IMG/VR virus record: IMGVR_UViG_3300045825_000109
Span: 1-41,814 of that record
Length of the DNA stretch: 41,814 bases
Strand: one strand, 5' to 3'
Source of the DNA: a virus
In this document: piece after piece, positions 1-41,814 of the stretch
Position numbering within the stretch: the stretch's first letter is position 1
How the letters are laid out: the number at the start of each line of letters is the position of its first letter
Translations under genes and position numbers: made by a program
Notes under the pieces: model-generated
What the model was told of the DNA's origin: nothing
The model's database searches: none
The model's input: the letters and a program-made list of their open reading frames with translations, nothing else

Positions 1-1707
1 TCTGCTTTATCCGCTACACCTAGTATTGGTATTAGTTTAGGTGGTAATAGTATATCAGTATATACTAATGGCGAGGCTCCTACTATACTGGCTAGTTTAA
101 GTGGTAATACTGCTACTAGTTCTGCTTTATCTGCTATACCTAGTATTGGTGTTAGTTTAAGTGGCAATACTGCTACGGGTTCTGCCTTATCTGCTACACC
201 TAGTACAACTACTAATATAAATATAACTGCTACAGGAGTTTCAGCGACTGGGTCTGCTTTATCTGCTATACCTAGTATTGGTGTTAGTTTAAGCGGTAAT
301 AGTATATCAGTATATACTAATGGCGAGGCTCCTGCTATACTGGCTAGTTTAAGTGGTAATACTGCTACTAGTTCTGCTTTATCCGCTATACCTAGTATTG
401 GTGTTAGTTTAAGTGGTAATAGTATATCAGTATATACTAATGGCGAGGTTCCTACTATACTGGATAGTTTAAGTGGTAATACTGCTACTGGGTCTGCTTT
501 ATCTGCTATACCTAGTATTGGTGTTAGTTTAAGTGGCAATACTGCTACGGGTTCTGTCTTATCTGCTACACCTAGTACAACTACTAATATAAATATAACT
601 GCTACAGGAGTTTCAGCGACTGGGTCTGCTTTATCTGCTATACCTAGTATTGGTGTTAGTTTAAGCGGTAATAGTATATCAGTATATACTAATGGCGAGG
701 CTCCTGCTATACTGGCTAGTTTAAGTGGTAATACTGCTACTAGTTCTGCTTTATCCGCTATACCTAGTATTGGTGTTAGTTTAAGTGGTAATAGTATATC
801 AGTATATACTAATGGCGAGGTTCCTACTATACTGGATAGTTTAAGTGGTAATACTGCTACTGGGTCTGCTTTATCTGCTATACCTAGTATTGGTGTTAGT
901 TTAAGTGGCAATACTGCTACGGGTTCTGTCTTATCTGCTACACCTAGTACAACTACTAATATAAATATAGGAATTAATGGTAGTGTAGCTGCTGCATCAT
1001 GTAATAATATAACTCCTTCTCAAGATGTATCAGTAGGGGTATCTTCTAATACTAGTGGCTCCTATATAGGTAATATAGTACGAACTATTAATATAGTATT
1101 AACTAGTAATAGTTCTCAAACTACTGCCATAGGATCCCTAATAAGTTCGCAAGTAGTAAGTACTAATATTTTGGGCAATAATAGTATAAGTATATTAAGT
1201 AGTATTACTACTTCCCAGTTAATAAGTATACCTATATCCTCTGTATCTAGTACTACTATACTTAATTCTCTAGCTCCAAGTATACATATAAATTTACAAA
1301 GTAATACAATAATAGCAGGAGTTTCTGTTATTAACCCTAGTATATCAATATCTTTATTAGGCAATATTTCTACAAGCACTAAAGGTAGTATATCGGGTCA
1401 AGAAGTAAAAACAATATCAATTTATGGTAATATATCTAATCTATCCATAGGTACTTTAGATACAATAATACAGCTTTTAGATATAAGTGAAATAACTCGT
1501 AGAAGCAGGGTTACTTATATAAGCAGTACAGCAGAAGATATAATAATTAAAGTAGAAACAGTATCAACTATTATACCAACAGTTATTGAGGATATAGTAA
1601 TTAAATTAGCAGGTATGTATACTATCATACCCGCTAATGATAGTTCAGATGTATTTATTGGAGGAAACAATGAATTACAAACAATTATTAACAGTAGGAA
1701 CAACTGA
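1..1707 (+). CDS. Repeat-rich fibre-like protein, C-terminal 568 residues (5' partial)
   Basis: The reading frame is open from the first base of the window to a TGA at 1705-1707, so the start lies outside. The first ~325 residues are low-complexity Ser/Thr/Ile/Gly/Asn modules built from motifs such as SIGVSLSGN, GSALSAIPS and ISVYTNGEAP. The remainder is still rich in Ser, Ile, Asn and Thr but not repetitive (for example TINIVLTSNSSQTT). Such beta-prone repeats are common in phage fibres and host-contact proteins. No catalytic motif, cysteine cluster or membrane segment is visible. The lysis genes follow at once: the holin-like start codon lies inside this gene. A structural or host-contact role is inferred from composition and position only; an adhesin-like or tail-tip protein is equally possible. 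Confidence 0.75.
   Translation, partial: SALSATPSIGISLGGNSISVYTNGEAPTILASLSGNTATSSALSAIPSIGVSLSGNTATGSALSATPSTTTNINITATGVSATGSALSAIPSIGVSLSGNSISVYTNGEAPAILASLSGNTATSSALSAIPSIGVSLSGNSISVYTNGEVPTILDSLSGNTATGSALSAIPSIGVSLSGNTATGSVLSATPSTTTNINITATGVSATGSALSAIPSIGVSLSGNSISVYTNGEAPAILASLSGNTATSSALSAIPSIGVSLSGNSISVYTNGEVPTILDSLSGNTATGSALSAIPSIGVSLSGNTATGSVLSATPSTTTNINIGINGSVAAASCNNITPSQDVSVGVSSNTSGSYIGNIVRTINIVLTSNSSQTTAIGSLISSQVVSTNILGNNSISILSSITTSQLISIPISSVSSTTILNSLAPSIHINLQSNTIIAGVSVINPSISISLLGNISTSTKGSISGQEVKTISIYGNISNLSIGTLDTIIQLLDISEITRRSRVTYISSTAEDIIIKVETVSTIIPTVIEDIVIKLAGMYTIIPANDSSDVFIGGNNELQTIINSRNN
121..969 (+). repeat. In-frame 372-bp tandem repeat, about 2.3 copies
   Basis: Bases 121-597 recur 372 bp later (493-969). 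By eye the only difference is one base (C at 185, T at 557), so the unit is 124 codons and keeps the frame. Within each unit, shorter ~18-residue modules repeat imperfectly. Near identity of synonymous positions implies a recent tandem duplication, and unit number could change by slippage or recombination. The second full copy ends at 969, where the unique part of the protein begins. Confidence 0.9.
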
Positions 1708-1969
1708 TATTCCTAGCTCGTCACAACTATGGTTTCATTTAGGCAATATTGCAGTAGTTGCTTTATACATATATATAGGTATAAAAATAGCTCTAGCTGT
1801 AGGCAATAATTCTACAGCTAGTATTGGTCTAATAGATTCTTTTTGTTGGCTAACTGGGGTGGTAAGTGGTATTATAACAGGTAATAAATTTGCTAATACT
1901 TTACTACATTTAAAATATAAAGATAAGGAAGATGAAAGAAATGCCGATACTACTGAGTCTACTAAGTAA
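1670..1969 (+). CDS. Putative holin, small membrane protein (99 aa)
   Basis: Start ATG at 1670 is chosen because GGAGGA (1660-1665) precedes it at good spacing; the longer frame from 1637 has no ribosome binding site. The product has two predicted membrane helices, around residues 21-45 (WFHLGNIAVVALYIYIG) and 55-80 (SFCWLTGVVSGII), and a charged, Lys/Asp/Glu-rich tail. Length, topology and position directly before the spanin pair fit a holin, which would permeabilise the inner membrane at the end of infection. It overlaps the preceding gene by 38 bases. No holin signature sequence is diagnostic, so another lysis-associated membrane protein cannot be excluded. Confidence 0.6.
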   Translation: MNYKQLLTVGTTDIPSSSQLWFHLGNIAVVALYIYIGIKIALAVGNNSTASIGLIDSFCWLTGVVSGIITGNKFANTLLHLKYKDKEDERNADTTESTK

Positions 1970-2306
1970 CTACTGGAAGCAACTAATTTTAGGAATAATC
2001 TTAGCAGTAGCAATAGGAATTTGCTATATGTCTATATATAATAAAGGGGCAACAGATGAAAGAGCAGTTTGGCAAAAACAAATTGCCGAAACGGAAAAAC
2101 TAAGAGATCAACAAGTAGCTAGTATAGAAGAATTTAGTAAAACTACTTTAGACCAACAAGTTCTTAATAATATACAAAAAACTAAAGAACTACAAGAAAT
2201 TCTTAATAAGATTAAAAATAAGCCTCTAACTAATGTTCCATGTACTCCTAGTACTGACTTTATTGATGCATATAATTCAACAATAACTAGGGGTAATAAG
2301 AAATGA
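1941..2306 (+). CDS. Putative i-spanin (Rz-like inner-membrane subunit)
   Basis: One N-terminal membrane segment (residues ~12-31, LILGIILAVAIGICYMSIY) is followed by a charged, helix-forming stretch (GATDERAVWQKQIAETEKLR onward) expected to be a periplasmic coiled coil. This is the Rz architecture: the inner-membrane half of the spanin that fuses inner and outer membranes in the last step of lysis. The ATG at 1941 lies 9 nt from AAGGAAG; the ATG at 1932 abuts it, so 1941 is preferred (1932 would add three residues). The 3' end overlaps the o-spanin start by 4 bases, as in many Rz/Rz1 pairs. Confidence 0.75.
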   Translation: MPILLSLLSNYWKQLILGIILAVAIGICYMSIYNKGATDERAVWQKQIAETEKLRDQQVASIEEFSKTTLDQQVLNNIQKTKELQEILNKIKNKPLTNVPCTPSTDFIDAYNSTITRGNKK

Positions 2307-2587
2307 AATATATTATTATAATATTATGTTTGCTTAATATATCAGGGTGTACTACATACATGAATAAATATTGTATAGACCACGAGTTCTCCGTAGATAG
2401 AAAAGTAAATATAGACCCTAGATACTTACTTGAGTGTGATGATCTAGCTGTAGTAACAAGCGAGAAGCCTTCGTTTGAGGATATATTAGTAAATGTAAGT
2501 ATAAATACTAACACCTTTTCTATCTGTAAACAAAAACAACATGATAGTATTTTACTGCTAAAGAAATTTGCTAATATTAAAGACTAA
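2303..2587 (+). CDS. Putative o-spanin (Rz1-like outer-membrane lipoprotein)
   Basis: A short hydrophobic signal (MKYIIIILCLLNISGC) ends in a lipobox-like ISG-Cys at residue 16, so the mature protein would be a lipid-anchored outer-membrane subunit of about 79 residues. It follows the i-spanin with an ATGA overlap, the usual translational coupling for Rz/Rz1. Several further cysteines (C25, C46, C75) are unusual for Rz1, and the Pro-rich stretch typical of many o-spanins is absent, so the family is divergent. Confidence 0.7.
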   Translation: MKYIIIILCLLNISGCTTYMNKYCIDHEFSVDRKVNIDPRYLLECDDLAVVTSEKPSFEDILVNVSINTNTFSICKQKQHDSILLLKKFANIKD

Positions 2588-2605
2588 TCTTTTATAAGGC
2601 AACAT

Positions 2606-3295
2606 ATGTCAACATCTAAACGTGCAAGAAGTTCAAGAAGTAGTGGGACTAAAGAAACAGAATATGATAGTCAGTTTATTCCTATTCAGCCGAGAAACTT
2701 TGCACAAGAAATGTACTTAAATAGTATTAGACAGAATCAAATTACATTTGCAACTGGTCCTGCAGGTACTGGTAAATCTTACATAGCAACTGCCTTTGCA
2801 GCAGAACAACTATACTATAGAAAAGTAAGTAAAGTAATACTTACTAGACCTGCTGTAGAGGCTGGAGAATCTATGGGATACCTACCAGGAGAACTTACTG
2901 AAAAGTATGCCCCTTATCTAGCGCCCTTCAGGGATATTTTAGACGATCAACTAGGTAAATCCTTTGTTGAATACTGTCTTAAGTCTGGGGCAATAGAACC
3001 AGTACCTATAGGATTCATGCGTGGGCGCACGTTCAAAAATGCGATTGTCTTAATAGATGAAGCACAGAACGCCACCCCCACACAAATGAAACTTATTCTA
3101 TCTCGTATTGGAGATAACTGTAAAATTATAGTTGATGGAGACGTTACGCAAAAGGATATAACAGGACTATCCGGGTTAGAGGATGCTATTACTAGACTAT
3201 CTCATATTTCCGGAGTAGAGACTATTAGGTTCTTAAACAATGACATTGTTAGGTCAGGTATGTGCAGAAAAATAATTCAAGCATACGAAAACTAA
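2606..3295 (+). CDS. phoH: PhoH-family ATPase
   Basis: 229 aa. The protein shows the PhoH P-loop (GPAGTGKSYIA, residues ~51-61), the conserved LTRPAVEAGESMGYLPG segment (residues ~80-96), Walker B (VLIDEAQNATPTQ) and the downstream VDGDVTQKD motif. PhoH-like proteins are RNA/nucleotide-associated ATPases found in many large phages; their exact job in infection is unsettled. A Ser/Arg-rich ~20-residue tail precedes the domain. It is the fifth gene of the rightward block and is followed 11 bases later by a small conserved protein. Family assignment is very secure. Confidence 0.95.
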   Translation: MSTSKRARSSRSSGTKETEYDSQFIPIQPRNFAQEMYLNSIRQNQITFATGPAGTGKSYIATAFAAEQLYYRKVSKVILTRPAVEAGESMGYLPGELTEKYAPYLAPFRDILDDQLGKSFVEYCLKSGAIEPVPIGFMRGRTFKNAIVLIDEAQNATPTQMKLILSRIGDNCKIIVDGDVTQKDITGLSGLEDAITRLSHISGVETIRFLNNDIVRSGMCRKIIQAYEN

Positions 3296-3306
3296 GGGGG
3301 TATTAT

Positions 3307-3552
3307 ATGAATGGATTGACGTGGTGGCTTTGGCAAGTAGGTCTAGGGATAGACCAATTCGCCAATACTTTAATAGGGGGCTGGGCAGATGAAACATTAT
3401 CTGCTAGAAGTTATAGACTAAGAAATATGCACAAAGGATGGCATTTTATGTATATATTTATCAACGGCATATTCTTCTGGATGCCTGATCACTGTCAATC
3501 TGCCTATGGTAGTGAAATACTTAGATTACAAGTTCCCGAGGAGGAACGATAA
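3307..3552 (+). CDS. Small Trp/aromatic-rich protein of unknown function (81 aa)
   Basis: The ATG at 3307 follows a strong AAGGGGG (3294-3300) at 6-nt spacing. The product is rich in Trp and aromatic residues (WWLWQ near the N-terminus; GWHFMYIFINGIFFW in the middle). It resembles small proteins seen near lysis or structural genes of other tailed phages, where it is only annotated as hypothetical. One hydrophobic patch might touch the membrane. Its stop overlaps the first bases of the terminator hairpin. Function unknown. Confidence 0.75.
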   Translation: MNGLTWWLWQVGLGIDQFANTLIGGWADETLSARSYRLRNMHKGWHFMYIFINGIFFWMPDHCQSAYGSEILRLQVPEEER

Positions 3553-3588
3553 AAAAGCCCGTACAGTTTAAACTGTACGGGCTTTTTT
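3551..3588. terminator. Bidirectional rho-independent terminator
   Basis: A perfect 38-bp palindrome: AAAAAAGCCCGTACAGTTT followed immediately by its reverse complement. The GC-rich stem GCCCGTACAG is flanked by A6 on one side and T6 on the other, so it can end transcription from both directions. It sits exactly between the converging rightward lysis block and the leftward replication block. Confidence 0.95.
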
Positions 3589-3590
3589 AT

Positions 3591-4166
3591 TTATTTTATA
3601 GGACAAACTCCTGAAGCACAGTCGTCTTGTACCAACTCATCAAAACTATCTGCATTTCTACTTAAATCAACTTCGAGTAGTATTGATACGTATTCCTTAT
3701 ATGCTTCCTCAGTAACAACTTCTTGTGGTAGATATAAATATCCTAAATCCTTAGCTGTCTTAGTAGGATCTGCTCTATAAATAAAACTTACTCCTACATA
3801 TATATCCCAGTTATTTAATAGCCAGTCTATAATCTCAGGAATTTCCTCAACTAGATAACTAATAGTTATAGAGGTATTTTGCTGGGTCCAGTTAGTCTGA
3901 ATCAATTTATACCTCTCTAGCTGATCTATAGCTGTATCTAGGTTTACTTCCTTACCGTCTACTACATGGAAAGGTACATCATCCCAACATACAGGGAAAG
4001 TAATTAATACCCCTGAATCATCGGTAGGATGATTAATAATCTTATAGTTAGCTGCTCTCAGTATATCTACTATAGGATCGTGTTTACTAAACTGTACATT
4101 ATTAAATATATACTTTCCTAAAGGCTTATGGACCCCTTCAGTTGTATCCATGATCTTGCTTAATGT
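3591..4166 (-). CDS. nrdJ: Class II ribonucleotide reductase NrdJ, exon 2 (C-terminal 191 aa)
   Basis: Downstream exon of the adenosylcobalamin-dependent ribonucleoside-triphosphate reductase. Extending the frame upstream of the first ATG (4151) gives TLSKIMDTTEGVHKPLG, which restores the family's PSG-T-(V/L)-S junction when joined to exon 1 at 5314. The exon therefore starts at 4166, not at the ATG. The last residues DDCASGVCPIK contain the CX4C pair that re-reduces the active site in this family. The stop lies 2 bases from the bidirectional terminator. Confidence 0.9.
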   Translation of the reverse strand, partial: TLSKIMDTTEGVHKPLGKYIFNNVQFSKHDPIVDILRAANYKIINHPTDDSGVLITFPVCWDDVPFHVVDGKEVNLDTAIDQLERYKLIQTNWTQQNTSITISYLVEEIPEIIDWLLNNWDIYVGVSFIYRADPTKTAKDLGYLYLPQEVVTEEAYKEYVSILLEVDLSRNADSFDELVQDDCASGVCPIK

Positions 4167-4320
4167 CTTAAGTGTTACGAAATACTCGATTCCAGTATTT
4201 CTCTTTATATTTCTATAAAGAACAGACTATATCTTCACCCTTTCGGGGCTTCCCACTTCGAACTTTCTTAAGTCCTACGTCTTTCGACTAGTCGTTGAAC
4301 CTTCATCATACCTAATAGGA

Positions 4321-5247
4321 TTAGATGCTTGGCTGCTGATTGTCTGTTAGTCCAAGTTGCTTTTCTACAGATCTTAATGTTTCCAATAAGCTGTCTGGAA
4401 CTTGGCTCTTGAGAGATTCCAGCAATTCGAGAAGATTTTTATATTTCATTTCTGAAATATGTGGCACAATGGATGTATTTCTTTGATGCAGCTTTCCATG
4501 ACAACTATCGCATACAGTTAATAGATTATTAAAATCATGTACCCGAATATCATTATCATCAAAAAGCCAATAACTAATTATATGGTGTATATTTAAATTA
4601 TATTCCGACGAGCATATCTCACATTTAGAAGTACTGCTTTTATACTTTTTAGATATTCTATCCCATTCTCGGGTATAATTAGTATATCTTGGTGTCCCAG
4701 TATAGAAGTGATTCCGCTCTCCAGTTGAATAAAAGGATTTACGTTCCTCTGTAGTTCTTAAATAAATATTATCACTAGTTAGATTACTAAAATCATTATC
4801 TAGCATACCTATCTCTGATCCTTCTGGTAAATAACATTCATGTACCAGTTCCCACAATACTTGGTGTGCTCGTACTTGATAGGAGTCTTTATTAGCACTA
4901 GGGTGTCCCCACATACTAACATTGAATCTGATAGACTTACCAGCTATATTTATTATAGGGTTGGATAATTTTTCTAGGGTTTGTTCTACTAACCAGTCGT
5001 CTTCCCAATATCTGCCCCCTATTAGTCCCCATTTAATCATCCATTTTCTAGATAATGTATTAGATACTTTAGGGTAGGGTATTACTGCCCCACAATAGTC
5101 TATAAATTTTTTAGCTACTATTCTACTAGATGTTACTACTCCTAATACTTTAAGTACTTCTTGTTGATTATACCCTTCAACTTCTATTAATTGCTTAATA
5201 TAATCTTTACCACCAACTTTAGCTACTATTTCTTCAATATTATACAT
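4321..5247 (-). CDS. Intron-encoded HNH homing endonuclease
   Basis: 308 aa, wholly inside the intron. The C-terminal part has a zinc-supported HNH centre: CEIC (209-212), IHHII (220-224), N240/N241, CDSCH (246-250) and H254. An upstream segment (residues ~105-170, with MLDNDFSNLT and SDNIYLRTTEERKS) resembles a second HNH_3-like or DNA-contact unit that has lost its first catalytic His. The family nicks or cleaves intronless alleles to spread the intron. The N-terminal ~60 residues look helical and may bind DNA. The gene has its own sigma70-like promoter at 5271-5299, as expected for an intron ORF that should not be read during splicing. Confidence 0.92.
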   Translation of the reverse strand: MYNIEEIVAKVGGKDYIKQLIEVEGYNQQEVLKVLGVVTSSRIVAKKFIDYCGAVIPYPKVSNTLSRKWMIKWGLIGGRYWEDDWLVEQTLEKLSNPIINIAGKSIRFNVSMWGHPSANKDSYQVRAHQVLWELVHECYLPEGSEIGMLDNDFSNLTSDNIYLRTTEERKSFYSTGERNHFYTGTPRYTNYTREWDRISKKYKSSTSKCEICSSEYNLNIHHIISYWLFDDNDIRVHDFNNLLTVCDSCHGKLHQRNTSIVPHISEMKYKNLLELLESLKSQVPDSLLETLRSVEKQLGLTDNQQPSI

Positions 5248-5270
5248 ACTTTTCTCACTTGTAAAATACT

Positions 5271-5299
5271 ATTTTATCATACAAGTAATAAAAAGTCAA
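5271..5299 (-). promoter_or_regulatory. Promoter inside the intron for the HNH gene
   Basis: On the - strand TTGACT and TAAAAT are separated by 17 nt, 24 nt upstream of the HNH start codon. The -35 box overlaps the stop codon met by ribosomes reading unspliced exon 1 into the intron. Confidence 0.65.
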
Positions 5300-5313
5300 C
5301 CCCAAATTTTTTG

Positions 5314-6702
5314 ACCACTCGGTTTAACGCAAGTAACGTTCTTTGGCATTGGTAAGCCCAACTCATTAGCCATTCCAATAGCGGCAGACGTTGCTGTTCT
5401 TTTTAAATATTCATACTCATATCCTGTTAAGTCTGGTCTCTTAGCAATACCAGTTAATCCGACCCCACAAAGACGTAAGAAGTAATTATTAAGATGCCAG
5501 GCTTCTTGTAATACCCCATCTTTTAGATTTACACAAGTTTGACGGTAATTAGCCCTGGCTGCGAGCTCCAGAGCTCGATGTAGGCCTGCTCTATCATGTT
5601 TAAATTTACCTATATCGACTTCAGTAAGATTACAAAAAGACTTATTACCTAATAAGATCTCCACACAGGGATTACATCCTATAAACCAAGGTGCTCTACT
5701 TCTTGCAGCTGCCGCATTGATAAATCCGGGTTCTGACCCTCCTGCAGCAACCATTAACTCAAAGATTCCTGCTAATTGTTTCTTACTAGGTTTAGTATTA
5801 AATAGTAAAGAATTATTAGATTGCTGGCGTTGAAAGTTTCCATGAACCCACCAGTCTTTCTTAGCTACTGCAAATTCCTCCCACTCTGGTTGATCTACCT
5901 CAAACAAGGCAATTTCCGCACTTCTACGACTACTAAGAATAGTACCTAGCCAGTTTACTATATCAAGAATATTCATTCTTGTTAGTAGAGAGTCTGATCT
6001 ATCGTTAAGAATTTTAGCTATTGCCACATACGCTACAGCAATAGCATCATCACCAGAGCTTATCCATCCATACCCTTTTAATCTATCTCCGGCTGGACGA
6101 ATTTGTGAAAAATCTAGTACTAGTGTATGTACATTATACTTTCCAGCCAATAGTTTTCCTATTGATTTAGCCCAAGATTCCGCAGAGTCGCCTACGCTAA
6201 TTGTCCATACCCCGTCGATTACAGTTTCTAAATTAGTTTCACGACCTCCTTTATTTTTTCTTTGAGTTCTTATTACTTCTATATTCTTAATCGGCTTGCT
6301 GAATCCATTAAGCGTTCCAACCTTTGGTTTGAAGCCCACGCCGCAGCCTTGAAGTAAAAGCCATAATATATCAACTACATCATATACTGTTTCTACTTCG
6401 GTAAAGCTACAGTTAAATTGAGATGCTTCACGTTGCTTGGCTACTTCAGTTCCCCCAAGCCATAAAGTTCTACCGCTCATTGATACTTTACGATCTAACA
6501 TTAACTGTTCTAAATCATATAGTTCTGCAAACTCAAAATCATTTAACTCATTGCCTTTAGCACGTTCCCATAACCATTGTTGATGGTCAATAACTCTAGC
6601 TACTGTTTCTTTCCATGTTTCAAAGACTGTACCTTGGTCATTAAGGGGTCTGTTGTATGTTCTTCTTGTTATTACCTGTGCTCGTGTACTTGGCTTACTC
6701 AT
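5314..6702 (-). CDS. nrdJ: Class II ribonucleotide reductase NrdJ, exon 1 (N-terminal 463 aa)
   Basis: Upstream exon; with exon 2 it makes a 654-aa adenosylcobalamin-dependent ribonucleoside-triphosphate reductase, converting NTPs to dNTPs without a separate radical subunit. Visible landmarks: the first redox cysteine in FNCSF (~residue 97), the thiyl-radical loop CNPCVEILL, the finger-type motif GCGVGF and the terminal NVTCVKPSG. Without splicing, translation would end after QKIWG at 5296. The ATG overlaps the dUTPase stop (ATGA). No small NrdB-like subunit is seen nearby, consistent with class II. Confidence 0.93.
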
Positions 6703-7163
6703 ACTACTCCTTTATCTGTCGATCCAAAACCCCCTGCGCCACGTTCAGTAGCGGAGGAAAATTCCTCAATTGCTATAAATTCGGCACGAATTATTGGTAG
6801 AAATACTAGTTGAGCTATCTTCTCCCCCGGTCTAATACATATAGGCTGTATAGTATTTCTATTGAGTATAGATACTAATAATTCTCCTTGGTAGTCTTTA
6901 TCTATAATACCAGTGCCATTTCCTAACACTATACCTTCCCTATGCCCTTTACCCGATCTAGGGAATATCATGGCCACACAGTCTTCTGGGATTGACTGCA
7001 TATTAATACCTATTCCAGTAGGTATTAGGGTCGCATTTCCAGGATATATATCTCGCTCATTTTTAATACAAGCTACTAGATCTACTCCTGCGGAATCAAT
7101 TGTTCCATATTTAGGAATACTTGCATTTTTATTTAAAAGTTTAATTTCAATTTGTCTTTTCAT
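6699..7163 (-). CDS. dut: Deoxyuridine triphosphatase (dUTPase)
   Basis: All five trimeric dUTPase motifs are visible: DSAGVDL (I), PRSGKG (II), GNGTGIIDKDYQGEL (III), RPGEKIAQLVF (IV) and the C-terminal ERGAGGFGSTD (V). The enzyme hydrolyses dUTP to dUMP and pyrophosphate, keeping uracil out of DNA and supplying the substrate for ThyX. Start 7163 is chosen because the preceding small gene ends there with ATGA and because the longer frame adds residues that are the neighbour's coding sequence in another frame. The 3' end overlaps nrdJ by 4 bases. Confidence 0.96.
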   Translation of the reverse strand: MKRQIEIKLLNKNASIPKYGTIDSAGVDLVACIKNERDIYPGNATLIPTGIGINMQSIPEDCVAMIFPRSGKGHREGIVLGNGTGIIDKDYQGELLVSILNRNTIQPICIRPGEKIAQLVFLPIIRAEFIAIEEFSSATERGAGGFGSTDKGVV

Positions 7164-7312
7164 TTCATCACCATAGGGATACTGCCCCAAGTTAAAGTTC
7201 TCTTTCTAGGTACCCCACAGTTTACGCATTTAATTACTGGAGGTTTTTCACTACTCTTTACTTCTACAGCTACCTTATTATTACAGCAAGGACAGTAGTA
7301 AATATAGGTCAT
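7160..7312 (-). CDS. Small zinc-ribbon protein (50 aa)
   Basis: ATG at 7312 overlaps the flap endonuclease TGA, and its own TGA overlaps the dUTPase ATG, so it is locked into the operon by ATGA junctions at both ends. The sequence has two metal-binding knuckles, CPCC (residues 7-10) and CVNCG (29-33), spaced as in a zinc ribbon, then a basic PRKR patch. Function unknown; nucleic-acid or protein binding is likely. Confidence 0.8.
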   Translation of the reverse strand: MTYIYYCPCCNNKVAVEVKSSEKPPVIKCVNCGVPRKRTLTWGSIPMVMK

Positions 7313-8157
7313 CCTAAGTACTCCTTTAAAATATTATCAATAACTTTAGTATTCTCTTCTCCAATAGCTTCATCACAGTGGGTAAGTAGGTCCATTAACT
7401 GATAGTTAAGTAGGATTAAATCTTTACACTTATTTAATGATTGAATATATTTATATTTACTACTAATTGGTAGAGACGCTGCAATATCAAAAGCACTCCC
7501 ATATTCCTTAATTAGGTCATGGGCACGTTTGGGTCCAACTCCTTCCACCCCTTTTACATTATCACCAGTATCCCCCATTAGACACTTAATACTAATATGG
7601 TCTTCAGGATCATAGTCATATTGTCCATGCCAGTTATCTGCTCTAGTCTCTTTTCTAGTAACATAAGAGAATCTAGATATATGGTCATTAACTAGTAAAT
7701 CCCAGTCTTTATCTGAGGAGATTAACCAAATATCTGTAATGCTTGGGTAATGGCGTATCTTTTTAACTATATAAGCAGCTATATCATCTGCTTCTACTTT
7801 ATTAAATTTAACAACTGGGTACTCTGTAGTACTAAGTTGGAGTAAGGTATTATTAAATTCTTGAAAGAACTCTTCAAATTCTTGTGTTTCTTCTGGGGTT
7901 TGATCTTTATATTTTTCCTCTCTATTAGCTTTATACTCAGGATATAGTGCTTTGCGGTAAGAACTGCTTCCTTGGTCACAAGCAATAATAACTTTAGATG
8001 CTTTATAAGATCTTTTTAGTGAGTCTACTACTTTAATGTAATCATCAACAAATTGAACTGATTTAGCGTGCTTATACCTGAAGGCTAGATTAAGAGAATC
8101 CACTATCATTAAAGTGCTTTCATTTGTTTCTGCCATATATTTAAAATCTTTACTCAT
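7309..8157 (-). CDS. 5'-3' exonuclease / flap endonuclease (T5 D15-like)
   Basis: 282 aa. N-terminal metal-binding motif MIVDSLNLAFR, then ACDQGSSSYRKALYPEYKANR (arch region), the acidic EADDIAAYI and SSDKDWDLL motifs, and the helix-hairpin-helix segment GDTGDNVKGVEGVGPKRA. The family removes RNA primers and 5' flaps during replication and repair. Gene order (resolvase, D15-like, dUTPase) parallels T5. The start at 8157 overlaps the preceding gene stop by 4 bases. Confidence 0.95.
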   Translation of the reverse strand: MSKDFKYMAETNESTLMIVDSLNLAFRYKHAKSVQFVDDYIKVVDSLKRSYKASKVIIACDQGSSSYRKALYPEYKANREEKYKDQTPEETQEFEEFFQEFNNTLLQLSTTEYPVVKFNKVEADDIAAYIVKKIRHYPSITDIWLISSDKDWDLLVNDHISRFSYVTRKETRADNWHGQYDYDPEDHISIKCLMGDTGDNVKGVEGVGPKRAHDLIKEYGSAFDIAASLPISSKYKYIQSLNKCKDLILLNYQLMDLLTHCDEAIGEENTKVIDNILKEYLG

Positions 8158-8606
8158 ACAAACCTCGGTTTTTCATAAGTGAGCCAGTCTGATAATTTAG
8201 ACGTGTAGAACTCATGATTATTAAAATGTAGTAACATCCAGTTATACTCGTCAGACATTGGCATCTCTTTAAAAGCACAAAATACCTTAGATCTATCAAA
8301 CTTATATATTAGCAAAGGTTTTCTACTAATTTGTGCTGATTCTCTAATAGTCTGTTCCCACCAAACCTGAATTTGAGGTGTTTTATCTGTAAGAACTTTA
8401 CTAGTCAAATGATCCTCCTTATAGTGCTTTACTTCTATACAATATATGTTTAATGAGTTAGGAACATATACATCTCCTTTTAGACCATGAGCAGCATCTA
8501 ATGCTCCGCTCATAGGTATACGTTTAAAACTTAATCCAGTATGCTCAGATAGAAGTTTTACTATATCGGCTTCTGCTCTAGCCCCTTTTTGCCTTGAATC
8601 TACCAT
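8154..8606 (-). CDS. Holliday-junction resolvase-like PD-(D/E)XK nuclease
   Basis: 150 aa. An N-terminal RQKGARAEADIVKLL helix followed by GLKGDVYVP and IYCIEVKHYKE gives the E...GD...ExK layout of RecB/Hjc-like nucleases. Similar small nucleases occupy this position (D14-like) next to the flap endonuclease in T5 relatives. It probably resolves branched recombination or replication intermediates. The catalytic assignment is by motif only; a VRR-NUC-type enzyme is an alternative. Confidence 0.75.
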   Translation of the reverse strand: MVDSRQKGARAEADIVKLLSEHTGLSFKRIPMSGALDAAHGLKGDVYVPNSLNIYCIEVKHYKEDHLTSKVLTDKTPQIQVWWEQTIRESAQISRKPLLIYKFDRSKVFCAFKEMPMSDEYNWMLLHFNNHEFYTSKLSDWLTYEKPRFV

Positions 8607-8839
8607 ATTAACTCTGCTCTCTTTTTCTGTATGTCTAGTAAGCTAATTAAGTTAGATTCTACGGCCTCTTTAGTTTTAGGATTATTTCTACTAAAATAAA
8701 AAAACTCCGTACTACTCATTAGCGTATATAATACTCTAATTGCTTCTACTAATTCAACAGAAGTCATAGGAAACTTATCCTCTTTATAAAACCCTTTTGT
8801 AGGTGGAGGGGATTTTATCAGTGGAGGGAATTTTATCAT
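8600..8839 (-). CDS. Hypothetical protein (79 aa)
   Basis: ATG at 8839 overlaps the methyltransferase TGA (ATGA) and the 3' end overlaps the nuclease gene by 7 bases, so it is part of the operon. It is Pro-rich at the N-terminus (KFPPLIKSPPP) and otherwise helical and charged. An internal Met (PMTSVELVEA) could be an alternative start giving ~55 residues. No recognisable domain. Confidence 0.65.
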   Translation of the reverse strand: MIKFPPLIKSPPPTKGFYKEDKFPMTSVELVEAIRVLYTLMSSTEFFYFSRNNPKTKEAVESNLISLLDIQKKRAELIW

Positions 8840-9546
8840 CCGTCTCTCCTCAAACTACTCAAATTATCTCTACTAGATTGAAGTACATGAACACCCTCAT
8901 TTAGACTAGAGAAGAACATATTATTTCTTATAGCCAGTATTTTTAGACTTTCCTCTGATGAAATACTTATATGCCCATTTCTTGCCCCAATATACCACCA
9001 AGATATATCATGTTTCTTAGTAGCAAGTTGGGTAGAAAATAGTATTACCCCCTTTCTAGGATCTAAATACTTCTTAATATCTTTTATGGTTTTATCTATA
9101 TCTAAAGAGTGTTCAAATACTTCAATAGCAGTTATGAGTTTAAATACCCCCGAGGGGGTCGTATTTGCAGAGTAAGGGTCGTATGAAGTAGAGTCCCAAC
9201 CATATAAGCTATTTAACTTGCTACCCATCACCCCCTGACCACTACCATAGTCTAGGTGTTTAAACTTTTTATAGGGGTAGAATAGTTTTGATATCCAGGC
9301 AGCATAGTTAGTAGGTCTAATATCTACATAGTCTGGATCGTAGCGTATATACTCATCATTATATACCTTATTCCCTAAATCTTCTGGAGTCCAAGATAGC
9401 ATTTCAGGACAGCTTATAAAGTTACATTTAGTACACTGTCTATACTCCATCATAGTATTATTAAACACAGGTACTTCCGCGTTATTCCTATCAAATGGAA
9501 TACTTCCTAAGCTTTTAGTACTACTATTACAAATTTTACAAGTCAT
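8836..9546 (-). CDS. Class I SAM-dependent methyltransferase with N-terminal zinc knuckle
   Basis: 236 aa. CKIC (residues 3-6) and CTKC (38-41) form a probable zinc site. A Rossmann methyltransferase core follows: motif I LDYGSGQGVMG, an acidic residue at the end of strand 2 (SYDPYS) and AIEVFEHSLD as motif IV-like region. Such stand-alone methyltransferases are widespread in large phages; the substrate (small molecule, sugar or DNA) cannot be told. It overlaps the SbcC stop by 4 bases, suggesting co-translation with the recombination genes. Confidence 0.8.
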   Translation of the reverse strand: MTCKICNSSTKSLGSIPFDRNNAEVPVFNNTMMEYRQCTKCNFISCPEMLSWTPEDLGNKVYNDEYIRYDPDYVDIRPTNYAAWISKLFYPYKKFKHLDYGSGQGVMGSKLNSLYGWDSTSYDPYSANTTPSGVFKLITAIEVFEHSLDIDKTIKDIKKYLDPRKGVILFSTQLATKKHDISWWYIGARNGHISISSEESLKILAIRNNMFFSSLNEGVHVLQSSRDNLSSLRRDG

Positions 9547-11339
9547 TCTAACCTCGACAAATTATTCTCTTTTACTACAGTTACTTTCTCTAGTAAAGGA
9601 TGCGTAAACCCATGAGATACTAAAAAGGTGTTTAAATGTTCTTCTTTTAAAAGAATCTCAATTAGTTTTTCTTTACCGTCTATATCTAAGCTATCTACTG
9701 TTTCATCTAATATAAGTAAGTTAATTCTTGCATTAGATAACGACTGCATAAGTTTGCGGATTGCAAGAAGGGTGGCAGTATTAACCCTGGCCCTTTCTCC
9801 TCCGGAGAGGGCCAGTATTTCAATATCCTTACCATTATCGGTAATAATAACATTGAGTTTATCTCCAGTAGTTACTTTAAATGTTAACTGGAACCTGCCT
9901 GCAGAAATTTCAGTGAGGTACTCATTAGCCAAAACTTCTAAATCTTTTACTAAACATTCAATTTTATAGGCTATTAAACCATTTGTACTAAATGTTTTCT
10001 GCAAAATCTGTAATAGAGATAGTCGTTTAGTAAGTACTTTTAGTTCCTCAGAGTATGTTTTAATTTCTAAGGACATTTGTTGTATTTGTTCCTTAATTAC
10101 TTTCACTTTAGAGTTATGTGCAGTTACTAAGGTATTTTCTTTTATTGCTTTTTCAAGTATTTCTTCTCTACGTTCAAGTTCATCTCTAAGTACAAAAATC
10201 CTACTATCTATAGCATTTACGTCTAGAGTTTCAGTAGGTAGAGTATGATCTATTAAAGAGTGGAGAGTCTCCCATGTAGACTTAATTTTTGATACCCTTT
10301 CAGCCTCCCTATTAATTGCAGCAATTTCAGTAATTTGTATATTAATCTCCGATATCTTGCTGGAAGCCGCTGTCTTAATAAGGTCTTGCTCTTTTATTAA
10401 TTCCTCCAACTTCTTAGCGTCCACTTCCTGTAAACAGGTAGGACAAGTACCATTCAGTTTAGCTACTTTAGATATAAATGCTTCAGCTACTTTAATATCT
10501 TGCTTGGCTACCGCTAACTCCCCTACTAACCCTTTATCTGATCTAAGTTCTACTACCTTAGATATATCTGAAATATCTAACTCTAAGAACTGTTTTTTGT
10601 ATATCTCATTTTTAGAGATCTTCTTATTAGTAGCATCTAACGTAGAAAGTTCTTGGTATAAGCTTGCTATGGTAGGAGCAGGGTCATTCTCCCATACTGG
10701 AATACCTCTTACTTCTTTAATAGTTAACTTCTCCTTAGCGTGTTTATCTAACCAAGATTGTGTAGTACTAAATTTTGTTTCAACTACTAATACATCCTCA
10801 GATAACTTCTTAGATAGCCCTTTAAATACTTCAAAGGCTTCCGTATACTTAGTCAAACTAAGTAAGTCAATAAGAAATTTCTTTCGATTAGTATCTGTAG
10901 CTGTTAAAAACTCTAGTGAAGCACTAGAACTCTGATAAACTAGCTGTGTGAAAGTTTTATGATCAAATCCTAAAATTTCTTCAATTTGTTTGAATGTAGC
11001 AGTAGCAGTATGAGCACTAATGTTATGTTTATTCCTATAAAGGGATACAACCTGGGTACTACCTCTAGTAGTTTCAATCTCATATATATCTCCATCTTTA
11101 TCAAATTCTAAACTTATAGAATACAACTTATCTTTGATATGCCTATTAAGTATATCTGCTTTTTTAATACCTTTGGAGTTTTTATTAAAAAGGACTTCTT
11201 CAAGTATAAGCGCTATAGAGGATTTACCGTGTCCATTCTTCCCTACTAACTGTGTTATTAGATCTTTATCTAAGATAATTTCATTTTTTATACTGTAGGA
11301 GAATAAATTATCCCATTTTAACTTCTTTAGAGTAATCAT
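9543..11339 (-). CDS. sbcC: SbcC-like SMC-family ATPase (T5 D13-like)
   Basis: 598 aa. Walker A GKNGHGKSS near residue 35, a central coiled coil interrupted by a zinc hook (GTCPTCLQEVD, ~residue 300), the ABC signature LSGGERARVN and Walker B LLILDETVDSLD. With SbcD it forms the Mre11/Rad50-type nuclease complex that opens hairpins and processes DNA ends. The coil is short compared with bacterial SbcC (~1000 aa) and matches phage gp46/D13 size. It overlaps the SbcD gene by 32 bases. Confidence 0.95.
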   Translation of the reverse strand: MITLKKLKWDNLFSYSIKNEIILDKDLITQLVGKNGHGKSSIALILEEVLFNKNSKGIKKADILNRHIKDKLYSISLEFDKDGDIYEIETTRGSTQVVSLYRNKHNISAHTATATFKQIEEILGFDHKTFTQLVYQSSSASLEFLTATDTNRKKFLIDLLSLTKYTEAFEVFKGLSKKLSEDVLVVETKFSTTQSWLDKHAKEKLTIKEVRGIPVWENDPAPTIASLYQELSTLDATNKKISKNEIYKKQFLELDISDISKVVELRSDKGLVGELAVAKQDIKVAEAFISKVAKLNGTCPTCLQEVDAKKLEELIKEQDLIKTAASSKISEINIQITEIAAINREAERVSKIKSTWETLHSLIDHTLPTETLDVNAIDSRIFVLRDELERREEILEKAIKENTLVTAHNSKVKVIKEQIQQMSLEIKTYSEELKVLTKRLSLLQILQKTFSTNGLIAYKIECLVKDLEVLANEYLTEISAGRFQLTFKVTTGDKLNVIITDNGKDIEILALSGGERARVNTATLLAIRKLMQSLSNARINLLILDETVDSLDIDGKEKLIEILLKEEHLNTFLVSHGFTHPLLEKVTVVKENNLSRLE

Positions 11340-12270
11340 TAAAAATTCCCATTGTTTCGTTTATTGTATCTTCTGGTAACATAAGCACGTAACGTAAATA
11401 CTCTGTTACTTCTTCTTCTATAGTCATTTCTGGTGAGAGAATAAGCGCTGTATCTGTATTACGCTTTACTACCTTCTTATCCATTAACTCACTATCTTCA
11501 ACTTCTGAAAGTTGAGACATATCTCCCTCAATTTCATAAATTGTATGGTCTGGATACGTCTGCGGCATAGGGTCCCCAGCCTGAATAGTTTTTCGTATTA
11601 GCTGAGGCAACTGTAATACTTCGAAAGCATGTGCCATAGTACTAGTATCAAATATAATTACTCCCGTATTAACATGCTTTCTATGGAAGCTGGTAGTAAC
11701 AGGACTACCTGGGTATAGTATATTTCTTTGGCTATTTTCATAGCTATGTAAGTCTCCTGCTAAAACTACTTTCCATCTATCCAGTAGGCTAAGGTCAATC
11801 TCTGCTTTAACGTGTGGGGGAATTTCCCCACGTACATGAGTTACTAAAATATCCCCATGGAAGTCTAAGTCATTAGGAGCATATTCCTTTAGTTTATTAT
11901 ACGGGATAAAGTCTATATTCTCTAGAGAGTAGTAATCATCAAGTACTCTAACTTTAGGATTAATCTTACTTGTTATATATTTGAGGTACGTGAGAAAGGT
12001 TGTATTCTTTTTTAAGGCCTCATGGTTGCCGGGTAGTATATATGTAGCAACTTGTCTAGTTGCTACAAATTCATAGTATAACTCTAATTCCTCAAGTGAG
12101 GGACTACGGTCGAAGAAATCACCCATTACTAAGTGTAAATCTATTTTTTCCTCTTTCTCTATTAGACTAAGTTTATCGAAAAGCATATTAAACCTTTTCC
12201 TAGCCCACTCATTAGGAATATTTTTAGTATTAAGCTTTATGTGATAATCCGCTGAACATAGTAATTTCAT
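11308..12270 (-). CDS. sbcD: SbcD-like Mre11-type nuclease (T5 D12-like)
   Basis: 320 aa. The dinuclear metallophosphoesterase signature is complete: SADYHIK, MGDFFDR, PGNHE, ILVTHVRGE and AGDLHSY. It is the nuclease subunit of the SbcCD pair encoded with the overlapping downstream gene. The C-terminal ~80 residues are acidic and helical, as expected for the segment contacting SbcC. The 58-aa gene upstream overlaps its start by 41 bases. Confidence 0.94.
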   Translation of the reverse strand: MKLLCSADYHIKLNTKNIPNEWARKRFNMLFDKLSLIEKEEKIDLHLVMGDFFDRSPSLEELELYYEFVATRQVATYILPGNHEALKKNTTFLTYLKYITSKINPKVRVLDDYYSLENIDFIPYNKLKEYAPNDLDFHGDILVTHVRGEIPPHVKAEIDLSLLDRWKVVLAGDLHSYENSQRNILYPGSPVTTSFHRKHVNTGVIIFDTSTMAHAFEVLQLPQLIRKTIQAGDPMPQTYPDHTIYEIEGDMSQLSEVEDSELMDKKVVKRNTDTALILSPEMTIEEEVTEYLRYVLMLPEDTINETMGIFNDYSKEVKMG

Positions 12271-12406
12271 AGTTTTCTAGTTCTCCTAGTATTTCAATTT
12301 TCTCTAAAGTATTTATACCATAAGCTTCCCACTCATTTTCGCAAATACTTCCTTCTGTATACTCAATACAACTAAGTATCTTTAATAGAGCCTCTTTATA
12401 GTTCAT
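12230..12406 (-). CDS. Small hypothetical protein (58 aa)
   Basis: An ORF from ATG 12406 to TAA at 12230 fills the apparent gap before sbcD. It starts 11 bases inside the preceding gene and runs 41 bases into sbcD, suggesting coupled translation. The product is acidic and helical (EWEAYGINTLEKIEILGELE). There is no strong Shine-Dalgarno. No family recognised. Confidence 0.6.
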   Translation of the reverse strand: MNYKEALLKILSCIEYTEGSICENEWEAYGINTLEKIEILGELENYEITMFSGLSHKA

Positions 12407-12611
12407 GTATGTCTTTAGCTGTTAAGATAGGAAATACTCCATCAGCGGAGTATTCGATGCATATTCCACTAGTAACTCCTAGATACTCTTTTTTCTCTAA
12501 GTCATATACATCCATATATACCTCATGGTCTCCGAAACTTGCTTCTGCTCCACAAGCCTGGTGATCTATAACTAAGACTTGTAGCATTTTAATTAAATCT
12601 TTTGTTTTCAT
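12396..12611 (-). CDS. Hypothetical protein (71 aa)
   Basis: A compact, acidic protein, preceded by GGAG at good spacing. The segment DHEVYMDVYD and an IEYSADGVFPIL-like strand suggest a small alpha/beta fold. Similar short proteins of unknown role occur beside phage SSB genes. It starts just after the hairpin at 12630-12663, so its expression may be set by partial termination there. Confidence 0.7.
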   Translation of the reverse strand: MKTKDLIKMLQVLVIDHQACGAEASFGDHEVYMDVYDLEKKEYLGVTSGICIEYSADGVFPILTAKDIHEL

Positions 12612-12629
12612 TTATTTTCTCCAATGGAA

Positions 12630-12663
12630 ATAGCCCCACAAGTATTACTATTTGTGGGGCTAT
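12630..12663 (-). terminator. Strong hairpin downstream of the SSB gene (terminator or attenuator)
   Basis: ATAGCCCCACAA and its exact reverse complement pair across a 10-nt loop, 6 bases after the SSB stop. There is no U-tract, so it may stabilise the 3' end of the SSB message or attenuate rather than fully terminate. Confidence 0.6.
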
Positions 12664-12668
12664 TATAC

Positions 12669-13307
12669 TTAAGCTAGATCGTTAACTGCTTCTTTTTCAG
12701 CTGCGGTAGGCTCATCTTCTATAGCTCCTGAGACTATCTTTTCAAGAGCGATTTTAACCTGCTCTGTAGTAGGACGCTGATACTTAGTATCAATATCTTC
12801 AGCCGCTTCCGCTAATTCTTTTTCTGCGGCTGACAACTCACGTTTTTTACAACGGAGAACTGATAGTGTGTATTCAACATTGAAGGGCAAAGGTCCAGTT
12901 TTAACACGCTTAAATACAACGTCCCATCCTGTTACTAAATCTGTAGGATCTCCCAAATCTTCTGCTGCATTAAGAATTTGTTCAAATAATTTCTTTTTAA
13001 GATTTAGAACTTTTACTTTCCCATCGGTTGGGTCAATACAATTAATCGAATAAGCCCAAGAACATTTCTTTTCTGGAAAGAACTTAGGAACGTGATCTAC
13101 TTCCGAATTCGTAAATTTTTCTACTTGACGGTCAAATGCCAAACACTCTACAGGAATATCTTTCCCGTTAGTACCTTTAAGCCAGTACACATATCGTGGC
13201 AGAATGCCACCAATTAGCCGTACTGTATTTTCTCCATCTTTATACTCAAATGCGTCGAGTTTGTTTTTAATTGCTTTCCCTGCTGTTGAGCCAAATGCTA
13301 GTGCCAT
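12669..13307 (-). CDS. ssb: Single-stranded DNA-binding protein (T4 gp32-like)
   Basis: 212 aa. An OB-fold protein with the phage gp32-like core: RLIGGILPRYVYW, VECLAFDR, HVPKFFP, CSWAYSINCIDP, KVLNLKKKLFEQIL and FNVEYTLSVLRCKKR. The C-terminal ~45 residues are strongly acidic (AAEDIDT, EDEPTAAEKEAVNDLA), the usual partner-binding tail. It coats single strands in replication and recombination. It is followed by a hairpin that may insulate its high-level message. Confidence 0.88.
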   Translation of the reverse strand: MALAFGSTAGKAIKNKLDAFEYKDGENTVRLIGGILPRYVYWLKGTNGKDIPVECLAFDRQVEKFTNSEVDHVPKFFPEKKCSWAYSINCIDPTDGKVKVLNLKKKLFEQILNAAEDLGDPTDLVTGWDVVFKRVKTGPLPFNVEYTLSVLRCKKRELSAAEKELAEAAEDIDTKYQRPTTEQVKIALEKIVSGAIEDEPTAAEKEAVNDLA

Positions 13308-13308
13308 A

Positions 13309-13671
13309 TTATTCCTCGTATTTAAAATGTATATCTGTCTTAGTAATGATTAGTAGTGGATTAGTTCTTATACTGCCTAGATTAATATCTTTAAAGTATG
13401 CTAGTGGTAAAGTCTTAATTCCATACATTATATATAGTGCATAGTCTCTTTTAGCCGAAAGTAGTATATACTGGTAAATATATAGTATATCTGTTGTTTT
13501 ATCCGTAAAAAGTTTTTCTGGGTTTATTAAGAAACTATGTCCTATAAGTTTTGATGCTCTGCCTTTTAGTAATTCAGGTTTTTCCTTATATTGCTTAAGT
13601 ATAGATAAAAGAGATATTGGACTTCCTTTTGATTCTTTTACTAAGTTTTCCCAGTTATAAAATAAAATCAT
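13309..13671 (-). CDS. Hypothetical protein (120 aa)
   Basis: ATG 13671 is preferred: an upstream ATG at 13683 would sit at the predicted transcription start, while GGATGGG precedes 13671. The N-terminus MILFYNWENLVKESKG and the hydrophobic middle (YIYQYILLSAKRDYALYIMYGI) show no known motif. It is the first gene after promoter 13691-13719 and stops one base before the ssb start, so it probably shares the SSB transcript. Confidence 0.7.
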   Translation of the reverse strand: MILFYNWENLVKESKGSPISLLSILKQYKEKPELLKGRASKLIGHSFLINPEKLFTDKTTDILYIYQYILLSAKRDYALYIMYGIKTLPLAYFKDINLGSIRTNPLLIITKTDIHFKYEE

Positions 13672-13690
13672 TTTCCCATCCAATAGTAAT

Positions 13691-13719
13691 ATTATACTCT
13701 AAAAAGCATTTAAATTCAA
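13691..13719 (-). promoter_or_regulatory. Sigma70-type leftward promoter
   Basis: TTGAAT and TATAAT with a 17-nt spacer, reading leftward toward the 120-aa gene and ssb. It shares the ACTTGA-N-TATAAT layout with eight other promoters in this window. Confidence 0.85.
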
Positions 13720-13720
13720 G

Positions 13721-14005
13721 TCATTTTTTTAAATGCTTTACTTCTTGTAAGTACTCATAGCACTCCTGCATAGTTAGTCCCTCCATAGGATTAATAAGGT
13801 ATACCTCATCAAAGTAGTCGCATTTTTTACAATACCAACCCATCCCCTTATCTCCCTCATTATCATATAATTCGTGTTTACATAGTGTATGATGTAAGGG
13901 TAGTTCTAGCTGTATAGGATCATTAACCTTTCTAATTATATCTGAAAAGATACAACTAAAAATCCCATCCATTCTAGTATCTCTATATCGGGTTAGCTCT
14001 GCCAT
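13721..14005 (-). CDS. Hypothetical protein with possible zinc knuckle (94 aa)
   Basis: The central part contains HTLCKHELYDNEG and WYCKKCDYF, a Cys/His set that may bind zinc. Met-12 (MDGIF) is an alternative start. It follows the 56-aa gene by one base and ends at the -35 box of the next promoter. No family recognised. Confidence 0.65.
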   Translation of the reverse strand: MAELTRYRDTRMDGIFSCIFSDIIRKVNDPIQLELPLHHTLCKHELYDNEGDKGMGWYCKKCDYFDEVYLINPMEGLTMQECYEYLQEVKHLKK

Positions 14006-14006
14006 T

Positions 14007-14177
14007 TTATTCTGTCTGCTTATCTGCTACTTCTGCAGAGATTTTAATTTGTGCTTCAGCTTGTTGCTTAAAATCCTGAATTAACGGAAATACTCCGGTC
14101 TTTGTAGGTAGGTCTCCTAGAATTGAAATTAATCCGTTTAGGTTGTCTAGGGTAATATTTAATTGAATGTTTTGCAT
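14007..14177 (-). CDS. Small conserved-type phage protein (56 aa)
   Basis: ATG 14177 follows AAGGAAT at good spacing, and the TAA is one base before the next ATG. The sequence begins MQNIQLNITLDNLNG and includes LPTKTGVFPLIQDFKQQAEA. This is a pattern of a short strand followed by a Gln/Ala-rich helix that I associate with small hypothetical proteins of many tailed phages. Function unknown. Confidence 0.7.
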   Translation of the reverse strand: MQNIQLNITLDNLNGLISILGDLPTKTGVFPLIQDFKQQAEAQIKISAEVADKQTE

Positions 14178-14186
14178 AATTATTCC

Positions 14187-15467
14187 TTATAATTGTTTGA
14201 TTTCCCAGCCCTTTTCTAAATAAAAGGCTACTCTTTTGGCATTCTGCCGTTGCTCTGTGAACCCTTTAAATTGTAAATCAATTACAATAGGGTCTAATTT
14301 ACCTTCAGATAATCTCATAACTCTGCCTATAATCTGTTCTAGTGAGGAGGCATAGGCTATTGGAGTTGCTAATATAACACAACTTAGATTGTTCTGAGAT
14401 ATTCCTTCTGAGAATATAGACCTAGACCCACAAACAATATCACATTTACCTGTAGTAATCTTATCTAATTCTTTCTCTCGTTCTTTTGTTTCACCAAGCA
14501 CTAGAATAGATCTATCCTCTAGTAGTTCATGTACGTTCTGTAAGAATATTACTCTATCAGCTATTATTAGTACTTTGTGTCCTTTATTGGCCTGTACAAG
14601 AGCTATTCCTGCAACTAGCTCTTGATAGTCTCTATCTTCAAGTAGTTTAGTTACTTTATCTGCCCAAGTCTTTGCAGCGGGTAGGGATATATTAGTCTTT
14701 AAAAGCCTAACACTTGGATTAATGGTATTATTTTGTTTAGGTTTAAATATTCTAGGACCAAAAAAGTCTTTAAACATTATTTGCTTTCCATCTTTTCTAT
14801 TCATAGTACCACTAAGGGCTATTCGGTATCTTGCGTGGCAACTATCTAGTAAGGATGTAAACGTCGAGGCAGGAGTATGATGGGCTTCATCCATAATAAT
14901 AGTGCCAAAAGCTTTATCTACTTTTGTAATTACTCGAACTAAAGACTGTATATTAGCTACTACTATAGGAGATTCAATATTATACTTACCCTCTCCGATA
15001 GTACCAGGGGTTATATTAAATAATGTTTTAATTTCTTCGGCCCACTGATCTCTAAGTGCTGATGTATGTACTACTACTAAGGTTTTCTGTCCTAATTTAT
15101 AAGCTATCCATAGGGCAGTAAAGGTCTTTCCCCAACCTACTAAAGCATTTATAAAACATGAATCAAATACCTCATCATAAACTTCTTGCTGTCCTTCGTG
15201 TAATGGGAACTTTGGCGCAGGGAAATCTTCATCTACATAAACTCTCTTATCTACTATTGTATACTCCTTAGGTATTAAATCTTCTCTACCTTGAGGAATA
15301 CTTATAATAGTAGGAGTTACCATACGATAGTTTCTAATTATCTCAAATCTTTCGAACTTCCCCTGCCCTTCTCCTGTTACTATCCTATATGTTAGTTCTT
15401 TAAATATCTCTTCTTTATTAGCGGGTAAATCCATGTAGATTCTATTAGAAATTATCGCTTTAGGCAT
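14187..15467 (-). CDS. Superfamily 2 DNA helicase (T5 D10 / UvsW-like)
   Basis: 426 aa. SF2 motifs in order: Q-like FPLHEGQQEVYDEV, Walker A VGWGKTF (motif I), VVVHTSALRDQW (Ia), IIMDEAHH (DEAH box, II), ALSGTMNR (III), LIIADRV (IV), FSEGISQ (V) and QIIGRVMR (VI). It is likely to remodel forks or recombination intermediates by branch migration. It overlaps the preceding gene by 1 base and the polymerase group lies just upstream, as in T5. Confidence 0.93.
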   Translation of the reverse strand: MPKAIISNRIYMDLPANKEEIFKELTYRIVTGEGQGKFERFEIIRNYRMVTPTIISIPQGREDLIPKEYTIVDKRVYVDEDFPAPKFPLHEGQQEVYDEVFDSCFINALVGWGKTFTALWIAYKLGQKTLVVVHTSALRDQWAEEIKTLFNITPGTIGEGKYNIESPIVVANIQSLVRVITKVDKAFGTIIMDEAHHTPASTFTSLLDSCHARYRIALSGTMNRKDGKQIMFKDFFGPRIFKPKQNNTINPSVRLLKTNISLPAAKTWADKVTKLLEDRDYQELVAGIALVQANKGHKVLIIADRVIFLQNVHELLEDRSILVLGETKEREKELDKITTGKCDIVCGSRSIFSEGISQNNLSCVILATPIAYASSLEQIIGRVMRLSEGKLDPIVIDLQFKGFTEQRQNAKRVAFYLEKGWEIKQL

Positions 15468-15973
15468 TATATCTTCCTGTGTATATTTTTATGTATGTGT
15501 GTAGAAAACCCATATAGAAGATAGCTATGATTAGCTATTTTTAACATTGCGGCATATTCTTCTTCCCTTTCCGGAGGAAATAGGGACATATACCTGCCGG
15601 GTAAATCCTCTACTTCAATTATAGTAGCTCCTACTATCCTTTCTACGTTACGTATTTTCTTATAGATAATAGGAACTGTTCTGGTTTTCTCAATAGTAAA
15701 TAGAGCACCTTTAGAGTCTATAAACCATACCCCTTTCTTAGCTATCTTTAGTAAATCTCCATAATAGAATATTGCTTCTTTAATTATAAAGGGGTTCTTA
15801 ATATGTAATCTTCTAGAGGATAGTGTGGGTCCTGATATATTTTTATCGTCTACTACTTCTGCTACTTCCTCTCCCTTAGAATTTACTTTAGCATAAAAAA
15901 TAACGTTATCTATATTGGAGGGTTTACTATTTAGTAGTCTGTATACGGGAAAGACAGCTTCCGATAATTTCAT
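15467..15973 (-). CDS. Hypothetical protein between polymerase and helicase (168 aa)
   Basis: Start 15973 is chosen for its GAGG at 7-nt spacing; the longer frame from 16012 would overlap the polymerase by 86 bases and lacks such a site, while this start still overlaps by 47. The protein is basic, with strand-rich stretches (VIFYAKVNSKGEEVAEVV, GVWFIDSKGALFTIEK). Its place corresponds to T5 D11, a replication-region gene without a clear biochemical role. No motif recognised. Confidence 0.75.
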   Translation of the reverse strand: MKLSEAVFPVYRLLNSKPSNIDNVIFYAKVNSKGEEVAEVVDDKNISGPTLSSRRLHIKNPFIIKEAIFYYGDLLKIAKKGVWFIDSKGALFTIEKTRTVPIIYKKIRNVERIVGATIIEVEDLPGRYMSLFPPEREEEYAAMLKIANHSYLLYGFSTHIHKNIHRKI

Positions 15974-18218
15974 ATTTAGCCTCAAATTTTCCAAAAGAGT
16001 AGTCTTGTCCAATATCCTGATCTACTCCAATAGCAAAACCTGATATAGAGCACCCTCTATTTTTCTGTGTATTGCGTCTAAGTATCTCACAGTACTCATC
16101 TACATGCTCATCTTTAACTATAGCAACTATGGAGTCATGAACTAAAGCAAATATTTTAGCGTCTAAGTTCTTTGACTTAATCTCTTTGTGCGTATCTATA
16201 GCCCCCAGTAAGTTTACATCTGAGGCTACTGATTGAATTAGAGCATTTACACCACTACGAACCTCATGTGCTGCTATGCCCTTATCTGAACTAAACACAT
16301 TTTGTAGTCTACGTTTACGCCCAAAGTGGGAGTACGCAAATCCATTTTCTTTAATAAACTCCTGGGTCTCGTTCAACCATTTACGAAGTTTAGGGAATGT
16401 TTTAAAGTACTGAGAAACAACTTCTCTAGCGTCTTCAAGAGTCATATTCCCCCCTTCTTTGTTTACTGTATCAGCCACTTTTTGTGGCCCACTTCCGTAT
16501 AAGATCCCAAATGTAACAGCTTTGGCCGATTGCCTCTCTAATGGATACAGCTTCTTAACGTCCGCTACATCACATGGAAGATTAAATACTTGTTTAGCAA
16601 TGCTGCTGTGAAAGTCTCCCCCACTTTTAAATACTGCTTGTAGCGCTAAATCTTTACTAAGAGTAGCGGCATAATATACTTCCGCAGTACTTAAGTCTTG
16701 AGATACTATCTTATATCCAGGAGCTGCTTTAATGCATCCCTTAATGATAGGGTCATCTCTGGGTATTTGTTGGGCGTTAAACTTACCACTACTGCTAAGT
16801 CTACCACTAGTAGTAAAAATGAGATTAAAATTAGTACGAATACGTCCATCTTTATCCAATTCAGGTAAAATCTTACTAACATAAGAGCTACGTATCTTCC
16901 CTAGTTGTCTTACCTTAAGAATTGCAGCAGGTAGAGGGTGTTCTTCACTAAGTTCCTCTAGGACCTCCGCATCGGTGCTTAAAGCACCGGTCTTTGTTAA
17001 CTTACCTGTAGGGGTTAACTTTAAGTAATCAAATAGTATAACTCGTAATTGTTGTACAGAGTTAGGATTAAAAATCTTTCCAGTATCTTTTTCAAATTGT
17101 TTTACTTCTGGAAAAGCGTATACTTCTTCTTTAGCCTCTGTAATCCACTTTTCTAGGTATGCTTCAGCAGCTTCAAGACGCTCTTTAGACATAGGTATCC
17201 CAGCCTCTTCTACTTCCATAAGAAATAGTGTACCAGGAATTAATATATTATCATATACCCATTTTAGTTTTTCATGCTTCTGAATAAGAGGATAAAATTT
17301 ATTATGTAGTTCTAATGTAACGGCGGTATCAATAGCAGCGTACTTACTAATAACATCAAAAGGAATAAGGTCATAGGTAAAATCCTCTTTTAAAATACCT
17401 TTCTGTGTACAATAGGATACCTTGAACTCCTCTAGTTCTTTATCATAGTCTCCATATGTAGTAAATTTAATAGCTAAGGCTTTAAGCCCATGTGTGCCTT
17501 CAGTCTCATCTAGTACATAATGTTCAACCATTGTATCGTCACAGTCTTCTTTGAATTTAAACCCAAAGTGGTATTGTAACATTTTTTGGTCAAACTTTCT
17601 ATTATGGAATACAATTTTATACTTATCCCAAATTTGTTGCAATAAACCTACGGATTCTTCGGTAAGACAGTCAGTTGATATATACCTTCCGTGTTTAGGC
17701 TTATACGACATCGAGATCCCAATAATATATCCATCTCTAGGATATAGGGATGTTGTTTCAGTATCGAGAGCGACTGCCTCTGCTCCCGAGTTGAGGACCT
17801 CCAGTATAAATTCTTTGGCTTCGTCTTCATTATCTATACCTTTAAAATCTCCATCAATAGCAGAGTTAGTTAAGTCTCCAGAAATATACTTATTTATTTG
17901 AGATACTGCACGTTCAAACTCTTGCTTACCCTCTGGTCTAAACTTTAACATGGCTGGATTAGATATGGGTAGAAATTTCTCGTCTACGAGAAGTCCTGCA
18001 CAGTTAGTTACTGAAACCTTTGCAAAGTGTTTAGTAGGCTCAGCTCCTATTGTTACTATAAAATCAAATTCCTCAAGATTGATACTGATATCAACATTCT
18101 TTTTGAGCACTTTTTGTAAATAGACTGAAGAAAGATGATAAAGCTCGTATTCAAACTCAAAAAACTTGCTATAGTCTACATTAGTTGGGCATTTATCTAT
18201 TATTGCTATCTTTGGCAT
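15927..18218 (-). CDS. Family A DNA polymerase with 3'-5' exonuclease (T5 D9-like)
   Basis: 763 aa. The proofreading domain carries ALDTETTSL (Exo I), VFHNRKFDQKML (Exo II) and YAAIDTAV (Exo III). Polymerase motif A is the variant DLSTAEVYYA (residue after the catalytic Asp is Leu, not Tyr), motif B is RQSAKAVTFGILYGSG and motif C is LVHDSI. All catalytic carboxylates are present. It is the replicative polymerase. AAGGAAT precedes the start, which lies 26 bases inside the primase gene. A ~130-residue N-terminal region before the exonuclease is unlike bacterial Pol I. Confidence 0.96.
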   Translation of the reverse strand: MPKIAIIDKCPTNVDYSKFFEFEYELYHLSSVYLQKVLKKNVDISINLEEFDFIVTIGAEPTKHFAKVSVTNCAGLLVDEKFLPISNPAMLKFRPEGKQEFERAVSQINKYISGDLTNSAIDGDFKGIDNEDEAKEFILEVLNSGAEAVALDTETTSLYPRDGYIIGISMSYKPKHGRYISTDCLTEESVGLLQQIWDKYKIVFHNRKFDQKMLQYHFGFKFKEDCDDTMVEHYVLDETEGTHGLKALAIKFTTYGDYDKELEEFKVSYCTQKGILKEDFTYDLIPFDVISKYAAIDTAVTLELHNKFYPLIQKHEKLKWVYDNILIPGTLFLMEVEEAGIPMSKERLEAAEAYLEKWITEAKEEVYAFPEVKQFEKDTGKIFNPNSVQQLRVILFDYLKLTPTGKLTKTGALSTDAEVLEELSEEHPLPAAILKVRQLGKIRSSYVSKILPELDKDGRIRTNFNLIFTTSGRLSSSGKFNAQQIPRDDPIIKGCIKAAPGYKIVSQDLSTAEVYYAATLSKDLALQAVFKSGGDFHSSIAKQVFNLPCDVADVKKLYPLERQSAKAVTFGILYGSGPQKVADTVNKEGGNMTLEDAREVVSQYFKTFPKLRKWLNETQEFIKENGFAYSHFGRKRRLQNVFSSDKGIAAHEVRSGVNALIQSVASDVNLLGAIDTHKEIKSKNLDAKIFALVHDSIVAIVKDEHVDEYCEILRRNTQKNRGCSISGFAIGVDQDIGQDYSFGKFEAKYEIIGSCLSRIQTTK

Positions 18219-19080
18219 TTATGTATTCCTTTATGCTGTGAATATATTCTTCGGATAATTCACCTGGATCCGTATCTTGTTCTAGTTCTATTATTTCTAC
18301 TTCTAGTTCTATTTCTTTAATTAAAGGCTCTAACTTTTTAGCTGCTTCGCGGCCTGCGTCATCCCCATCAAACATAATATATATTTTATTCACTCCCTGA
18401 GCTTTATAAGGCAATAACTTATTTCTAGTATCTTTTTGTAGTGTATTAGTTCCGAAAGTACATACTACATTAGTGAGGCCCTTGTCATGGCAATTAAGCA
18501 TATCAAAGATGCCCTCTACTAGAACTATGCTTTTAGTATACTTATCTAATATACAAGGGTATAAGGGGATTACTACACCTGACGGGTAGTTTAAATACCT
18601 AGGATTTCCTTGAGATAAAGTGTGTCTACCAAGAAACATTGTAGTCTTATTAGTAATATCCTTAATGGGGAATATGATTCTATCTTCAAATCCTTTCAGT
18701 GCTTTATCTTCTGCTGATAAGTAAAAGGCTTCAAAATACTTTAAAGTATCAGAACTAATACCTCTAAATGTATGTGTATAAGGAGTATAGTATTGTGGGT
18801 ACTCTAGCCCTTCTGAAGATATTTTTAATTGGGACAGCTTCTCTTTAAGTTTAGCTACTTTAATATGTACCTGATTACCTGTTAAAATACCATAGTATCT
18901 ATATATGTTTGTCTTAAACCCGCAACTAAAACAATGTGTTGCTCCAGATATCTTATCTACTCTACAGCTTGGATTAGAGTCTTCGTGCTCAGGGTTTAAA
19001 CACTTTATTAGGTAGTCTTTACCTGATATTGTAAAGTATAGTCCTTTTTCTTTTAATAAATCTGCTATATGTTCGCTCAT
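18193..19080 (-). CDS. DnaG-type primase
   Basis: Start 19080 is chosen for the ATGA overlap with the helicase stop. A zinc-finger module (CLNPEHEDSNPSC ... HCFSCG) lies at residues ~27-58 and a Toprim domain follows, with the acidic EGIFD and FDGDDAGREAA motifs. It makes RNA primers for the lagging strand and works with the DnaB-like helicase encoded just upstream. At 295 aa it is short for DnaG and lacks the bacterial helicase-binding C-terminal domain. Confidence 0.92.
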   Translation of the reverse strand: MSEHIADLLKEKGLYFTISGKDYLIKCLNPEHEDSNPSCRVDKISGATHCFSCGFKTNIYRYYGILTGNQVHIKVAKLKEKLSQLKISSEGLEYPQYYTPYTHTFRGISSDTLKYFEAFYLSAEDKALKGFEDRIIFPIKDITNKTTMFLGRHTLSQGNPRYLNYPSGVVIPLYPCILDKYTKSIVLVEGIFDMLNCHDKGLTNVVCTFGTNTLQKDTRNKLLPYKAQGVNKIYIMFDGDDAGREAAKKLEPLIKEIELEVEIIELEQDTDPGELSEEYIHSIKEYINAKDSNNR

Positions 19081-20462
19081 ACTGAATCCCATGGTAGGTC
19101 AATCGCTTCTTCTTCTACTTTATGTTTACTTCCTTTAGATTTTTTAACTGCTTCTTTCTTCTCTGGCATCTCCATAGTAATTGGACTAATTTTTAAAGTA
19201 TCCCAGTCTATTGGGGAAGTAAATTTCATTTCACGTCCCCCACGAATCTTAGCTGTCTCAAAAGATACTGCAGAGAGGTCTTTATCGTGCGCTTCCATCG
19301 TTAGTCCTATATCAGCAGCATCCAAAATACCTTTAGCAAACCTTGCTTCACCACTTGCGTCGATTTGATATGGCGAAACCATAACAACATCATATTTACG
19401 CGCTATCTCTTTCAATTTCTTAGATACTATAATTTGCGGTTGCCAATCAAACTGCGAGTATCCGCCTTCTACGACAATTTGGTTTAAGTAGTCTACAATT
19501 ACAACTGTAAGTTTATCTCCAAACTTTGCTTTTAGTTTACCTACGTGTAGGTCTACAGAGGTTAAAGATAGCGCCCTATCGTCAATAATAACCATTTGAT
19601 TATCTTTTTTAAGCTGTTTATCTCTAATGAGTTTAGATTCAAATTCATACCTATTTTTATTCTTTAGGAAAGAGTTTACTAAGTCGTCTGAGTCCTCAAA
19701 CATGCCTGCTCTAGACTTAACTAGTCGTAGTACTTCATCATCTTGTAACTTGTTTTGCTTAAGATTTTGAGCATCTACTCCCGCCAGGATACTCATAGTA
19801 CGTTCTAGTGTTTCATGTCCTGTCATTTCAATACTAAAGTATACACAGGAATTACCTGCTTGGTACTGATTTACCATAATATTATTAACGGTAATAGATT
19901 TACCAGCACCTCGTTTACCTCCAATAAGTATTAGTTCCTGCCGAGCAACTCCTCCAAGCACAGCATCAAAAGTATTATTAAGTCCTAGGAATACTCGATT
20001 CTTTGCACGCTCATCGTCTGGTTGAAATAGTAAAATATCGTTCATAGCAAAAACCCCTTCCGTAGTTAGGGTTTTTTCATCTAAGGTAAGGACTATATTT
20101 GCTAAGTTATCTTTAATCTCTACTGTATCATATAAGGGTAGCTTATCAACGAACTTATCTAGCATCTTAATAGTTTCGTTTTGAGTATATTGATCTATAA
20201 GAGCATCTAAGGCTACTTCTGCATCTATATCTTCAACGTCTACTAACTTTAATGCAGCTACTACCTTAGCAGTATTTCCTTCTCTTAGAGATACTTCCAA
20301 ATCATCAAAAGTAGGTATATCACTATATTTACTGTAGTGTCTAGATATAGCTGTATAAACACTACTGTATGCCGAGTCTAGAAAGGATATTTTAAGTTTA
20401 GCCCATAACTCTATATTACGTTCTGTAAGAAGTTTATGTAAAACTATTGCGCTAATATCCAT
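19077..20462 (-). CDS. Replicative DNA helicase, DnaB/RecA-fold
   Basis: 461 aa. An N-terminal helical domain is followed by a RecA-like motor: Walker A LIGGKRGAGKS, VYFSIEMTGHETLERTMSIL (H1a region), VVIVDYLNQI (Walker B) and MVSPYQIDASGEARFAKGIL (motif H3 with arginine-finger region). It unwinds the fork 5'-3' and loads primase. Start and stop overlap the neighbours by 1 and 4 bases. The basic C-terminal tail (EKKEAVKKSKGSKHK) may contact DNA or primase. Confidence 0.94.
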   Translation of the reverse strand: MDISAIVLHKLLTERNIELWAKLKISFLDSAYSSVYTAISRHYSKYSDIPTFDDLEVSLREGNTAKVVAALKLVDVEDIDAEVALDALIDQYTQNETIKMLDKFVDKLPLYDTVEIKDNLANIVLTLDEKTLTTEGVFAMNDILLFQPDDERAKNRVFLGLNNTFDAVLGGVARQELILIGGKRGAGKSITVNNIMVNQYQAGNSCVYFSIEMTGHETLERTMSILAGVDAQNLKQNKLQDDEVLRLVKSRAGMFEDSDDLVNSFLKNKNRYEFESKLIRDKQLKKDNQMVIIDDRALSLTSVDLHVGKLKAKFGDKLTVVIVDYLNQIVVEGGYSQFDWQPQIIVSKKLKEIARKYDVVMVSPYQIDASGEARFAKGILDAADIGLTMEAHDKDLSAVSFETAKIRGGREMKFTSPIDWDTLKISPITMEMPEKKEAVKKSKGSKHKVEEEAIDLPWDSV

Positions 20463-20770
20463 TAATCCTCCGAGTGCAATTTGGTCTCATTATCCATAAT
20501 TACTTCATTTAATACATCCCCTACTTTATATAAAATTTCATTACGAAGCTTATCTAACTCTTTAGGGTATAGATCCCCGCTTTCATATAATATAGATAGT
20601 TGATCTCCTGTTATGAGTCTTTGTAGTGCAAAATATAAGTAGTCTATAGGAGTATCTGATTCGGGCAAGACTTTAACTGATGCCACAGCACCATAGTTTG
20701 TCTTTGCTTGTTTTACTATTTCTTCAATTAGAAAACTATCGTTATCATGATACTTTACGATTACTTGCAT
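20462..20770 (-). CDS. Hypothetical replication-region protein (102 aa)
   Basis: A small acidic protein with a VIVKYHDNDSFLIEEIVKQA N-terminus and helical C-terminus. It overlaps the downstream helicase by one base and the upstream gene by 26 bases. The position matches small T5 genes between D5 and the helicase. A helicase-loader-like or accessory role is possible from context only; no domain is recognised. Confidence 0.75.
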   Translation of the reverse strand: MQVIVKYHDNDSFLIEEIVKQAKTNYGAVASVKVLPESDTPIDYLYFALQRLITGDQLSILYESGDLYPKELDKLRNEILYKVGDVLNEVIMDNETKLHSED

Positions 20771-20981
20771 TCTTAAATACCCCTATATTTATTACTTGTG
20801 GAATACACTCATGTACATGGGAACGCATATCACAAAGTTTCCAGGTATTATAAATATTCTCCCAATGAAGTCCTGTCTTACCACATATCTTACAGATCTT
20901 AGATGTATATTTATAGTATACGTTATTATGAGCTTCATCCATGTCAAAATCAACGTCAAATATATAATCTTCCGCACTCAT
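20745..20981 (-). CDS. Small putative zinc-binding protein (78 aa)
   Basis: ATG 20981 is chosen because AGGAAAT lies upstream; the longer frame from 21017 would run into the terminator stem. Residues include CKICGKTGLHW and, later, LCDMRSHVHEC, a CXXC plus Cys/His set that could hold a zinc ion. It begins right after the terminator that follows the D5-like gene, so it may be read only by incomplete termination or from a separate start. Confidence 0.75.
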   Translation of the reverse strand: MSAEDYIFDVDFDMDEAHNNVYYKYTSKICKICGKTGLHWENIYNTWKLCDMRSHVHECIPQVINIGVFKNASNRKVS

Positions 20982-20998
20982 TTTATTTCCTAAACGAA

Positions 20999-21032
20999 AA
21001 ATGGGTAAGAGATTCAATACTCTTACCCATTT
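20999..21032 (-). terminator. Rho-independent terminator after the D5-like gene
   Basis: AAATGGGTAAGAG pairs perfectly with CTCTTACCCATTT across an 8-nt loop; on the - strand the stem is followed by TTTTCGTTT. It lies 17 bases downstream of the D5-like stop. Confidence 0.88.
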
Positions 21033-21048
21033 CTATACTATACAGCTA

Positions 21049-21804
21049 TTAGGCAGCTACAGCGGCAGCCTTACCTTCAGCCTTAGCACGTTTTGCAGCA
21101 CCATCGTAATCCTTGACAGTAATACCGCGGCGAGTAAGTAAAGTACGAATACCACGCTCTGTCTTATTAACAGCAGTAGCAATTTCAGTTACAGTCATAT
21201 TAATAATGTCTGTACCTAGAGTTTCTACACCGTCACCAGACTCCTTAGCGTGACTTTCTTTTTGTGCTGGAATTTTTTCAATTTCGCCAGAGCGAAGCAA
21301 CGATAAAGCCTTACCCCGTACGCTAGGAAGGGTCTTACCAAGTGAGGTGGCAATTTCTTCAATGAAGGAGCCTACCTTAACCATCTTAACAAACTTAGCT
21401 TCTTCCGCCTCAGAGTAAGATCGGGCTACTTCAACCTTTTCAGCAGCTTTAACACTACCAGTTAACTCAAGAGCAAGAATCTTTCCCTGTACTTGTTTGT
21501 TATTGAACTTCGCATCAGCGAATTGGTCAGCGATTTCTTTATACGTCAAGTTACCTGCATTAGCAGCAACGAAACTTTTAAGTGCTTCTGTTTCAGACTC
21601 GCTAAAAGCAGATACTTTAGTCTTTGCTAGAGAAGCTACTTCAATATCCAATGAACGTAACTTAGACGCGATTGAGCGCTCTGAAACGTCTAGCTGTTTA
21701 GCTGCTTCTGCTACTAGGTCAGCGGATACAGGAGTTGCAGATCCTACGATTGAGTGCAACGTTGCAACTGCTTCATCAGACCATTTTTTTGTTTTTTCAG
21801 TCAT
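21049..21804 (-). CDS. T5 D5-like DNA-binding / transcription-control protein
   Basis: 251 aa. The protein starts MTEKTKKWSDEAVATL and has repeated helix-turn-helix-like segments (for example QLDVSERSIASKLRSL, LGKTLPSVRGKALSLL and VNKTERGIRTLLTRRGI), then a basic Ala-rich tail. Size, repeated HTH units and place next to the ligase and replication genes fit T5 D5, a DNA-binding protein needed for late events. A dedicated terminator after the gene suggests abundant, separately controlled expression. Confidence 0.78.
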   Translation of the reverse strand: MTEKTKKWSDEAVATLHSIVGSATPVSADLVAEAAKQLDVSERSIASKLRSLDIEVASLAKTKVSAFSESETEALKSFVAANAGNLTYKEIADQFADAKFNNKQVQGKILALELTGSVKAAEKVEVARSYSEAEEAKFVKMVKVGSFIEEIATSLGKTLPSVRGKALSLLRSGEIEKIPAQKESHAKESGDGVETLGTDIINMTVTEIATAVNKTERGIRTLLTRRGITVKDYDGAAKRAKAEGKAAAVAA

Positions 21805-21810
21805 TTTAAT

Positions 21811-22557
21811 TTATACCTTTAAAAAATCTATTAGATTTGTAATAATTGTTATTCCATATTCATCAGCTTTTTGTCGCTTAGAACTGTTCTTGTTATCTTC
21901 GTCAACCAGGTAGTCCGTTGTTTTTGTTATATTTTCAACTACGCTAAAGCCAGCATTTGTAATTTGAATTGTTGCTTCTGCTTTGGTTTTAAAAGATTTT
22001 AGTTTTCCAGTTATACATATTGTTTTTACATCTGTACTGCTAGAACTACTAATCTGCTTAAAGTTGAAGGGAAGGAACTCTTTCAACTCTTGATACTCAT
22101 TACTAACCCACTCCATGAGATTAGCTGTTGCTTTTTCACCGAGCCCTGCTTTCTTACATACTTCTGGAGTTATTTCATCTATACTACTTACTACACTTGC
22201 TATTTTAGCACTTGCCGTACCCCCTATTAAAGTGATACTAAAACTTGCTAATACTGTTGCTAGTGATGCAGCTTTTGCTCTTTCTATTTCATCCAGTAAC
22301 TTATTGGTTACTTTTTCACTGCCTAGGGTAGCTATAGTAGTATCCCTATCTAAATAAAAGAGTTCAGTAAGATCAGAGAGATTTAATTTTAAAATTGTCT
22401 TTTCTCCAAATCCTTTAATACCTAACGTCTTTGCAAAATGTTCTATTTTTTTATTCAACTGTGCTGAACACGCAAGATTACGGCAGAATAATTGATCGTT
22501 CACTTTTTCAAGTGGGTAATCACAGCAAGGGCATTTTGTAGGAATTTGTATTTTCAT
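21811..22557 (-). CDS. ligB: NAD-dependent DNA ligase, C-terminal subunit (zinc finger, HhH, BRCT)
   Basis: 248 aa. It begins at the ligase zinc finger (CPCCDYPL ... CRNLACSA). A helix-hairpin-helix region follows (IKGFGEKTILKL; GTASAKIASV; GLGEKATANLM), then a BRCT domain (KTICITGKLKSFKTKAEATI). No adenylation motif is present, because it is supplied by the separate upstream subunit. T5 has the same split. It is first after promoter 22583-22611. Confidence 0.9.
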   Translation of the reverse strand: MKIQIPTKCPCCDYPLEKVNDQLFCRNLACSAQLNKKIEHFAKTLGIKGFGEKTILKLNLSDLTELFYLDRDTTIATLGSEKVTNKLLDEIERAKAASLATVLASFSITLIGGTASAKIASVVSSIDEITPEVCKKAGLGEKATANLMEWVSNEYQELKEFLPFNFKQISSSSSTDVKTICITGKLKSFKTKAEATIQITNAGFSVVENITKTTDYLVDEDNKNSSKRQKADEYGITIITNLIDFLKV

Positions 22558-22582
22558 TTGTATTATTCAGTTTATAATTAGT

Positions 22583-22611
22583 ATTATACGCTCTTTGATA
22601 AACAATTTCAA
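22583..22611 (-). promoter_or_regulatory. Sigma70-type promoter before ligB
   Basis: TTGAAA and TATAAT with a 17-nt spacer on the - strand, ~26 bases before the ligB ATG. It makes the two ligase halves separately transcribed. Confidence 0.85.
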
Positions 22612-22643
22612 GTCAATTTTTTTGATGCCCAAGCTTAAAAATT

Positions 22644-22822
22644 TTAATAATTAGTTCTATGAAAGGTACCACACCCAGGGCAATGTAACCCCTTTATTTT
22701 AGTGCCCTCATCTGTATGCTCGGTATACTTATTTTCATTTGGGTATACTGTACTACAGCCCCACACTCAGAGTAAGTAAACTTCCTAAAAATTTTTTCAT
22801 CGTACCCAATAATTTTTGCCAT
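22644..22822 (-). pseudogene. Frameshifted small zinc-ribbon ORF between the ligase genes
   Basis: From ATG 22822 the frame reads MAKIIGYDEKIFRKFTYSECGAVV-like sequence, then drifts into nonsense. In the next frame the expected continuation appears (PNENKYTEHTDEGTKIKG, then HCPGCGTFHRTNY and TAA at 22644). The ORF is 179 bases, one short of 60 codons. Adding a single C to the ACCC run near 22756 restores the whole protein. Either a real inactivating deletion or a homopolymer sequencing error. The second CXXC knuckle (CPGC) is intact, while the first appears reduced to a single Cys. Confidence 0.7.
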
Positions 22823-22828
22823 AATAAT

Positions 22829-23815
22829 CTACTCCACTTTATGAGTTATAGTAGGAATGATTTCACCTGAGCGAATAATATGAACCATATCGCCAATTTG
22901 AATATCTAACATCTCAATAAACCCGGGGTTATTTAGAGTTGCTCTACTAATAGTAGCATCTCCCAGCATTGTAGGTTCTAATATTGCTACTGGAGTAACT
23001 CTACCTGTTTTACCTACCTGCCAAAGAACATCTAATAGTTTAGTGACTGCACCTTCAGGACGCTCTTTCTTAGCATAAGCACCTTTAGGAAACTGAGAAG
23101 TATATCCTAACTCGTTAAATCTGCTATTATTATTGCAACGAAACACAATACCATCAGTAGGATAAACATCTTCTAATCCAGAGTCTTTAATTGTATTAAA
23201 TCCCTGAAGTTTAAGAGCCTTCATATCTTCTTCAAACGTATCTGTAATATTAGGCTGTACGTTGTATGCAAAGAATTCTACTGCTCTAGTATTAAACTCA
23301 GAGGCATCTTTAAGATTCAATGCGCCCGCAGCGTAGTTGCGAGCGTTAGGTATATATTTGGGAGCAGCTATCTCCCCGGTTACCTGTACTATGCCAGGAA
23401 TAGTAATAGACTGGGGGATACGTGAATTACCGATGAATTTATTAGTAATCTCAGTACCTTCGCGACCATCTCCCCTACTAAGAACCCTACTAAGGCTCCC
23501 ATCAATATATAAGATAGAGATAGCCGCACCATCCAACTTAGGGGAGTATGATATATCCTTTTCAGCTGCAAGAGGATTTTGTTTACCTTCATCCGCATAA
23601 AATTTCTGAAGAGAATACATTGGATAATAGTGTTGTTGGATATGTTCATGCTGTACTGCTCCTACCACATTATAATTAGAGGATTCTGCTAGACGGTCAA
23701 AGGCATTATCACTTAAGATAGGGTTCCCTTGGTAATATTGTCTAGCACACTCGTTTAGGTACACATGTAAGGGATTGTTCATAGGTTTTGAATAACTTGT
23801 CAAATTTAATATCAT
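22829..23815 (-). CDS. ligA: NAD-dependent DNA ligase, adenylation/OB subunit
   Basis: 328 aa. The nucleotidyltransferase motif SPKLDGAAISIL supplies the active-site lysine (~residue 93); GDGREGTEIT and TGEIAAP are further core motifs. The segment YPTDGIVFRCN (motif IV) and an OB-fold start (QVGKTGRVTPVAILEP) complete the catalytic half, which ends near IRSGEIIPTI. Zinc finger, HhH and BRCT are encoded by ligB. Met-12 (23782) is a plausible alternative start; neither has a clear ribosome binding site, and the first 74 bases overlap the preceding gene. Confidence 0.9.
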   Translation of the reverse strand: MILNLTSYSKPMNNPLHVYLNECARQYYQGNPILSDNAFDRLAESSNYNVVGAVQHEHIQQHYYPMYSLQKFYADEGKQNPLAAEKDISYSPKLDGAAISILYIDGSLSRVLSRGDGREGTEITNKFIGNSRIPQSITIPGIVQVTGEIAAPKYIPNARNYAAGALNLKDASEFNTRAVEFFAYNVQPNITDTFEEDMKALKLQGFNTIKDSGLEDVYPTDGIVFRCNNNSRFNELGYTSQFPKGAYAKKERPEGAVTKLLDVLWQVGKTGRVTPVAILEPTMLGDATISRATLNNPGFIEMLDIQIGDMVHIIRSGEIIPTITHKVE

Positions 23816-23951
23816 AAAGAAGTTTAATTCCCAGTAGCATATTAGAGGCAGTATCTAAATCTACATCATCTTCTAGTATGGAGGATAGTACTACATCTAT
23901 ATCTGATATAATACCCCAGCAGCTTAAGATTTTTTGTTCTGTATCAGACAT
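23742..23951 (-). CDS. Hypothetical protein (69 aa)
   Basis: A small acidic helical protein, MSDTEQKILSCWGIIS at the start. It overlaps the preceding gene by 8 bases and the ligA start by up to 74 bases (41 if ligA starts at 23782). The overlap suggests translational coupling. No family recognised. Confidence 0.6.
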   Translation of the reverse strand: MSDTEQKILSCWGIISDIDVVLSSILEDDVDLDTASNMLLGIKLLYDIKFDKLFKTYEQSLTCVPKRVC

Positions 23952-24279
23952 TGAGTATCTCCGCTAAGGGTTTGCTTTCAAATACAAAAGCGTAAAACTG
24001 ATCAAAAGTACTTAGATCTCCTGCACCCGAACTGTCAGATACTCCTATACAGGATCCTCCCCCGTATTCTGCTTCATATATCCACCACATTAACCAGTCG
24101 TACTGATAAGTAGATACTATGCTTCTTAGCATAGTATCTACTGCCTTAGCATATTTTTCATCTATAAGGCCAAATACCATATTAGAATCATTTATACTAA
24201 CTAATACATTGTTAAAGTTTTCTTCCTTTATACCTTGGGTACGTACACCCTCTATATACTCTTGTAAAATTTTCTTCAT
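23944..24279 (-). CDS. Hypothetical protein (111 aa)
   Basis: ATG 24279 follows GGAGGAAAC, a near-perfect ribosome binding site; the longer frame from 24297 ignores it. The product contains the distinctive YQYDWLMWWIYEAEYGGG stretch, a pattern seen in uncharacterised proteins of several tailed phages. No catalytic motif. It is the first gene after promoter 24304-24332. Confidence 0.78.
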   Translation of the reverse strand: MKKILQEYIEGVRTQGIKEENFNNVLVSINDSNMVFGLIDEKYAKAVDTMLRSIVSTYQYDWLMWWIYEAEYGGGSCIGVSDSSGAGDLSTFDQFYAFVFESKPLAEILNV

Positions 24280-24303
24280 AAGTTTCCTCCATTTCAAGAA
24301 TCT

Positions 24304-24332
24304 ATTATACTTTATTTAACTTATATCTTCAA
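24304..24332 (-). promoter_or_regulatory. Sigma70-type leftward promoter
   Basis: TTGAAG and TATAAT with a 17-nt spacer. The initiation region ATAATAGATTCTTGAAATG is shared almost exactly with promoters at 33762 and 39142. The -35 box overlaps the last codons of the PC4-like gene. Confidence 0.85.
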
Positions 24333-24614
24333 GTCAATTATTTTCTTGCTAAAGTGTTCAGTTATAGCATCAATACTTTCTTCTTTGGAGCATATTTCAA
24401 TTAGTCCGTCTAGTAGAGCATATAAATTGCTTATAGTAGCAGGCATACTTGCCCCCTCTTTAGTAGGTATATACCCTTCATCAAAAGATAGAAAATATTT
24501 TCGTAGATGAAAATATTGTACTCCTCTAAACTCGTTTACTACCATTCTTAGCTGAGATCCTTTATCCTCGTTCTGACTAAGGATTTTCTCATATAAAGTT
24601 TCTGAGTCACTCAT
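24321..24614 (-). CDS. PC4/p15-like single-stranded DNA-binding transcription cofactor
   Basis: 97 aa. The core LRMVVNEFRGVQYFHLRKYF followed by GYIPTKEGASMP is the signature of the transcriptional coactivator p15 (PC4/YdbC) family. It folds as a dimeric whirly ssDNA-binding beta-sheet. In phages such proteins probably assist transcription or protect single strands. It overlaps thyX by 4 bases. Confidence 0.8.
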   Translation of the reverse strand: MSDSETLYEKILSQNEDKGSQLRMVVNEFRGVQYFHLRKYFLSFDEGYIPTKEGASMPATISNLYALLDGLIEICSKEESIDAITEHFSKKIIDLKI

Positions 24615-25324
24615 ACGTAAGGGTTACATACGTAAGGTTTACGTATGTAATCTAATTCTGATGGTTGGGCGCAAGGTAAAATTTCCTGTGCTGGACTAGG
24701 ATGCGCTATAGTCCCTATATCGTTAAATAGAACAGGCCAGGAGTTACGAAACCTAGCTAATAGGGGGCATATTATTTGACGTATTTGTGGATGAGCACTG
24801 TCAGCAGTACGTAGTTCAAAAATCTTACGCCATTCGCGTACATTTGCTGTTACTACAATCTCAGTCTTTAGACTATTCGGCAGCACCGAGCGAGCCTCTT
24901 GAGCTTTCGAGCCAACAGCAAGCAACTCCATGTAGCGAAGTTCCGACGTCATACAGGCTTGCTTCCAGTATTCGTACTCCACAGGACGTTCAATATAAAA
25001 GAACGGCTCTATTACCGTAATCTCAGAGCCAAACTTTCCTTTACCATAGTTACAATATCTTGTGGACTCTTGTGTAAAGGAACAGATACGGTGTCGAATC
25101 ATTTCATGCGTAATTCCTCTATCTGTGACAAACTTAACTGTAATGACTCCATGCTCAAGGGTGGATTCATGCTTGAGTGATTTGATGTGTGAAATAATTT
25201 TTTCATCTGAGCCTTCTTCTATTCGATCTTCTGATTTATATGCCGTACGAATTGCCACTTCCATAAGCTTGGTCATATTCGGGGTATGAGATAGAATCTC
25301 AAAAGACGGTTGTACTATTTTCAT
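24611..25324 (-). CDS. thyX: FAD-dependent thymidylate synthase ThyX
   Basis: Start 25324 (MKIVQPSFEIL) follows AGGAAT and overlaps the upstream stop as ATGA; the longer frame from 25375 is coding sequence of that neighbour. The flavin-dependent signature RHRICSFTQESTRY (RHRxxSxxxxSxR class, with Cys-Ser at the variable site) is complete. SLKTEIVVTANVREWRKIFELR and HPQIRQI are the other conserved blocks. It makes dTMP from dUMP, using the product of the dUTPase encoded in the same block. ~237 aa, normal length. Confidence 0.96.
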   Translation of the reverse strand: MKIVQPSFEILSHTPNMTKLMEVAIRTAYKSEDRIEEGSDEKIISHIKSLKHESTLEHGVITVKFVTDRGITHEMIRHRICSFTQESTRYCNYGKGKFGSEITVIEPFFYIERPVEYEYWKQACMTSELRYMELLAVGSKAQEARSVLPNSLKTEIVVTANVREWRKIFELRTADSAHPQIRQIICPLLARFRNSWPVLFNDIGTIAHPSPAQEILPCAQPSELDYIRKPYVCNPYV

Positions 25325-25923
25325 ATTGAAATTCCTATATCTCTTAATCCCTGTAAGGAGGCAAGTTCCCACCAAGGTTGGTATGCAAATTGTTGTTGAT
25401 TTTCATGACTTAACCAAATACGGTATACGTTCTCTCCCTCTTGTTTAAACTCTGCTTCTATACTAGCTAAAGAGCCATACTTTACAGAGTATACTAATTC
25501 TTTAATAGCGAAAGTATTACGAACTGATTCATCTGGAATTAGGGTAGGCTTATTATACTCTAAGGAGGTATTCCTCTTAGGAATACCGTACTTTTCTAGT
25601 ATAGAGTTAATAAAGGTTGATCCTCTAAAAGTACTCTTACTTATAGTATCAATAGGGGATCCTTGTAGATACTCGGTTACAATAAAAGAAATCTCATCAG
25701 GAGATGCAGGTTTACCTCGTTTATCTGCCCTTAGTTTAGAGTCCCTTTCCTTCTTCTCTTTATATGCTTCTAATAGCTTATCTAGTCTAGATACATTATA
25801 AGAAATATTAAGAATTTCACAAGCTGCTTTCTTAGTGCCTTTATTTTCAAGATGCGTAATAACCCTCTCATATGCAGAGTCTGTTAAGTTCTCTAATTCT
25901 CTATCCGCCTTTGATCTAGCCAT
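25321..25923 (-). CDS. Hypothetical protein with HTH-like N-terminus (200 aa)
   Basis: Residues ~18-55 (YERVITHLENKGTKKAACEILNISYNVSRL) resemble a helix-turn-helix, and a basic linker (RADKRGKPASP) follows, so DNA binding is plausible. The rest (NKPTLIPDESVRNTFAIKEL; AFAYQPWWEL-type end) is not recognised. It is the first gene of the thyX operon, directly after a promoter that overlaps an 11-bp palindrome. It could be a regulator of that operon, which is inference from position. Confidence 0.7.
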   Translation of the reverse strand: MARSKADRELENLTDSAYERVITHLENKGTKKAACEILNISYNVSRLDKLLEAYKEKKERDSKLRADKRGKPASPDEISFIVTEYLQGSPIDTISKSTFRGSTFINSILEKYGIPKRNTSLEYNKPTLIPDESVRNTFAIKELVYSVKYGSLASIEAEFKQEGENVYRIWLSHENQQQFAYQPWWELASLQGLRDIGISI

Positions 25924-25935
25924 TTTATTCTCCTA

Positions 25936-25975
25936 TTTAAGAGTATATTATACTCTTAAATAGACTTTAAATCAA
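25936..25975 (-). promoter_or_regulatory. Promoter with overlapping palindromic operator-like site
   Basis: TTGATT (25970-25975) and TATAAT (25947-25952) with a 17-nt spacer drive the thyX operon. TTTAAGAGTAT and ATACTCTTAAA form an 11-bp inverted repeat around the -10 box and start site (25937-25961), a suitable operator for a dimeric repressor. Confidence 0.8.
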
Positions 25976-26195
25976 GTTAATTTTTATTCTGCTCCAAAGG
26001 GTTTTCCTGCTAGAACATCCTTTATAAATACTCATCGACTCCCGTGTAGCTGTAGGCAGTACCACTTGTGTGGTCGGGTCTTGCTTGGCCTTGGTGGTCT
26101 GCGAGTGTATCTATGTCAGACTAGCAATTCTTCACTTGTTCCTGTGACTCTGCAAGCTGGGTGCGGAGGGATTCAATCAGTCCACATTCTTCTGG

Positions 26196-26264
26196 TGTAT
26201 AAGCGCCCGAAGCGTGATACTCTGTTGATAAATTTATACGCGCCCGCTCAACTTAACGTTAGGT
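26196..26264 (-). repeat. attC-like site, last cassette (one end degenerate)
   Basis: On the - strand it begins with ACCTAACGTTAAGTTGAGCG, a typical R''-L'' half, at the stop codon of the 81-aa cassette gene. The inverted half is weak (GGGCGCTTATAC instead of a GTTRRRY box), so it may be inactive. Confidence 0.6.
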
Positions 26265-26504
26265 ACCTTCATGCTGCACGCACCCGAAGTCTTGAAGCGT
26301 TTTCAGTTCTGCGTAGTAATCGCTCCCGTCCTGCACGAATGCAAGCTTTCCAGCGTGCTCCGTCTTCAGCATTCTCTTGTCGTAGTCGATCCATTCCGTA
26401 GCGTTCCAGAATTGCAATACGGCCTTGCACTTGCCAGTTCCGGGAAATTCTACGTAGTCGCTCTCTGGCTTCTCCCAGTGCTTGCAGGTCTTGCATCGTT
26501 CCAC
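26259..26504 (-). CDS. Cassette-encoded small zinc-finger-like protein (81 aa)
   Basis: GTG start at 26504, preceded by GGGAG. The protein opens MERCKTCKHWEKP and has GKCKAVLQF in the middle and FGCVQHE at the end: four cysteines in the pattern CxxC...C...C, likely one zinc site. Short proteins with this CKTCKHW...GCVQ layout are common as hypothetical cassette or phage genes. The stop lies inside the attC-like site. Confidence 0.75.
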   Translation of the reverse strand: MERCKTCKHWEKPESDYVEFPGTGKCKAVLQFWNATEWIDYDKRMLKTEHAGKLAFVQDGSDYYAELKTLQDFGCVQHEGT

Positions 26505-26539
26505 GATCTTCTCCCTGTAAAAATATGCGGCGGTACGGC

Positions 26540-26594
26540 ACCTAACCCGCCGTTCGAGTCGGACGCGATGAAGCCGCTCAACTCTACGTTAGTC
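26540..26594 (-). repeat. Textbook attC site
   Basis: Inverted halves ACCTAACCCGCCGTTCGAG and GCTCAACTCTACGTTAGTC (+ strand) flank a ~16-nt centre. In gene orientation (- strand) it ends with the recombination box GTTAGGT. The stop codon of the 81-aa gene at 26589-26834 lies at its start, exactly the layout of a mobile gene cassette. Confidence 0.85.
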
Positions 26595-26834
26595 ATCAAT
26601 GCCCATACACATCATTCCATTTTTCTGCATCGCAAGACGTGTCAGCAATCCATGAAAAAGTTTAGGTGCAAAATTCTCAATGCAGAGATGTTGGCATCCC
26701 TTTTGTCTCATCTCCGTAAGTTGTGCCGTGAGTTCACATATCGCTCGAATCTCGTCAGATGTGATGTCTAATCTAACATTCAACACGGACTGCTCCGAAG
26801 CGGGGTTCGATTCTTGGGTTTGCTGTGTGTTCAT
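26589..26834 (-). CDS. Cassette-encoded hypothetical protein (81 aa)
   Basis: ATG 26834 to a TGA inside the attC. The protein is helical and charged, with an N-terminal Gln/Ser-rich tail (MNTQQTQESNPASEQ) and a core LDITSDEIRAICELTAQLTE. Two cysteines (CQHLC) may be functional. No domain recognised. Base composition is richer in G+C than the phage backbone. Confidence 0.7.
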   Translation of the reverse strand: MNTQQTQESNPASEQSVLNVRLDITSDEIRAICELTAQLTEMRQKGCQHLCIENFAPKLFHGLLTRLAMQKNGMMCMGIDD

Positions 26835-26838
26835 AGTT

Positions 26839-27114
26839 TCAATCCTCGTTCGTAGTGTTCAGTTGCGGCTTGCCCCTTAGCTCCACGTTAGGTGGCAGCA
26901 GTTGATCGCATTTGTTATATCTAGGCAAGAGTGGTGTTGCATCCAAAAATGCAAGCCACCCGTGATTTATGTTATTGCTTATAGTTGCGCGTTTCAGCCA
27001 AACCCATCCAATAATTTCGATTGTAGGCGTTGAGCTATGAGTCATACTTGTTCCGGTAAGTCGCGCCAAGCGCACCGGCCACCACAAGAAAACAGTTTTA
27101 ATACGAGCGCCCAT
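26839..27114 (-). CDS. Cassette ORF reading through an attC-like half site (91 aa)
   Basis: The N-terminal part (VFLWWPVRLARLTGTS) is Trp/Leu-rich; the last ~20 residues (LPPNVELRGKPQ...) are translated from a CCTAACGTGGAGCTAAGG attC-like half at 26868-26893. The native gene probably ended near there. It stops 4 bases before the next ATG. No family recognised, and it may not be a functional protein. Confidence 0.45.
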   Translation of the reverse strand: MGARIKTVFLWWPVRLARLTGTSMTHSSTPTIEIIGWVWLKRATISNNINHGWLAFLDATPLLPRYNKCDQLLPPNVELRGKPQLNTTNED

Positions 27115-27134
27115 ATTTACTCCGTAAAAGTGCC

Positions 27135-27195
27135 GTCTAACCCATCATTCAAGCGGGAATACGCGAAGCGCATCCCCTTAATTCAGTCGTTAGCC
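27135..27195 (-). repeat. Complete attC site downstream of the DUF4326 gene
   Basis: On the - strand: GGCTAACGACTGAATTAAGG, a centre with the self-complementary ATGCGCTTCGCGTAT, then CGCTTGAATGATGGGTTAGAC. The two halves are inverted repeats with an unpaired base, and the terminal box GTTAGAC fits GTTRRRY. The upstream gene's TGA lies in the first half (GCT AAC GAC TGA). Confidence 0.85.
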
Positions 27196-27470
27196 ACCTC
27201 AATTAGCACATCACCATGACATGCTTTGGGCGAGCAGAAGCAAATCAAATCTTTCCCGGCAAGTTCACGTTTGGCTTCTTCTATCAAGAGCGGCTGCGAA
27301 AGTAACCATTCCTTGTATTTCGCAATCACAAGTTCACGAGTACCGTACTCGCTCATAGTAAATGGATTGCCCCACTTGCTTGGCCTGCCAATGTAAACTG
27401 CACCTTTCGGCATCCCATCTCGATATTTATTTAGTACCTTTGGCATCAGGCATTTCTCAAAAGTGCTCAT
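27183..27470 (-). CDS. DUF4326-family protein
   Basis: 95 aa, preceded by AGGAGAACTT. Conserved blocks VYIGRPSKWGNPF and DLICFCSPKACHGDVL identify the DUF4326 family, small proteins frequent in phages and mobile DNA with conserved Cys/His residues (CFCSPKACH), of unknown activity. Here it is carried as a cassette: its stop codon is inside a complete attC. Confidence 0.85.
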   Translation of the reverse strand: MSTFEKCLMPKVLNKYRDGMPKGAVYIGRPSKWGNPFTMSEYGTRELVIAKYKEWLLSQPLLIEEAKRELAGKDLICFCSPKACHGDVLIEVAND

Positions 27471-27497
27471 AAGTTCTCCTATTTAATTAAAGTTCGT

Positions 27498-27722
27498 TCA
27501 GCTCCTCAACTCTTCGCTAGTGTTGTCGAACATTGTCCGGTACGCTTCACTTTGTGGTGCGTTCCAATCGACAAATACATCTCCAAGCGAAACAAATATT
27601 GGCCGCGCCAATCCCATGCGTTGCGCCAATACCGTGGGGCATAAAACGCCAATTACGTTTCGAGTCTTCTTTCCATTGCGACCTGTCGATGTGTAAGATA
27701 CTTCAAACGGTTCCATAGCCAC
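27498..27722 (-). CDS. Cassette-encoded hypothetical protein (74 aa)
   Basis: GTG 27722 or ATG 27716 start. A small beta-rich protein (FEVSYTSTGRNGKKTRNVIG; PIFVSLGDVFVDWN). Its 3' end CTAGCGAAGAGTTGAGGAGC resembles a decayed attC half, and its 5' end abuts the GTTAGGG box at 27724-27730. No domain recognised. Confidence 0.65.
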   Translation of the reverse strand: MAMEPFEVSYTSTGRNGKKTRNVIGVLCPTVLAQRMGLARPIFVSLGDVFVDWNAPQSEAYRTMFDNTSEELRS

Positions 27723-27737
27723 CCCCTAACCCTACGT

Positions 27738-28064
27738 TCAACTTTCGTTCCACTTCGGTTGTGTAGCAGCTAAAATAGATAATGCACTATTGGTATAGTC
27801 GTTTATGTCACTCACCATCTCTGGGGAGAACTTATCTCCCCAAACTGTATTCAGTACGAATAATATTTCTGCGCTTTTTACCAAAGTCTCACGTAACATC
27901 ACCACTTGTTCCTGTGACTCTGCGAGCTGGGTGCGTACTCGTTCCAGTTCTGGCCGCAGTACTTCATCTGAATCTCGGTACGCTTCCGCGAGTTCTGATT
28001 CCAACTCGGCTATCTTTTTCATAGCAAGTTCAAACTGTACATAATCTATTTGATCGTTCATCAT
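27738..28064 (-). CDS. Coiled-coil cassette protein, intact copy of a triplicated family (108 aa)
   Basis: MMNDQIDYVQFELAMKKIAE starts a heptad-rich helix containing VRTQLAESQEQVVMLRE, followed by the conserved NTVWGDKFSPEM and TNSALSILAATQ end. Two further copies of the family follow upstream, both with frameshifts, so this is the only uninterrupted one. The stop lies in an attC-like end (AGTTGAACGTAGGGTTAGG). Coiled-coil dimerisation is likely; function unknown. Confidence 0.75.
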   Translation of the reverse strand: MMNDQIDYVQFELAMKKIAELESELAEAYRDSDEVLRPELERVRTQLAESQEQVVMLRETLVKSAEILFVLNTVWGDKFSPEMVSDINDYTNSALSILAATQPKWNES

Positions 28065-28074
28065 TCACTCTTTC

Positions 28075-28245
28075 TTAAACAAAATACGGAATATCGACAT
28101 ATTGGCATTTAGGACAGCACATCACCCCTATACGCCCTACATAGATATCAGCATCGCAATTTGATGCATAGTTATCTAGTCCGTTTATCCTGAATTCCTC
28201 AAGTTCATCACAGTCATTATCTTCTTTTGCGTTTGGACATTTCAT
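28075..28245 (-). CDS. Small Cys-rich protein (56 aa)
   Basis: ATG 28245 to TAA 28075, too short for usual ORF cut-offs. It begins MKCPNAKEDNDCDELEEF and ends with VMCCPKCQYVDIPYFV, giving a CPKC knuckle plus further cysteines, so a zinc ribbon is likely. GAGGTG lies just upstream. The start overlaps the end of the frameshifted copy 2. Confidence 0.65.
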   Translation of the reverse strand: MKCPNAKEDNDCDELEEFRINGLDNYASNCDADIYVGRIGVMCCPKCQYVDIPYFV

Positions 28246-28628
28246 CATTCACCTCTTTCGGTTGTGCAGCAACTAAAATAGATAATGCACTATTGGTATG
28301 GTTGTTTATGTTCCTCACTGTATTCGGAGAGAACTTATCACCCCAGACTATATTCAATACAGTCAATATTGTTATCCCGCAAAGCCTCCCGTAACATCAC
28401 CATTTGTTCCTGCGACTCTGCAAGCTGGGTGCGGAGTTCAGCGAGTTCTGACCTCAATTTGGTTATTGTGTTTTTGTCCACTGTGTACAATCCTTTATAG
28501 TCTTCCAACTCTTCATTCACTGAAGATTCAATAGCTACCGCGAACGATAAGACACATTCAAATAATTCTTGATCCGGTTTTGAGTTATTCACGGCTAGCC
28601 ATAATTGAAGTTTCTCTTTATTGGTCAT
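28217..28628 (-). pseudogene. Coiled-coil cassette family, copy 2, frameshifted
   Basis: From ATG 28628 the frame covers the coil with LRTQLAESQEQMVMLREAL and then terminates at 28338. In the neighbouring frame the family's C-terminal half is intact: ITILTVLNIVWGDKFSPNTV ... TNSALSILVAAQ, ending at 28217. Comparison with copy 3 (TACGCGGGATAAC) suggests loss of a CG dinucleotide in GCGGGATAAC near 28376. It is an inactivated gene, a sequencing error, or two separate short proteins. Confidence 0.6.
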
Positions 28629-29128
28629 CTTGATCTCCCTTTCTTAATTCTGCGGTGGCGGTGAGCGTTGATAATACACTATTAGTATGGTCATTTATGC
28701 CCCTCACTGTATTCGGAGAATACTTATCACCCCAAACTGTATTTAATACAGTCAATATTGTTATCCCGCGTATCAAATCATTCCGCAACATCGCAACATG
28801 CTCCTGTGACTCTGCAAGCTCTGCTTCAGCCTTTTTAACCCGACTGTTAGCGTCGTCAATACACGAATCTTTCCACTCCGAAAGCTGGGTGCGGAGTTCT
28901 GACTCACGCTCAGTGAATATTACTAATTTACTTTCCAGCTTGTTTTGCCTTGTTACCTAGTGCAATAAACTGGGTGCGGAGGGATTCATTTTCACATTCC
29001 AGATCAATCTGATTTTTAGTAATAACGCATTCAAGTTTATCGTTCTTTTCGGAGAGTTTCTCTTCCAATTCGGCTATCTTTTTACTGGCAAGTTCAAACT
29101 GTGCATAATCTATTTGGTCGTTCATCAT
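28618..29128 (-). pseudogene. Coiled-coil cassette family, copy 3, frameshifted
   Basis: It opens MMNDQIDYAQFELASKKIAE, nearly the same as the intact copy 1, and reaches a stop at 28928. The other frame then continues a long coil (RQNKLESKLVIFTERESELR ... AELAESQEHVAMLR) into ITILTVLNTVWGDKYSPNTV and ends at 28618. One indel near 28945 separates the halves. Its last bases overlap the ATG of copy 2, indicating tandem duplication of the whole unit. Confidence 0.6.
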
Positions 29129-29354
29129 TCACCCTTTCTTAAAGATACAGCCATATCATACAATAATTTCTCGGAGCATTTAAATCCATGATGCTTTCCA
29201 CAATCAAATCCATAGTCTTTGAAAGTAGATGGCTCATTCACTTTATTGGTTAGCTGAATTATTACATTCTCCAGCACTTCTGCCTGCACTTCTCGCTTCC
29301 ACTTCTCGGCTTGCTTTGCGGTGTCAGTGTTTCGTAATTTTTAGATAGTTTCAT
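29125..29354 (-). pseudogene. Frameshifted small helical protein gene
   Basis: ATG 29354 gives MKLSKNYET and then an early stop, while the adjoining frame encodes DTAKQAEKWKREVQAEVLEN ... SEKLLYDMAVSLRKGE and ends at 29125 with an ATGA-type junction to copy 3. The span is 230 bases, one short of 77 codons, so one base is missing in the GAAACACTGACACC region. Confidence 0.55.
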
Positions 29355-29532
29355 GTCTAACGCGATTTTTAATTGATAATAGTACCTCTGTTGCGGTACA
29401 CTCTATTTGCAGAATTTCACCCTCTGTTATTAGTACAGGTATTTCAAAATACATACTATCTCCTGAAATTGATATTCCAGTTAGCATCGCGGGTTGCTTG
29501 AATATTCTTCCTATAATCACAGTTTTTCTCAT
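29341..29532 (-). CDS. Small hypothetical protein (63 aa)
   Basis: GGAAG precedes the ATG at 29532. The product is beta-rich (KTVIIGRIFKQPAMLTGISI; IPVLITEGEILQIECTATEV). No motif recognised. It overlaps the broken gene downstream by 14 bases. The 125 bases upstream hold the degenerate attC at 29603-29671 and nothing else I can name. Confidence 0.6.
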   Translation of the reverse strand: MRKTVIIGRIFKQPAMLTGISISGDSMYFEIPVLITEGEILQIECTATEVLLSIKNRVRHETI

Positions 29533-29602
29533 AGTCTAACTTCCTTCCATACGGATTTATAGGTTTTGTTTTGTTTTCTATAATACGTCGTGCACCCCCT
29601 TA

Positions 29603-29671
29603 TCATGTCCCGGCGGTGAAGAGGGACTGCCGCGAAACAGCCCGCGTCAGCCCCTCAACTCTACGTTATAA
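29603..29671 (-). repeat. attC-like site with intact R'' half
   Basis: In gene orientation it starts TTATAACGTAGAGTTGAGGG at the stop of the 66-aa gene, has a hairpin-forming centre (GCGGGCTGTTTCGCGG) and a decayed far end (CACCGCCGGGACAT rather than GTTRRRY). Confidence 0.6.
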
Positions 29672-29866
29672 ATCGACAAAGTTATATGACTCGGCATCAA
29701 TTACATCTGCCGCCTTTAGTACTTTATAGCGCATTTTATTAATTTGCATTGTGAGAGGACTTGATGATATTCCCCACTCTTTTGCACACACCGCTATATC
29801 ATCAAATGTAATTTCTCCATCAGTTTCGTTTGATTCCCACCTAGATTTAAATTCTTGCTTATTCAT
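29666..29866 (-). CDS. Small HTH-like protein (66 aa), first cassette gene
   Basis: MNKQEFKSRWESNETDGEIT, then IAVCAKEWGISSSPLTMQIN resembling a helix-turn-helix. GGGAGG lies upstream. The TAA is at the start of the attC-like site. It is the first ORF after the GTTAGGT boundary of the array, so it would be the newest cassette in classical integron logic. Confidence 0.65.
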   Translation of the reverse strand: MNKQEFKSRWESNETDGEITFDDIAVCAKEWGISSSPLTMQINKMRYKVLKAADVIDAESYNFVDL

Positions 29867-29931
29867 TTTTTACCTCCCTCGACTATTTTTAGCGTTACCA
29901 GACTCATCTCCGTCTCCTATAAAATCGCATA

Positions 29932-29960
29932 ACCTAACGTTCGAGCAAGAAATCCCTTAG
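29932..29960 (-). repeat. Right boundary of the cassette array (GTTAGGT box, attI/attC-like half)
   Basis: On the - strand TTGCTCGAACGTTAGGT ends with a perfect GTTRRRY recombination box, after which the first cassette begins. Immediately upstream is AT-rich phage sequence with the terminator of the 120-aa gene. Only one half-site is evident. Confidence 0.6.
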
Positions 29961-30003
29961 GTATAAAATCTTATTATTCTTCATTTTATTTATCATACAA
30001 GTA

Positions 30004-30038
30004 GGAAAGGCAACTTTGTTTTACCAAAATTGCCTTTC
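30004..30038 (-). terminator. Hairpin after the 120-aa gene
   Basis: GAAAGGCAA pairs with TTGCCTTTC, with an inner TTTT/AAAA pairing, 5 bases after the stop codon at 30043. The T-tract on the - strand is poor, so termination may be partial and allow read-through into the cassette array. Confidence 0.65.
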
Positions 30039-30042
30039 ATTA

Positions 30043-30405
30043 TTACTTAGCTTGTAATACTGTAATAAAGTATGTTGCTGCTTTACCAGTTAGTTTATCA
30101 AGAATCTCATTATCTACTGGAGCGCCTTTTGCTTCAATTTCTGCACGTAGTGCGTTAATTTGGGACTCTTTACTTACACGTTTAGGAGCATCTCCTTCCT
30201 TCTTGGAAGTATCTTTACCTCCTGAAGCGGCCTCTTTCTTAACGTAAACCTGAGCCTGTACAAGAATCATACGAACACCATTAGGTGATTGTTCCATTTC
30301 CTCCGCAATCTCCTTGATAATTTCTGTTGAAGTCTCGGGAGTAGGGTCAGCGGCTTTGTATGCTGCGATAACTTGTGCTTTTTGTTCTTCTGTCCATGTT
30401 GCCAT
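30043..30405 (-). CDS. Conserved-type phage protein (120 aa)
   Basis: MATWTEEQKAQVIAAYKAAD and the SPNGVRMILVQAQVYVKKEA segment form an HTH-like N-terminal domain. A Lys-rich linker and a helical end (VDNEILDKLTGKAATYF) follow. The pattern occurs in uncharacterised proteins of several large phages and suggests DNA binding. AAGGATAA-type ribosome binding site upstream. Confidence 0.78.
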   Translation of the reverse strand: MATWTEEQKAQVIAAYKAADPTPETSTEIIKEIAEEMEQSPNGVRMILVQAQVYVKKEAASGGKDTSKKEGDAPKRVSKESQINALRAEIEAKGAPVDNEILDKLTGKAATYFITVLQAK

Positions 30406-30418
30406 TTTATATTTATCC

Positions 30419-30697
30419 TTAGTGTAGTGTGTACTGGTAACTTTTTGGATTACCTGATTTAATTAAATCTTCCTCTAAAAGAGCATTATATATATCTAAG
30501 TATGCACTTGCTAGAATATATAAACTTTCTGAAGGTAGGGAGGCGGGTTTCATATTACTTAACTCTGTGTTTTCAGTTTCTGCTATTTCTTCTAATGAAT
30601 TTACTACTTCTGTTGCTTGAACCATAGCGAGATTAAGTATTCTTCTATCTCTTAACTTAAATGCTCTTGGATTTATTCTTTCAATCGCTTCATCCAT
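30419..30697 (-). CDS. Hypothetical helical protein (92 aa)
   Basis: An acidic, all-helical product (LNLAMVQATEVVNSLEEIAE; ASAYLDIYNALLEEDL). The ATG lies only 7 nt downstream of the TATAAT of promoter 30704-30732, so the message would be essentially leaderless. An internal start is possible. No domain recognised. Confidence 0.65.
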   Translation of the reverse strand: MDEAIERINPRAFKLRDRRILNLAMVQATEVVNSLEEIAETENTELSNMKPASLPSESLYILASAYLDIYNALLEEDLIKSGNPKSYQYTLH

Positions 30698-30703
30698 TAT
30701 ATA

Positions 30704-30732
30704 ATTATACGCCCTTTAGTCAAAAAATTCAA
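30704..30732 (-). promoter_or_regulatory. Sigma70-type promoter beside tRNA-Thr
   Basis: TTGAAT and TATAAT with a 17-nt spacer, 18 bases beyond the 3' end of tRNA-Thr. It starts the transcript for the 92-aa and 120-aa genes. Confidence 0.85.
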
Positions 30733-30750
30733 GATTATTTTTTTGAAACT

Positions 30751-30825
30751 TGGTGCCCCTCCACAGAATCGAACTGCGATAACCTGATTACAAAACAGGT
30801 GTAATGGCCATTATACTAGAAGGGC
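30751..30825 (-). tRNA. tRNA-Thr (UGU)
   Basis: Acceptor GCCCTTC/GAGGGGC, T-loop TTCGATT, encoded CCA. Anticodon loop TTTGTAA gives UGU; the anticodon stem has a U-U mismatch next to the loop. Confidence 0.9.
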
Positions 30826-30831
30826 TTTGTT

Positions 30832-30905
30832 TGGCGACTCGTGGGGGAATCGAACTCCCTTCTACGGATAGACAATCCGCGATAATACCAATATATGAAC
30901 GAGCC
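30832..30905 (-). tRNA. tRNA-Asp (GUC)
   Basis: Acceptor GGCTCGT pairs with ACGAGTC; discriminator G and CCA encoded. Anticodon stem GCGGA/TCCGT and loop TTGTCTA give GUC. Confidence 0.9.
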
Positions 30906-30907
30906 AA

Positions 30908-31332
30908 ATTAGTAGAGTGTCCTGTGTGGCTAGCAACTAGCGCAAGTTTCTAAGATCCGTTTATTAGCGGCTTAACTATTCATCACAAATAGATTACTTA
31001 GAAGGATGTAAGTCCCTTTACAGGTAGGGCGATTGATTAGATCACTTTCTCAACAACACTCTTAGAAACATACTAACCCTGGTTGCGCTACCAGTAACCC
31101 GTGGAAGGATATAGTCCGGAACATCTCCACATATATTTATTAAGTGGCAGTTAGTATGTTTTTAAGAGGAGACTGTATTGGATTATAAGGAACAGTCCCG
31201 AAACCTCGGCTAGATGTTCTAGGCAGCCATAGCGTAAACGCCGTGGTTTGCATTTATTATTTTTGATTTTTAAGTCTTTCTTGACTATTCTTCGGCTTAA
31301 CTTTTCAATCCAATCGAAGCCTGGTCGAGCCC
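30908..31332 (-). ncRNA. ssrA: Candidate phage-encoded tmRNA (3' part unresolved)
   Basis: On the - strand a tmRNA-like 5' end GGGCTCGACCAGGCTTCGAT starts at ~31332 and carries the conserved nGGnTTCGA element. 67 nt later comes a resume-codon ORF, 31251-31219: GCA AAC CAC GGC GTT TAC GCT ATG GCT GCC TAG = ANHGVYAMAA, matching the AN...YA(L/M)AA form of bacterial degradation tags. The last Ala codons and stop lie in a small hairpin (GGCT/AGCC), as in known tmRNAs. Stems and interleaved pairings follow (31059-31077 with 31150-31168; 30950-30958 with 30997-31007). I could not find a T-arm or CCA end, so the 3' boundary is only the next tRNA. A sigma70-like TTGGAC-N18-TTTAAT lies just upstream. 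Confidence 0.6.
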
Positions 31333-31370
31333 GCGTCTTGAATCAGTCCATTAAACCATCTACGAATTCT

Positions 31371-31610
31371 TTAGTCCAATGTAATATCTTGTACTATTGG
31401 TCTTAAATACTCTTCCCTTGGCTTAAATACATCATGAATCTTATCATCCTCTGGATGACATATTTCTTCTATGTACCTATCACTAAATTTAGTTCTCCAA
31501 TGGTAGAATAGTTGTTTATTAGCATCCCACTTGGCTAGAGAAGAATTACGACAAGCCCCTGCATACCAAGTATTGTGTTTTAAATCTTTCTTAGGAATAG
31601 TAAAAACCAT
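31371..31610 (-). CDS. Hypothetical protein (79 aa)
   Basis: ATG 31610 is preferred over the TTG at 31616. The product opens MVFTIPKKDLKHNTWY. The first residues share the pattern MVF-x-IP-(K/R)-KDL with an internal stretch of the 100-aa protein at 39818-40120, hinting at a common short motif. Several Trp and His residues. The C-terminus lies just upstream of the candidate tmRNA. No domain recognised. Confidence 0.65.
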   Translation of the reverse strand: MVFTIPKKDLKHNTWYAGACRNSSLAKWDANKQLFYHWRTKFSDRYIEEICHPEDDKIHDVFKPREEYLRPIVQDITLD

Positions 31611-31650
31611 ATGCAATACACCAAAGTTCTAATGCTAGTTTATAAGTTAC

Positions 31651-31685
31651 TACTAATCCTACTATAGAAGTTAGTAGGATTAGTA
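31651..31685. repeat. 13-bp perfect inverted repeat (hairpin)
   Basis: TACTAATCCTACT pairs with AGTAGGATTAGTA across a 9-nt loop, between two leftward genes. There is no U-tract. It may be a processing or stability element rather than a terminator. Confidence 0.7.
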
Positions 31686-31703
31686 AGTAGCTTTCAAATT
31701 TAA

Positions 31704-32012
31704 TCAATCCCAATACTCCCTTCTAGGTTTATCTCTAATTACTACATCATCAAGTTCGTTCTTTAAGAACTTTCTTATTTGTATTCTTGCATATTGTCGA
31801 TGTGGCTTTTGTGCATATAAATTATGAAACCATCCAGGGCCTTTAGAATTATACCAGTTATACCCAGCATCTCCGTGGTATTGAGCTTTTCTCTTTTTAC
31901 CTTCCTGTGAGTTAGGGTCTATAAATATATGCCCTATACAGTATCCACTATACGTCCAATCCCAGTAAAGCCAGTAAGGATCTTTATTTTTTCGTCTAAT
32001 AGTTCTAGACAT
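31704..32012 (-). CDS. Hypothetical Tyr/Trp-rich basic protein (102 aa)
   Basis: Starts MSRTIRRKNKDPYWLYWDWT and contains GDAGYNWYNSKGPGWFHNLY. Basic ends with RRKNK and RDKPRREYWD suggest nucleic-acid contact. Similar MSRTIRR-type small proteins occur in other phages without known role. No motif of known function. Confidence 0.75.
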   Translation of the reverse strand: MSRTIRRKNKDPYWLYWDWTYSGYCIGHIFIDPNSQEGKKRKAQYHGDAGYNWYNSKGPGWFHNLYAQKPHRQYARIQIRKFLKNELDDVVIRDKPRREYWD

Positions 32013-32064
32013 GATATGACTCCTTTATAATAAATTATCTAGTTTTTCATATCATACTCCTTTC

Positions 32065-32340
32065 TTAGATTTCTTCAACTATAAGTTCACTCATTTTTGC
32101 AGGTAAAAAATTACGGAAATTATGGGCAATATCATTCTTTTCCATAAGTGCCTCTATTAGATCAAATCTAGCATCTTCAATTGCTTGCATCTCCTGAGCA
32201 AATGTAACTTGATCTACTGGTTCTAACTCACTAATATCAACACCAAAATAGGAATTACCATTGGGAGTAGCTAGGGGTATAAATACTCTATTACTAATAT
32301 CTTTATCTTTCTTAGTATACTTAAATGATAATACATTCAT
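32065..32340 (-). CDS. Hypothetical protein (91 aa)
   Basis: Begins MNVLSFKYTKKDKDISNRVF and continues IPLATPNGNSYFGVDISELE, resembling small phage proteins with a KDxSxR...YxGxDxSEL pattern of unknown role. Acidic helix follows. It overlaps the upstream gene by 4 bases. Confidence 0.72.
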   Translation of the reverse strand: MNVLSFKYTKKDKDISNRVFIPLATPNGNSYFGVDISELEPVDQVTFAQEMQAIEDARFDLIEALMEKNDIAHNFRNFLPAKMSELIVEEI

Positions 32341-32630
32341 TTCTTTCTCCCGAATAGATTAGTAATATTATTTGGTGTAGGTAGTGTTTCTTCCGCTTTT
32401 TTAATTAGCTCTTCTGCTTTTGTAATTGTTTCTTCTGTTTTTGTAACTTTTAGGGACTCTATGTATTCTCTAAGTCCTTTACTTGTTACTTCTATTTTAC
32501 TTTTTTCAAAGGTTTCAATAATGGTAAATAATATTTGAGTTGCGGAAATCTGCCCACGTACATAGGCCTCTTCTACCATAGATTTAACACGTTGTGCGTA
32601 TATTTCTTCAAATACTATATCTTTTATCAT
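32337..32630 (-). CDS. Hypothetical helical protein (97 aa)
   Basis: Long amphipathic helices with Thr/Glu/Lys-rich repeats (KVTKTEETITKAEELIKKAE), likely coiled coil. It ends in the basic FGRKK. Linked by a 4-base overlap to the next gene and 1 base from the upstream membrane protein gene. Function unknown. Confidence 0.68.
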   Translation of the reverse strand: MIKDIVFEEIYAQRVKSMVEEAYVRGQISATQILFTIIETFEKSKIEVTSKGLREYIESLKVTKTEETITKAEELIKKAEETLPTPNNITNLFGRKK

Positions 32631-32631
32631 T

Positions 32632-32886
32632 TTAAGTCCTTAAAGAGGTTAGTAAAGATTCTTTAAATGTATCTGAAAGAGAGGGAACTATTAGTGTTAG
32701 TATTAGTATAGGGGCTAGTACGGTACTGATTACTGTAAATATAATGTATGTTGTTTTTTGTTTCTGAATCATCTGATGTAGTGGCTGCTCTACTGCTAGA
32801 GTTCGTAATGCTGGCATAAATAATACTATTTGCGCTGTTATTGCTGTAGTTAGTGCAAATATTATATAGTAACTTAAAATGTCCAA
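32632..32886 (-). CDS. Small membrane protein, two helices (84 aa)
   Basis: Two hydrophobic segments, residues ~5-27 (YYIIFALTTAITAQIVLF) and ~46-69 (TYIIFTVISTVLAPILILTL), separated by a short polar loop. It could be an early host-membrane-directed protein or a second holin-like protein; nothing in context decides. It overlaps the basic protein gene upstream by 13 bases. Confidence 0.65.
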   Translation of the reverse strand: MDILSYYIIFALTTAITAQIVLFMPALRTLAVEQPLHQMIQKQKTTYIIFTVISTVLAPILILTLIVPSLSDTFKESLLTSLRT

Positions 32887-33194
32887 GTTAAGTTCCCTGT
32901 ACTATTATGCGCTCTAACAGAGAGTTTGTACATCTTACGTTCAATACTCTTAGAGGAAAGAACTTTACTATCTAGAACTGCTTTAATAGCCTTAGGAGTA
33001 GTGCTATTAGAACTCTTTGGAGTTTTACGTCTGTACTTTACTGTATGAATAGCTGCATTTATTTGCTCAGCATTTCCAGGATTGCGTTTAAGTGCTCGTT
33101 TAAGTTTCTTACGGCGATTTGTCTCCATACGACTCTGTGCCTGATACGCTTTATACGCATCGCTTTTATGTTTACTACTTCCTTTAGTTGCCAT
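32874..33194 (-). CDS. Very basic protein, possible nucleic-acid binder (106 aa)
   Basis: Rich in Lys/Arg throughout (ETNRRKKLKRALKRNPGN; VKYRRKTPKSSNSTTPK). High charge suggests DNA or RNA binding. It overlaps neighbours by 11 and 13 bases, so it belongs to the same early transcript. No domain recognised. Confidence 0.65.
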   Translation of the reverse strand: MATKGSSKHKSDAYKAYQAQSRMETNRRKKLKRALKRNPGNAEQINAAIHTVKYRRKTPKSSNSTTPKAIKAVLDSKVLSSKSIERKMYKLSVRAHNSTGNLTWTF

Positions 33195-33435
33195 ATTTCA
33201 CCTTATATAATGTTAGAGTAGTCCATTTTTTTTCTAAATGGACTAATTGTAGTTCTTCTAGAAACTTTAAAACCTGTACTACATCATCAAACTCTGTACA
33301 AACTATTCCTGCCTTATTAAGAAGTATACTTATACTTGTAAGTAATGATTGAGTTAATTTAACCCCCTCATTAGGTATCAAATTTAGTATCTCCTGAAGG
33401 GGGTTATAGTATTGCTTAGGAGTTAGTAGATGCAT
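33184..33435 (-). CDS. Hypothetical protein with winged-helix-like features (83 aa)
   Basis: Helical core (EGVKLTQSLLTSISILLNKA; VVQVLKFLEELQLVHLE) followed by a two-strand KKWTTLTLYKVKYG end, compatible with a small winged helix. Overlaps both neighbours. Function unknown. Confidence 0.65.
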   Translation of the reverse strand: MHLLTPKQYYNPLQEILNLIPNEGVKLTQSLLTSISILLNKAGIVCTEFDDVVQVLKFLEELQLVHLEKKWTTLTLYKVKYGN

Positions 33436-33719
33436 AGTTCTCCGTCCTCGTTTAGTTCTTCCTCTACTTCTCGCATAGCAACCATAGGTTTAGCGAATCG
33501 TTTTGCTACCCTAACTGCTCCGAATAGGCTATTAATATCTTCTGCCCCAAAGGGCACTAGTTGTCCAATAGTATTTTGAATACGAAATATGTCTCCATCA
33601 ATAGATAGACAGTAGTCAAAGAAGTCTCCGTCCTTATTAATAAATGGTTTAAATCCTTCCTCTACTAGAGCATCTGCGTCTGTTTTTGTAAGTGAGCCGA
33701 ATAGAATATTTATAGTCAT
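33423..33719 (-). CDS. Hypothetical acidic protein (98 aa)
   Basis: First gene after promoter 33762-33790. Acidic alpha/beta product (TKTDADALVEEGFKPFINKD; REVEEELNEDGELCIY). Not recognised. Confidence 0.68.
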   Translation of the reverse strand: MTINILFGSLTKTDADALVEEGFKPFINKDGDFFDYCLSIDGDIFRIQNTIGQLVPFGAEDINSLFGAVRVAKRFAKPMVAMREVEEELNEDGELCIY

Positions 33720-33761
33720 TTTATCTTTCTTATTGTGGTTAATGTGTCATTTCAAGAATCT

Positions 33762-33790
33762 ATTATACGCTAATTTAGTTCTTTAATCAA
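33762..33790 (-). promoter_or_regulatory. Sigma70-type promoter beside tRNA-Trp
   Basis: TTGATT and TATAAT with a 17-nt spacer, 9 bases beyond the 3' end of tRNA-Trp; same ATAATAGATTCTTGAAATG initiation region as the promoters at 24304 and 39142. Confidence 0.88.
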
Positions 33791-33799
33791 GTTAATTTT

Positions 33800-33874
33800 T
33801 GGCGAAACCTTAGGGAATTGAACCCCATCTGCGAGCGTTTGGAGTGCTGCGTGCTGCCGTAACACTTAGGTCTC
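33800..33874 (-). tRNA. tRNA-Trp (CCA), weak anticodon stem
   Basis: Acceptor GAGACCT/AGGTTTC, T-loop TTCAATT, CCA encoded. Loop CTCCAAA gives CCA. The anticodon stem CAGCA/CGCTC has mismatches at both ends. The first two bases are shared with the stop codon of the gene at 33873-34232. Confidence 0.75.
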
Positions 33875-34232
33875 AAAAGTCTTTGAATAGAGCAGTATGA
33901 AATACTGCTCTTAAATTTTCTACGATTATTGTATTATCTTCATCCCCTACAGGTAGTAGGATAGATTTACCTTCTATAAAGTTTGATAAGGCATTCCAGC
34001 TACCTACTTTACGATTAAATTGATCTTTTTCAGAACAAAAAGATACTGCTACCCTTACCATACGCCCACGAATATTATCCGTGGTACGCTGCCATGCGAA
34101 GGTATATCCCCCCATATTTCCGTATCCGTTACGGGTATGTACTATGTGTATTCCTTTTGAGTTAGCATGACATAGATAACCATCATATACATCTGCATCA
34201 AATCCTACTTCATCTAATTGGTTAATTTTCAT
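33873..34232 (-). CDS. Hypothetical protein (119 aa)
   Basis: Gly/Tyr-rich central segment (NGYGNMGGYTFAWQRTTDN), then RMVRVAVSFCSEKD. The TGA overlaps the first bases of tRNA-Trp, so processing of the tRNA would trim the message right at its stop. Driven by promoter 34260-34288. No domain recognised. Confidence 0.7.
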   Translation of the reverse strand: MKINQLDEVGFDADVYDGYLCHANSKGIHIVHTRNGYGNMGGYTFAWQRTTDNIRGRMVRVAVSFCSEKDQFNRKVGSWNALSNFIEGKSILLPVGDEDNTIIVENLRAVFHTALFKDF

Positions 34233-34471
34233 TTTATTGTTTCCTCACTGTAAGAATATATTATACTCTCATTTGATGATACTTTCAAGTTAATTTTTTC
34301 TAAATCTTTAATTCTTTTAGCGGCTCTTTTAAGTATACCAAGTAGCTCTTCCATAGAGTACCCTATAGACTCCTTACCTGGAAGCCCCCAGGCAAGTGCT
34401 TTATCTATGTCTTTTAAAATATCTCTATCACTTTGACGCCTAGGATCTACTCCTCTATATTCCTCTATCAT
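34229..34471 (-). CDS. Hypothetical protein (80 aa)
   Basis: Basic/acidic helical protein beginning MIEEYRGVDPRRQSDRDILK, with a predicted helix LLGILKRAAKRIKDLEKINL. Its last ~20 codons contain a promoter for the next gene. Overlaps the phosphoesterase gene by 17 bases. Not recognised. Confidence 0.65.
   Translation of the reverse strand: MIEEYRGVDPRRQSDRDILKDIDKALAWGLPGKESIGYSMEELLGILKRAAKRIKDLEKINLKVSSNESIIYSYSEETIK
34260..34288 (-). promoter_or_regulatory. Intragenic sigma70-type promoter
   Basis: TTGAAA and TATAAT, 17-nt spacer, inside the 3' end of the 80-aa gene and 28 nt before the ATG of the 119-aa gene. Confidence 0.85.
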
Positions 34472-34991
34472 ATGCTATCTTTCTTTTAATCTGTTCTAAG
34501 GAAATAGGGGCATAATTCATATGAGGTTGTTCTACACATACACTAAAGTATCTATTATCTATAGATCCGTCCTCTTTAGTTACATTATATGAGTGTAGAT
34601 GCCCATGAATATTAACTGGCCATCTTGTAAGGGACGCCGGATGTAGGGGTATATGACTTAGAATGAATCCATCTAATTGGTGTGTTCCTCTCACGTCATC
34701 AAAGTATTGGGAATACTGAGACATTTTTAACTTATCGTGGTTTCCTTTAATAAGGACGTGTTTTCCATTAAGATTACTGAGTATCTCTAAGTGTCTATTA
34801 CTAAAGCAGAAATCTCCTAAGTGGTATACTCTATCTTCTTTTCCAACAACTAAATTATGTGCACATATCATATATGCATTCATATCCTGTATACTAGTAA
34901 ATCCAGGACGAAGTTGTTTACCCTCTACTAGAAAGGTAAGAATATTGCTATGTCCATAGTGTTCATCACTAATAAAGAATACGTTGCTCAT
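34455..34991 (-). CDS. Calcineurin-like metallophosphoesterase (178 aa)
   Basis: Metal-binding motifs in order: ISDEHYGH (N-terminus), HLGDFCF, IKGNHDK, ILSHIPLHP and NIHGHLHS. All residues of the dinuclear centre are present. Small phage phosphoesterases of this kind can act on nucleotides or RNA 2',3'-cyclic ends; the substrate here is unknown. A second, longer member lies at 40814-41557. Confidence 0.88.
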   Translation of the reverse strand: MSNVFFISDEHYGHSNILTFLVEGKQLRPGFTSIQDMNAYMICAHNLVVGKEDRVYHLGDFCFSNRHLEILSNLNGKHVLIKGNHDKLKMSQYSQYFDDVRGTHQLDGFILSHIPLHPASLTRWPVNIHGHLHSYNVTKEDGSIDNRYFSVCVEQPHMNYAPISLEQIKRKIAYDRGI

Positions 34992-34994
34992 TTA

Positions 34995-35252
34995 TTATTC
35001 CTGTAAATTACACAACCAATAATGCTTTTCTTCGTTATAGAGTTCCCAATAGTACTCCATTTGATCTATTGACCAATCTTCTTCACTTCCCTCATTTGTT
35101 TCATAGAGTCCATAAGACTCAGCGTTTCTAAGGGCTTCTTGCCAGGCCCAGTCATCAAGTACTGTATCGGGGATTTCATCGGGAACTTCTACTACTTGAT
35201 TTAAGTCCATACCACAGTATCCTGTGGAGGCATGCACAAATATTTTTTTCAT
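34995..35252 (-). CDS. Hypothetical acidic protein (85 aa)
   Basis: ATG 35252 follows GGAGAAAG; the longer frame from 35264 lacks a site. MKKIFVHASTGYCGMDLNQV, then a very acidic, Trp/Tyr-rich tail (WSIDQMEYYWELYNEEKHYW). Acidic early proteins sometimes mimic DNA; that is only a thought here. Preceded by promoter 35276-35304. Confidence 0.7.
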   Translation of the reverse strand: MKKIFVHASTGYCGMDLNQVVEVPDEIPDTVLDDWAWQEALRNAESYGLYETNEGSEEDWSIDQMEYYWELYNEEKHYWLCNLQE

Positions 35253-35275
35253 ATCTTTCTCCATTTGAAGAAACT

Positions 35276-35304
35276 ATTATACTCTAATATAGAGGAGATT
35301 TCAA
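35276..35304 (-). promoter_or_regulatory. Sigma70-type promoter beside tRNA-Phe
   Basis: TTGAAA and TATAAT with a 17-nt spacer, 10 bases beyond the tRNA-Phe 3' end. Confidence 0.85.
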
Positions 35305-35314
35305 GTAAGAGTTT

Positions 35315-35392
35315 TGGCGGATAGTCTTGGAATCGAACCAAGTTCTTACATTCTTCAGACGCACGCTAAATCACCAGACTAGCTCACTATCC
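35315..35392 (-). tRNA. tRNA-Phe (GAA)
   Basis: Acceptor GGATAGT/ACTATCC, T-loop TTCGATT, GCCA end encoded. Loop CTGAAGA gives GAA. Confidence 0.92.
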
Positions 35393-35396
35393 ATAG

Positions 35397-35471
35397 TGGT
35401 ACTTCGTGACAGTATCGAACTGCCGTATCCGCTGTGTAAAAGCGATGTTCTACCATTGAACTAACGAAGTA
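35397..35471 (-). tRNA. tRNA-Val (UAC)
   Basis: Acceptor TACTTCG/CGAAGTA, CCA encoded; loop TTTACAC gives UAC. Confidence 0.92.
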
Positions 35472-35472
35472 T

Positions 35473-35571
35473 ATTTTCTATTGACTAAATGAAGGGGTTG
35501 TATCTTCGAGCAGGGTGCTACCTCCAAGTAATCCGTACTTTACAGAGATACTAGCTTAGTCAATAGAAAAT
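35473..35571 (-). ncRNA. Candidate structured RNA with 16-bp closing stem
   Basis: ATTTTCTATTGACTAA (35473-35488) and its exact reverse complement (35556-35571) enclose 67 nt. Inside, GTATCT/AGATAC forms a second closing stem (35500-35505, 35546-35551), and AAGTA/TACTT and GGT/ACC form two side hairpins; the first has a GG in its loop and a CTCGAAG string lies near the 3' side, giving a tRNA-like look. Stem-closed ~100-nt RNAs with a tRNA-like interior are how bacterial Y RNAs are built; a Ro homologue lies 1.8 kb upstream. Strand and function are not proven. Confidence 0.5.
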
Positions 35572-35594
35572 GGGACTGTTTAAGGTACAGTCCC
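35572..35594 (-). terminator. Hairpin after the 56-aa secreted protein gene
   Basis: GGGACTGT/ACAGTCCC with a 7-nt loop, 8 bases after the stop; followed on the - strand by ATTTTCT. Probably a terminator. Confidence 0.65.
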
Positions 35595-35601
35595 TAACCT
35601 T

Positions 35602-35772
35602 TTACTTAGTTGTTGGAGTAGCTGATACTGTTTTAACTTCTGCTACTTTCTTATGCTTAACTACCTTAGTATGGGTAGATTTAACACTAGAAGCTCCTGA
35701 TACTACTAATACGTCGGCTCCAAATGAATTTAACGAGAGTAAAAGTCCTGCAATAATGATAACTGATTTCAT
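35602..35772 (-). CDS. Small exported basic protein (56 aa)
   Basis: ATG 35772 follows GGAAG. MKSVIIIAGLLLSLNSFGA is a clear signal peptide (cleavage after SFGA), leaving a ~37-residue Lys/Thr/Val-rich peptide (STHTKVVKHKKVAEVKTVSA). Periplasmic or envelope location is inferred. The gene has its own hairpin terminator. Not recognised. Confidence 0.75.
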   Translation of the reverse strand: MKSVIIIAGLLLSLNSFGADVLVVSGASSVKSTHTKVVKHKKVAEVKTVSATPTTK

Positions 35773-35843
35773 ATTTCTTCCTTATTTTTTAACTACTATA
35801 TTTATCGTTCAAAGTACAACTTCCCGTAGTTTATAGGGAGAAC

Positions 35844-36002
35844 TTACCAGTGCCGGATAATTCCAGCTATAATGAATAGATTTGTAACAATATAGGTTAT
35901 TACTATTATTGTACGAATTATCGCTACGCGATTAGATTCTAGGTCGCAATCTGAGGCTTTGTTACCAAGGGCTTTAGCCCATATTCGCCATACATTTTTC
36001 AT
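35844..36002 (-). CDS. Small single-pass membrane protein (52 aa)
   Basis: Begins MKNVWRIWAKALGNKASDCD; the C-terminal half (IIRTIIVITYIVTNLFIIAG) is one membrane helix. The longer frame up to 36146 runs through two tRNA genes and is rejected. No convincing ribosome binding site, so translation is moderately supported. Confidence 0.55.
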   Translation of the reverse strand: MKNVWRIWAKALGNKASDCDLESNRVAIIRTIIVITYIVTNLFIIAGIIRHW

Positions 36003-36008
36003 AAAAGT

Positions 36009-36080
36009 TGGAGCGTCCGTGGGAAGTCGAATCCCATCTTTTTGCTTGGAAGGCAAAAGCCACACCTTGTGGACGAACGC
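36009..36080 (-). tRNA. tRNA-Gly (UCC)
   Basis: Acceptor GCGTTCG/CGGACGC, discriminator T, CCA encoded. Anticodon stem TTTGC/GCAAA, loop CTTCCAA gives UCC. Confidence 0.92.
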
Positions 36081-36086
36081 ATTGAT

Positions 36087-36161
36087 TGGGGTAAAGCCGG
36101 GAATCGAACCCTGGTCACCTGTTTCACAGACAGGTATTCTAACCACTGAACTAACAATACC
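36087..36161 (-). tRNA. tRNA-His (GUG)
   Basis: Loop CTGTGAA gives GUG. G-1 is encoded opposite C73, the tRNA-His identity pair. The acceptor has two T-T mismatches; CCA encoded. Confidence 0.9.
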
Positions 36162-36167
36162 ATTGAT

Positions 36168-36261
36168 TGGAGGGGGGCCCCACTATTACGTCGAGCATTA
36201 GTGTTAGAATAGAACCTAGGAATATCTAACCTCTTTATTGGCTAGTTTAATAGCCTCCCCC
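36168..36261 (-). ncRNA. tRNA-like element ending in CCA, no canonical cloverleaf
   Basis: In tRNA spacing within the cluster, a 94-nt unit opens with GGGGGAG and ends CCCCCCTCCA. GGCTA/TAGCC forms a D-arm-like hairpin, GTTAGA/TCTAAC a middle hairpin and CACTA/TAGTG a third with CTCGACG in its loop, but no normal T-arm or anticodon arm can be drawn. It may be a degenerate class II tRNA or a tRNA mimic. This otherwise gene-free spacer holds nothing else. Confidence 0.4.
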
Positions 36262-36267
36262 ATAGAC

Positions 36268-36342
36268 TGGTTCTCCCGCCAAGAATCGAACTTGGAATTG
36301 ACGATTATCGGTCGTCTGTTATACCCGTTTAACTAAAGGAGA
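36268..36342 (-). tRNA. tRNA-Ile (GAU)
   Basis: Anticodon stem GACGA/TCGTC and loop CCGATAA give GAU; T-loop TTCGATT; ACCA encoded. Confidence 0.92.
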
Positions 36343-36348
36343 ATTATT

Positions 36349-36424
36349 TGGTACCCCGCAAGGGAATCGAACCCCTATCTTATCGTCCGTAGCGACACGT
36401 TCTAGTCCATTAAACTAGCGAGAT
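36349..36424 (-). tRNA. tRNA-Arg (ACG)
   Basis: Acceptor ATCTCGC/GCGGGGT, D-stem GTTT/GAAC, anticodon stem TGTCG/CGATA, loop CTACGGA gives ACG (inosine expected at position 34). Confidence 0.88.
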
Positions 36425-36427
36425 ATG

Positions 36428-36502
36428 TGGTACCCCTAGACAGAATCGAACTGCCAATAAGGGAGTAGAAATCCCTAGTTATGTCCATTTAACTATAGAG
36501 GT
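36428..36502 (-). tRNA. tRNA-Arg (UCU)
   Basis: Acceptor ACCTCTA/TAGGGGT, anticodon stem AGGGA/TCCCT, loop TTTCTAC gives UCU, reading AGA, a codon favoured by AT-rich genes. Confidence 0.92.
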
Positions 36503-36503
36503 A

Positions 36504-36866
36504 TTATTTATAGAATATATGATTACCAATTACTGCAACACGAGTAAGATTCCATCTTGGATTTACTGACCTATTATGAAAATGGGTAGCTCCATGGGTA
36601 GGATCCTTAGATCTACCTAGTAGAGCCTCTCTAGCTACCTTCTTTGGTATTACTAGATTTTCTAAGGTAGGCTTTGGTAGTTTCATACTTGTCCAACTAA
36701 ACTGATTAGGCTGATATACTACTTTACAAACATTATTTGGGTATATATCACTATGTACCCTATTTATAGTAACATGAGCAATGGCTCTTTGTCCTATAAT
36801 TGATTCATTGCCTGCCTCATGGAATATATTTAAGGCAAGACATAATACCATTGCATTTAGCGTCAT
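36504..36866 (-). CDS. SleB-type cell-wall hydrolase (120 aa)
   Basis: Core motifs LNIFHEAGNESIIGQRAIAH, VINRV-type (VTINRVHSD), VVYQPNQFSWT and HGATHFHN define the SleB/Hydrolase_2 family of peptidoglycan-cleaving enzymes; Glu in FHEAGNE is the likely catalytic residue. It is the best endolysin candidate in the window, yet it is 33 kb from the holin/spanin genes, on the opposite strand and wedged between tRNA genes. No signal peptide. 120 aa is minimal for the family. Confidence 0.88.
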   Translation of the reverse strand: MTLNAMVLCLALNIFHEAGNESIIGQRAIAHVTINRVHSDIYPNNVCKVVYQPNQFSWTSMKLPKPTLENLVIPKKVAREALLGRSKDPTHGATHFHNRSVNPRWNLTRVAVIGNHIFYK

Positions 36867-36893
36867 AGATGTACTCCCTATGGCTATTTAATA

Positions 36894-36982
36894 TGGCGGA
36901 GAGATAGAGGAATCGAACCCTTGGCTTGTTAGCTCCGACAGTTTTCAAGACTGTGCTAGTATCCCCGACTAGATAACTCTCC
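36894..36982 (-). tRNA. tRNA-Ser (UGA)
   Basis: Class II tRNA, 89 nt with a long variable arm. Anticodon stem ACAGT/ACTGT, loop CTTGAAA gives UGA; GCCA encoded. Confidence 0.92.
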
Positions 36983-36984
36983 AT

Positions 36985-37176
36985 TTATATTTCCAAGTAC
37001 CCAATAAATCCTTCTCTTTTAATTTCTGCTTCACATATTTCGTCAGTAGTTTTCAAATGAGAAAACTTAGGGTGACACATATCTTTTAGTAAGTCTAAGA
37101 TATTGTCCGTTACTTCTTCTGAGGTTTGTATTACCCCATCATACCAGTTATAGTCTGCTAATAGATATGTTTTCAT
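36985..37176 (-). CDS. Small acidic hypothetical protein (63 aa)
   Basis: MKTYLLADYNWYDGVIQTSE, then an acidic helix (EVTDNILDLLKDM). It lies between two serine tRNA genes, 10 bases from one and 2 from the other. Not recognised. Confidence 0.65.
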   Translation of the reverse strand: MKTYLLADYNWYDGVIQTSEEVTDNILDLLKDMCHPKFSHLKTTDEICEAEIKREGFIGYLEI

Positions 37177-37186
37177 TTTGTATTTG

Positions 37187-37278
37187 TGGCGGAAAGTTAA
37201 GGATTCGAACCTTAGGGAAGTCTTGCGACGACCGTCTGTTTAGCAAACAGATGCAATAGACCACTCTGCCAACCTTCC
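37187..37278 (-). tRNA. tRNA-Ser (GCU)
   Basis: Class II, 92 nt. Anticodon stem TCTGT/ACAGA, loop TTGCTAA gives GCU; T-loop TTCGAAT, GCCA encoded. Confidence 0.92.
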
Positions 37279-37280
37279 AA

Positions 37281-37370
37281 TTAGGGCTTAGGAACTATCT
37301 ATATTGGGGCTAATCCTATAGACGTATATGTAGGAGGATTTCCCCTATAAAGATAGTTCCTAAGCCCTAA
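37281..37370 (-). ncRNA. Candidate Y-RNA-like hairpin RNA next to the Ro gene
   Basis: TTAGGGCTTAGGAACTATCT (37281-37300) and its exact complement (37351-37370) close a 90-nt unit. Above a small symmetric internal loop (TATA-rich) there is a second helix (GGGG/CCCC, AATCC/GGATT) and a large apical loop. It lies 33 bases beyond the Ro60-like stop and 2 bases from tRNA-Ser. Known Y RNAs pair their ends into a long stem that binds Ro; this unit has that architecture. A plain hairpin terminator is less likely as there is no U-tract. Confidence 0.55.
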
Positions 37371-37403
37371 AGCTTAGTAGGATCATTCCACTCCTAAAGG
37401 TTT

Positions 37404-38717
37404 TTAACCCATATTCTCACTCAATCGGATATACTCAAGTACAGCTTCTGAGAAGCCGGATACTGTTTCGTATACTCCGCTGTTAATACCGTTCTCATAG
37501 GCTGCTACATTTACTACGTAACCTTTACCTTTTGGATTAGGTAATCGAGTATAAGACTGTTCATCAGTAAAGACGATTACCCTATCATATGAGCCTTTGT
37601 TTACCTTATCTATAGCACTTCCTGTATCAGTACCACCATGCGGTTGAGAACACTGTAGTTGCTCCCGCAATGCAAATCCATGTCTTGGAGAGACTCGTAT
37701 ACACTCATCACTAAATGTATAGATCTCTACTTCTTCACAGATTTCACGACAAAGCATAGCTAGTGCGGCAGCTGCATCAAATCTGTCCAGTTCTGATTTA
37801 GCACTAACAGTAGTCCCAAACATAGAACCGGATACGTCTACTAAAAGTACTGTTTTACCAGGGATTTTAGGAGCTTTAGCTAGAGAACGTAACATCATTT
37901 CTTCTAGCATATCTTCCAACTGAGGGACATGTTTGGCGGCTGCAACATAGCGAAATGGCAAAACCATATCTATATTAACAATATCCATAGCATAGGCACG
38001 TATTTTGCTCTCATTAACCCCTGCTTCGGTCATATTACGCAGATTACGCAGGAACGCAAGAGCACCTAGCTTATTTTCGTCCATAAGACGAGAGAAAGTT
38101 TCTAGTTTATCTGCTCCATTAGAGAGGGCAACTTCCCAAGTATCGGGAGTTACTAACTCCTTTGCCGCGATACGTTTAAATAACTCCGCCCTAGCTATAT
38201 CAGTTGGCTTAGGATGACACATAAACATAACATCACGTACTGAAACAGCTGAGTTATTTTTATCCCACTTAGCGAGCTGATACTCATTGAATCGATTAAA
38301 TGCCTTAGCTAATCCATTTTTAACTTGATTAGAGATTGCACTCTTACCATCTTTCCAGTAAATTGAAAGAAATTCTCCCATTTCATCTGGACGTTGAATA
38401 ACTGCATCCAGCATTTCTGCACGCATACGCCCTGTGCGAGCTAATTCACGTATTAGGTATAAAGGTACATGGCGAAGTTTGTACTCTGTTCGCGCAGATT
38501 GTGCCAAATTAGAGACGAACGTGGGGTCAGCGACTGCGACCAAGTTCTTCAGGATCTCAGCAGAAGACTCGCCATCAATATAAAATTGATTCTCCCACAA
38601 CATATGAGCTAGGGTCATGCGTTTGAGTTTAGATTCCGTACTAATAGTACGTACTGGTAAACTGACATGATTAGTACCTTGCATTTTTTCTTTAAGACGC
38701 TGATTAAGACTTGACAT
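37404..38717 (-). CDS. rsr: Ro60-family TROVE/vWA RNA-binding protein (Rsr-like)
   Basis: 437 aa. Residues ~1-280 form a TROVE (HEAT-repeat ring) domain: YKLRHVPLYLIRELARTG, the Ro signature VSVRDVMFMCHPKP (158-171) and GALAFLRNLRNMTEAG (218-233). Residues ~287-435 form a von Willebrand A domain with an intact MIDAS motif VDVSGSM (293-299). Ro proteins hold Y RNAs on the ring's outside and thread misfolded RNA ends through the hole; in bacteria they assist RNA decay or maturation. Here the gene sits inside the tRNA cluster with structured elements on both sides (37281-37370; 38751-38995), transcribed from the promoter at 39142-39170. It is shorter than cellular Ro (~530 aa). Confidence 0.93.
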   Translation of the reverse strand: MSSLNQRLKEKMQGTNHVSLPVRTISTESKLKRMTLAHMLWENQFYIDGESSAEILKNLVAVADPTFVSNLAQSARTEYKLRHVPLYLIRELARTGRMRAEMLDAVIQRPDEMGEFLSIYWKDGKSAISNQVKNGLAKAFNRFNEYQLAKWDKNNSAVSVRDVMFMCHPKPTDIARAELFKRIAAKELVTPDTWEVALSNGADKLETFSRLMDENKLGALAFLRNLRNMTEAGVNESKIRAYAMDIVNIDMVLPFRYVAAAKHVPQLEDMLEEMMLRSLAKAPKIPGKTVLLVDVSGSMFGTTVSAKSELDRFDAAAALAMLCREICEEVEIYTFSDECIRVSPRHGFALREQLQCSQPHGGTDTGSAIDKVNKGSYDRVIVFTDEQSYTRLPNPKGKGYVVNVAAYENGINSGVYETVSGFSEAVLEYIRLSENMG

Positions 38718-38750
38718 ATTATCTCCAGATTAGCTAGGATTAGAATAGGG

Positions 38751-38822
38751 AATGTAGGGAATAAATTGAAACGGTGCTTTGTTTATCCATATAAGAAGTA
38801 ACCGTTTCTTCACCACTACATT
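38751..38822 (-). ncRNA. Structured RNA repeat A upstream of the Ro gene
   Basis: AATGTAG/CTACATT closes the unit; an internal loop with conserved sequence follows (+ strand GGGAATAAATT and TCTTCACCA), then GAAACGG/CCGTTTC and a short apical part ending in AAGAAGTAA. It is homologous to repeat B (38831-38924), whose closing stem has different bases that still pair. The unit ends 33 bases before the Ro60-like start codon, so it could be a processed Y-RNA-like partner or a leader element. Confidence 0.65.
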
Positions 38823-38830
38823 TAACTGAT

Positions 38831-38924
38831 ATACAGAGAACAAATTGAAACGGGCTTATAGAGTATTATGAGTACCCTTTTCTTGGCTGAATGTAAGAAG
38901 TAACCGTTTACATCACTACTGTAT
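38831..38924 (-). ncRNA. Structured RNA repeat B upstream of the Ro gene
   Basis: ATACAG/CTGTAT closes the unit; AGAACAAATTGAAACGG and TAAGAAGTAACCGTTT are shared with repeat A apart from single bases. The variable apical region is ~22 nt longer and forms its own GGG/CCC-closed hairpin. Shared loop sequence with changed-but-paired stem indicates selection on RNA structure. Confidence 0.65.
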
Positions 38925-38940
38925 TTATTTAGTGTTCTTA

Positions 38941-38995
38941 GTAACAAGCAAAACAAGAGCGTCACCTTATTTCTATACCTTGTAACAGGGTGACG
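38941..38995 (-). ncRNA. Possible H-type pseudoknot in the Ro gene leader
   Basis: GTAACAAG (38941-38948) pairs with CTTGTAAC (38979-38986), and CGTCACC (38960-38966) pairs with GGTGACG (38989-38995); the order a-b-a'-b' makes a pseudoknot of 8 and 7 bp. It lies in the gene-free 460 bases between the promoter at 39142 and the Ro gene. The remaining bases 38996-39141 show no feature I can name. Confidence 0.5.
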
Positions 38996-39141
38996 AAGTC
39001 AAGTTTGTAACATGTACCTTTTTCGATTTCTATACTACATTACTGTAGGCTAATATCTTAGGGATCCCTCTATCATAGATGAACTTGTTTTTATCAACAT
39101 AAAAACACTAAATAAATACTTTTCTTGCATTTCAAGAATCT

Positions 39142-39170
39142 ATTATACGCTGTTTAGCTAAAAGATTCAA
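39142..39170 (-). promoter_or_regulatory. Sigma70-type promoter for the structured leader and Ro gene
   Basis: TTGAAT and TATAAT with a 17-nt spacer, 9 bases beyond the tRNA-Gln 3' end. Transcription would start near 39135 and read the pseudoknot, repeats B and A, then the Ro gene. Confidence 0.88.
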
Positions 39171-39179
39171 GTTTATATT

Positions 39180-39255
39180 TGGCAGAAGCATTCTGATTCG
39201 AACAGAAAATACAAACGTCAAAGGTTTGTGTGATAACCGGTTTCACTATGCTCCA
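39180..39255 (-). tRNA. tRNA-Gln (UUG)
   Basis: Anticodon stem CAAAC/GTTTG, loop CTTTGAC gives UUG; D-stem GTGA/TCAC; GCCA encoded. First acceptor pair is T-T. Confidence 0.9.
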
Positions 39256-39262
39256 ACTGATT

Positions 39263-39338
39263 TGGCTCCATCTGAACGATTCGAACGTTCCTCTTACGGT
39301 TAACAGCCGTAGGTACTCACCGAGAATACTAAGATGGA
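39263..39338 (-). tRNA. tRNA-Asn (GUU)
   Basis: Acceptor TCCATCT/AGATGGA, anticodon stem TACGG/CCGTA, loop CTGTTAA gives GUU; GCCA encoded. Confidence 0.92.
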
Positions 39339-39346
39339 TTTGATAC

Positions 39347-39420
39347 TGGTAGGAGTGGAGAGAATTGAACTCTCATAGACCGATTAAAAGTCGGCTATTC
39401 TACCCTTGAATTACACTCCC
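39347..39420 (-). tRNA. tRNA-Lys (UUU)
   Basis: Acceptor GGGAGTG/CACTCCT, loop CTTTTAA gives UUU; ACCA encoded. Confidence 0.92.
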
Positions 39421-39455
39421 ACGATTCTGTCGTGAAATGTGTTTATTTGGATCTT

Positions 39456-39686
39456 TCATTTAAATACTCCTTTTACTAGGCTTTCTACATCTTTTTTAGT
39501 TGGAGAACCTACGCTAGCTCGGTCTATTAATTCTTGTGATGTTTTAATACAGGTTCCTGTACAGTACTGGCACTCACACTCATCTTCTTCTATATAGGAT
39601 TTCTTATTAAAGATGGTGTCCCAATTACTTTCAAATACTTCTTTAGATACTGCCAGAGGACGCTGTTTATCGCCTTTTCCATACAT
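39456..39686 (-). CDS. Small conserved-type phage protein (76 aa)
   Basis: Begins MYGKGDKQRPLAVSKEVFES and NWDTIFNKK, a pattern seen in short uncharacterised phage proteins (G-x-GDK-R-P ... NWDxIF). Two cysteine pairs follow (CECQYCTGTC), a possible metal site. The TTCCTTAAT-side upstream carries AAGGAAG as ribosome binding site. Function unknown. Confidence 0.78.
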   Translation of the reverse strand: MYGKGDKQRPLAVSKEVFESNWDTIFNKKSYIEEDECECQYCTGTCIKTSQELIDRASVGSPTKKDVESLVKGVFK

Positions 39687-39701
39687 ATTACTTCCTTAAT
39701 T

Positions 39702-39777
39702 TGGTGGAGAATATGGGAATCGAACCCATCGGCAGCTGCTTGCAAAGCAGTCAAGAACCCCAGCTCAATCATCCCCC
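39702..39777 (-). tRNA. tRNA-Ala (UGC)
   Basis: Acceptor GGGGGAT/ATTCTCC, loop TTTGCAA gives UGC; ACCA encoded. One A-C mismatch at the outer anticodon stem pair. Confidence 0.9.
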
Positions 39778-39817
39778 GTATTAGTGATAGACTACTTATC
39801 CTATTATACTCCGCCTA

Positions 39818-40120
39818 TCAAGGAGAGATTCTTCTTGTTTTTCTTCTATCTAAGTATGTTCTTACAGCATCTTCAGGCATACTTTTATGAGGTTCTTTTT
39901 CTAGTTCTTTTATTAACTCTGGTACTAAATCCTTACGAGGAATAGGAAAAACCATTTCTCTATACATCCATATATTTCTAGTTTCTTTAGGTACAAAATG
40001 TTTAATACCGTCTGAGCGCATAAATCCTACATGAGTATCTGTTTCTTCAATAAGCTCAAATACTATATTTGGGTAAGATATATCTTTATACTTAGCTCCT
40101 AGTTTCCAGAATGGATGCAT
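39818..40120 (-). CDS. Hypothetical protein (100 aa)
   Basis: MHPFWKLGAKYKDISYPNIV, a middle EMVFPIPRKDLVPELIKELE segment sharing MVF-x-IP-x-KDL with the gene at 31371-31610, and a basic end (LDRRKTRRISP). AAGGAT precedes the ATG. Not recognised. Confidence 0.7.
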   Translation of the reverse strand: MHPFWKLGAKYKDISYPNIVFELIEETDTHVGFMRSDGIKHFVPKETRNIWMYREMVFPIPRKDLVPELIKELEKEPHKSMPEDAVRTYLDRRKTRRISP

Positions 40121-40138
40121 AGGTATCCTTTTTTATAT

Positions 40139-40217
40139 TGGTCAGTTCGGTAGGATTTGAACCTACGATATCTCACTTCCAAGGCGAGTGACTTAGACCA
40201 GACTAGCCTACGAACTG
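40139..40217 (-). tRNA. tRNA-Pro (UGG)
   Basis: Acceptor CAGTTCG/CGAACTG, anticodon stem CTCGC/GTGAG, loop CTTGGAA gives UGG; ACCA encoded. Confidence 0.9.
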
Positions 40218-40222
40218 TTATT

Positions 40223-40293
40223 TGGTAGCGACAGGTGGAGTCGAACCACCGGAGGTAGGCTTATGCGCCCACCTGAATCCTATTCTCATCGCT
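40223..40293 (-). tRNA. Atypical tRNA with CAU anticodon (short D-arm)
   Basis: Only 71 nt with CCA. Acceptor AGCGATG/TGTCGCT and T-arm GGTGG-TTCGACT-CCACC are normal. The D-arm is reduced to GAAT-AGG-ATTC, and the anticodon arm GTGGG-CGCATAAG-CCTAC has an 8-nt loop (or 6 nt if C-G closes). CAU could be Met or lysidine-modified Ile2. It may be non-functional or have an unusual decoding role. Confidence 0.7.
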
Positions 40294-40299
40294 ATTGTT

Positions 40300-40373
40300 T
40301 GGTTGCGGAATCTGGAGTCGAACCAGAAACGTCAGGTTATGAGCCTGCTAGGATACCTTTTCCCCATTCCGCA
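40300..40373 (-). tRNA. tRNA-Met (CAU)
   Basis: Acceptor TGCGGAA/TTCCGCA fully paired, D-stem GGGA/TCCT, loop CTCATAA gives CAU. The paired 1-72 end and the lack of three G-C pairs in the anticodon stem favour elongator Met or Ile2 over initiator. Confidence 0.88.
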
Positions 40374-40560
40374 TCTTATTTCTTAATATCAATTGCCATT
40401 TAAAATACTCTTTAGTGGCTTTAGTAAACTCTAAAGCTTCTTCTTTTGATAAAAATACTATTTGGGCAGAAGGAAGCTTACTTAGTCCTAGTAGTTCTGT
40501 TTGTTCTTTAGAGTCAAAGAGTACACTAACTTCATCTTTAATTAGCCAGGTTTCAACCAT
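40348..40560 (-). CDS. Hypothetical protein overlapping tRNA-Met (70 aa)
   Basis: MVETWLIKDEVSVLFDSKEQ and a helical basic end (YFKWQLILRNKMRNGEK). Its last 26 bases are also the first 26 bases of tRNA-Met, so tRNA processing would destroy the stop region of the message. Overlaps the upstream gene by 8 bases. Not recognised. Confidence 0.65.
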   Translation of the reverse strand: MVETWLIKDEVSVLFDSKEQTELLGLSKLPSAQIVFLSKEEALEFTKATKEYFKWQLILRNKMRNGEKVS

Positions 40561-40750
40561 TTTGAAACTCCTTAATAGCTTCTGGTGTTACAGATGCATA
40601 TACTCTAAAAGTAGTCTTACCTACTTTATCATATAAATCATTTGCCTGTTTTTCTAGGGAGCATAAAGTTTCTATAGAAATACTGGCACATTTTACAAAC
40701 CTACTCATATATACTTCAACTAAGAAGTCTTTATCATATGCTTTAGCCAT
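40553..40750 (-). CDS. Hypothetical protein (65 aa)
   Basis: MAKAYDKDFLVEVYMSRFVK, then a helix (IETLCSLEKQANDLYDKVGK). GGAG lies upstream, after promoter 40774-40802. Not recognised. Confidence 0.65.
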   Translation of the reverse strand: MAKAYDKDFLVEVYMSRFVKCASISIETLCSLEKQANDLYDKVGKTTFRVYASVTPEAIKEFQNG

Positions 40751-40773
40751 GTTATTTCTCCATTTAAGAAACT

Positions 40774-40802
40774 ATTATACACTATAAGCAGTATGTTTGC
40801 AA
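40774..40802 (-). promoter_or_regulatory. Sigma70-type leftward promoter
   Basis: TTGCAA and TATAAT with a 17-nt spacer, between the phosphoesterase stop and the 65-aa gene. Confidence 0.82.
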
Positions 40803-40813
40803 GTCAATATTTT

Positions 40814-41557
40814 TTATCCTATATCTAGTACTAATTCTTCATTAAATTCTATGCCGTTTTCTGCCCCATATCCTTTAGGGTTGCATCTTACTTTAGTGCC
40901 ATAAGAATAACTATAGTTCATACTACAGTGTGTATGCCCGTGAAAATGGTAATTAAACTTTTCATGGATCTCCTTAGGAATTTTAGTAGCAAATCCAGGA
41001 GTTAGGGGATCGTCCCTATATACATGATGTATAGATAAATCGGGACAGTAATGTGTTATAAGTACAGATGTTTTAGAGGGCTTAACTTTACTAAGAAAGT
41101 CTAAGGATTCTTTATTCCAGTTTATAAAATTTTGAGGTATTATACTGCTTCCTCTATACTTTATAAAATTGGCATCATTTAATCCTCTTTGCCATTTACT
41201 ACCGGAAAACTCAGGTACTCCATATAAATTAAAATCAGTCCATAAAGTAGTACCATAGAATTCTATATTATCTATTTCTACACAATCATTTAACATAATC
41301 TGTATATTAGTCTCTTTACGATTATACTCTGCATACCTACTTTGTAGTAGGGCATAATCATATCCGTAATACTCGTGGTTTCCAGGTACGTATAATACTT
41401 TAATATGCTTAGGAATGTACTCCTCGGCCCACTCAATACCTTTCATTCCAGTAGAAATATCTCCTGCTAGTATAAGTACCGATTCTCCATGATCTACATA
41501 CCTATACTCTGGATATTTATATCCTAGATGTAAGTCTGATACAAGTTTTACTAGCAT
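40814..41557 (-). CDS. Calcineurin-like metallophosphoesterase (247 aa)
   Basis: Motifs SDLHLGYK (N-terminus), LAGDIS, VPGNHEYYG, LITHYCPD and HFHGHTH form a complete dinuclear phosphoesterase centre. It resembles stand-alone phosphoesterases of bacteria and phages with unknown substrate; nucleotide or RNA-end processing would suit its place beside the tRNA cluster but is inference. GGAGGTAG-type ribosome binding site. Confidence 0.88.
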   Translation of the reverse strand: MLVKLVSDLHLGYKYPEYRYVDHGESVLILAGDISTGMKGIEWAEEYIPKHIKVLYVPGNHEYYGYDYALLQSRYAEYNRKETNIQIMLNDCVEIDNIEFYGTTLWTDFNLYGVPEFSGSKWQRGLNDANFIKYRGSSIIPQNFINWNKESLDFLSKVKPSKTSVLITHYCPDLSIHHVYRDDPLTPGFATKIPKEIHEKFNYHFHGHTHCSMNYSYSYGTKVRCNPKGYGAENGIEFNEELVLDIG

Positions 41558-41566
41558 ACTACCTCC

Positions 41567-41758
41567 TTAGGCAGTATCCCTAAGATATTGCTCAATTATT
41601 TTATAATTCATCATAGATACCACATTATCAAAATCTTTTTCTAGGTGGAATCTAATAGTAGTCTGCCTCCCCATCTTACGCATTTGCGTATAGGCACTTA
41701 GATGTACTCGGGACTTAGGGTCGAATTGGGTTAGTTCTTTATGGGTTAAAACTGGCAT
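41567..41758 (-). CDS. Small hypothetical protein (63 aa)
   Basis: MPVLTHKELTQFDPKSRVHL, with a basic middle (YTQMRKMGRQTTIRFHLE) that could form a ribbon-helix-helix-like DNA-binding unit. GGAG lies 9 bases upstream, just after the 17-bp hairpin. Not recognised. Confidence 0.65.
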   Translation of the reverse strand: MPVLTHKELTQFDPKSRVHLSAYTQMRKMGRQTTIRFHLEKDFDNVVSMMNYKIIEQYLRDTA

Positions 41759-41770
41759 CTTTATCTCCTT

Positions 41771-41814
41771 TTGTTTTATTTAGTAGACTTATTGAAATCT
41801 ACTAAATAAAACAA
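41771..41814. repeat. 17-bp perfect inverted repeat at the window edge
   Basis: TTGTTTTATTTAGTAGA and its exact reverse complement flank a 10-nt loop. On the - strand it lies just before the ribosome binding site of the 63-aa gene, so it may be an operator, a leader hairpin or the terminator of the next gene outside the window. It may extend beyond the window. Confidence 0.75.

Follow-up and report, generated by a model that had tools for sequence, protein, structure and literature searches.

How does a phage come to carry a row of integron gene cassettes, and whose cassettes are they? Integrons have been studied as bacterial gene-capture devices. The window considered here is the whole of a 41,814-nucleotide viral record (IMGVR_UViG_3300045825_000109), and the locus is an island of approximate boundaries (25976-29945, minus strand) between the genes p200 (25321-25923) and p120 (30043-30405). 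The first-pass annotation took the island for an integron-type cassette array without an integrase, inserted in a phage and probably gained from a host chromosomal integron. The first part is borne out by a covariance model of attC and by all 15 syntenic phages; the second is not. The island is quite probably a decayed integrase-free attC cluster (CALIN) from a phage-specific integron lineage with inverted cassettes, not something newly taken from a host integron. CALINs in phages have already been published, and are active with IntI1 (Qi 2023, PMC9892861).

Are the sites attC at all? They were sought with a covariance model, R1, built on the R''/R' and L''/L' stems with three bulged bases; it replaced a home-made attC scorer that did no better than shuffled sequence. 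R1 was trained on 24 attC-like sites from public viral and bacterial contigs, found by DNA pattern, none from the window. As the window's own attC variants supplied those patterns, R1 is tied to that attC family, though not to the window sequence itself. Its stems hold 62 two-sided covarying cells against 23.7 in shuffled alignments (0/500 shuffles), and it matched the aadA1 attC of plasmid R100 at 44.1 bits on the minus strand against 6.5, so R1 recognises attC in general. Run on the window with filters off, it found three sites, and beyond them only noise (best E 1.3). Both complete sites annotated earlier are real to the base: 27135-27195 (58.5 bits, E 1.3e-13, matched on the minus strand, which carries the extrahelical G) and 26540-26594 (53.1 bits, E 3.8e-12), the latter a variant, with about 5 nt deleted, of attC in the phage contigs L043 and L045 (91% and 88%). 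The third, at 29603-29671 (38.1 bits, E 5e-8), is damaged; one half is 96% identical over 49 nt to an intact attC of L043, and the site appears to combine two attC variants, with the join lying in the hairpin and not at the crossover base. All three have their top strand on plus.

The several partial sites of the first reading are half-sites, also with their top strand on plus. One, near 26264 (26191-26270), follows the ORF at 26259-26504 and has lost its other half; it is 82% identical over 68 nt to an intact attC region, L043:1977-2044. Like the damaged site at 29671 it matches L043 attC; four others were recognised by reading only: near 26894 (26840-26898, CCTTAGCTCCAC-GTTAGGT), 27515 (27490-27522, with the R box mutated to GCTAGTG), 27733 (27724-27750, CCCTAACCCTACGTTCAAC) and 29938 (29929-29950, at the island edge, ACCTAACGTTCGAGC), the last the same as one half of the L043 attC at 2647-2715. 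One could take all these elements for interspersed palindromic repeats of an ordinary kind, or for terminators, with no role as recombination sites; that is very hard to credit. Single attC-like sites do stand beside ordinary bacterial genes (after ilvD in L048, for example); against this, the R and L boxes and the extrahelical bases on the bottom strand are present in the window attC, the stems covary, arrays elsewhere abut attI and intI, and laboratory tests have shown recombination of other phages' attC with IntI1 (PMC9892861). An Rfam scan at gathering thresholds gave no match in the island. Three R1 matches lie within 3.1 kb, and neither an integron integrase nor a tyrosine recombinase (TIGR02249, PF00589) was matched in the 41.8-kb record, which may itself be incomplete; the array is thus a CALIN, and no integrase is visible, as was first observed.

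The island is also an insertion. In 15/15 related phage contigs retrieved with the p120 gene (30043-30405), p120 lies next to p200, with 56-1161 nt between them and attC absent; in the window this interval measures 4.1 kb. The short gap and the absence of attC in every syntenic phage mark the island as inserted. Relatives found through ThyX were set aside, as they are not syntenic with the island flanks. The clean insertion once placed at 29932-29938 did not materialise: no homologous empty site was found, the relatives share no flanking bases, and 29938 reads as one half of a damaged attC. The base composition does differ as described, at 45-50% GC over 26000-28000 against 30-42% outside, and the island had no blastn match among plasmids.

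The genes are small and all on the minus strand, as first described. The ORF at 26259-26504 (81 aa) has no relatives in phage records by tblastn; that at 26589-26834 (81 aa) takes its stop codon from an attC R box and weakly matches PHROG 13614 (1e-4); two further cassette ORFs lie at 26839-27114 (91 aa) and 27498-27722 (74 aa). The predicted DUF4326 cassette is confirmed at 27183-27470 (95 aa; Pfam PF14216, 6e-25); its stop lies 12 nt inside attC, and it has relatives in 625 phage records, the best at 61%. The ORF at 29666-29866 (66 aa) has a relative in Aeromonas phage phiA047 (63% identity), beside which no attC was found. A 108-aa ORF had no tblastn match in phages, and the Zn-finger proteins once proposed found no support above the Pfam cut-off. 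Part of the island (28000-29300) is not cassette-like: degenerate tandem duplicates of one coiled-coil-like gene (repeat families D1-D6) occupy 27738-29289 on the minus strand. On the far side of the array, 26109-26171 holds a fragment of this repeat, so that copies of the coiled-coil-like gene flank the array (26264-27733) at both ends.

The origin of the cassettes is best approached through their direction. The strands of attC differ: the bottom strand recombines and carries the extrahelical G, and the gene of a normal cassette lies on the top strand. Plasmid R100 served as a strand control; there aadA1 is on plus and intI1 on minus, and R1 matches on the strand of intI1, opposite aadA1. In the window the attC top strands are on plus and every cassette gene is on minus; R1 matches on the genes' own strand, and the cassettes are therefore inverted. 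The sense orientation of ORF to attC, usual though not absolute, is not the one seen here (3/3 antisense). The stop codon lies most often 5 or 12 nt inside attC, and the next start, with a ribosome-binding site, typically 14-41 nt past it. The first-pass annotation was right that stops run into attC (offset -5 or -12), but not that they do so as in real cassettes: they enter at the wrong end of the site.

This layout is in the minority in the bacterial genomes surveyed and common in the phage contigs. Among 251 genomes from two proteobacterial orders, those of two host-type genomes, 82 sites were canonical and 11 inverted, the call being made on whichever ORF ending at attC was longer. Phage contigs (14 from IMG/VR, and phage MW202573) gave 39 inverted and 13 canonical sites by ORF length; with codon usage trained on each contig separately, and the window included, the counts were 41 and 5, with a canonical majority in no contig. 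These polarity calls depend on predicted ORFs, and for 30-40% of sites no decision was reached. The difference between bacterial and phage polarity is significant on sites (Fisher p = 1.6e-14), the sites within a contig not being independent. The attC-bearing contigs are metagenomic and some are proviruses; many carry phage hallmarks (terminase, portal, baseplate, head closure, tail fibre, RecE and an annealing protein, and a transposase of the transposable phage type). The cassettes with known domains, every one of them inverted, include those for Mom, for HTH and AlpA-like regulators, and in the window for DUF4326. As far as sequence can establish it, then, the window holds an inserted attC array of inverted polarity, and that polarity is spread among phages.

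Direct capture from a host chromosomal integron, by a host IntI acting at a secondary site in the phage genome, was the original explanation. It has something to commend it, as genomes of Rhodocyclaceae, Methylococcales and Nitrosomonadales contain attC variants belonging to this family, and 11 bacterial sites do have inverted ORFs. We nevertheless hold it unlikely: host cassettes are predominantly sense (82:11, that is 82 of 93 decided sites), every window cassette is antisense (3/3), as is the pattern in other phages, and the same variants of attC turn up in other phage contigs. When the inverted bacterial cases were checked for prophage context, one locus (L179) was prophage-like and most others resembled ordinary chromosome. 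In L052, an otherwise canonical Nitrosomonadales array contains one inverted Cys-rich small ORF (7333-7527, reverse-complement coordinates), a possible case of phage-to-host cassette transfer. In L048, a Rhodocyclaceae genome, the single attC (4326-4391) lies between ilvD and an integrase plus IS91-like pair.

The L179 locus bears directly on the preferred reading, a phage lineage with reversed cassettes. There, in a prophage-like setting, an inverted array stands ahead of two integrases, one a full integron integrase (TIGR02249, 454.7 bits) and the other of phage type. Relatives of this IntI are encoded by 60 viral contigs. On intI-bearing viral contigs, 105 of 106 R1 matches lie on the intI strand, and in all 103 polarity-tested sites attC is upstream of intI, which is the normal intI-attI-attC geometry. 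The ORFs read toward intI: 55 inverted against 9 canonical by codon usage, 65 against 14 by length. At the first cassette, beside attI, codon usage gave 20 inverted, 3 canonical and 10 undecided; ORF length alone, which is uninformative there in GC-rich contigs, gave 10, 14 and 12, and the count at attI depends on the choice of codon scoring over length. Tail, endolysin, RecE, ParB and phage integrase genes, all of phage type, flank several of these intI loci.

Upstream of intI, 23 phages share a conserved element, AAC-TTAAATTC..CGACACC..TGTCG..TAACTC, and to the left of its AAC lie unrelated cassettes, abutting at the crossover base. A conserved right side with unrelated cassettes on the left is what is predicted of an attI at which insertion is site-specific. 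In a quick maximum-likelihood tree, made without bootstrap, most of the phage IntIs (33, the prophage one included) form a single clade (SH-aLRT 93) placed within bacterial IntIs of the two proteobacterial orders; several phage IntIs fall outside it, on long or weak branches. The phage label requires 5 changes on the tree, against 34 in shuffles.

Cassettes appear to pass between these phages. The Mom cassette of G010, which has no intI, is 87% identical in DNA to the attI-adjacent cassette of the intI-bearing L195; homology between them breaks off at CACCTAAC, the IntI crossover box, past which G010 continues into another attC and L195 into attI. A cassette of G006 and L186 is 90% identical and attC-bounded, with unrelated flanks. 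Within the limits of sequence comparison, a phage attI, a phage IntI clade, cassette ends at the crossover base and cassettes common to different phages are thus all in evidence. The window shares attC variants with phage contigs L043/L047 and L045; with the intI-bearing phages it has short attC matches only, and no ORF in common.

A further perspective makes attC a passive intergenic linker, swapped along with genes by homologous or single-strand-annealing recombination of the phage, IntI playing no role in phages that lack it; a mechanism of this sort has been proposed for T4-type promoter/stem-loop units. The hybrid-looking site at 29671, joined in the hairpin and not at the crossover base, favours such a view and may be a product of homologous or illegitimate recombination and not of IntI. 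Moreover, intI above the family cut-off is missing from 14 attC-bearing contigs, and one contig (G004) encodes RecE, an annealing protein and NinB. The account is improbable all the same, as it meets two difficulties: where phages share a cassette, the homology stops at the IntI crossover base, and 23 phages keep a conserved attI with a variable left side.

The backwards layout in dozens of phages, many with intI, suggests instead that phages run their own version of the gene-swapping system. It is fairly likely that they have an integron lineage in which attI and intI stand at the end of an operon, inverted cassettes are transcribed into intI, and IntI trades small accessory genes. In such a lineage each cassette ORF would be antisense to its own attC; in intact members a phage operon would run through the cassettes and then intI, so that a cassette newly joined at attI would become the final gene ahead of intI. 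The cassettes would be read from the phage's own promoter, not an integron Pc promoter, and IntI would move them during infection or coinfection. The window phage could have received its array from an integron-bearing phage or prophage; the array would then have decayed by deletion, losing attC halves, with the integrase lost or never received. Set against this, the phage-clade intI with its conserved attI is present in 23-33 other phages and absent from the window, which has no ORF common to another array, and its recognisable sites are few (n=3). The link consists of attC similarity (76-96%) and polarity, and the island is called a derivative of the lineage, not a full member.

How does this arrangement compare with known systems? 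In the mobile promoter/stem-loop units of T4-type phages, small genes are likewise exchanged along with a hairpin; those units are not known to have an integrase or an attC fold. Sedentary chromosomal and class 1 integrons have in common with the phage loci the IntI family (TIGR02249), the attC fold, attI beside intI and cassettes ending at G|TTRRRY; they differ in that phage cassette ORFs read toward attI and intI, not away, and intI is co-directional with the cassettes. In Treponema integrons, too, intI and cassettes point one way (PMC3607928), but there it is intI that is turned, reading toward attI, whereas in phages intI-attI-attC is normal and the ORFs are turned. Of the phages of Qi 2023, MW202573 has inverted polarity as in the window (R1 matches at 2069, 2281 and 3670), while TJE1 is canonical and its R1 match weak. 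The main text of PMC9892861 does not remark on inverted polarity, and that paper does not describe a phage IntI clade with inverted cassettes. A literature search confined largely to open-access papers, preprints excluded, turned up no description of phage integrons with inverted cassettes.

If the lineage is real, the traded accessory genes include Mom, methylases, regulators and unknowns; the Mom family gene and the DNA methylases are candidate anti-defence genes. Inversion would keep the phage cassette pool apart from the host pool, as a cassette that crossed from phage to host integron, or from host to phage array, would end up antisense to the promoter there. Reversed cassettes would explain the gain one at a time, and the reordering, of small phage genes of unknown function, and would offer a route of exchange between phages set apart from host integrons by reading direction.

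The rest of the window phage has features of its own. It has at least 17 tRNA genes, and a permuted (two-piece) tmRNA is matched in Rfam at 31219-31367 (minus strand, 53.6 bits), although ARAGORN did not call it. Also on minus, a group I intron (4203-4482, 75.7 bits) overlaps an HNH endonuclease ORF (4321-5247) and adjoins a ribonucleotide reductase ORF; NAD-dependent DNA ligase is encoded as two ORFs, adenylation/OB and BRCT (21811-22557 and 22829-23815), its parts being likewise separate in related phages; and 37404-38717 encodes a TROVE/Ro60-like protein with a vWA domain (Pfam 1.3e-11). The plus-strand ORF at 1-1707, open at the contig start, contains long SALSAIPSIGVSLSGN-type repeats.
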